Source: a virus. From it: a DNA stretch of 33,161 bases. The DNA is taken from positions 1-33,161 of IMG/VR virus record IMGVR_UViG_3300025889_012374, one strand, 5' to 3'. The first letter of the stretch is position 1. Each line of letters begins with the position of its first letter. The position numbers were made by a program, and so were the translations under genes. Shown here piece after piece: positions 1-33,161 of the stretch. Under the pieces are notes generated by a model that was not told where the DNA came from, ran no database searches, and saw only the letters and a program-made list of their open reading frames with translations.

Positions 1-134
1 TCAACTCGTGCACAAAACTTACCATCTTCGGTTGCTTTGGCAACATAGTCTTGTTCGTCTGCTTGTACAGGTTGAGCAACAAGTGATGCTGCGAAAATAA
101 CACCGCTACATGCGGCAAGGATTTCTTTTTTCAT
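1..134 (-). CDS. Partial small secreted protein (possible DUF3718 type)
   Basis: The reading frame starts at ATG 134 with an AAGGA Shine-Dalgarno about 8 bases upstream and runs off the window edge after 44 codons, so the C-terminus is missing. The start MKKEILAAC is followed by a hydrophobic stretch and an AxA-type signal peptidase site (VQA before DEQD, near residue 26), so export to the periplasm is predicted. The mature part (DYVAKATEDGKFCARV) loosely resembles the start of DUF3718 proteins, small exported proteins of marine gammaproteobacteria with a conserved Cys. That family link is a guess from memory of the pattern. The gene lies 10 bases after the hsp20 stop and is probably on the same transcript. 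Signal peptide and open frame are directly seen; function is unknown. Confidence 0.6.
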   Translation of the reverse strand, partial: MKKEILAACSGVIFAASLVAQPVQADEQDYVAKATEDGKFCARV

Positions 135-144
135 TTTAACGTCC

Positions 145-576
145 TTAGTGAGATTTGATTTCTATCTTTCTCGGACGCTGTTCTTCGGGCAGTTCTACTC
201 TGAGTTTGATCACAAGTAAACCGTTGACGAATTCAGCTCCATCAACGACAACGTGCTCGGCTAACCTAAAAGTCTCCACGAACTTTTTAGTTGTAATTCC
301 TTTATGAAGATAGGTCTTACCAACTTCTTCTTCAGGATTACCACGAATGATCAGAACACCTGGCTTTGCCTCGATCTCTAGATCTTTCTTCTTGTAACCA
401 CCAAGTGCAAATTCCATGGCATATTCTTCATCACTATACTTTACGATATTGTGACGAGGAAAACCCTTTTCGTTTGCGCCAACGGCAGTTAATTTTTCGA
501 TCTCATCCCAGACATGGTCGAAACCAATGAAACGAGAATGTGGAAATGAAAACACTTTCGTGCGTGTATTAACCAT
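145..576 (-). CDS. hsp20: Small heat shock protein Hsp20 (alpha-crystallin family)
   Basis: ATP-independent holdase chaperone that binds unfolding proteins in the cytoplasm. The 143 residues match the bacterial family length. An N-terminal arm (1-45) with FPHSRFIGFD is followed by an alpha-crystallin domain (about 46-128), including the AEFVNGLLVIKL signature (114-125), and a C-terminal tail with the I-x-I oligomerisation motif (IEI, 138-140). The start is fixed by a perfect AGGAGG six bases upstream. Hsp20 genes are common in T4-like marine cyanophages, where a role in virion protein folding is inferred. The gene has its own sigma70-type promoter and a structured leader that may be a temperature sensor. 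It is followed closely by a secreted-protein gene. Confidence 0.96.
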   Translation of the reverse strand: MVNTRTKVFSFPHSRFIGFDHVWDEIEKLTAVGANEKGFPRHNIVKYSDEEYAMEFALGGYKKKDLEIEAKPGVLIIRGNPEEEVGKTYLHKGITTKKFVETFRLAEHVVVDGAEFVNGLLVIKLRVELPEEQRPRKIEIKSH

Positions 577-581
577 AATTG

Positions 582-636
582 CCTCCTAATCTTTTAGCAA
601 GGTTGTTGTCTAACGCTCGGACCATTCCGCAGCGTC
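582..636 (-). promoter_or_regulatory. hsp20 5' UTR with ROSE-like RNA thermometer candidate
   Basis: The predicted leader of about 60 nt holds two structures. First, a 9-bp hairpin with one bulged G and an AUGG loop (635-613: ACGCU-g-CGGA / UCCG-AGCGU), starting almost at the expected transcript 5' end. Second, CCUUGCU (602-596) faces the Shine-Dalgarno AGGAGG (587-582) across an 8-nt A-rich loop. Pairing is C-G, C-G, U-A, U-G, G-G, bulged C, U-A. This reproduces the U(U/C)GCU anti-Shine-Dalgarno arrangement that defines ROSE thermometers upstream of bacterial hsp20 genes. An alternative UUGC/GCAA pairing (600-597 with 582-579) would also hide the ribosome site. The sequence and complementarity are seen; thermoregulation is inferred. 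Confidence 0.65.
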
Positions 637-643
637 GATACTA

Positions 644-672
644 TATATACACTTTTTCGTTTTAAAAGTCAA
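644..672 (-). promoter_or_regulatory. Sigma70-type promoter for hsp20
   Basis: On the minus strand, TTGACT (672-667) is followed after exactly 17 bases by TATATA (649-644). Transcription should start near 637, at the foot of the leader hairpin. The -35 box overlaps the stop codon of the upstream cupin-like gene. This would let hsp20 be transcribed by unmodified host RNA polymerase, independently of the long replication operon. Confidence 0.65.
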
Positions 673-1166
673 ACATATAAACTTGGATCTGGATTTCCTT
701 CTACACCAAAAGAAAAAGTGCATCTAGATTGTTTTGGTGATATGTGGTGTTCTGTTCCTCTAGGAATATAAACATATCTACCAGGAGTCAGGCACGTCTT
801 ATCACTAGCAACAGTTATATCAACCTCTCCCAAAACCTGTAATAAAAACACATCCATTCCATCCCTATGCAGAGGATAACTTTGTGTGTTTCTACCAACA
901 CCAATAAATGCTATATTCGTAATATTATTTTTATAGAATATAGTTTCCATTTCAGCAACAATTTGTTTTGCAAACTTTGGTGCTGAAGGTCTTTGGTGAA
1001 AAGAATTCAAACTGATTCTAAACTTATCGTGATTTCTATCGTACAGATTTTCAGGGTGCGTATCTAGAAGATAGATTAATTCTTTCCAAGAAAAATCATT
1101 AAGGAGCATTGATCCCCAAAAGTGTTTTTTCTCGGCAATGTTTTTTCTTTTTCGATCAAAGATCAT
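669..1166 (-). CDS. Cupin/JmjC-like (Cupin_4-type) protein, possible Fe(II)/2OG oxygenase
   Basis: 165 residues with a double-stranded beta-helix pattern in the C-terminal half. YPLHRDGMDVFLLQVLG (98-114) gives an HxD pair (H100, D102), and PGRYVYIPRGTEHHI (128-142) gives a third ligand (H140 or H141). The spacing and the FLLQVxG and PGxxxYIPxGxxH signatures resemble Cupin_4/JmjC hydroxylases such as the RoxA ribosomal oxygenases. A classic 2OG-binding Arg/Lys is not clearly identified, so it might be a non-catalytic cupin. The first 60 residues have no recognised domain. It begins at ATG 1166, just after the regA stop, without a clear Shine-Dalgarno, so translational coupling to regA is likely. 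Cupin fold is likely; substrate unknown. Confidence 0.7.
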   Translation of the reverse strand: MIFDRKRKNIAEKKHFWGSMLLNDFSWKELIYLLDTHPENLYDRNHDKFRISLNSFHQRPSAPKFAKQIVAEMETIFYKNNITNIAFIGVGRNTQSYPLHRDGMDVFLLQVLGEVDITVASDKTCLTPGRYVYIPRGTEHHISPKQSRCTFSFGVEGNPDPSLYV

Positions 1167-1169
1167 TAA

Positions 1170-1574
1170 TTAATTTTTGTTTCCTATATTATATTTCGGA
1201 AGCAATTCCCATTCATGTTTTTCTTTATGTGAAATTATTTTAATCAATCGTAAAGGAGCGCACTCTAAAGTTTTTCCAGAAACAATTTTTACTAGTCCCC
1301 AATCAGAGAGGAGCGTAGCAATAGTGTTTCTTCTTAGTAAATCATTTTCTTCAATGTTAGATTTTTTACCGTCGAGCAAAAACAACTCTTTGAAATGGAC
1401 AATAAAGTATCTTCCCTGTTTATGTAGAATATGACAGGATTGAAACAGTTTATTTTCTTTTCTAGAAGCAACGCCAATACGAGTTAAAGTCTCACGAACC
1501 TTCAAAAAATCATCGGGTTCATTCAAAGTAACTTCAAGCATTTCTGCCGGAGACCAGAGATTATTTTCTTCCAC
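1170..1574 (-). CDS. regA: RegA translational repressor of early mRNAs
   Basis: RegA binds translation starts of phage early mRNAs and competes with ribosomes. From residue 12 the protein aligns throughout with T4 RegA (122 aa): MLEVTLNEPDDFLKVRETLTR, QSCHILHKQGRYFIVHFKE, LLSDWGLVKIV and the end KHEWELLPKYNIGN. The start is ambiguous. GTG at 1574 overlaps gp62 by 14 bases and has AAAAAGGA about 9 bases upstream. ATG at 1541 matches the T4 N-terminus exactly but has only a weak ribosome site. I list the longer form because of the Shine-Dalgarno; homology favours 1541. The gene lies directly after gp62, as in T4. A plausible target is the gp45 start in this window. Confidence 0.96.
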   Translation of the reverse strand: MEENNLWSPAEMLEVTLNEPDDFLKVRETLTRIGVASRKENKLFQSCHILHKQGRYFIVHFKELFLLDGKKSNIEENDLLRRNTIATLLSDWGLVKIVSGKTLECAPLRLIKIISHKEKHEWELLPKYNIGNKN

Positions 1575-1959
1575 CTTTAAACATCCTTTTTCTAAGTTCA
1601 GTCAATTGATCTTTAGACAAAAGGAATAAAGCTTGCTTGGCTTTTTGGTTGCTATATCCATAGTATTCCTTTACGACTTGCAAATCAGTAATTTCTTGCG
1701 GTTTAGACCACTTAGTAAACCGCTTTCTTTTTCTCAATATATTTAGTAAAAAGTGAAATTGCATCTTCTTGTCTAGGTGACTATGAATATTCATTTCATT
1801 TGCTGCTAAGACAGAATCTTTAAAATAAGAGAAATGCCTATTAATTATATAAGCATTATAATATTTTTCATTAGTCTCATCTAGCATCAAATCTATTTTA
1901 GTATCACTAGCACTTGTAACAAAATCGAATGGCGACAATGTTTTAGATTCGGTCTTCAA
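1561..1959 (-). CDS. 62: gp62 clamp-loader small subunit
   Basis: With four gp44 subunits, gp62 forms the T4-type ATPase that loads the gp45 sliding clamp onto DNA. The 132-aa product has the short cyanophage-type form: SPFDFV near the start, SYFKDSVLAANEMN (44-57), RKRKRFTKWSKP in the middle, VVKEYYGYSNQKAKQAL and an LRKRMFKGG end. T4 gp62 is longer (187 aa), so the C-terminal part is reduced here. The start is TTG 1959; no ATG fits. It overlaps the sulfotransferase-like gene by 17 bases and regA by 14, so expression is probably coupled. Identification rests on remembered similarity to cyanophage gp62 and on position. Confidence 0.93.
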   Translation of the reverse strand: MKTESKTLSPFDFVTSASDTKIDLMLDETNEKYYNAYIINRHFSYFKDSVLAANEMNIHSHLDKKMQFHFLLNILRKRKRFTKWSKPQEITDLQVVKEYYGYSNQKAKQALFLLSKDQLTELRKRMFKGGRK

Positions 1960-2593
1960 TTTTACACCATCCGTTCCTGTAATCTTTTTTATATAATTGT
2001 TTAATTCTAGACACTTGTTCTTCCGTCAAAGAATCATTATACAATTTATCTATGGTTTTATTTAAATGAATATCTGGATTCGTTACAGGTATATCGCAAG
2101 CAGATATCAAAAAGTTAAGCAACTTATCGATTTCATTAATCCAGTAGACTGCATGATAATCATCAGGATTGTCATTGAACCAGGTTTGGGTATAAAAATG
2201 AATGTTCTTGGTTGTTTCATTCTCAATAGAATCTAAAACTTCGTCAATTGTTTTTCCTATTTCTGGAAGATCACGACCGTTTTTAATGTGATTAATACGT
2301 TCCCTAGTTATGTATTCACAGGCAGATTTAAATCTATCTAATGGGTCGCGACGAACAGCAATACGATAACTTCCTTTGCGAAACGGCAAATCAAATTGGT
2401 CTCCATATTGCTGTACTAGTTGATATCGTTCACGTCTGCCTACCCAGGTTTGAGACTTCGTAGATAACGAATGCAATTCTTTTAATGTAGTCATAGCATT
2501 TTTTGGACATAATCTAACATCTACATTATTAGCAAAGTATAGTACATTGTCATAAGGTGACATTTCATATGAACGAGGATCAAACCAAGTCAT
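1943..2593 (-). CDS. Sulfotransferase-like protein (Sulfotransfer_2 type) inside the clamp-loader operon
   Basis: 216 residues with the two PAPS-binding signatures of Golgi-type carbohydrate sulfotransferases. LCPKNAMTTLKEL (28-40) fits the 5'-phosphosulfate loop (PKxxxTxxK), and RRDPLDRFKSACEY (81-94) fits the 3'-phosphate motif (RdPxxRxxSa). The end (LTEEQVSRIKQLYKKDYR) matches the usual helix ending in YxxDY. The family moves sulfate from PAPS to a hydroxyl or amino group of a glycan, lipid or small molecule. The substrate cannot be read here. The ATG overlaps the gp44 stop (ATGA) and the end overlaps gp62 by 17 bases, so it is fully built into the 44-62 operon. T4 has no gene there. Confidence 0.75.
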   Translation of the reverse strand: MTWFDPRSYEMSPYDNVLYFANNVDVRLCPKNAMTTLKELHSLSTKSQTWVGRRERYQLVQQYGDQFDLPFRKGSYRIAVRRDPLDRFKSACEYITRERINHIKNGRDLPEIGKTIDEVLDSIENETTKNIHFYTQTWFNDNPDDYHAVYWINEIDKLLNFLISACDIPVTNPDIHLNKTIDKLYNDSLTEEQVSRIKQLYKKDYRNGWCKIEDRI

Positions 2594-3537
2594 TTAATAT
2601 CAACCGAAGCGATTACTTCTGTAAGACAAGCAACCAAGTTAAGTTCGTGATCTGCAACAAACGCATCTTTATACTGATAGTCTGCAAGTATCAAGACTAG
2701 AGAAGGTATGTGATTACTCTCTACTCGTTGTGACATATTATCATAAAGATTCCTGAATACAGAAGAAGCATCAACGTCAACATTATTGCTGACCCAACTC
2801 CTCATTTTATTGAAATCTTTATTCTTTAAAGCAGCATACAACACGTCATAGTTAGTATCAAATGCGCTAAGTGATTCAATCTTGATAGTATCGCCGCCAA
2901 CACATGCCCGTTGCAACTCATTAATAACTCTGCGCCAATCTGGAGCATGTCGAATTATTAATTCTGCTATGCTTTGACGTTGAGGTTCTGCTACACTAAA
3001 ACCTTCCTGCTGTAAAATAAAACAAGATCTATTAAGAACTTGTTCGCATAAACTAGCAAGAGTTTTCTTGTTAGAATTAAATTCATACACACCACAACGA
3101 GAATGTATAGGTTCAATGATTCTATTCTTGAAGTTACAAGTAAGAATGAATCGGCAGTTATTTGAGAACTCTTCAATAAATCCACGTAGTGCTGGTTGCG
3201 TGGATTGAGGGTTCAAATAATCTGCCTCATCAAGGATGACAACTTTTCTTCCACCAAAGAAAGAAGCAGTAGAGGCAAACCTTTTAATCTTGCCTCTAAG
3301 CGTATCAATGTTTCCTTCTTCAGATCCATTAATCATCAGATAGTCAGCATCAATTTGATTACAGATTGCTTTTGCTACTGTTGTTTTACCTAAACCTGCA
3401 GTACCACTAAACAACATGTTAGGCAAATCGCCAGATTTAACTATATCATTAAAAACTTTTTTTAGTTTATCTGGAAGAATACATTCGTCTATTGTTTCGG
3501 GTCTGTATTTTTCGACCCAAAGAAATTGTTCGCTCAT
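2590..3537 (-). CDS. 44: gp44 clamp-loader ATPase large subunit
   Basis: AAA+ ATPase of the gp44/62 complex that opens gp45 and loads it at primer-template junctions. The 315 residues (T4: 319) start with WVEKYRPETIDECILP, as in T4. Walker A is GTAGLGKT (45-52), Walker B is VVILDEAD (99-106), the sensor-1 region is LTCNF (132-136) and the SRC motif with the arginine finger is at 146-148. The C-terminal collar domain follows. ATG 3537 has only a modest Shine-Dalgarno (UUGAG). An AT-rich stretch lies just upstream, but no convincing -35/-10 pair. The stop overlaps the sulfotransferase start. Confidence 0.98.
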   Translation of the reverse strand: MSEQFLWVEKYRPETIDECILPDKLKKVFNDIVKSGDLPNMLFSGTAGLGKTTVAKAICNQIDADYLMINGSEEGNIDTLRGKIKRFASTASFFGGRKVVILDEADYLNPQSTQPALRGFIEEFSNNCRFILTCNFKNRIIEPIHSRCGVYEFNSNKKTLASLCEQVLNRSCFILQQEGFSVAEPQRQSIAELIIRHAPDWRRVINELQRACVGGDTIKIESLSAFDTNYDVLYAALKNKDFNKMRSWVSNNVDVDASSVFRNLYDNMSQRVESNHIPSLVLILADYQYKDAFVADHELNLVACLTEVIASVDIK

Positions 3538-3582
3538 AAAATCTCAACATAATATAATAAGTAAAGGGTTCAAAAAGAGATT

Positions 3583-3786
3583 TTATTTTTTCTTGCTTTC
3601 CTCTGCAGGTTCAGCAGGTGCATTTTGCTTTTCTTCAAGCAACTGAATTAGAGCAATACATTGATCTCTCAATTGACCAATTGTAGCAAGTTCTTCTCCG
3701 CGAAACCCACCACGTGCTGCGATAGTATCAATTACAGCAACAGTGCTGCGAGTAATTCGATTACCAAGATCTAAGATTTGTTCCAT
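3583..3786 (-). CDS. Conserved small protein between gp45 and gp44, function unknown
   Basis: 67 residues, not assignable to a named family. The N-terminal two thirds are predicted helical (ILDLGNRITRSTVAVIDTIA, then GEELATIGQLRDQCIALIQLLEE). The tail is short, charged and disordered (PAEPAEESKKK). A similar small protein occurs at this site in cyanophage genomes, as far as I recall. ATG 3786 has a good AAGGAA site 7 bases upstream. It lies 19 bases after gp45 and 45 bases before gp44, so it belongs to the replication operon, and a clamp or clamp-loader accessory role is possible but unproven. Confidence 0.8.
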   Translation of the reverse strand: MEQILDLGNRITRSTVAVIDTIAARGGFRGEELATIGQLRDQCIALIQLLEEKQNAPAEPAEESKKK

Positions 3787-3805
3787 TTTATATTCCTTAT
3801 TTGTG

Positions 3806-4492
3806 TTATCGTTCAGTGGCTACCCAATATTCAATTGGTTGTTCTTTGTTTGTGAAATGCGAGATATAACTGTTAGATACTTCAACATCATAATCACCAT
3901 CGATCATTTTAAAGTTGCTAACAAGAAAAGTAAATCTAAAATCGTCAGACTCAAATTCAGCTGGCACTTCGCATACAAAAGCATTTCCAAATTCTTCTTT
4001 GTCTTTTTGTTTTTTGAGTTCAGTAACTTTCAACTCAACTAGATTGTTTCCTTTTGGAGAAACAACCAAGTAATCTAATCCAAACCCAGAAGAACTTTTT
4101 CGAATATAGTTTAGTGTCCTCTTATCTAGTGAAAATTTAAGTTGACATTTTGGCATGACAACTTCTTTATCTGTTGTAGAAGAAGCAACTAGTTCAGGAT
4201 CAATAAAGTAATATGAAGTTCGGTACAACCCGCTCGAATCAGCAATAACAACATGGTTATCGTGAAACGATAATCGCACAGATTCTTGACCAAACATCGT
4301 TAATGCTAAAAGAAACTCATTAAGATCATAGATTCCAAATGTTTGGGGAAAATTTTCTGAGACGTATGCTTTTGCTAATGCTGCTTGTCCAGGTTTAACA
4401 GACTTAATTAAGTTGCCTTGGTTAAAGACAATGTTTGGGTTTATGGTAGCGAAATTTCTAAGAATTTCAACTGTGTCTTTGGAGATTTCCAT
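3806..4492 (-). CDS. 45: gp45 sliding clamp
   Basis: Trimeric DNA polymerase processivity clamp. In T4-like phages it also activates late transcription by tracking DNA and contacting gp55/gp33-bound polymerase. 228 residues equal the T4 length. Recognisable features are MEISKDTVEILRNFATINPN at the start, the VRLSFHDNHVVIADSSGLYRT region and the EYWVATER C-terminus. ATG 4492 is chosen over the in-frame TTG three bases earlier because GAGGAAA sits 7 bases upstream of the ATG. It is the first gene after a strong sigma70-type promoter, and its start region contains a probable RegA target. Confidence 0.97.
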   Translation of the reverse strand: MEISKDTVEILRNFATINPNIVFNQGNLIKSVKPGQAALAKAYVSENFPQTFGIYDLNEFLLALTMFGQESVRLSFHDNHVVIADSSGLYRTSYYFIDPELVASSTTDKEVVMPKCQLKFSLDKRTLNYIRKSSSGFGLDYLVVSPKGNNLVELKVTELKKQKDKEEFGNAFVCEVPAEFESDDFRFTFLVSNFKMIDGDYDVEVSNSYISHFTNKEQPIEYWVATER

Positions 4493-4506
4493 CAAGTTTC
4501 CTCATT
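4490..4506 (-). promoter_or_regulatory. Putative RegA operator at the gp45 translation start
   Basis: The minus strand reads AATGAGGAAACTTGATG across the Shine-Dalgarno and start codon of gp45. T4 gene 44, the best-studied RegA target, has AATGAGGAAATTATG at its start, so ten consecutive bases are identical and placed the same way (from memory of the T4 sequence). RegA is encoded three genes downstream. Repression of gp45 by RegA is inferred from this match. Confidence 0.5.
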
Positions 4507-4520
4507 ATATAAGAATTTAA

Positions 4521-4549
4521 ATTGTATAACATTTCTATTGCTTTGTCAA
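4521..4549 (-). promoter_or_regulatory. Strong sigma70-type promoter for the gp45 operon
   Basis: The minus strand has TTGACA (4549-4544), a 17-base spacer and TACAAT (4526-4521): a perfect -35 and a 5/6 -10 at the ideal distance. The -35 box begins immediately after the stop codon of the upstream oxygenase gene. The predicted start, near 4514, leaves a leader of about 20 nt before the gp45 ATG. It would drive gp45, the 67-aa gene, gp44, the sulfotransferase-like gene, gp62 and regA with host polymerase. Confidence 0.75.
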
Positions 4550-5122
4550 CTACTGCCATGCTGGTCCTCGAAACCAACCAACTAAAGAATATCTAACACC
4601 TTTAGTAACTGGTCTGACTCTATGCCAAGCCATAGAGGGAAATATTGTCACATCACCAGCATCTCTTAGTTTAGCAATAATAGTTCGAATTGGTTGTTCT
4701 TCGTCTTTAAACAAATCGTCTTCATTAAGAATTTCTAGTTCACCGCCAGAAAAATCTTTGGATGAGTTTAGTAAAATTGAAAAACTCACTTTTCGTATAC
4801 TACCGTCGGAAAAGGTGTTGAAGGCATCTTTGTGCCAAGTGTAATGCCCACCATCAGCATAAATTGAAAGTTGAAAATCTTCTAGAGTATCAATCTGAGC
4901 ATTCCATGGTGAGTTTTTAACTAAGGGAGTCACCAAATCTTCTATTTGTTTGTTTCTAAACCAGAAAATTTCTGATTTCCTTGTAGCATTATGTTGCCTT
5001 CCATCGCCAACCATACCAACACTATACATTCCTCCTGTTATTGCAGTTTTAATTAAAAAATCACAAGCATTTTTAGGAATAATTTTTTTATAGTTAAGAT
5101 ATTGTATTCTTGTATTAATCAT
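4550..5122 (-). CDS. 2OG-Fe(II) oxygenase (prolyl 4-hydroxylase/PKHD type)
   Basis: 190 residues with a complete facial triad and 2OG anchor. YTWHKDAF gives H97 and D99, MAWHRVRPV gives H167, and GVRYSLVGWFRG supplies R177 as the probable 2-oxoglutarate ligand. The order FSGGELEI, DAGDVTIFPSMAWHRV is typical of PKHD-type hydroxylases that use O2 and 2-oxoglutarate. Such enzymes are frequent in T4-like cyanophages with unknown substrates; proteins or nucleic acid bases are the usual suggestions. ATG 5122 overlaps the gp46 TGA (ATGA), and the stop touches the gp45 promoter, so it is the last gene of the recombination operon. Confidence 0.9.
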   Translation of the reverse strand: MINTRIQYLNYKKIIPKNACDFLIKTAITGGMYSVGMVGDGRQHNATRKSEIFWFRNKQIEDLVTPLVKNSPWNAQIDTLEDFQLSIYADGGHYTWHKDAFNTFSDGSIRKVSFSILLNSSKDFSGGELEILNEDDLFKDEEQPIRTIIAKLRDAGDVTIFPSMAWHRVRPVTKGVRYSLVGWFRGPAWQ

Positions 5123-6825
5123 ACTATCTTGCTAAAATTTTTATGTTTTATAAATTCAAGTTTTCTTTCAAACTTATTGTCTAGCATTTCCCCTTTGTGA
5201 GAAATAACAAATACATTAGTGTCTTTATCTAAAGTGTCAAGGATTTTAAATAGATTCTCAACACCATCAGCATCTAAAGAAGAATCAAATGTTTCATCTA
5301 GAATTAACAGATTAGTGGCAACAGAGTTTTTCATGCGAGCAACCTGCCTCCAAGTAAATAACAACGCAAGATCTATCCTCTGTTTCTCGCCCTCACTAAA
5401 CGAGGAATAGGAAAAGACGTCTCTGTGTCTTGATCGTATTGTCTCGTTGAACCCCTCATCCAAGTCAAAGTGGACATAGAAGTCGAGGACTTGTAGGTAC
5501 TGATTCGTGAGTTTATTAATAACGGGCAGATATTGTTTGATGATTTTGGTTTTGATACCCGAGTCTTTGAGCAGCTCTGATATAACGTTATTGTATTCCC
5601 GTTCCTCTGCGAGGTCCATTTTCCTCTGCACGATCTCTTCACGAGATCTTCGAAGATCTTCAAGCGTAGATTTTGCGGTTTGCAGACTATCCAAGTCCTG
5701 CCCCCCTTGGGATAGATCACACTGTAGACTTCGAATCCTCGCTTGGGTTCTTTTAATGTCACGCCTGTACACCTCGACATCTTGAAATTTAGATGTTTCT
5801 TCGGACAGAATCTTTTCATGCCATGTCATCTCATCATAGTGTTTTGCTATTTCGAAAGAGAGTTTGAGTTTGGCGTCTTCGATCTGTCCTTTCGACTCGA
5901 AAGTTTCTCTGAACTTTTTACTTTTGATATCAGCGGCGATCTCTTGATCACAGGTGGGACATGTGTCGTTATCCTCATAAAACTTTACGTCCTTATCAAA
6001 CTTCTTAATCTTCTGATCAAACTGAAAATCGAACTTCTCAAATTCGTCAATCTTTTTCTTTGTTGCAAACAGCAACTTTTCTATCTCTCGAAGTCGAGTA
6101 TCGGTATACCCTTCAACGAGTTTCTCTAGGCGGGCCAACTCTGCTTGCTGCTCAGTGAGTTCAGACTCTACTTTATCTTTAGCAGATTCAGAGATTTTTT
6201 CTAGTTCGAAGATATGATCTTCTTGTGTATCTATTTTGGTATTTGTTATATCTAGTTCATGACTATTACTAGTCAACTGGTCTTTTAAAATAGAAATCTT
6301 TTCTCTTAGAATAAGATTCATTTTAGAAAACACATTAATATCTAGTAAGTCTTCTATCACTTCTCTACGAATATGAGTAGGAAGTTGCATAAATGGAATA
6401 AAACTACTGCTACCAAGCACAACTATCTGATGAAAAGATTTGTGATTTAGTTTCAGAATGTTTTGCTCTAAAATTTTCTGATACTCTTTAGCATGACTGT
6501 CTTGATTAATCATAACATCGTCTTGCCAAATTTCAAATTTCGCTGGTTTTAATCCACGAACAATCTTGTATTGTTGTCCTAAAGCATCGAACTCAACCAC
6601 AACAACGCAGTCTTTGTTGTTAATGCTATTAACTAACTGCGGTTTATTTACATTGCGATGTGCTTTACCGAACAAAGCAAAAGACAATGCATCAAGCATA
6701 GTTGATTTGCCGGAACCATTAGAACCAACAATTAATGTTGTGTCTGTTTTTAAAAAATCAATCTCAGTAAATGCGTTTCCTGTACTAAGAAAATTTTTAT
6801 AACGAAGAGTTTTAAATTTAATCAA
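5119..6825 (-). CDS. 46: gp46 recombination endonuclease subunit (Rad50-like)
   Basis: SMC/Rad50-type ATPase that with gp47 resects DNA ends for recombination-dependent replication and helps degrade host DNA. 568 residues (T4: 560). Walker A GSNGSGKST (34-42) is followed by a Q-loop region (FHQIVVLGSSSF, 131-142), a long coiled coil (about 170-410) with a zinc hook CPTC (289-292), the ABC signature SEGEKQR (477-483), Walker B LLILDE (506-511) and ISHKGEMLD near the end. The only suitable start is TTG 6825, one base after the gp47 stop, which implies re-initiation. The product is intact. Confidence 0.98.
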   Translation of the reverse strand: MIKFKTLRYKNFLSTGNAFTEIDFLKTDTTLIVGSNGSGKSTMLDALSFALFGKAHRNVNKPQLVNSINNKDCVVVVEFDALGQQYKIVRGLKPAKFEIWQDDVMINQDSHAKEYQKILEQNILKLNHKSFHQIVVLGSSSFIPFMQLPTHIRREVIEDLLDINVFSKMNLILREKISILKDQLTSNSHELDITNTKIDTQEDHIFELEKISESAKDKVESELTEQQAELARLEKLVEGYTDTRLREIEKLLFATKKKIDEFEKFDFQFDQKIKKFDKDVKFYEDNDTCPTCDQEIAADIKSKKFRETFESKGQIEDAKLKLSFEIAKHYDEMTWHEKILSEETSKFQDVEVYRRDIKRTQARIRSLQCDLSQGGQDLDSLQTAKSTLEDLRRSREEIVQRKMDLAEEREYNNVISELLKDSGIKTKIIKQYLPVINKLTNQYLQVLDFYVHFDLDEGFNETIRSRHRDVFSYSSFSEGEKQRIDLALLFTWRQVARMKNSVATNLLILDETFDSSLDADGVENLFKILDTLDKDTNVFVISHKGEMLDNKFERKLEFIKHKNFSKIV

Positions 6826-6826
6826 G

Positions 6827-7903
6827 TTACACTATTTCCATAGTTTGCGCTTCAATCATAAGACCAAACACAATATTTTTTATTTTCTCTTTATCTAGAT
6901 CTGTGTCAACATTATCGATGTATGACGTTAGTAATTTTTCTGTGGAATCGACTGTTAAGTTATCGTCATCAACTTGAGCACCCGCGAAATCCTGAAAGTT
7001 TTCTGCTATTTGTAAACCGTAGATTTTTTTAGAATTAATTCTATCAATAAATTTTTCAAACTCTTTTGGTTTAGACTTATTAATTACGATAACTTTTACA
7101 AACTTATCGTCTACGTCTCTGACGTCAGCTTGCGCTGAAGAGACTGCCCAAGAAGTTTTTGCTGTGTCGTCCCAATATATTTTTTTGAATATCGTTATAG
7201 GATTTTCAACTGCAGTCAACTCACGAGTTTCTGTATCTAGGATATGGAAATACTTTTTATCATCACAATCTGACCAGAAGAATTCCATCTGACATCCCAA
7301 ATAATGTATGTTATCTTGTTGGGATTTCGTATGGTAATGTCCAGATAATACCATCTCAAATTTTGAGAAGTAATCTCTGTTCATTCCTTCATGCGCCATT
7401 ATACCTGCTTGCATTTCAAATCCAGACAATTCTAAATGAGCAGCACACATATCTGCTTTACATGTGGCAATTACTTGTTTTATTCTATCTTCGTTTTCTG
7501 AATTAATCCATGGGATCAATAGCATTTTCATACTATCGTAAGTTATTACTTCAGGATCTTCAATGATTCGAACTTCAGACATGTAATGCCCCAACAGTTC
7601 TTTCAACGCATTTAGTTTATTGGTGTTTTTATAGTAGACATCGTGATTGCCTGGAATAATATCCATGTGAATATGCATATTCCTAAGAACGTCAAGGAAT
7701 ATCCTGCGATTGTGATTAAGTGCTTTAAAGTTGATCGCAGTTCTATTTTCATAATAATCTCCAAGGTGAAGAATTTTTTTAATATTATGTTTTTCTAGAT
7801 AAGGAAAGAAAACATCACGATAAAACCTCTCTTGATAATCCATAAAGATTTCAGAAGAGTTGCGAACACCGCAATGCGTGTCGTTTAATATTGCTATTTT
7901 CAC
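6827..7903 (-). CDS. 47: gp47 recombination endonuclease subunit (Mre11-like)
   Basis: Calcineurin-like metallo-phosphoesterase, nuclease partner of gp46. 358 residues (T4: 339). All metal-binding motifs are present: NDTHCG (D8, H10), HLGDYYENR (D49), PGNHDVYY (N86, H87), AAHLELSG (H156) and LSGHYHT (H189, H191). The C-terminal region carries the capping and gp46-binding segments. The start is GTG 7903, overlapping the TGA of the small upstream gene by 4 bases (GTGA). The gene sits in the order 55, small gene, 47, 46 seen in marine T4-like phages. Confidence 0.98.
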   Translation of the reverse strand: MKIAILNDTHCGVRNSSEIFMDYQERFYRDVFFPYLEKHNIKKILHLGDYYENRTAINFKALNHNRRIFLDVLRNMHIHMDIIPGNHDVYYKNTNKLNALKELLGHYMSEVRIIEDPEVITYDSMKMLLIPWINSENEDRIKQVIATCKADMCAAHLELSGFEMQAGIMAHEGMNRDYFSKFEMVLSGHYHTKSQQDNIHYLGCQMEFFWSDCDDKKYFHILDTETRELTAVENPITIFKKIYWDDTAKTSWAVSSAQADVRDVDDKFVKVIVINKSKPKEFEKFIDRINSKKIYGLQIAENFQDFAGAQVDDDNLTVDSTEKLLTSYIDNVDTDLDKEKIKNIVFGLMIEAQTMEIV

Positions 7904-8061
7904 CAGTTATGCACCACGTTTGCCATAATAAAAAAACAGGTTAGGAAGTTTACTCCGACGATCACTGTGCGTAGCACTGCCACATAGTCATCATAGGGTT
8001 CAGTCTTATCGTCTGAGAACCCGCCCAGAGCGTACTTCCAAATAGTCCACAATTTGTTCAT
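7900..8061 (-). CDS. 53-aa membrane-type protein between gp55 and gp47
   Basis: A short frame starts at ATG 8061 and ends at TGA 7902-7900. It begins MNKLWTIWKYALGGFSDD, continues through a charged DDKTEPYDDY region and ends in a hydrophobic segment (about 31-50, VIVGVNFLTCFFIMANVV) that could span the membrane. The start overlaps the gp55 stop (ATGA) and the stop overlaps the gp47 GTG (GTGA), which strongly suggests translation. A protein of this pattern is found at this site in marine T4-like cyanophages as far as I recall. Function unknown; a membrane anchor or N-in/C-out small protein is possible. Confidence 0.85.
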   Translation of the reverse strand: MNKLWTIWKYALGGFSDDKTEPYDDYVAVLRTVIVGVNFLTCFFIMANVVHNW

Positions 8062-8642
8062 TGAAGAAACTCAGATAGGTCAGAATCTACGTGAACAGTT
8101 CTTTTCTTGCGTTCTTTCTTACCATACTCAGAATATATTTTATCCATTTCTTTTACTGCGTCAATCCTTAATTTCAATTCTTCTACAAATGCTTGAGTTT
8201 GTTTCGACGCTTCATCATTATCGATTTCGTTTTGAATAATTTGCTCTATGCCATATTCAGAAATATATTTTAATTTAATATCCTGCTGCTTTTTCTCTTT
8301 TTGAATTCTTCTAAGGAAAGCATACCAAGCAATTTGGGTAAAGTATGCAAAAGCATTTGGTTTACCAGTTCTTGTTGCTGTATTAAGATCATAGTTTTCA
8401 ATTGCTTTTAGGCAATTTTCTACAGCGTCCATGACCATTTCTTCTCGGTAAGTGTATCTTACGAAGTTTGCTTTGTGTGACAAACCTTCAGCAATTTTCA
8501 AAAAACATTCCGCAACATAATTAGGGACAATCGGTTTAGATTCTTTTTGTTGTTTAGATTTGTTTGATAACGTCACATACTCGACGACTGCTTCACTAAA
8601 TTTTGCATTGTTAACATAATGCGGTTTGTTTTTTGGTTCCAT
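8058..8642 (-). CDS. 55: gp55 late-transcription sigma factor
   Basis: Divergent sigma70-family factor that directs host RNA polymerase to TATAAATA late promoters, with the gp45 clamp as activator. 194 residues (T4: 185). The start MEPKNKPHYVNNAKFSEAV parallels T4 gp55. The core region includes YTYREEMVMDAVENCLKAIENYD and TGKPNAFAYFTQIAWYAFLRRIQKEKK, matching the region-2-like part of T4 gp55, and the C-terminus (DSDLSEFLQ) has the short hydrophobic/acidic clamp-binding type of end. ATG 8642 is chosen because GAGG lies 6 bases upstream; the longer frame would start at a TTG inside that site. The 116-base gap upstream has a TATAAT (8667-8662) without a good -35. Confidence 0.95.
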   Translation of the reverse strand: MEPKNKPHYVNNAKFSEAVVEYVTLSNKSKQQKESKPIVPNYVAECFLKIAEGLSHKANFVRYTYREEMVMDAVENCLKAIENYDLNTATRTGKPNAFAYFTQIAWYAFLRRIQKEKKQQDIKLKYISEYGIEQIIQNEIDNDEASKQTQAFVEELKLRIDAVKEMDKIYSEYGKKERKKRTVHVDSDLSEFLQ

Positions 8643-8758
8643 AGAGTGCCTCAAATAAAAAATTATACTATAAAAATGTCCAAATAAAAAGGTTGACTAA
8701 GAGAAAGAATTTCATTACAATAAAGCTTAACTCACAGAGAGAATGGAATATATAAATT

Positions 8759-9181
8759 TCAGTGAACTGGAAACTTAATAATATTAGATGTAGAAGCAGA
8801 ATCATCTATAGAATTCATAATAGAGTTTGCTATTTTTTGTAATCCTTCAAGTTGATCAGTACTCCAACGTTTTTGTTTTAGTCTTGCATTATAATGCATA
8901 TCATCAATAGATTGTTTATAATTATATTCTAAAATTTTCGTAGGATTAGAAATTCCTACAACATGATTACTGCTTATCATAATAAAATCTTCATTACTTT
9001 CAATATAATGCATCCAAGGTTTAAAAACATAAAAGTATTCATTTCTTTCTCTGTCATAATTTGTTAATATTTCCATAGCATTTCTAACAATCATTGAATT
9101 AATATCATCCTGAACATATTCAATCACTTCACATAATATTTCTTCTTGACTAGAAAGTTTTAATTGTTTTATGTCATACAT
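8759..9181 (-). CDS. Conserved protein, possible Sm-like fold
   Basis: 140 residues without a firm family. The N-terminal half (IKQLKLSSQEEILCEVIEYVQDD, then MIVRNAMEIL, FYVFKPWMHYIE and the SNHVVGISNPT segment) follows the five-strand order of Sm-like barrels found in phage proteins that begin LxTGEEI. The second half is helical and polar, ending SNIIKFPVH. Sm-like proteins bind RNA or form rings, but no RNA-binding residues can be assigned here. It starts at ATG 9181, overlapping the uvsW stop by one base (TAATG), and lies upstream of gp55. Real gene: confident. Fold: tentative. Confidence 0.75.
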   Translation of the reverse strand: MYDIKQLKLSSQEEILCEVIEYVQDDINSMIVRNAMEILTNYDRERNEYFYVFKPWMHYIESNEDFIMISSNHVVGISNPTKILEYNYKQSIDDMHYNARLKQKRWSTDQLEGLQKIANSIMNSIDDSASTSNIIKFPVH

Positions 9182-10656
9182 TATATTTTTATCTCTGATA
9201 TTTTAAAAGGAAACTTTTCTCTATTATATATTTTAATTCTTTCAGCACTATGTGTTAAAGTAAAATTTGGTTTACCTTTCGATCGCAAATCGTCAGCGAT
9301 ATCATAGAGTCTTGTAGTTCTGCCATCGTCTGCCACCCGTAGTCCTCTACCGATAGACTGAAGTACTCGGATTTGTGATTTGCTGGGAGAAGCAAAAATA
9401 ATATTATGAATGTTACGAATATTGATGCCGGTAGAAAACGTACCAAGAGACGCGAGAACAATTGCGTTTGATTGTTTCTCAACGATTTTTCTAACAGATT
9501 CTCTATCCTCTGTTTTGATTTCACCTGACACATAAAATAATCTTCGTCCATCATTTAATTTATTCTCTATTAAATCTCTTAAAACTTTACCATGTTTTTC
9601 TACCAAATTAAAAAGAACGAGTGTATTACCATCAAGAGACAAAGAAAGATTACGAATAAATCTATTCCTCCCCTCATGAGAAACCAAGAAATCAATTTCT
9701 TCTTGATACGTTGCATTATATAACTGATCTTTTATTTCTTTTGCGTAATGCAATTGTATTATATCTATATCTAATTTTGCTAGTTGATTTTTTTCTTGGA
9801 GTACTGCAGTGCTAGTTGCTCTATAAACTGACCCGAACAAACCTTCTAGAACTAACTGATTAACTTGACTGCCATCAAGTGTGCCTGTAGTTCCAAATCT
9901 ATATTCAGCATTAATTGCCTTGTTCATAATTGAAGAAAGAGATTTTGCTTTGAATCCATGACATTCATCACCAATCACCATACCGAACTGTTCAAACCAT
10001 TTTGGTGACAATTTATAAATTGATTGCCATGTACTAATAACTATTTTTTTATCAGTATCTTTATCTTTTCCTGAATAAATTTTATGACAGTTTTCTTGTG
10101 CGTCATAGTTATAGTCTCGAAAGTCCTTAAACATCTGCTCTACGAGTCCTGTAGTCGGCACCACGATGAGCATTTTATCTGACCCTATATTTTCATACCA
10201 CCTGCAGAGCAAATAAATTATTAATGATTTTCCAGAACCAGTTGGTGAAATAATTACAGATCTTTTATTTTCTAAAGCATGAACGAATGTGTCATACTGA
10301 TAATCTCTGGGTGCAAAAGGAAGTCCTAACATAGAAATCCACATTAGATTCTTCATGTGATTTACCTGGTTTTTCTCACCAGGAGAACCATATGTTGAAT
10401 CTTCAATAGAAAGTTTTAGTCCTCGTTCTAAAGAAAATCTTTTTATTCTAGGAAAAAGACCTGCATTAATTTCGCCGTTCATTCTATTGAGCATATGAAT
10501 TTGCCCATCCCACACTTTTCTTTTATAAGCGGGCATATACTTATACCCAGGAACATAAAAAGAAAATGCATCATACAACTCTTGTACGATTGATTGTTCG
10601 CACTTAGTTATTTGTATCATAGCATGATTTTTTAATTTTAAAGATAGTTCATTCAT
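9181..10656 (-). CDS. uvsW: UvsW helicase (RNA-DNA and recombination)
   Basis: Superfamily 2 helicase that unwinds R-loops and branched DNA and promotes the switch from origin-dependent to recombination-dependent replication. 491 residues (T4: 503). An N-terminal DNA-binding domain (1-110) is followed by RDYQ (117-120), Walker A SPTGSGKS (137-144), DECH (230-233), GTTGTL motif III (255-260) and the second RecA domain with SLGTFSTGINI (403-413) and QSIGRGLR motif VI (433-440). ATG 10656 overlaps the methyltransferase end by 8 bases. No defects seen. Confidence 0.97.
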   Translation of the reverse strand: MNELSLKLKNHAMIQITKCEQSIVQELYDAFSFYVPGYKYMPAYKRKVWDGQIHMLNRMNGEINAGLFPRIKRFSLERGLKLSIEDSTYGSPGEKNQVNHMKNLMWISMLGLPFAPRDYQYDTFVHALENKRSVIISPTGSGKSLIIYLLCRWYENIGSDKMLIVVPTTGLVEQMFKDFRDYNYDAQENCHKIYSGKDKDTDKKIVISTWQSIYKLSPKWFEQFGMVIGDECHGFKAKSLSSIMNKAINAEYRFGTTGTLDGSQVNQLVLEGLFGSVYRATSTAVLQEKNQLAKLDIDIIQLHYAKEIKDQLYNATYQEEIDFLVSHEGRNRFIRNLSLSLDGNTLVLFNLVEKHGKVLRDLIENKLNDGRRLFYVSGEIKTEDRESVRKIVEKQSNAIVLASLGTFSTGINIRNIHNIIFASPSKSQIRVLQSIGRGLRVADDGRTTRLYDIADDLRSKGKPNFTLTHSAERIKIYNREKFPFKISEIKI

Positions 10657-11305
10657 ATCGATACAAGTTTAACGAATCATAATGATACTCATAATCATCA
10701 TCTGCATGAATTTTTTTCAGATTAACGTATGGTCCTTCTAAAATTAATTCTAGATTTGAATCCTTTACAGCTTTTGCTACATCTGGGTGTGACAAATTAT
10801 CAACTATTAGATGCGGAATTTTTAATTTCTTACAGTTTTCTATATCTAGCATTGCCATATCATATGAATGATCTCCGTCTATTAAACAGACATCAAAAGT
10901 GTTTTCTTGGAACAATGATAATAAATTTTTAGAATCGTTTTCGACAAAAGTAAATCTATCAGGATATTTGTTTAGAACTAAATCTATACCAATTATCCCG
11001 CTAATTGATTGTTTCCTTATGTCAACTGAAGTTAGTCTACAACCAAAAAATGATTGCAATATATACGAAGAAGAATATGCAAGACACGTGCCAATTTCTA
11101 ACACATTTTCTGGATATATGAGTTCTTCTACTGAACCGAGAAAAGATTTAATATATGAGTTCGGCGGTAAATGACCCCACCATCTTCCTCGAGAATCTCG
11201 GTTAGAATAATTTTTTTCTCTTGTTAATCTAACTGACTCTATTTCAATAAAATGATCAATATCAAATACAGAATCTAATACTTCTGATTTAAAACCCTGC
11301 TTCAA
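10649..11305 (-). CDS. Class I SAM-dependent methyltransferase (Methyltransf_24 type)
   Basis: 218 residues from TTG 11305. VLEIGTCLAYSSSYI (68-82) is the SAM-binding motif I, LTSVDI (92-97) ends in the acidic ribose-binding residue, and VCLIDGDHSYDMAMLDIENC (139-158) is the LIDGDHSY signature of the Methyltransf_24 family, whose members methylate sugars or small molecules. The HLPPNSYIKSFLGSVEELI stretch before motif I is also typical. The frame is open to TTG 11320, but only TTG 11305 has a Shine-Dalgarno (GAGG, 8 bases upstream). It overlaps uvsY by 17 bases and uvsW by 8. T4 has no equivalent here. The substrate is unknown. Confidence 0.82.
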   Translation of the reverse strand: MKQGFKSEVLDSVFDIDHFIEIESVRLTREKNYSNRDSRGRWWGHLPPNSYIKSFLGSVEELIYPENVLEIGTCLAYSSSYILQSFFGCRLTSVDIRKQSISGIIGIDLVLNKYPDRFTFVENDSKNLLSLFQENTFDVCLIDGDHSYDMAMLDIENCKKLKIPHLIVDNLSHPDVAKAVKDSNLELILEGPYVNLKKIHADDDYEYHYDSLNLYRYE

Positions 11306-11732
11306 ACTTACGAACCTCAATAATATTTTTTATTGTAGAATGTCTCCATTTAAGATTATCAATAATCTCTTTGAGAGTATCTATAACAGTTTTAATGTAT
11401 TCTATTTTTGCTTCGCTGTCTTGTAATTCAGGATCTGCTTCAACATAATGTTCCATTTCACCTTTCAATATTTTTAATCCATTGAAAGGATCTGGTTCCC
11501 AACCAAACTTAACAATCTCTTCATGAGAAAGTTTGCCGTTATAGTACAACCATTTTTGTTTCATTAAATCTTTTTGTCTGAACTCTGCCTGTTTCAATTT
11601 TAATTTGGCATGAGAAAGAAGAGAAAGGTATTTGGCGTGTAATTCTGGCGTTTTTCTAGAAGCAGAATCTAAATCTATGTTGTTAATTTGGCAGTCAGTT
11701 TGCCAGTCTTCAAGTATTTGTTCAAGGTTCAT
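11289..11732 (-). CDS. uvsY: UvsY recombination mediator
   Basis: Mediator that loads UvsX recombinase onto gp32-covered single-stranded DNA. 147 residues (T4: 137). The N-terminus MNLEQILEDWQTDCQIN parallels the T4 start, the middle has QKDLMKQKWLYYNGKLSHEE (compare the lysine-rich YYSG region of T4 UvsY), and the C-terminus RKFEAGF matches the T4 ending RAFEAGK. ATG 11732 lies only 14 bases from a promoter -10 box and lacks a Shine-Dalgarno, so the mRNA may have a very short leader. It is the first gene of the uvsY, methyltransferase, uvsW run. Confidence 0.93.
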   Translation of the reverse strand: MNLEQILEDWQTDCQINNIDLDSASRKTPELHAKYLSLLSHAKLKLKQAEFRQKDLMKQKWLYYNGKLSHEEIVKFGWEPDPFNGLKILKGEMEHYVEADPELQDSEAKIEYIKTVIDTLKEIIDNLKWRHSTIKNIIEVRKFEAGF

Positions 11733-11746
11733 AATTAAATAAAAGT

Positions 11747-11775
11747 ATTATACTAATTTATTTCAAAATAATCAA
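11747..11775 (-). promoter_or_regulatory. Sigma70-type promoter for uvsY
   Basis: The minus strand has TTGATT (11775-11770), a 17-base spacer and TATAAT (11752-11747). The -10 box is perfect and the -35 matches 4/6. The -35 lies inside the last codons of the tail-tube-like gene. The predicted start is about 7 bases before the uvsY ATG. This marks the border between the late virion genes and the early or middle recombination genes. Confidence 0.6.
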
Positions 11776-12256
11776 ATCTAAATGTTATTGGGAATGTTAT
11801 GTATTGTCCGTCGTTTGTTGATGCAAACTCAATGTTTCCTAAAGAAATTGGTAATGCATTTTTGTAATGCAACTCTCGGTTTTTATTGTTTTGACTTGAT
11901 AAGATTATTGCTCTTATATCACAATAAGAAGGAGCAGGTCCACTAGGAGAAACCATTCTACCTGACGTCTGATGCTCATCTTCAACCATTCGTTTCATCC
12001 AGTCATAAACTTCTTCGTATGCTTTCATGTCTTCATCCATAACCAAATCAAATGTTACAGTTCCAAACTCCAACTTGTCGCCAAGGAAAGGAATAGAACC
12101 CATACGTTTATATGGAACTTCAGTTGCCGGAACTTCCATTGCTGGATGTGAAATGGACTGAGCGAAATACTGCAAATGCGGATAGTATTCGCGAGAGATA
12201 ATTACCCTAAACCCTGTAGGTGCAAGGAAATTTATGTTTTCTATTTTTTCGCCCAT
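11753..12256 (-). CDS. gp19-family tail-tube-fold protein
   Basis: 167 residues resembling T4 gp19-family tube proteins (Phage_T4_gp19). FLAPTGFRVIISREYYPHLQYFAQSISHPAMEVP near the start, PFLGDKLEFGTVTFDLVMDEDMKAYEEVYDWMKRMV (73-108 region) and the FPITFRFDYFEIN end give the strand-helix-strand order of tube proteins. It is distinct from the canonical gp19 at 26755 and separated from it by the whole head module, so it is a paralogue. T4 itself has a gp19 paralogue, gp54, that starts the tube on the baseplate; this shorter protein may do something similar, but that is inference. ATG 12256 has no Shine-Dalgarno and lies 5 bases after a TATAAATA late box. Confidence 0.8.
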   Translation of the reverse strand: MGEKIENINFLAPTGFRVIISREYYPHLQYFAQSISHPAMEVPATEVPYKRMGSIPFLGDKLEFGTVTFDLVMDEDMKAYEEVYDWMKRMVEDEHQTSGRMVSPSGPAPSYCDIRAIILSSQNNKNRELHYKNALPISLGNIEFASTNDGQYITFPITFRFDYFEIN

Positions 12257-12261
12257 ACTTC

Positions 12262-12269
12262 TATTTATA
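12262..12269 (-). promoter_or_regulatory. T4-type late promoter (TATAAATA) before the tube-like gene
   Basis: Exact TATAAATA on the minus strand in the short gap between the gp23 terminator and the tube-like gene. Only five bases separate it from the ATG, so a transcript started about 6 bases downstream would be almost leaderless. Confidence 0.7.
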
Positions 12270-12281
12270 CAATTCTAAGAT

Positions 12282-12306
12282 AAAAAAAGGGGGACCGAAG
12301 TCCCCC
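12282..12306 (-). terminator. Rho-independent terminator after gp23
   Basis: The minus strand forms a 7-bp GC-rich stem GGGGGAC/GTCCCCC closed by a stable TTCG loop, followed directly by seven T residues. It lies 24 bases after the gp23 stop and before the late promoter of the next gene, so it ends the abundant gp23 message. Confidence 0.92.
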
Positions 12307-12329
12307 CCATAAAAACATTATTGTTTTTA

Positions 12330-13751
12330 TTAGATAGCCATATCTAACATGTTATCAACACGGAAGATACGATAGTATTGGTTCGTACGAACCGCAGCAA
12401 GACCGTTAGCAGGAGTCGCGCCCACGAATGGGTTTGATGCCATACCATAACGAGTCTTAAACCCGATACGTGGTTGGAAGTCATTCTCACCAACCGCACG
12501 TACCATCTGGAGAGGAACGTATGGGCAGTAGAAAACGCCAGCGTCATAAGGATTAGAACCCTTATAACCAACCGTAACGTAGTCGCTGATTGCATATGGA
12601 TCGATGTATACACGAGTACGACCGTTCAATACACCAGCAAACGTGTTACCAGTGTCATCTACTTGAAGATTCGTAGAAAGTGCAGGAGTGTAGTCTAACA
12701 TGCCAGCAGAAACAAGTGCAGTAGCAACGTCTGATGAACAGATTACGATGTTACCCTTACCACGACGCGTTTCTTTAGCAATTACGTTACACTCACGCTC
12801 GAGTTGTACAATCAAACCCTTGAACTTTTCAACTGACCAACGACCATCAGCGTCCGTAGACAGGTCGAAAATACCTTTGGTGGTACAGTTAGAAGTCAAA
12901 GCACCAATTTTTGCTTGTGAGTTAATCGTACGAATTACTTCGCGGTTAATCTCAGCAAGGATTTCAGTTGACAGAATGTTTGCCAACTCAGTTTCAGCGT
13001 CAAGACCGTGGATTGCTTTCAAGTCTTGTGCCAATTCTAAGGTGTATTCTGCTTTCAACGCACGAGAAACTGCCGTAACAGTTGCTTTCTCGATGCTGAA
13101 ACCCATTTCTGCAAATGCAGAACCAGTGTTACCCAATGCTTCCGCATCAGCAGTAGGCATACCAGCTGCAGCAGGAGGGGTGCCCAAACCTGAAGGAATA
13201 TGAATGCCTTCAGAGTCAACGATCGTGCCGTCTTGGTCACCATCAAGTGTACCAGCAAGACCAGAAGGACCACGTTGCTGAAGAGGAGAACCACTCGGAC
13301 CCATTGCCAAAGTAGAGTCACCTGAATAAGGTACAGAAGCTTCTTGGAAAAGAGCTTCGTCACCAGCAGTAACACCGCCACCACCTTGTGGACGAGTCGT
13401 CTTATAGCGTGACTTCATAGCGAAGATCAAACCAGTAGGACCAGTCATAGGTTGTACGCCACATACGTCATAAGCCATGAGGTTAGGCATAGCACGACGA
13501 ACGAGAGCGATAAGTACGGGATCCCAACCAGCACCAGCAGAACCAACCCCACCAGTTACTGAGTTACCACCAGCTGCAGTGTTAGCAGCAACTTCGTTAA
13601 GCATGTTGCGCTCTTCGGCGAAAGCACGCTCTTGGTTTTCAAGAACAGCAGCAGTTACCGCACGACGATGAGAATCTTTGATAGCACCAGCAGATTCTTC
13701 ATTGAGGATAGGTGACCACTTCTCGACTAATTTATCGTAAGAAATGTTCAT
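12330..13751 (-). CDS. 23: gp23 major capsid protein precursor
   Basis: Forms the hexamers of the prolate head. 473 residues (T4: 521; cyanophage proteins are usually shorter). Strong T4 similarity is visible throughout: LVEKWSPIL and LENQER in the N-terminal delta region, VRRAMPNLMAYDVCGVQPMTGPTG (85-108 region), EMGFSIEKATV, LKAEYTLELAQDLKAIHGLDAETEL, EINREVIRTIN, and YIDPYAISDYVTVGYKG near the C-terminus. MLNE (50-53) fits the (L/I)-x-E cleavage rule of the gp21 protease, so the mature chain probably starts near V54. ATG 13751 has AGGAG 7 bases upstream. A TTCG terminator follows. Confidence 0.99.
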   Translation of the reverse strand: MNISYDKLVEKWSPILNEESAGAIKDSHRRAVTAAVLENQERAFAEERNMLNEVAANTAAGGNSVTGGVGSAGAGWDPVLIALVRRAMPNLMAYDVCGVQPMTGPTGLIFAMKSRYKTTRPQGGGGVTAGDEALFQEASVPYSGDSTLAMGPSGSPLQQRGPSGLAGTLDGDQDGTIVDSEGIHIPSGLGTPPAAAGMPTADAEALGNTGSAFAEMGFSIEKATVTAVSRALKAEYTLELAQDLKAIHGLDAETELANILSTEILAEINREVIRTINSQAKIGALTSNCTTKGIFDLSTDADGRWSVEKFKGLIVQLERECNVIAKETRRGKGNIVICSSDVATALVSAGMLDYTPALSTNLQVDDTGNTFAGVLNGRTRVYIDPYAISDYVTVGYKGSNPYDAGVFYCPYVPLQMVRAVGENDFQPRIGFKTRYGMASNPFVGATPANGLAAVRTNQYYRIFRVDNMLDMAI

Positions 13752-13760
13752 TCTTTACTC

Positions 13761-14828
13761 CTATTTATTTGTTTTCTTAATAGCATTAAGATACTGTTCC
13801 ATAACTGATGATGTTACCACAGTTTGAACAGAATCATCTAAATCTTCAGCGATTTCTTGAGTATCATTTGCGATTTCTTTCTTGAAGTAAGACTCCTTAA
13901 CAGTCTTAACTTTAGAAGCAAATGATTCTTCATCTTCGAAATCAAGAGAAGAAACTAAAGATTGAAGTTTTTCTACTTGAGTGTCAGCAAGATCGCGCGA
14001 TTGTTCACGAATGATTGATTCACGCTGATATGCTTCAAGTTTGTTTGACATCTCAAGAACTGCAGCAGTTTTCTCGTCAAGTTGTTCTTCCAACTCTTCG
14101 ACTGATGCAGCAAGTTCGTCAACTAGGTCAACCTTGGACTCAGGAACATCGATGTAGTTTTCAACGAACAGGTCTTTCAACGAGTTCATGAAACCTTCAG
14201 CGATCTCAGTGCGAAGACCAGTCTCCACAGCGAGTTTGTTCTCTTCCATCCATTGTTCAACTACATAGTTGAGGTAGTTATCAACTTTCTCGACCAAATC
14301 TTCACGAGTCGTTTCGATTTCTGATTCGAGTTTTTCTTGATATTCATCTTCCAAGCGGGAGACTTCTTCCGCAATCTTGGACTTAATAGCAGTTTCAAAA
14401 ATAATAGCTGTCTTTGCTTTAAATTCATCAGACAACGTTGCTTCTGATTCTACCAATGCATGAAGGTCTTCGCTAAAATCATATGAAGTTTCAGGCAGTT
14501 CTACTGCTTCATCTTCATCTTCGAAGTCAAAACCTTCTTCGACCATCTTGTCGTACATAGCAGCAAGTTCTTCTTTTTTGGCTTTAGCCATCTTGCCGTA
14601 CATAGCATTGATCATACCTGCTTTAGTTTTCGGCTTACCGGACGGTTCGTCTTTAGCAGAAAGTTTGTCGCCCTTACGAGCACTTGCTTGCTTTTTAACA
14701 CCGCCTTCAGCTTTGTCTACAGACGCAATGGAATCCGCTTCGGTTCCCACAGGCATTTGTTGAGCTTTCGCTTCCTCGATTTGGTTCTCCTCATCTGCAG
14801 GAAGTTCAACATTCATATCGTTAGACAT
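13761..14828 (-). CDS. 22: gp22 major prohead scaffold protein
   Basis: Internal scaffold of the prohead, later cut up by gp21. 355 residues, highly acidic and helical with long coiled coils (for example about 215-290, VDELAASVEELEEQLDEKT and neighbouring heptads). A basic Ala/Lys segment (GMINAMYGKMAKAKKEELAAMY) precedes an acidic stretch, and LVEKV/VEKL-type helices follow. ATG 14828 is chosen because AAGGAG lies 8 bases upstream; the frame is open for 39 more codons inside gp21, but that part (basic, gp21 antisense-phase composition) is not gp22-like. Position between gp21 and gp23 is as in T4. Confidence 0.95.
   Translation of the reverse strand: MSNDMNVELPADEENQIEEAKAQQMPVGTEADSIASVDKAEGGVKKQASARKGDKLSAKDEPSGKPKTKAGMINAMYGKMAKAKKEELAAMYDKMVEEGFDFEDEDEAVELPETSYDFSEDLHALVESEATLSDEFKAKTAIIFETAIKSKIAEEVSRLEDEYQEKLESEIETTREDLVEKVDNYLNYVVEQWMEENKLAVETGLRTEIAEGFMNSLKDLFVENYIDVPESKVDLVDELAASVEELEEQLDEKTAAVLEMSNKLEAYQRESIIREQSRDLADTQVEKLQSLVSSLDFEDEESFASKVKTVKESYFKKEIANDTQEIAEDLDDSVQTVVTSSVMEQYLNAIKKTNK
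13762..13769 (-). promoter_or_regulatory. Near-match late promoter (AATAAATA) before gp23
   Basis: The minus strand has AATAAATA, 7/8 to the late consensus, over the gp22 stop codon. A transcript started 6 bases downstream would lose most of the gp23 Shine-Dalgarno, so this may be chance caused by the final Asn-Lys-stop codons. T4 gene 23 does have its own late promoter. Confidence 0.3.
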
Positions 14829-14832
14829 GTGC

Positions 14833-15498
14833 TTACTCCTTAAAATTAGATTTGAGTAACGAGAGGAAATTTTTAAACTCACGAACCTGCGTCTCGTAGA
14901 GATGCTTTTTCGGAGCAGATTTAATTTCAGTCTCCATTTTTTCAATTACTTGAGGTTGTATGATGCCATTATTCCACACCCACTCAACACCTTCCATGAT
15001 TCCATTAACGAAAGCTGCTGGTGCTGATGGGTCCTGAACGATATCAACCGTGTTTAGGATAAAATCATCCTTCACGTACATCGTGCCACCCTTGTTCTCA
15101 AGACTACCCATACCACGAGTTGAAACACCTAGTTTGACTCCACCATCAAGAAGACCTTTTACAATCTTACCATTAGGAGTATCAAGAATAGATGCTTTTC
15201 CTACCACATCATTACCCTTCCATTCAAGAGCAGTGATGAGGTGAGAAACTTTATCCAAGTTTACAGTAGGACCTTCGGGATGATTCAATTCACCAACCGC
15301 TCTCCTCTGAGAAACTTGATCGATCACGTATTTATCTACTGCTTTCTCCATAATAGCACGAGGGTAAATACGACCGTTTCGATTCTTTTGTTCTGCTTGC
15401 GCGAACACGCCTTCAATAGCGTATGACTTTTCGCCACTTTCTTTTTTCTCGACAATATAGTCAAGATCTTGTTCTACATATTCAGCGATAAGTTTCAT
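14833..15498 (-). CDS. 21: gp21 prohead protease
   Basis: Serine protease of the herpesvirus-assemblin-like fold that matures the T4-type prohead by cleaving after (L/I)-x-E. 221 residues (T4: 212). Characteristic segments are QKNRNGRIYPRAIMEKAVDKY (38-58 region), VGELNHPEGP with candidate catalytic H73, and LGVSTRGMGSL with the probable nucleophile S126. The end (LYETQVREFKNFLSLLKSN) is helical. ATG 15498 has AAAGGAA about 5 bases upstream and is preceded directly by the 67-aa gene. Catalytic residues are assigned by motif, not alignment. Confidence 0.96.
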   Translation of the reverse strand: MKLIAEYVEQDLDYIVEKKESGEKSYAIEGVFAQAEQKNRNGRIYPRAIMEKAVDKYVIDQVSQRRAVGELNHPEGPTVNLDKVSHLITALEWKGNDVVGKASILDTPNGKIVKGLLDGGVKLGVSTRGMGSLENKGGTMYVKDDFILNTVDIVQDPSAPAAFVNGIMEGVEWVWNNGIIQPQVIEKMETEIKSAPKKHLYETQVREFKNFLSLLKSNFKE

Positions 15499-15702
15499 TT
15501 ACATTTCCTTTGCAAATGCAACACCCATCTTTTCTGCTTCTTTTTGAGTTCGATAGGTGTCTAATTTTTCGTTGTCGATATAAACAACAAATTTATTGTT
15601 AACATTATGTACAGATACGTTATGCCTGTTAACACGTTTTGAAAACACTTTGTCTTTAACAGGCAAATTGTTTTTTTCTCTTATCTGCATAAATGTTTTC
15701 AT
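15499..15702 (-). CDS. 67-aa protein in the gp68 position (DUF2188-like)
   Basis: 67 residues, basic. The second half (RHNVSVHNVNNKFVVYIDNEKLDTYRTQKEAEKMGVAFAKE) follows the pattern of DUF2188-type mini-domains: a strand with HV, an aromatic strand, then TQKEAxxxAxxxAKE. In T4 the site between 67 and 21 holds gp68, a small prohead core protein, so a head-core role is inferred from position only. Similarity to T4 gp68 is not evident. ATG 15702 has no Shine-Dalgarno and lies 5 bases after a TATAAATA box, so it may be read from a leaderless mRNA. An internal ATG at 15690 is an alternative. Confidence 0.75.
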   Translation of the reverse strand: MKTFMQIREKNNLPVKDKVFSKRVNRHNVSVHNVNNKFVVYIDNEKLDTYRTQKEAEKMGVAFAKEM

Positions 15703-15707
15703 TAAAT

Positions 15708-15715
15708 TATTTATA
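15708..15715 (-). promoter_or_regulatory. T4-type late promoter (TATAAATA) before the 67-aa/gp21 genes
   Basis: Exact TATAAATA on the minus strand between the gp67 stop and the start of the 67-aa gene, again with only five bases before the ATG. It would give extra late transcription of the 67-aa gene, gp21, gp22 and gp23. Confidence 0.7.
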
Positions 15716-15720
15716 CAAAT

Positions 15721-15984
15721 TTAGTTCTCTGTTTCATCATCATCTTCAAAATCTTCATCATCTTCAGGTTCTTCTTCAGTATCTTCTTCTGGTTCTTCAT
15801 CATTATAGATTTGCCCAGCAAGTTTAATTCTTGCTTGATCCAAAACATCCTGAAGTCTATCACCAACAATAGAATTAAATTTTGCTGTAGCGTCTGTAAA
15901 TTTTCCGTCTTCAATTGCTTTAATCATATCAGGAATTGATACTGCTGCTACTTCTACTTCTTGATCTGTGTCTATTTCGCTCAT
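15721..15984 (-). CDS. 67: gp67 prohead core protein
   Basis: 87 residues. A helical first half (IPDMIKAIEDGKFTDATAKF, then DRLQDVLDQARIKLAGQIYN) is followed by a long, almost purely acidic tail (NDEEPEEDTEEEPEDDEDFE and onward). This is the architecture of T4 gp67 (80 aa; short helical start with IEAIKSNDL, acidic tail), a scaffold protein that gp21 degrades during maturation. ATG 15984 has AAGGAG 8 bases upstream. It resumes the T4 order interrupted between gp20 and this gene by the accessory cassette. Confidence 0.88.
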   Translation of the reverse strand: MSEIDTDQEVEVAAVSIPDMIKAIEDGKFTDATAKFNSIVGDRLQDVLDQARIKLAGQIYNDEEPEEDTEEEPEDDEDFEDDDETEN

Positions 15985-15996
15985 AATTTTACTCCT

Positions 15997-16641
15997 TTAT
16001 TTCAATGCTAAAAATTCGCCTTTAGTTAATAATTTTTCAGTTCTAGACTGTACATTATTTAATGTTGTATTTGCCACAGACAAATCGCTATCGATGTTTT
16101 GTACTAACTGGCCATAAGAGACTGAAGAAACAATTTCATTTTTACTAAATCCCCAAACTCTTTCTGCTATGGCAGCGTAATCCGATTCTGTTATACTCGT
16201 ACTCGCTACCAACTGGTCAACCAAGTTAGATCGAGTGATGATAATGTTTGCGCCACTCGCAAACAAAAACGGGTTTCCCCCTGCTTCTCTAGTATACAGG
16301 TTTCCATTCACCGTCAACAAATATGCCTCCGGTTGCGGAAACGGTTGTATTCTCCATCCATTTTCCAAGAAGAACGTCGAACCAACATTCAACGTATCGT
16401 TCAATGGTTCACCACCAATCGCGCTGATTGCTGTTTCTGATGCCGAAGCATATGGATATTCTGGTGATGTCAAATACCATTCTTTCCACGCAGAATATAT
16501 GTCAATTTTTACATCAAGTTCTGTTACACCTTCATTTACATATATGATTTTTTCAAACGCAGAAAACGTAACTTTCTGATTCGGAAATTGATTGGGGTCC
16601 CATTGCCACCATGTGCCGTAGTTGAACGCAGTAGTAGACAT
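15997..16641 (-). CDS. Accessory virion structural protein (YSxWKxW module)
   Basis: 214 residues, no named family. The first part has KVTFSAFEKIIYVNEGVTEL and then VKIDIYSAWKEWYLTS (46-61), a signature I associate with tail-fibre-linked proteins of marine phages, and LENGWRIQPFP further on. The middle is beta-rich. The C-terminal 60 residues are helical (SYGQLVQNIDSDLSVANTTL), consistent with a coiled-coil end. It starts at ATG 16641, overlapping the stop of the 819-aa gene by one base, and ends 13 bases before gp67. Role in an appendage or its attachment is inferred from context. Confidence 0.75.
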   Translation of the reverse strand: MSTTAFNYGTWWQWDPNQFPNQKVTFSAFEKIIYVNEGVTELDVKIDIYSAWKEWYLTSPEYPYASASETAISAIGGEPLNDTLNVGSTFFLENGWRIQPFPQPEAYLLTVNGNLYTREAGGNPFLFASGANIIITRSNLVDQLVASTSITESDYAAIAERVWGFSKNEIVSSVSYGQLVQNIDSDLSVANTTLNNVQSRTEKLLTKGEFLALK

Positions 16642-19100
16642 TACTGATTACGTTCTTTCCATGTTAAAGATATCTGTATTGTTTCTCCACTAGCACTGGT
16701 AAATCCGTCGCCACCTAATGGTCTCCACATAAACGTCCAAGGTGGTGCAACAGGAGGTGATCCCGTAATCTTACCAGCAGTCGGTACCATAGCAGATCCT
16801 GTACCTTCTGACCCTGTAACCCATCCACTACCATCAACAGCATTAACAATCGTTCTCAAATCATATGGGTATGCATAGTTTTTAGTAACAGAAGCAACCG
16901 TACCTAAAACAGGCGCTGCAGCAGAATCAACTCGAATATCACCAGATGTTAAACCAACATTTAACGCAGCATTATTTCTGCCATCGACTTTAATGTTTGC
17001 TGTTCCAAGACCCGTTGAATCAAAATCAAATATTCTTGCTGAACCAGCACCGCTGACAAACAATGTAGATCCTATTGGAAAATCTGCTTCATTTACGCCA
17101 AGCGCGGCTTGCAAACCCGTTGCTTGAATTGTTCGCATTGCTCTGTCAGAGTCAATGAGATCTTCGGATGTATATAATGCCGCTGTTGATCCGCCATCAA
17201 CACTTAAATAGTATGTGTTTCCGTTCAATGAGTTTGGTCCATTTTCCGTCAAACCGCTAATTGTTACTGGTGTTCTGTCAGTAAATAAATGAACTTGTGC
17301 ATTGCCGTAAATTGGATTGTATCCAACACGAATTCCTACTTTACCAGTAATACCAGTTGATTGTTCATCATATGTATTGGAAACTTGAGCAATACTTTGT
17401 GTTCTATTCCCGCCACCTTCAGAGTTATTCTTCAAGGTTCCGTTTTGAATATCTGTAAATACTTCACCAAAATTAAATTCACCAAAACCTTGTTTAATTG
17501 GAATACGCAAAATTTCTGGACCATGTCCTACGTGCCATGCTTGTTCGTCTCTCTCTACGGTTGAATACGCAACCGCTTGATAATTTTCTTGTTTTAGAAT
17601 ACACTGAGCGAATACACGGATCTCTCCATTAAGAGGAGCAGCACTATCGCGTGTAAATGCTTGCGCTTCCAGAGTTTTTGGAAAGTATAATGTTCTATTT
17701 GGAATAGTTCCACCAGAACCATCAGGAACATTTTCTGCGGGTTTTAATGTAAAGATATAATATGCACCCTGAGACCAAGGTTGTCGCAAAGCACTCCCTG
17801 TTCCACCATAAGGAACGTCAATTCCGTAAGTGTCTATGTCGATAGTAAAACTTTCGTCGTATTGTCGGACTGGACCTTCTTCGATAATTTTTGTATTACC
17901 AATACCTTCTGCCCAAACACCAGCACCCAAAGCATAAAGTGTTCTTTCTTCGCCAAGCCAAGTCGATCCATCTAATGTTCTTGCTGCCCAACAGACTGGA
18001 AGGTTAGCATTTCGAATCGCGTTATGTACCCAACCACCTAGAGGACCACCGTTGCCCATATCCATGTCGTGACAAGTAATACGTTCGCCATTATAATATA
18101 CACCCCATCGAATACGCGACCCACCCAATTGTTGGAAGTCGATCCAGAAAAGATTCGCTTTTTCTAAATCAAGAGTCATACCAGATGGACCAGTTCCATC
18201 TAGTCTGTCTCTGTTCCACATGGTTTGACGAATAGTACCGTTCATATAATCAGTTTCGTTAGCAGGAGTTGTTACGCCATTAAAAGTTCTACGATGAACT
18301 ACTGATAATTCTGTTCCGTATTTCTGAAAAAAGAATCCGTTTTGAGAATCAAATATACCCCAACGACGAACAACACCCTCCGTGTCAGCGGATGATAATC
18401 TAGCAGCCATATACAACAACTGGTTTGCGCCCGGAACATATGGATGATAAACGTTTGATGTGTTTGTTGCTACTGATCCAGTGTCTGATGTTACTTTTAC
18501 TAGCACTTCACCCGCACCACCATCATATTCAGCAGTACCGCCATTTTCTAAAGTATTAGTAAATTCTGATCTTAAAGCACTAAGAGAAAAATCGTATTGT
18601 GATAAAAGAGTTTGTTGTACGGTTCTCAAACCACCTGATGCCGCAACTTCAGCATTACCTTCTGCGAATCGAACGTTACCAGAACCAAACTTATCAATTT
18701 CCCATCCATAAGACGGATTGATTTTACCGACAATTTGATTCACATTATAGTAATGATATTCCGCAGATGTTACTGTAGCAACTTGTCCGTATGTAGATTG
18801 AAAATCCGCGTCATCTGATTGAATAAGATCACCTGCTTGCGGAAGATTACCTGCCGCTAATAATGCAGGATCTTCAATATGAACATCGAAATACCCAGTG
18901 TCGCCAAGGTAAACAGCATTGTGAATGTGTACTGAACCAAATCCAGTAATTGGATATTCTTCACCGATAGACCAAACATATGCGGTAGTTTGAGGAATTC
19001 TATTTTTACCAGAATAAAAAACGCGAACGGTTGGAACCATACGCACTTTTTTACCAGTGCTATCTGGTGGTACACTTAAATAGGATTTTTCACCTGCCAT
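16641..19100 (-). CDS. Large beta-rich virion protein, probable appendage or fibre
   Basis: 819 residues, rich in Gly, Thr, Ser and aromatic residues, no signal peptide or membrane segment. An N-terminal region (SYLSVPPDSTGKKVRMVP) is followed by a domain with SRIRWGVYYNGERITCHDMD and GGWVHNAIRNANLPVCWAAR (about 325-375), a concanavalin-like strand pattern, and several short beta repeats towards the end (TWKERNQ). I do not recognise a named family. ATG 19100 has GGAGC 8 bases upstream and an exact late promoter 34 bases upstream, so it begins a late transcript with the 214-aa gene and gp67. Host-recognition role is inferred from size, composition and location. Confidence 0.75.
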   Translation of the reverse strand: MAGEKSYLSVPPDSTGKKVRMVPTVRVFYSGKNRIPQTTAYVWSIGEEYPITGFGSVHIHNAVYLGDTGYFDVHIEDPALLAAGNLPQAGDLIQSDDADFQSTYGQVATVTSAEYHYYNVNQIVGKINPSYGWEIDKFGSGNVRFAEGNAEVAASGGLRTVQQTLLSQYDFSLSALRSEFTNTLENGGTAEYDGGAGEVLVKVTSDTGSVATNTSNVYHPYVPGANQLLYMAARLSSADTEGVVRRWGIFDSQNGFFFQKYGTELSVVHRRTFNGVTTPANETDYMNGTIRQTMWNRDRLDGTGPSGMTLDLEKANLFWIDFQQLGGSRIRWGVYYNGERITCHDMDMGNGGPLGGWVHNAIRNANLPVCWAARTLDGSTWLGEERTLYALGAGVWAEGIGNTKIIEEGPVRQYDESFTIDIDTYGIDVPYGGTGSALRQPWSQGAYYIFTLKPAENVPDGSGGTIPNRTLYFPKTLEAQAFTRDSAAPLNGEIRVFAQCILKQENYQAVAYSTVERDEQAWHVGHGPEILRIPIKQGFGEFNFGEVFTDIQNGTLKNNSEGGGNRTQSIAQVSNTYDEQSTGITGKVGIRVGYNPIYGNAQVHLFTDRTPVTISGLTENGPNSLNGNTYYLSVDGGSTAALYTSEDLIDSDRAMRTIQATGLQAALGVNEADFPIGSTLFVSGAGSARIFDFDSTGLGTANIKVDGRNNAALNVGLTSGDIRVDSAAAPVLGTVASVTKNYAYPYDLRTIVNAVDGSGWVTGSEGTGSAMVPTAGKITGSPPVAPPWTFMWRPLGGDGFTSASGETIQISLTWKERNQ

Positions 19101-19134
19101 TTATTGCTCCAAAAATTCTTGCGTTAATACTCTT

Positions 19135-19142
19135 TATTTATA
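19135..19142 (-). promoter_or_regulatory. T4-type late promoter (TATAAATA) before the 819-aa gene
   Basis: Exact TATAAATA on the minus strand in the 48-base gap after the 686-aa gene. The expected leader of about 28 nt includes a GGAGC ribosome site, so this is the cleanest late promoter in the window. Confidence 0.8.
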
Positions 19143-19148
19143 AGTTTT

Positions 19149-21209
19149 TTATGCTGGGTTTCTATAGTTTCTGTCACCAGATTGTGTTAATGGGAATGTT
19201 CTGTTGTCGTTAGTAATTGTTTGTCCAGTTGTTAAAATAGGATCACTGCCAATACGATAAGTTAAGAAATCAATTTCTGTGTTAGATGGAACGGTAAATT
19301 GATATCTTGCGCCGACTTTTTCTACAGTGACCGTTTTACTGTTCGCACTATTTAATGTCGTGCCAAATGCCGAGGTAAATCCACTAAACGAAGTCGTAGT
19401 CAGTATAGCGGATGAACTTGGTGTTCCTGATACCACAAATTCATCAAACAATTGTAATGATGTATTGTCAGTATCGTCTCTAATAATAACCCGCACCTTG
19501 TCGCCTGCTGCCAACGCTCTTGGAAGTGTTGAGTTCGTGTCTTGAAGCACACCAGGAAAATTAGTAAAAGTGTTTGTTCCGTTTGCATTGATTTGAACAA
19601 AACCACCATTGTTGGTGTAACCAACATAATTCGAACCACCGTCACCAACGTTTGTATCAGCACTAACTGTTTCTGTCGCAATGCCTAACGTATCACTAAG
19701 AGCGTTTCCTGAATAGGGTGAACCAGAAGTAGGCAACACTTTGATTTCGCTATTGCCTAGAATACCAGAGATGGTTACCGCAATCGATTCTACAAAAGTA
19801 ATCGTACCAGAAGTTTCCAATTTTGTTGGAACATCACCACCGTTAAGAATGTTTATAGTAAGGTTAACGCCCGTATTGTTTTCTATGGCGGCATTGGCAG
19901 CCGCATCAGCGCCGAATCCACTAAACAAGTTTCCGATGAAATCATACGCTGATGTTGTCCACGTGCCCAAAGTATTCAGTATTTCAATCTGTCTGTTGAA
20001 AGCGCCGTAAATAAATGAACAATTAATTATCTTTTCGAATCCTTCAGGTGAAGGTCGAACAGTTGTGTTGGATACGGTGTTGTTAGTGAAAGCACCAATT
20101 GTCACACCACCAGTATCACCTATTTGTAAGACTTCGATGTCTGTGAAAACTGTTCCTGCTATTGTAGTGTTAGCATCTTCTAGTGTGACAGTACCTAATC
20201 CAGTAAACGCAGAACCATATAGATTTACGGTTTCTGTACCCGCAGATGAATTGTCAAACGTTATGATCCATCTATTGTCATTCGCCGAACCACCAGCAGC
20301 AAAGGGTGAAGGTGCAGACGAAACTGACCAACCACCAGAACCGTTAAGATTATTGCCCGAACCCGATGAAATACCCGCATCTACTGTGACAGAGCCTCCG
20401 GATGCACTCAATACAGAAATACCTCCATATAGATCTGAATTTGCTTGAGTTGTACCCAAGTTGTCAAACAGCCACGTGTCACCCGAAAAATCAACAGCAT
20501 GTGTTGTTGTATCTGCGATACCTACTTGTACTGAAGTATTGAATACATATGCACCGCCGTAACCTTCATTAAAAATACCAGATGTAAGGCCAACCGCAGT
20601 TACGATATCATCTGAAGTCCACGGCGTTGTACCCCCGTTTTGTCCTTCGATGAGAATTCCGGGCGAGTTATGGGGCAATCTCCACACACCATTTAACCAT
20701 GTGTTATCAACCATCTTTGCACCCATCGCAACCTGAATAGTCGAGATGCCTACATATCGAATTGCGTTCGTGGCAGGTGGAGTTCCTCCAGTGGCACCAA
20801 AAAGTGTTGCCCTTGCCGCCGCTCTTTCAATATCAACAACAAACATAACCCAACCGCCTTCGGTTGCGAGAGGCCAAAAGTCATTACCTGCAATGTTGAC
20901 TTCAAAATAGTCGCTAATTGTAGCACCCGCAAAACGAACAGAAAATCCACCCAATGCCGCATCATCTAAAAGTCCTACGACACCACAGTTGACCCAAAGA
21001 TAAAACACATTATTCGATACGTCTGTTGCCGCACCCAAGTCAACCATAACACCTTGTTTTGAGTTTGTACTCTGAAATGCTCCAGAACGATCACCCAAAA
21101 TAAATACGTCAGTATCAATGTTGGCAGCACCTCCACCTAGATCAACATAAGTTGTTGCGTTGGTTGCGGCGGCGACAAGAGTTCGATTGTCTGTGATCTG
21201 GTTAGCCAT
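19149..21209 (-). CDS. Large beta-rich virion protein, probable beta-helix
   Basis: 686 residues, rich in Gly, Asn, Thr and Val. The first 200 residues alternate strands around NVFYLWVNCGVVGLLDD and WPLATEGGWVMFVVDIERAA. From about 290 to 480 short strands and Asn/Thr turns recur (VTLEDANTTIAGTVFTDIEV, GAFTNNTVSNTTV, NCSFIYGAFNRQIEIL), which suggests a right-handed beta-helix as in tailspikes. The last 200 residues form one or two beta-sandwich units. No catalytic residues can be assigned. ATG 21209 overlaps the stop of the SPOUT-like gene by 8 bases. Function as a fibre or spike component is inferred. Confidence 0.75.
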   Translation of the reverse strand: MANQITDNRTLVAAATNATTYVDLGGGAANIDTDVFILGDRSGAFQSTNSKQGVMVDLGAATDVSNNVFYLWVNCGVVGLLDDAALGGFSVRFAGATISDYFEVNIAGNDFWPLATEGGWVMFVVDIERAAARATLFGATGGTPPATNAIRYVGISTIQVAMGAKMVDNTWLNGVWRLPHNSPGILIEGQNGGTTPWTSDDIVTAVGLTSGIFNEGYGGAYVFNTSVQVGIADTTTHAVDFSGDTWLFDNLGTTQANSDLYGGISVLSASGGSVTVDAGISSGSGNNLNGSGGWSVSSAPSPFAAGGSANDNRWIITFDNSSAGTETVNLYGSAFTGLGTVTLEDANTTIAGTVFTDIEVLQIGDTGGVTIGAFTNNTVSNTTVRPSPEGFEKIINCSFIYGAFNRQIEILNTLGTWTTSAYDFIGNLFSGFGADAAANAAIENNTGVNLTINILNGGDVPTKLETSGTITFVESIAVTISGILGNSEIKVLPTSGSPYSGNALSDTLGIATETVSADTNVGDGGSNYVGYTNNGGFVQINANGTNTFTNFPGVLQDTNSTLPRALAAGDKVRVIIRDDTDNTSLQLFDEFVVSGTPSSSAILTTTSFSGFTSAFGTTLNSANSKTVTVEKVGARYQFTVPSNTEIDFLTYRIGSDPILTTGQTITNDNRTFPLTQSGDRNYRNPA

Positions 21210-21657
21210 TAGACTTCACTTTTCTATCATACAGGGTAACGGCACATGCTACAAAACTGTACATATCAAAGACTTCATCGTTGGGTATGTACACCCTGTG
21301 ATCCGGTACTCGTGAGCCTAGTTCAGAACCTTCAGGATCATCAGGTGGATTCAAATGTTCGTGATCCCAACCAAACATATAAATTGCATTGGTGGGATGC
21401 GTGAATGTTTCTAGGTTGGTTACGCCTGGATACCTTGGTGCTACTTGAGATTGCAACAGAACGATTTCGTGATCTGTAGGCAAATCATTTGCTGATGTAA
21501 TATAAACAATATTACGATTCTGATCTTGAATGTTAGGCGTATATCGTTGAGGATCGTAGATTATGTACCACGTTTCTGGATTCCAATGCGATAGTACATA
21601 CATCCATTGATCGTCATGTTTAGCATTATATGTGATTGTACAGACACTAAAAGCCAT
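21202..21657 (-). CDS. SPOUT (TrmH/SpoU)-like protein within the fibre cassette
   Basis: 151 residues. The C-terminal half carries the two SAM-binding stretches of SpoU-type RNA 2'-O-methyltransferases: TNAIYMFGWDHEHL (89-102) resembles motif 2 (vaLvFGnExxGL), and HRVYIPNDEVFDMYSFVACAVTLYDR (120-145) resembles motif 3 (vxIPmxgxxxSLNVavAaaixlY). The motif 1 Arg that activates the ribose is not visible, and Ser-Leu-Asn of motif 3 is replaced by Met-Tyr-Ser, so activity is doubtful. It could be a non-catalytic knot-fold protein. It abuts the 87-aa gene (TAAATG, GGAAGG site) and overlaps the next structural gene, so it is co-expressed with virion genes. Confidence 0.6.
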   Translation of the reverse strand: MAFSVCTITYNAKHDDQWMYVLSHWNPETWYIIYDPQRYTPNIQDQNRNIVYITSANDLPTDHEIVLLQSQVAPRYPGVTNLETFTHPTNAIYMFGWDHEHLNPPDDPEGSELGSRVPDHRVYIPNDEVFDMYSFVACAVTLYDRKVKSNG

Positions 21658-21921
21658 TTACTTGCCTTCCAATATTCTTTCTACTTCGCCGACAAGTCCT
21701 TCATCCATCTGCTTTTTAAATGCGAGCACATCTTCTAATTGGAGATGCCATTGAGGTTCTTCGTTTCCTTCTACAAACGAAACAGTACCGTCTTCGTTGC
21801 GAACCATATCATTATCCATTTCAATTTCAATCGGCAATCGTTTCTCGTTGTTCGCGATGTAAAGAATTTCTTCTCTAGTACGACTAAGAATATCGGCTGC
21901 TTGATCTAATGTTATTCTCAT
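21658..21921 (-). CDS. Small protein with excisionase-like helix-turn-helix pattern
   Basis: 87 residues. LDQAADILSRTREEILYIANNEKRLPI (5-31) has the helix, turn, helix and basic wing layout of HTH_17/MerR-like excisionase domains, and WHLQLEDVLAFKKQMDEG (58-75) matches the helix that closes that domain (xxExVxxFxxx). An acidic loop is inserted between them. DNA binding is therefore possible, but the acidic overall charge and the location among virion genes argue for a different use. ATG 21921 has AGGAT about 7 bases upstream and follows a TTCG hairpin. Assignment is tentative. Confidence 0.65.
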   Translation of the reverse strand: MRITLDQAADILSRTREEILYIANNEKRLPIEIEMDNDMVRNEDGTVSFVEGNEEPQWHLQLEDVLAFKKQMDEGLVGEVERILEGK

Positions 21922-21940
21922 AATATTATCCTAAATCAAT

Positions 21941-21958
21941 GGGGCACCGAAGTGCCCC
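21941..21958 (-). terminator. TTCG-loop hairpin after the 647-aa gene, probable terminator
   Basis: The minus strand forms a 7-bp stem GGGGCAC/GTGCCCC with a TTCG loop, 10 bases after the preceding stop codon. The following sequence (ATTGATTT) is a weak U tract, so it may terminate only partly or protect the mRNA end. The same stem length and loop occur in the gp23 terminator. Confidence 0.65.
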
Positions 21959-21967
21959 GTTACATCA

Positions 21968-23911
21968 TTACTCTGGGTCAGAGTAGTTTCTTTCGAGAGC
22001 AGAAACAACTGAGTATGGGTTGTTGTCAATTCTGTCAATTACCTGTCCTGTCAACTGTACCCAAGAACCTTTATCTAGTCCTAACGCACGAATAACGATT
22101 GCAGGATCAACACCAATTGCGTTTTGGTTTACTCTGTCTTTTTGCGTATTACCGTCATAATCGTAAGTAAACGAATAAGAACCACCAGATAAATTTTGTG
22201 CAGCAAGTGTAGCACTAATACCGCCAGTATTCTCAACCGTAGTACCCGCAGAATCTACGAGAAGTGATCCGGGAGAGTTAAGAGGATGCGTTTCTACAAA
22301 TGCTCCAACAGTATTTGCTTCGTTTACTAAATCAACATCGTCTAATGTGTTTACTCTCAAGAAATTATTTCCGGAGGTTCCGATAACTTTCAAAATTGTA
22401 CCGTTGTTAGCAGCATTTACCATTCCAGAAAGTTTGATATAGTTATCGCCTTCTACTGCTGGATTAATACCACCAGTAGCAACTGGGTTTGCTGCTAATG
22501 CAGCAGTAGTTCCGGTGAAACCTGCAGAAAGTATAATATTGGCACTATCTAATGTTGCATCACCCGCAGCAGGACCACGATTAGCAACAGTGATATCAGT
22601 TGTACCGCCACCATAACGACGAGTATAATCGTAATAAACCCAGAATTTTGCATTGCCTAGATCTTCTCTAATTGTATCAGAGAAAGAAATAGTTCCGTTT
22701 GCCGTAAACGGGAAGGTTTGTGGTGCTAAGTTGTTGTCTTGAAATTCTAAAGTGTTTACGTCCGTTGACAAGAAGTTCGTAATTGCTACACCAGTTCCAC
22801 CACCGTCAAGGTTTGTAACGTTTTTAGTTTTCAGGGTAGGACCAACGAACTGTAACAATTCGTCTTGGAGTTTACCAATCTTGTTTGCACCAGCAGAATC
22901 TTCAATATTTACATTACGACGCAAACTATATTGTACCCATGAGTACAATTCGTTTTTACTTAAATTTGCTCCACCAGTTTCACCAGACTGTGCATTAATT
23001 AACACACCAAACGGATAGTTCCCAGCACCTTGAAGATCTTTGGTATAACCCAAAGAACCAGAAAGAACCGCAGAACTAAGGTAACGAAGCGTAGGACCTG
23101 CATTATCAGAAGAATCGTATTTACCAGACGATCCACCAACGCCTTCTGGGTTGCTATTAGCAATAATCGTAGCATCGGTAACAGTTACATCAAGGTCTGT
23201 TCCTTCTACAAGCGGGAATCGCTGCACGTTGTAAGGAAGAGTAGTTCCTGCCGTGATACCGATGTCTCTTGTGTCGGTTTGATCATATGTTTTACCTTCT
23301 TGACGAATGAACAAACGAAGAATATCGCCACGATAATCAGTACCACCGTTAATATAGGTGTTGATTGCTTGGTTTACTTCACCGGGAAAAGCGAAATCGA
23401 TAGCACTAGATTTAGGAGCATTGGTTGCAGAATCAAAGAAAGCATAATAGACTTTATCTTGATCACCACCACCGTCTTGGTTTTGATCGCCATCAATGTT
23501 ACCAAGAGAAATTACACCAAGATATTCTCTGTTAACTGTGGTGTTATCCTCTGCAATTTCTCTCCAACCACCAGCACGAATCAAATTTCTTGAACTATCA
23601 TCAGCAAGTTTCCAACCATAGTTAAATTCGAACTGTTCTGGGGTAATAGCAGTAATAGGGAAAGGGTATGCAATCAAGGATTTACTACGAGGATCATCTT
23701 TCCATTGCTGTTTTAAAAATGAATACAAACACTGTAAGGTGACACCATCTTCGTCGAGAAGAACACCTTGTGCGTTGCTTTGAGTACCGTTTTGTCCATT
23801 ATTAAGTCGAATGGTTCTGTTTGCCGTATTAATAAACACGGTATTACCATTAGCAGCAACGACATTTACAGCACTATCTGTTAAAAAATCAGGATCTATG
23901 ATAGTGGCCAT
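21968..23911 (-). CDS. Large virion structural protein (marine T4-like type)
   Basis: 647 residues, beta-rich, with no signal peptide. The N-terminal part (FINTANRTIRLNNGQ, GVTLQCLYSFLKQQWKDDPR, YPFPITAITPEQFEFNYGWKL) follows the same order as the YSxWKxW module of the 214-aa protein: a strand, a YS-containing helix, then an aromatic GW strand. Later regions contain Thr/Asn/Gly repeats. It resembles structural proteins of marine myoviruses of unknown position in the particle. ATG 23911 has CGGAGAAA upstream and an exact late promoter 37 bases away, and the gene ends in a TTCG hairpin, so it may form its own late transcription unit. Confidence 0.8.
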   Translation of the reverse strand: MATIIDPDFLTDSAVNVVAANGNTVFINTANRTIRLNNGQNGTQSNAQGVLLDEDGVTLQCLYSFLKQQWKDDPRSKSLIAYPFPITAITPEQFEFNYGWKLADDSSRNLIRAGGWREIAEDNTTVNREYLGVISLGNIDGDQNQDGGGDQDKVYYAFFDSATNAPKSSAIDFAFPGEVNQAINTYINGGTDYRGDILRLFIRQEGKTYDQTDTRDIGITAGTTLPYNVQRFPLVEGTDLDVTVTDATIIANSNPEGVGGSSGKYDSSDNAGPTLRYLSSAVLSGSLGYTKDLQGAGNYPFGVLINAQSGETGGANLSKNELYSWVQYSLRRNVNIEDSAGANKIGKLQDELLQFVGPTLKTKNVTNLDGGGTGVAITNFLSTDVNTLEFQDNNLAPQTFPFTANGTISFSDTIREDLGNAKFWVYYDYTRRYGGGTTDITVANRGPAAGDATLDSANIILSAGFTGTTAALAANPVATGGINPAVEGDNYIKLSGMVNAANNGTILKVIGTSGNNFLRVNTLDDVDLVNEANTVGAFVETHPLNSPGSLLVDSAGTTVENTGGISATLAAQNLSGGSYSFTYDYDGNTQKDRVNQNAIGVDPAIVIRALGLDKGSWVQLTGQVIDRIDNNPYSVVSALERNYSDPE

Positions 23912-23947
23912 TAAGTTTTTCTCCGAATAGTTGGCAATCTATGATTG

Positions 23948-23955
23948 TATTTATA
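23948..23955 (-). promoter_or_regulatory. T4-type late promoter (TATAAATA) before the 647-aa gene
   Basis: Exact TATAAATA on the minus strand in the 48-base gap after the collagen-like gene. The predicted leader of about 30 nt contains a good Shine-Dalgarno (CGGAGAAA). Confidence 0.8.
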
Positions 23956-23959
23956 ACAT

Positions 23960-25039
23960 TTAGTAATTAAATGTCAGTCTGTCATCCCAAATTTTTGTAA
24001 ATTCGGCAGTTCCATCTGCCCAAATAATTTCATAATCATCACCTGCTTGCTGATCAACACGTTTAATCCTCCATTTAGCATCAGAAGTAGCAGTGCCAGG
24101 CAAAGCTTCGCCAATGTAAATGTATTGATCTACGGTGTCTATCAATCTGTTGTATTGAACTTCCAAATCTGTTTTCAACCTTTCTAATATGTTTACAAAC
24201 GATTCAACATTAAATCTTTTCTTTACGGGATCATATATTAATATACTATCGCCTACAATAACTTTAGGTTTTTTAACATTTGCCATATCAAGAATGTTAA
24301 AACTACCACCGCCTCCCAAAGAGCTTAGCGATTGATTGATTCTATCAAACTGTTTTTGTACATTATTGTTAATAACAGTTTGATTTTCAGAAGCACGTTC
24401 GTTTAATTGTTTTAAAGCAGTTTCAAACTCTTCTCTATAATCTGGGGCAGGAGTTCCAGGATCTCCTTTCTCACCTTTCTCACCCTTTTCTCCAGGAATT
24501 CCTTGCGGACCTACGTCTCCTTTTTCTCCCTTTGGTCCAGGTGGTCCAGGTTCCCCTCGTGCTCCATCCGCGCCAGTAGCGCCATCAGCACCTTGAAGTC
24601 CTCGCTCACCTTTTTCGCCGCGTTCTCCACGTTCTCCTTGTGCTCCTTGTTTTCCTTCATCACCTTTATCCCCTTTAGGACCAGTCAAACCAGGAAGACC
24701 TATCTCTCCTTTTTCTCCTTTTTCGCCGCGTTCTCCCTGATCGCCGCGTTGTCCATCTGCGCCGCGTTCTCCTTGCGGACCCGTCTCACCTCTTTCACCT
24801 TTTTCACCACGAAGTCCAGGATCTCCCTTGTCTCCCTTGACACCTTGGTCACCTTTGTCTCCTTTAATTCCTTTATCGCCTTTTATTCCTTGGATACCTC
24901 TAGGACCTTGAGGACCAGCAGGACCAACAACAGGTTCAGTTACTTCAAGAATATCAAATATTTTATTTTCTAATTTTTTTATTTCTCTCTGCGTGTGCAC
25001 AACATTAAACGCAGTAGAAATCGTATCAATTTTGCTCAT
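23960..25039 (-). CDS. Collagen-like virion protein
   Basis: 359 residues from ATG 25039. A short helical N-terminus (FNVVHTQREIKKLENKIFDI) leads into 53 uninterrupted Gly-x-Y triplets (residues 39-197), many of the GEK, GER, GDK and GPQ type that stabilise triple helices. A coiled-coil segment (YREEFETALKQLNERASENQ, then INNNVQKQFDRINQSL) follows, probably the trimerisation nucleus. The C-terminal head ends in YIGEALPGTATSDAKWRIKR and WADGTAEFTKIWDDR, a motif common in phage tail proteins. Such proteins form trimeric rods in phage fibres. The frame opens at TTG 25072; ATG 25039 gives a natural MSKIDTIST start. It overlaps the portal gene by 14 bases. Confidence 0.88.
   Translation of the reverse strand: MSKIDTISTAFNVVHTQREIKKLENKIFDILEVTEPVVGPAGPQGPRGIQGIKGDKGIKGDKGDQGVKGDKGDPGLRGEKGERGETGPQGERGADGQRGDQGERGEKGEKGEIGLPGLTGPKGDKGDEGKQGAQGERGERGEKGERGLQGADGATGADGARGEPGPPGPKGEKGDVGPQGIPGEKGEKGEKGDPGTPAPDYREEFETALKQLNERASENQTVINNNVQKQFDRINQSLSSLGGGGSFNILDMANVKKPKVIVGDSILIYDPVKKRFNVESFVNILERLKTDLEVQYNRLIDTVDQYIYIGEALPGTATSDAKWRIKRVDQQAGDDYEIIWADGTAEFTKIWDDRLTFNY
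24449..24925 (-). repeat. Collagen Gly-x-Y repeat tract (53 triplets)
   Basis: A 477-base coding tract in which every third codon is Gly without a break. Triplets of the GEK/GER/GDK class alternate with short Pro-containing blocks. At DNA level this gives a 9-base-like periodicity that could recombine and change length. Confidence 0.95.
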
Positions 25040-26702
25040 TGATGTTTGCCATGTACCTTGTAAGTTCTTCAATTAACTCATCTTCATGCGAAGGTATGTA
25101 TTGTTCTTTCTTTGGTTTTGCTCCATTAACATTAATATGAACTTGTTGTGGCGCTGGTTTTGGTTCGGGCGGAGGAGCTTCCTGCTCTGGTTCTTCTGGT
25201 TCTGCCATAGGATCAGGAACCTCTCCTGCAGAAATTTCACCTTCCATATCTTTCTTAATATTTTCTATATCATTATCAGAAAATCTAAATATGTTTTTCC
25301 AAATCCATTCCTTTGAAACATACTGTCCAACAAAAGGATCCATTTCAGTAACCAATCCAATTCTATCTCTCCAGATTTCAGATTCTTTTAATTCAGAATA
25401 ATGATTGTCTTTAATGAAATCGATGCTAATATCATTTTTCCAAGCATTCCAGTCATCTTCTGTTATAATAGATTTTAGAATTAATTGTTTTTTAAGAATA
25501 CCTAAAAATATCTGAGAGAATCTTTTACGCAACCTATCAATAAATTTTTGAAACTTAACTTCGTCGCGAGTGATTTCAGTAGATCTTCCAAGAGAAAATT
25601 GTGCTTCTTGTTCTAACCTATTGACTGGAACATTCAACGCACGATATAATCTTTTCTGGAAATAAATGATGTCATCAATTTGACCAAGGTTGTCGCCGCC
25701 AGGTAGAGTTGAAATTTCTGTACCTCTACCACCTTCTCGACGCGGCAACCAGAAGTCTTCAAGCATCGACATGTGTTTACGATCATCTTTAAGTTCACCA
25801 GTGTTCGCATCATATACTAACTTGTTGCGATACTTGGTCATGATGTCTTTCATGTATTGTTCTGCTTTACCGCGCGGCAAGTTACCCACGTCGATATAAA
25901 AGATTCGGCGTTCGGGTGCACGTGCAAGACGATAGATGACAAGACTGTCTTCCATCATGCGCAACTGATTGATTGGTTTCAATGCTTTGTGAAGATGCGA
26001 CACCACTTTCTTTTTGTTTTCATCTAACAAACCAGAAGTCGTGTATTGTATTGAATCTGTTGAGAATTTAACTGCAGAAGTCATGCTTCCTGGTTTTTCT
26101 TCAAAGATATAAAATTCATTTATCGCATCAACAATTTTTGCGTTAGTCTTTGGATCTTTTTTATATTTGACCTCTTTAACTTTTCGCATTTTTGAAGAAT
26201 CAATATTTCTAATCTCTTTAATACCTGCTTTAAGATTAGACTCATCAACTAACAGATGAAAATAACTTCTACCATCAACGTACCAAGACCTGAATATATC
26301 ATGTCCAAGTTCATTGAACTTCAGCATAGAAATAATTTCTTCAAACTCTTTTGTTATCTCTTTCTTGATTTTGTCAGAAACTTCTACTTTATCTAAAGAT
26401 ATGTGTACTGAAGATTCTAATTCTGAAGCACTAATTGCTTCGTTCACTATTTCTTCAATCGCTTGATCAACTTCAGGATTTAATGCGACGCCACGATATC
26501 TCAAAATTAACTGATGATTATCTTTAGACTGATCGCCTTCCATGTTAATGTACTGCCCATAATGACCTGCCGCAGCAGTAACATATCCTGCTCCGTCATC
26601 ATCTGTGGGAGGAACTACAGATTTAAGAGAAAGTCTTTCTTTCTCTTTCTGAGTTCGTTTTATTTCAAATCCTAATAATTTAAAAACTGTCTCGTCTGCC
26701 AT
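25026..26702 (-). CDS. 20: gp20 portal vertex protein
   Basis: Dodecameric portal through which DNA is packaged and to which the neck attaches; it also nucleates head assembly. 558 residues (T4: 524). Recognisable T4-type stretches include NHQLILRYRGVALNPEVDQA, IFYIDVGNLPRGKAEQYMKD (about 268-287), RREGGRGTEISTLPGGDNLG and RALNVPVNRLEQEAQFSLGR. The C-terminal 60 residues are a Pro/Glu-rich linker (PMAEPEEPEQEAPPPEPKP) followed by a short conserved tail. ATG 26702. It is preceded by a hairpin and a near-consensus late promoter, and its end overlaps the collagen-like gene. Confidence 0.98.
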   Translation of the reverse strand: MADETVFKLLGFEIKRTQKEKERLSLKSVVPPTDDDGAGYVTAAAGHYGQYINMEGDQSKDNHQLILRYRGVALNPEVDQAIEEIVNEAISASELESSVHISLDKVEVSDKIKKEITKEFEEIISMLKFNELGHDIFRSWYVDGRSYFHLLVDESNLKAGIKEIRNIDSSKMRKVKEVKYKKDPKTNAKIVDAINEFYIFEEKPGSMTSAVKFSTDSIQYTTSGLLDENKKKVVSHLHKALKPINQLRMMEDSLVIYRLARAPERRIFYIDVGNLPRGKAEQYMKDIMTKYRNKLVYDANTGELKDDRKHMSMLEDFWLPRREGGRGTEISTLPGGDNLGQIDDIIYFQKRLYRALNVPVNRLEQEAQFSLGRSTEITRDEVKFQKFIDRLRKRFSQIFLGILKKQLILKSIITEDDWNAWKNDISIDFIKDNHYSELKESEIWRDRIGLVTEMDPFVGQYVSKEWIWKNIFRFSDNDIENIKKDMEGEISAGEVPDPMAEPEEPEQEAPPPEPKPAPQQVHINVNGAKPKKEQYIPSHEDELIEELTRYMANINEQN

Positions 26703-26719
26703 TATTTTTCCTAGAAAAT

Positions 26720-26745
26720 GGGGAGAAAAATTTCTTCTTCTCCCC
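26720..26745 (-). terminator. Hairpin between gp19 and gp20, probable terminator
   Basis: The minus strand forms an 11-bp stem (one G-U pair) with a GAAA loop: GGGGAGAAGAA/TTTTTCTCCCC, followed by ATTTTC. It lies 9 bases after the gp19 stop and overlaps the likely start point of the adjacent late promoter, so read-through from gp19 would be reduced while gp20 is transcribed separately. Confidence 0.7.
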
Positions 26746-26753
26746 TATTTATC
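26746..26753 (-). promoter_or_regulatory. Near-match late promoter (GATAAATA) before gp20
   Basis: The minus strand has GATAAATA, 7/8 to the late consensus, between the gp19 stop and the hairpin. The predicted start falls within the 5' arm of the hairpin, so the terminator would form only on transcripts coming from upstream. This layout is plausible but unproven. Confidence 0.45.
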
Positions 26754-26754
26754 T

Positions 26755-27282
26755 TTAGGTTGTTGTATTACTTTCCCAATACTGAATTGCAAAAGTGACA
26801 TCGAATGTTTCGATTTCTCCTGCTTGTGCATAATCCAACTGAATATTGCTAATCCCCGTAGGAAATGCTCCACGGAAATTATACTTTTTCAAAACTGTTT
26901 CATCACGATCCAGTTGTTCAACCACCAAATCTGCTGAGTAATCAGTAGGATTTACTAAACCACTGTTCGCAGAGTGAGCGTTAATTCCATTCAACCAACG
27001 TTCCATAGAATCTCTCACAGTAAAGTTTGTGTCGTTGAAAATAGTTACGTTCCAATCATCAAACGTTCTATCCCCAGCGATTTTTAACAACCTGCCGCGA
27101 AAAGGAATCTCAATAATACCAGTGCTTGATCCAGGAAGTTGTGCAGAACGACACATAAATGATGTGATTTCTACATCTCCCCCAGCATAAGCAGGAAAAT
27201 TGATCGTTGCTTTGAATAGATTCGGACGCGCACCTCCTCCTCTTAATTTTGACTTAAAATCGTCAACTCCTAAAACTGCCAT
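26755..27282 (-). CDS. 19: gp19 tail tube protein
   Basis: Forms the inner tube of the contractile tail. 175 residues (T4: 163). The start (VDDFKSKLRGGGARPNLFKA) and the sequence SFMCRSAQLPGSSTGIIEIP, then FRGRLLKIAGDRTFDDWNVT, match T4-type tube proteins; the C-terminus is FDVTFAIQYWES. ATG 27282 has AAGGAG 8 bases upstream. It lies directly after gp18, as in T4, and is followed by a hairpin. Confidence 0.97.
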   Translation of the reverse strand: MAVLGVDDFKSKLRGGGARPNLFKATINFPAYAGGDVEITSFMCRSAQLPGSSTGIIEIPFRGRLLKIAGDRTFDDWNVTIFNDTNFTVRDSMERWLNGINAHSANSGLVNPTDYSADLVVEQLDRDETVLKKYNFRGAFPTGISNIQLDYAQAGEIETFDVTFAIQYWESNTTT

Positions 27283-27300
27283 TTATATTCTCCTTGCGCG

Positions 27301-29046
27301 TTATACTATGCCAACAACTTCTTGGAAGTCGATTCCAGTTCGAACCGCGACAAAGTTCAATGTAACGTAGTTAATTGAACGAGCGGGTTTGATGAACATG
27401 CTGGCAACGAATCTATTGGAATCTATAACTGCTGGTGTGTTGTTTGATTCATCACAAACAACCAAAAAGTCAGTTATACCTCTTCTTCCCTGAATTTCCC
27501 TCAAGAAAGGTTCAACAATGTTGACGAACTCAGCACGAGTAAACTCGTCATTAAATTCAAACAACACATTTGCTGAAGCAAGTTTAATTGCTCTTTCTAT
27601 TGCGAGGAACAATCGACGAACGTTAATTCTATCGAATGCTGAAGGTCTTGCTTCTTTTGTTTTATCACCGTAAAGAAGAACACCTTGACCAGGCAAATTA
27701 ACAATAGGATTGACGTTTGCTTTATACAAAGTATCCCTTTGTGATTTGTCTGGGGTATAAGATAAAGAGGTTATTCCTAGATATCTTCCTCTCCTTTGAC
27801 CTGCTGGAGAATACCATGGAGCAGCAACTCTATCTGTTGCCGCCATAAGACCAGCAGTAGATGAAGCAGCAGGAATAAATTCATACTTGTCGTTATACTT
27901 ATCGTATATCTTCAGATAGTTATTATCTACAATTAAGTATGAAGATGCATTTAATCCGTTCGACCAAGTAACCGTGTTTGATACAGCAGTTGATGGAGCA
28001 ACACCTACGACAAAATCTCTCGGAGGAGAAGCAACAACTACGCAATCCCTTCTTGTTGGTCCTTCTGCGATTGCCGTAACATAATTGGTCATAGTTGTAC
28101 TTGCTACACCTGAATGGTTACCGACAATTGCTAGATCAATTTGGACTTTATCAGCATCAGAGAATGTATCCCATCCTAATTGATATGAACCAGTAGTCAC
28201 GTTACTGTGATCTGCCAATCCACCGCCAAGAGCTCTATTAACAAACTCCTTAACAGTTGGATCCGCTTGATTTTGTGCCAAATTTCCAGCGTTTTCTACA
28301 ATGAACGGAACTTTATCTTCATCGAGCCAAACCCATTCTGATTTGTTGTTTATTACATCGACAAAATAATTATTTTCCCCTGACTGAGTTTTAGCATCTC
28401 TTGCTTTAGAAAGAAAGCCAAACGATTCAAGAACTGTTCCTTTAATGCCACTAATAAAACCGTCAGAATCAACTACCGCAACGTGTACTTCGTCCCATTC
28501 ACCGCCTTCGTCTCGAGCATATGGTGACGTTGATGGAACTGCATCAAATATATTTCTGGTCGCAGAATCTGCTCCACCAACTCCAGTGCCCCAAGCGGTG
28601 CTATCTGAACTTGCTGGAATAAATTTAACTGATAATGAATTTCCTGCTTGACCAGGATATTTTGCAGCGATCGCAGTACCTCCTAAATTTCCGTTAAACA
28701 AATCTTTGTTCTTGACTAGAATATTAGTTGCAGCTGCGGAATCTTTTGCGTTAGCAGCAGCATCTCCAACAACTCTTGTAACATACATACTTTGAGCATA
28801 TTTTAAAAAGTATGTTGCTGATAAAAAGTCAATTGATGATGGTGCGCTGTCTACTGTTTGATCCGGAGAACCAAAAACCTCAACCAGTCCTGATTCGTTT
28901 CCGACTAACACTGGTTGTTCGACTGGTCCCCAATTAAATGCCCCTACGTATGCACCAGTGCTAGTAGAAACTGCCGGAACAACACTCGACAGATCAACCT
29001 CGCGAACTAGTACACTCGGAGACGTATTTGGGTTAAAGAGTGACAT
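27301..29046 (-). CDS. 18: gp18 contractile tail sheath protein
   Basis: Sheath subunit that contracts to drive the tube into the host. 581 residues (T4: 659; shorter forms are usual in marine relatives). The start NTSPSVLVREVDLSSVVPAV and the conserved GAYVGAFNWGPVEQPVLVGN (32-51) match sheath N-termini. The C-terminal core includes NPIVNLPGQGVLLYGDKTKE, INVRRLFLAIERAIKLAS and IDFQEVVGIV, the tube-contacting domain with strands that link to neighbours. ATG 29046 has AAAAGGA upstream and a late promoter about 68 bases away. Confidence 0.98.
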   Translation of the reverse strand: MSLFNPNTSPSVLVREVDLSSVVPAVSTSTGAYVGAFNWGPVEQPVLVGNESGLVEVFGSPDQTVDSAPSSIDFLSATYFLKYAQSMYVTRVVGDAAANAKDSAAATNILVKNKDLFNGNLGGTAIAAKYPGQAGNSLSVKFIPASSDSTAWGTGVGGADSATRNIFDAVPSTSPYARDEGGEWDEVHVAVVDSDGFISGIKGTVLESFGFLSKARDAKTQSGENNYFVDVINNKSEWVWLDEDKVPFIVENAGNLAQNQADPTVKEFVNRALGGGLADHSNVTTGSYQLGWDTFSDADKVQIDLAIVGNHSGVASTTMTNYVTAIAEGPTRRDCVVVASPPRDFVVGVAPSTAVSNTVTWSNGLNASSYLIVDNNYLKIYDKYNDKYEFIPAASSTAGLMAATDRVAAPWYSPAGQRRGRYLGITSLSYTPDKSQRDTLYKANVNPIVNLPGQGVLLYGDKTKEARPSAFDRINVRRLFLAIERAIKLASANVLFEFNDEFTRAEFVNIVEPFLREIQGRRGITDFLVVCDESNNTPAVIDSNRFVASMFIKPARSINYVTLNFVAVRTGIDFQEVVGIV

Positions 29047-29113
29047 ATTCGTATCCTTTTTTCGTTTTGCTTATGATAAGGTGACATAATACGGGATTAA
29101 TCTCAAGTGTATT

Positions 29114-29121
29114 TATTTATA
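29114..29121 (-). promoter_or_regulatory. T4-type late promoter (TATAAATA) before gp18
   Basis: Exact TATAAATA on the minus strand, overlapping the stop codon of gp17, so it starts a separate late transcript for gp18-gp19. The leader of about 60 nt is the longest of the late leaders here and shows no clear fold. Confidence 0.75.
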
Positions 29122-30751
29122 AAAAATCTAAATCTGGGTCGGTGTAGATCTGCCAACCCATACGATCAAAATCCTCTTGAGTTAATATCCTTTGTATTTC
29201 TTCTTCACCATCATCAATAAAACCAAATGGAACAACATCATCTTCAATTGCTCTCATTTTTTCAGCATACAATGTTTCTTTAATGTTTATGTCGGTCATG
29301 TTAATAAACTGTTCGGTCATTGCATAATAACCAAACATAACAAGGTTCATCATCAAATCGTCATGATTACCTTCGCTTGCCTCAAACGATTGTCCTGAAG
29401 CAACAAAAGTTGATGCCTCTAAGATTGTTTGTTCGTCTATAATTGATAGTTTTCTTTCTTCTAAAAGATCTTTAATGCCAGAACAACCAATGCGTTTAAC
29501 ACGCTTGTTCATTTCTACACCAATATGAGAAGATTTTATTGCGGAAGATACGTGAGTGTTTTCATACTCTAAATCATAATATAATCCAGCGCAGGTTAAT
29601 GAACCCTGATCATTTGCTTCAATTATAACATATGCTTTGTTATAAACGTTCGCATACTTATATATAATGTTAGGGAAGAGTATTGGAGAGATAGAATTGT
29701 TCCGATACACAGCCACTTGTTCAAACGGGCGTGTCGTAATATCGATAATATTGAACGTAGAGTAATCCTGACCTCTTCCTTTCGATACATCAACGGTCAT
29801 GATGTACTCGTGCTTTGCGCAAGGTTCTTTATAAACTAAAAACAGACCGCCCTCGAGAACCTGTTGGGGCACTCCTGCCCGCAAGGAAAGGAGTGTCTCA
29901 GCATTTATTAATGTATTGCCTGTTCCGAAAAAGGTGTTACCAAACTCCTGATCAAACTGGAGTTGAGAAGTATTGTTTATTGTTTCAATTTTCCAAGCTT
30001 CGTCACGACCTGGAACATCCCACCAATCTACTCGAAAAGATTTATATTCGTTTGTTTTTTGTACTGCTCCTTCCCAAATTTTATGGAAGACGTTTCCGAT
30101 TCCATTTGCGGTTGAGGTGATGATGACTTTGGTGTCGATGCCTGAGGAGATAACAGGATACGTTGAAGTATAGAATTCAGCTGCTCGCTCAACAAAAGCA
30201 AACTCATCGAGATAGAGCAGATTAACAGACATACCACGAATAGAACTCCCGCTAGTGGCAGCAGCAACAATCCTAGAATTATTAGAAAACTCGATTGAAC
30301 CTTTATTAAGAGTTTTACACCCAGGTTGTAAAAAGAATGGAAGATTTTCCAACATGAGAGTAATACGGGCGAGCATCTCTCGGGCAGTCTGTCCCTTATT
30401 TGCCAGTATAGCGATTGTTTTTTCGGTATTGAAGATAGCATACCATAATAGGTAGGCAACTGACGATATTGATTTACCAGACTGTCGACAAGCAAGAACG
30501 ATGCTAAAACGATTATCGTTAAAGTGTTTGAACATACTTCGTTGATAGTCGTAAAGATTAAACGGAACAAGTCCCTTATCCAGCGAAATAATTTTAACGT
30601 AATGTTCCGCAAAATATTCAGGGGATACCATACATTTGGCATATTCTTGAACTTGTTCTTGAGTCCATTCTTGTACCACTCCGTCACGTTTAACATTAAT
30701 GTTTCCAAGATATGTCTCATTTACATTATTCATTCTCGACGCTATCTGCAT
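29117..30751 (-). CDS. 17: gp17 terminase large subunit
   Basis: Packaging ATPase and headful nuclease. 544 residues (T4: 610). Walker A CRQSGKS (88-94), Walker B LLYLDEFAF (D182, E183), the STANGIG coupling motif (213-219) and the RNase H-like nuclease with VDVSKGRGQDYS (D321), VIIEANDQG (E378) and GNHDDL (D464/D465) are intact. ATG 30751 is preferred because AAAGG lies 6-7 bases upstream; ATG 30733 (MNNVNETY) is an alternative with a weak site. It overlaps gp16 by 26 bases. Confidence 0.98.
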   Translation of the reverse strand: MQIASRMNNVNETYLGNINVKRDGVVQEWTQEQVQEYAKCMVSPEYFAEHYVKIISLDKGLVPFNLYDYQRSMFKHFNDNRFSIVLACRQSGKSISSVAYLLWYAIFNTEKTIAILANKGQTAREMLARITLMLENLPFFLQPGCKTLNKGSIEFSNNSRIVAAATSGSSIRGMSVNLLYLDEFAFVERAAEFYTSTYPVISSGIDTKVIITSTANGIGNVFHKIWEGAVQKTNEYKSFRVDWWDVPGRDEAWKIETINNTSQLQFDQEFGNTFFGTGNTLINAETLLSLRAGVPQQVLEGGLFLVYKEPCAKHEYIMTVDVSKGRGQDYSTFNIIDITTRPFEQVAVYRNNSISPILFPNIIYKYANVYNKAYVIIEANDQGSLTCAGLYYDLEYENTHVSSAIKSSHIGVEMNKRVKRIGCSGIKDLLEERKLSIIDEQTILEASTFVASGQSFEASEGNHDDLMMNLVMFGYYAMTEQFINMTDINIKETLYAEKMRAIEDDVVPFGFIDDGEEEIQRILTQEDFDRMGWQIYTDPDLDFL

Positions 30752-31091
30752 CAATCACCTTTTGCTCATTCTTTAACAATCGTTGTAAGTCAGTCGTGCT
30801 TCCTAAAAACACATTGTTGTTTGTAATTTGTTTTGGTTCGTTTTTATTTGGTGTTTTTAATTCTTTTTGTTTCTTATTCAAATCCATAAGTTTATCATTA
30901 GTTTCTGCAAGATTTTTAATCAATCCAGAAAGAACTTCAAACGCACGTGGATGTTCTGATTCACGAGCAACCTCGATCATCAGGTCAAGTGACTCTTTAC
31001 CTTTTTCGATTAGTTCATAGTATGTAGCTCGAGAATAATCGTAGTCGTAATCTGCGTTTTCTTGTGGTGTATCTTTATCATTATGTTTCAT
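30726..31091 (-). CDS. 16: gp16 terminase small subunit
   Basis: Regulates gp17 and DNA selection during packaging. 121 residues (T4: 164). The core SRATYYELIEKGKESLDLMI, then VARESEHPRAFEVLSGLIKN and LAETNDKLMDLNKKQKELK form the helical hairpin that builds the T4-type ring. An Asn/Lys-rich linker (about 83-93) and FLGSTTDLQRLLKNE follow, again as in T4. ATG 31091 overlaps the stop of the preceding structural gene by one base (TAATG). Short disordered N-terminus (HNDKDTPQENADYDYDY). Confidence 0.95.
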   Translation of the reverse strand: MKHNDKDTPQENADYDYDYSRATYYELIEKGKESLDLMIEVARESEHPRAFEVLSGLIKNLAETNDKLMDLNKKQKELKTPNKNEPKQITNNNVFLGSTTDLQRLLKNEQKVIDADSVENE

Positions 31092-33161
31092 TAGCTACTC
31101 GTTGCGCTTAATTCAAACGTTGCTCTAATTGTGTCATTGTTATTCGTGTCAGTTTTTTGCCGAATTTGAAGTTCCACTACTTCTGTGTAAGGACCAAAAT
31201 CTGTCAAACTATTAACAGTTTTCAACATTCCAAATGATGTTCCCGCTGCAGTGTCTGGGATAGTAGTCCAAGTAGAAGATCCTCTTGGTCCTGCTACAGT
31301 CCAGTCAGTTCCTGCTGTGCCACCAGAAGTAGAAATTGTTACCACTCTAAACTCAAAAGAAGTTGCAGCGTTATTGCCGCCATTAATGTTCATGTCATTA
31401 ATATCTGAAACCCAATTTGCTGTGTGGGAACCGGCACCATAAAAATATATTTTACCGTCTCTATTAATTTTTAATCCTGCTTGCAAAGTAATTGGATATC
31501 CGGTTCCTGGATTCGCGTTTTCAGCTTCGCTACGAACATTAGTAGGAGGTGCTGCTAACAAAGTGGTTCCATCTATATCATAAAAATCTACAGTTGCTGG
31601 CGTGACAGGAGTTTGACTAGTATCTGAAACGTTTATAGTCAAAGTGTTAGGTGATCCGCTAACATATGTAGATGTTCCGTTTGTATCAAACTGACGAAGT
31701 TTGACAACTATAGTTTCTGTCGCACCATCTGTGAAAGTATCTGCTTTTGGTCTTATATACAAAGTGCCTGTGTTACTATTAATCTTAAATATTCCATTAC
31801 TACTAGCAGCATATCCTGTACTTGTTCCATCAATCCAAACGCTGTTATCACTTGAGTATTGCCATTCGTTGTTGCTGATGGTGCTTGTTCCATCCAATTC
31901 CCATCCCCACCCAGTATCGTCTGGAACACCAGAAGTATTTACTGTAATGGTAACAACGTCTCCTTCGTTGATATTTGCTGGAGAAGGAGAAGAAGTGATT
32001 TGACTATATCCGGGAGGATTATCAGTAATTGTAATTGTTCCAACAGTAGTAGTGCTACCGTCTTTAACTAGAGTGCTATAACCAGAATCACTATACAGAT
32101 TCAACTTGAAAGTCTTATTGCCTGATGCAGCATCGTTATCCAATTTAACAACAAACGTACCTGAATTGTTAGAAATGGCAACCTGACCTCTTAATTTGTT
32201 CGAGACAATTGTTGTGAGGGTTCCTGAACCATCATTGTATCCAGCTAAGAAATTAGCACCAGTTGCTGCATTTCCTCCTGTACCTTCTGCTTCCCAATAA
32301 TAAGTTCCGTTTGGTATATTAGATCCGCTAACAGTATAAGTTGTTCCGGAATACGCAGTAACATTACCCTGAATAACGCCATTGTCGGCAGCTGCCCCAC
32401 CGTCACTAAAGGTGAGAGCATAAGTACCTGATGTTGCATTAGCAAAATCTACGACAAAATCAGGAGGAGTTTGTGATATATCAGCAGTGGTTGGCGAAAC
32501 AGAAATTCCAGTTGAAGTTCCAGAAACGGAAACAGATACATTCGTTGCATTTGCTGCAGCGATTGTGACATCCATAGTATCATTAATGTCAACATTTTGA
32601 GTTATGTCTGTCGCTCCACCTGTGCCCGAGAGGAGATTAAGCGAAGTAAAATCAAAAGCATTACCGAGTGTGGGTTCAGTGACACTGTTCAATCCAGTAA
32701 TGTCGTATGTAGCGACAGCACCTATACTTAGAGTACTTGAAGTAAGGTTTCCGGTAGATAGTGCGTTATCATCTTCTTTCCATAAAGCAAGTTTTACAGA
32801 TTCGCCAGTTTCAGCATTTCCTTCGTTTAATGCTCTAAACTGAACCGTGTCTGTATTACTATTGACAGTGAATGCTCCATGATATTGAGTATTATATGAA
32901 CCCGTTAACTGTGTGATATTGTCTCCTGCTCCACCCCAATTAACCCCATCATAAGACATTTGAAATTCACCGTTTAAATAAGAAACCCCTGTATTACCGA
33001 TTAATCTTCTACGAACAGCGTATTGTGTTGCCTGCGGATTTCCAATCGCAAACATCACAACACCTTTTTCATATTCATAAGATCCAACTACTAGAAGTTT
33101 AACATTTGCTCCAACCCCAGTTGCTATTGTGGTGCCGTTCCATACGATACTCCCTGACGTA
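31091..33161 (-). CDS. Large beta-sandwich repeat virion protein, N-terminus beyond the window
   Basis: At least 690 residues; the frame stays open to the window edge, in sequence that still reads as the same protein (SIVWNGTTIATGVGANVKLL), so the GTG/ATG near 33058 is not its true start. YAVRRRLIGNTGVSYLNGEF is followed by repeated extracellular-type beta units: GTYYWEAEGTG with NNSGTFVVKLDNDAASGNKT, then NINEGDVVTITVNTSGVPDD with NSNTGTLYIRPKADTFTDGA. This resembles Calx-beta-like repeats in marine phage structural proteins. T4 has no such protein before gp16. A head, neck or fibre decoration is possible; function is not established. Confidence 0.75.
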   Translation of the reverse strand, partial: TSGSIVWNGTTIATGVGANVKLLVVGSYEYEKGVVMFAIGNPQATQYAVRRRLIGNTGVSYLNGEFQMSYDGVNWGGAGDNITQLTGSYNTQYHGAFTVNSNTDTVQFRALNEGNAETGESVKLALWKEDDNALSTGNLTSSTLSIGAVATYDITGLNSVTEPTLGNAFDFTSLNLLSGTGGATDITQNVDINDTMDVTIAAANATNVSVSVSGTSTGISVSPTTADISQTPPDFVVDFANATSGTYALTFSDGGAAADNGVIQGNVTAYSGTTYTVSGSNIPNGTYYWEAEGTGGNAATGANFLAGYNDGSGTLTTIVSNKLRGQVAISNNSGTFVVKLDNDAASGNKTFKLNLYSDSGYSTLVKDGSTTTVGTITITDNPPGYSQITSSPSPANINEGDVVTITVNTSGVPDDTGWGWELDGTSTISNNEWQYSSDNSVWIDGTSTGYAASSNGIFKINSNTGTLYIRPKADTFTDGATETIVVKLRQFDTNGTSTYVSGSPNTLTINVSDTSQTPVTPATVDFYDIDGTTLLAAPPTNVRSEAENANPGTGYPITLQAGLKINRDGKIYFYGAGSHTANWVSDINDMNINGGNNAATSFEFRVVTISTSGGTAGTDWTVAGPRGSSTWTTIPDTAAGTSFGMLKTVNSLTDFGPYTEVVELQIRQKTDTNNNDTIRATFELSATSS

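What the first reader, a model, noticed from the sequence alone, without database searches (positions are those of the whole stretch)
582..672. Phage-encoded ROSE-like RNA thermometer controlling hsp20
A complete regulatory unit is visible: TTGACT-17-TATATA promoter, a leader of about 60 nt beginning with a 9-bp hairpin, then CCUUGCU positioned opposite AGGAGG with the U-A, U-G, G-G, bulged C, U-A pattern of ROSE elements, and the hsp20 AUG five bases later. ROSE thermometers are known for bacterial hsp20 genes in alpha- and gammaproteobacteria. A version in a lytic phage would let it time chaperone production to host temperature or stress. The pairing includes a G-G mismatch and an 8-nt loop, so stability is uncertain.
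Basis: partly seen in the sequence, partly recalled or inferred. Interest (0 to 1): 0.85.

Follow-up and report, generated by a model that had tools for sequence, protein, structure and literature searches.

The report
Phage heat-shock gene with RNA thermometer
The RNA leader of a small heat-shock gene in this T4-like phage folds into a conserved two-hairpin structure of the bacterial ROSE thermometer type that hides the ribosome-binding site, and nearly the same leader sits in front of hsp20 in almost every marine phage examined, so these viruses probably make the chaperone on demand when the cell warms or is stressed.

Summary
The minus-strand leader 637-577 of hsp20 forms two hairpins; the second pairs CCUUGCU with the Shine-Dalgarno AGGAGG in the ROSE pattern. 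Rfam ROSE_3 matches it full length, but at 28.4 bits against a gathering score of 43. In 36 distinct leaders of related phages 11 of 17 base pairs show compensatory changes, three of them in the SD hairpin, while the G-G mismatch and bulged C never change. The element is not peculiar to this phage: 23 of 25 named phages with hsp20 (T4-like cyanophages, pelagiphages, methylophages) have UYGCU 16-26 nt before the start codon and a first hairpin. A model built from phage leaders gives a single hit, at hsp20, in 23 of 25 whole phage genomes, hits 158 of 158 further viral hsp20 loci, and also hits 41 of 60 genomes of the SAR11 family of HIMB114. The closest characterised relative is the short two-hairpin ROSE element of Pseudomonas ibpA. 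Temperature control itself is inferred, not shown. I found no published report of a ROSE element in a phage. Verdict: a genuine new member of a known kind in a new setting (viruses), widespread and testable.

The parts
667..672 (-). -35 element TTGACT
   Evidence: sequence; a TTGA-type -35 spaced 17 nt from TATAWA in 34 of 41 distinct leaders of the clade
644..649 (-). -10 element TATATA
   Evidence: sequence; conserved spacing and distance to the AUG
577..637 (-). inferred 5' leader of hsp20, about 61 nt (transcription start not mapped)
   Evidence: promoter position; Rfam ROSE_3 match 638-571; R3 match 644-568, E 1.2e-13 (clade relatives are in the training set)
612..636 (-). hairpin I, 10 bp, bulged G630, loop AUGG
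   Evidence: 8 of 10 pairs with double changes in 36 leaders; fold
582..602 (-). hairpin II, thermosensing: CCUUGCU against AGGAGG, G598-G586 mismatch, bulged C597, 4-nt loop
   Evidence: 3 pairs with double changes and one with U-G/C-G exchange; fold
596..600 (-). ROSE motif UUGCU
   Evidence: UUGCU or UCGCU in all 36 clade leaders
582..587 (-). Shine-Dalgarno AGGAGG, five bases before the AUG
   Evidence: sequence
145..576 (-). hsp20, 143 aa small heat shock protein
   Evidence: phrog_432, PF00011

Best explanation
The leader is a short two-hairpin ROSE-type RNA thermometer that controls translation of the phage hsp20. RNA polymerase starts at the TTGACT/TATATA promoter and makes a leader of about 61 nt. 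Hairpin I is a stable 5' cap and folding scaffold. Hairpin II pairs U(U/C)GCU imperfectly with the Shine-Dalgarno and blocks ribosomes at low temperature. Because its core holds a G-G mismatch, a bulge and a U-G pair, it opens gradually on warming and lets Hsp20 be made. Shown here: the structure, its conservation and its place before hsp20. Inferred: opening with temperature, translational control, and the benefit to the phage (chaperone supply during heat stress or heavy virion protein synthesis).
For: Rfam ROSE_3 full-length match. Covariation in the clade: 99.3% of cells paired, score 0.447 against 0.160 in shuffles, 0 of 500 as high. Across 30 diverse phage leaders 14 of 17 pairs with double changes, 0.460 against 0.137 (alignment fitted to the model). 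The SD-flanking pair exists as C-G, as G-C (S-RSM4 type) and as A-U (HTVC103P). Model R2 recovers 12 held-out named phages at E 8e-7 to 0.01. R3 gives a single hit, at hsp20, in 23 of 25 phage genomes and hits 158 of 158 further viral hsp20 loci. Hairpin II is -6.7 kcal/mol at 25 C against -6.5 for a Pseudomonas ibpA leader by the same calculation, and short Pseudomonas ibpA leaders are experimentally proven thermometers (PMC3669281). Predicted SD openness in the window rises from 0.17 at 15 C to 0.41 at 37 C.
Against: The score is below Rfam's gathering cut-off. Energy models do not single the leader out: some other leaders in the window also open with temperature, and some phage relatives (Melnitz, HTVC115P, MED4-213) are predicted to change little. 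No temperature experiment exists; the transcription start is inferred.
Confidence: 0.8

Rival explanations
1. The leader is chiefly a binding site for the phage Hsp20 (or another protein such as RegA), which represses translation until unfolded protein or another signal titrates it; temperature acts only indirectly.
For: E. coli IbpA represses its own translation by binding its 5'UTR, with R93 essential (PMC10474464); 23 of 25 named phage Hsp20s keep the Arg. Hairpin I with its bulged G and, in this clade, the linker UAGACAACAA are conserved without an obvious pairing reason. regA lies close upstream of hsp20 in several phages.
Against: All 78 clade proteins have Lys at the R93 position, and R93K is inactive in E. 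coli. Covariation in the stems points to shape rather than sequence recognition. No RegA site was tested.
Confidence: 0.1
2. A static SD-masking hairpin plus a 5' stabilising hairpin that only keep hsp20 translation low and the mRNA stable, without useful temperature response in the host's range.
For: Folding predicts only gradual opening, and some relatives hardly change. Pseudomonas hairpin I is thought to stabilise mRNA (PMC3669281).
Against: A static lock would not need the invariant G-G mismatch and bulged C; sequestering alone would allow plain complementarity. The match is to the ROSE pattern specifically, and only before hsp20.
Confidence: 0.08
3. Chance complementarity without function.
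For: The motif is short; folding z-score is only -2.1.
Against: Compensatory changes, 0 of 306 control leaders, near-universal conservation.
Confidence: 0.01

Closest known systems
Short ROSE-like RNA thermometer of Pseudomonas ibpA (Rfam ROSE_3, RF02523; Krajewski et al. 2013, PMC3669281)
   Same: 61-62 nt 5'UTR, two hairpins, U(U/C)GCU against the SD in hairpin II, controls a small heat shock gene; hairpin I with a bulged G and about equal hairpin II stability in the Pseudomonas leader compared here (L087)
   Different: phage genome; sigma-70-type or T4-late-type promoter instead of sigma-32; below the Rfam gathering score; no temperature data
ROSE elements of rhizobia and E. coli ibpA (Rfam RF00435, RF01832)
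   Same: U(U/C)GCU motif masking the SD of a small heat shock gene
   Different: those have three to four hairpins (PMC3669281); no match of either model to the window leader
hsp20 leaders of SAR11 and beta-proteobacteria found here
   Same: hit by the phage-built model R3 directly before hsp20; 41 of 60 genomes of the HIMB114 family have a hit
   Different: chromosomal; not characterised as far as I could find
Phage lambda cIII RNA thermometer
   Same: phage-encoded RNA that responds to temperature (PMC4166951)
   Different: two alternative conformations, shut by heat, acts on the lysis-lysogeny decision; not a ROSE hairpin before a chaperone gene
Synechocystis hsp17 thermometer
   Same: controls a small heat shock gene in a cyanobacterium; many of the phages here infect cyanobacteria
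   Different: a single short hairpin (PMC4166951)

Membership tests
ROSE-like RNA thermometers (class) | lies in the 5'UTR directly before a small heat shock gene | tested here: met
ROSE-like RNA thermometers (class) | U(U/C)GCU paired imperfectly with the SD in the 3'-proximal hairpin | tested here: met
   sequence and covariation; both U and C occur at the variable position
ROSE-like RNA thermometers (class) | non-canonical core (G opposite an SD G, bulged C) retained | tested here: met
   invariant in 36 clade leaders and kept across diverse phages
ROSE-like RNA thermometers (class) | two or more hairpins in about 60 to 100+ nt | tested here: met
   two hairpins in about 61 nt
ROSE-like RNA thermometers (class) | SD hairpin melts and translation rises with temperature | not testable with these tools
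   only predicted
Rfam ROSE_3 (RF02523) | score at or above the curated gathering score of 43 bits | tested here: not met
   28.4 bits, E 3e-4, full length; therefore not filed as ROSE_3 proper
Rfam ROSE (RF00435) and ROSE_2 (RF01832) | model match | tested here: not met
   no match up to E 10
IbpA-type self-repressed sHsp | Arg at the position of E. coli IbpA R93 | tested here: not met
   Lys in the window and in 78 of 78 clade proteins; Arg in 23 of 25 named phages

The most novel reading that the evidence does not exclude
ROSE-type RNA thermometers are a core regulatory feature of marine phages, present before nearly every phage hsp20 in unrelated phage groups and shared with host lineages such as SAR11, so that infection by T4-like cyanophages and pelagiphages is tuned to temperature at the level of translation; in the window's clade the thermometer was kept while the protein-based feedback of IbpA was lost.
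Probability: 0.5. Interest if true: 0.82.

Novelty: new member of a known kind. Interest (0 to 1): 0.72.

Why it matters
[quoted passage not shown] A conserved thermometer in front of it says that phages regulate this chaperone by temperature or folding stress, gives a directly testable link between water temperature and infection, and supplies a large natural set of leaders (hairpin II from -2.7 to -6.7 kcal/mol at 25 C) for studying how thermometers are tuned to host temperature.

Tried and rejected
Chance pairing: rejected by covariation and control leaders. A tRNA or another Rfam RNA: none. The literature search for the Rfam accession returned noise. A first promoter scan used a wrong -10 pattern and was redone. 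Whole-leader thermodynamic profiles do not discriminate hsp20 leaders well from other genes and are not used as main evidence. Rfam ROSE_3 on 18 related contigs gave no hit at E <= 0.001; that model looks tuned to Pseudomonas (69 bits on L087), so phage-built models were made instead. A scan for relatives of the jumbo-phage Hsp20 in viral contigs found none.

Full report
What is there. The window is a fragment of a T4-like phage (a virus record of 33,161 bases) with major head protein, clamp loader, a gp46-like recombination subunit, helicase and RegA genes. By major capsid protein the nearest named relative is phage C48C1, 63% identical. On the minus strand hsp20 (145-576; PF00011) is preceded by TTGACT-N17-TATATA, a leader of about 61 nt, AGGAGG and the AUG. 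The structure differs slightly from its description: hairpin I (636-612) has ten pairs and a bulged G630, and hairpin II (602-582) closes to a four-base loop.

More than chance. Rfam's ROSE_3 model matches 638-571 over its full length at 28.4 bits, E = 3e-4 against all families and 1.1e-5 for that family over the record. This is below the curated 43 bits, so by Rfam's own rule it is not a ROSE_3 member; ROSE and ROSE_2 did not match.

Relatives. A protein search gave 80 IMG/VR loci with Hsp20 82-99% identical. Their leaders, with the window, give 36 distinct sequences (alignment A1). On the two-hairpin structure 99.3% of cells pair, 11 of 17 pairs show changes on both sides, and the covariation score is 0.447 against 0.160 in shuffles (0 of 500 as high) and 0.035-0.102 with slid partners. 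In the SD hairpin C-G alternates with U-A at the base, U-A with A-U and A-U with U-A at the top, and U-G with C-G inside (the U/C of the ROSE motif); the G opposite the SD and the bulged C never change. A control on the same contigs found UYGCU before an AGGA ribosome site in 0 of 306 other ORF leaders. The promoter is kept as well: 34 of 41 distinct leaders have a TTGA-type -35 spaced 17 nt from TATAWA.

Wider distribution. tblastn finds Hsp20 in 505 phage records. The leaders of 25 named phages were read (regions, leaders). 23 have UYGCU 16-26 nt before the start codon with a complementary SD, and most have a first hairpin with a bulged G, typically GGAUGCCUUCGGGGUCC in cyanophages. The SD-flanking pair is C-G in most, G-C in S-RSM4 and S-CAM4, and A-U in HTVC103P. 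The two exceptions, DSL-LC02 and Pseudomonas jumbo phage 30-2, still have sequence complementary to the SD. All distinct leaders of S-RSM4-type loci carry the same arrangement (56 distinct, one of them read with a shifted start).

Models. R1 (clade) found Melnitz-3 and C48C1 at E about 3e-6 and 5e-6 and several cyanophages more weakly. R2, built from 16 leaders, recovered 12 held-out named phages at E from 8e-7 to 0.01, each directly before hsp20. R3, searched over 25 whole phage genomes (about 4.3 Mb), gave exactly one hit in 23 of them, each time overlapping the start of hsp20. Most of these were in its training set, but S-CAM4 was not (E = 6e-4). DSL-LC02 had none, and jumbo phage 30-2 had three weak hits, one of them at hsp20. 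R3 also hit 158 of 158 further viral loci fetched with the HTVC115P and Melnitz proteins, nearly all ending at the hsp20 start. In alignment A7, which was fitted to the model, 14 of 17 pairs have double changes.

Cellular relatives. In loci from bacterial genomes R3 finds the element before hsp20 in SAR11, Comamonadaceae, Burkholderiaceae and others. Of 60 genomes drawn from the family of HIMB114, 41 have a hit, all but one of them a single hit; for HIMB114 itself the hit is at hsp20. Phage and host thus share one RNA type; exchange with proteobacterial hosts is the simplest origin (inference; direction not tested).

How it works. Short ROSE elements of Pseudomonas ibpA are 61-62 nt long, have two hairpins, carry U(U/C)GCU against the SD and give about 3- to 8-fold induction from 25 to 42 C; hairpin II alone suffices and hairpin I stays closed (PMC3669281). 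By the same calculation the window's hairpin II (-6.7 kcal/mol at 25 C) equals that of a Pseudomonas ibpA leader (-6.5), while several marine phage hairpins are weaker, as would suit cooler hosts (inference). Predicted SD openness in the window rises steadily with temperature, but such profiles do not discriminate well. I infer a molecular-zipper thermometer; the physiological role, chaperone supply when the infected cell warms or is loaded with unfolded virion protein, is inference.

Feedback. E. coli IbpA also represses itself by binding its 5'UTR through R93, and R93K is inactive (PMC10474464). Aligned with E. coli IbpA, the window clade has Lys at this position in 78 of 78 proteins, whereas 23 of 25 named phages have Arg. 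This predicts thermosensing without IbpA-type feedback in the window's phage, and possibly both in most others.

Known or new. [quoted passage not shown] Full-text searches combining ROSE element, RNA thermometer, phage, hsp20, cyanophage and phage-encoded gave no report of a phage ROSE. The paper on cyanophage small heat shock proteins does not mention promoters, regulation or untranslated regions. The library holds only open-licence papers, so an earlier report cannot be excluded. I rate it a new member of a known kind, with unusual breadth.

Noticed in passing
window 603-611 (-): The linker AGACAACAA between the hairpins is almost invariant in 36 distinct leaders of the clade while the adjacent stem changes freely; not explained by pairing and not shared by other phages.
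   Followed up: partly
window 145-576 (-) and 78 clade Hsp20 proteins: The residue matching E. coli IbpA R93 (needed for self-repression) is Lys throughout this clade and in C48C1 and jumbo phage 30-2, but Arg in the other 23 named phages.
   Followed up: partly
L434 1155-1209, L438 1155-1209, L440 1169-1223: A second, weaker R3 hit (E about 0.04) lies a few hundred bases downstream of hsp20; possibly a second thermometer-controlled gene.
   Followed up: no
G022 (Rhodobacteraceae Water_Bin34: L311, L312, L347) and G021 (Sphingobacteriales SW22112_bin_1: L310, L319): These bins hold several phage-like hsp20 leaders (7 and 2 R3 hits), one or more after a TATAAATA-like element; probably phage contigs binned with bacteria.
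   Followed up: no
L087 (OQ572409.1, 'Pseudomonas phage Y7', marked UNVERIFIED): The stretch looks like Pseudomonas chromosomal ibpA with a full ROSE_3 (69 bits); possibly host DNA in a phage record.
   Followed up: partly
L083, L084, L210, L216, L221, L018, L047 leaders: Here a T4-late-type TATAAATA lies just before hairpin I, where most of the window clade and pelagiphages HTVC103P/115P have a sigma-70-type promoter: same thermometer, probably different transcription timing.
   Followed up: partly
window 669-1166 (-): The gene between regA and hsp20 matches JmjC_2 and cupin domains, possibly a 2-oxoglutarate-dependent oxygenase; its stop codon overlaps the hsp20 -35 element.
   Followed up: no
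LC727697.1 136796-136865 and 82073-82128: Two weak R3 hits away from hsp20 in Pseudomonas jumbo phage 30-2.
   Followed up: no
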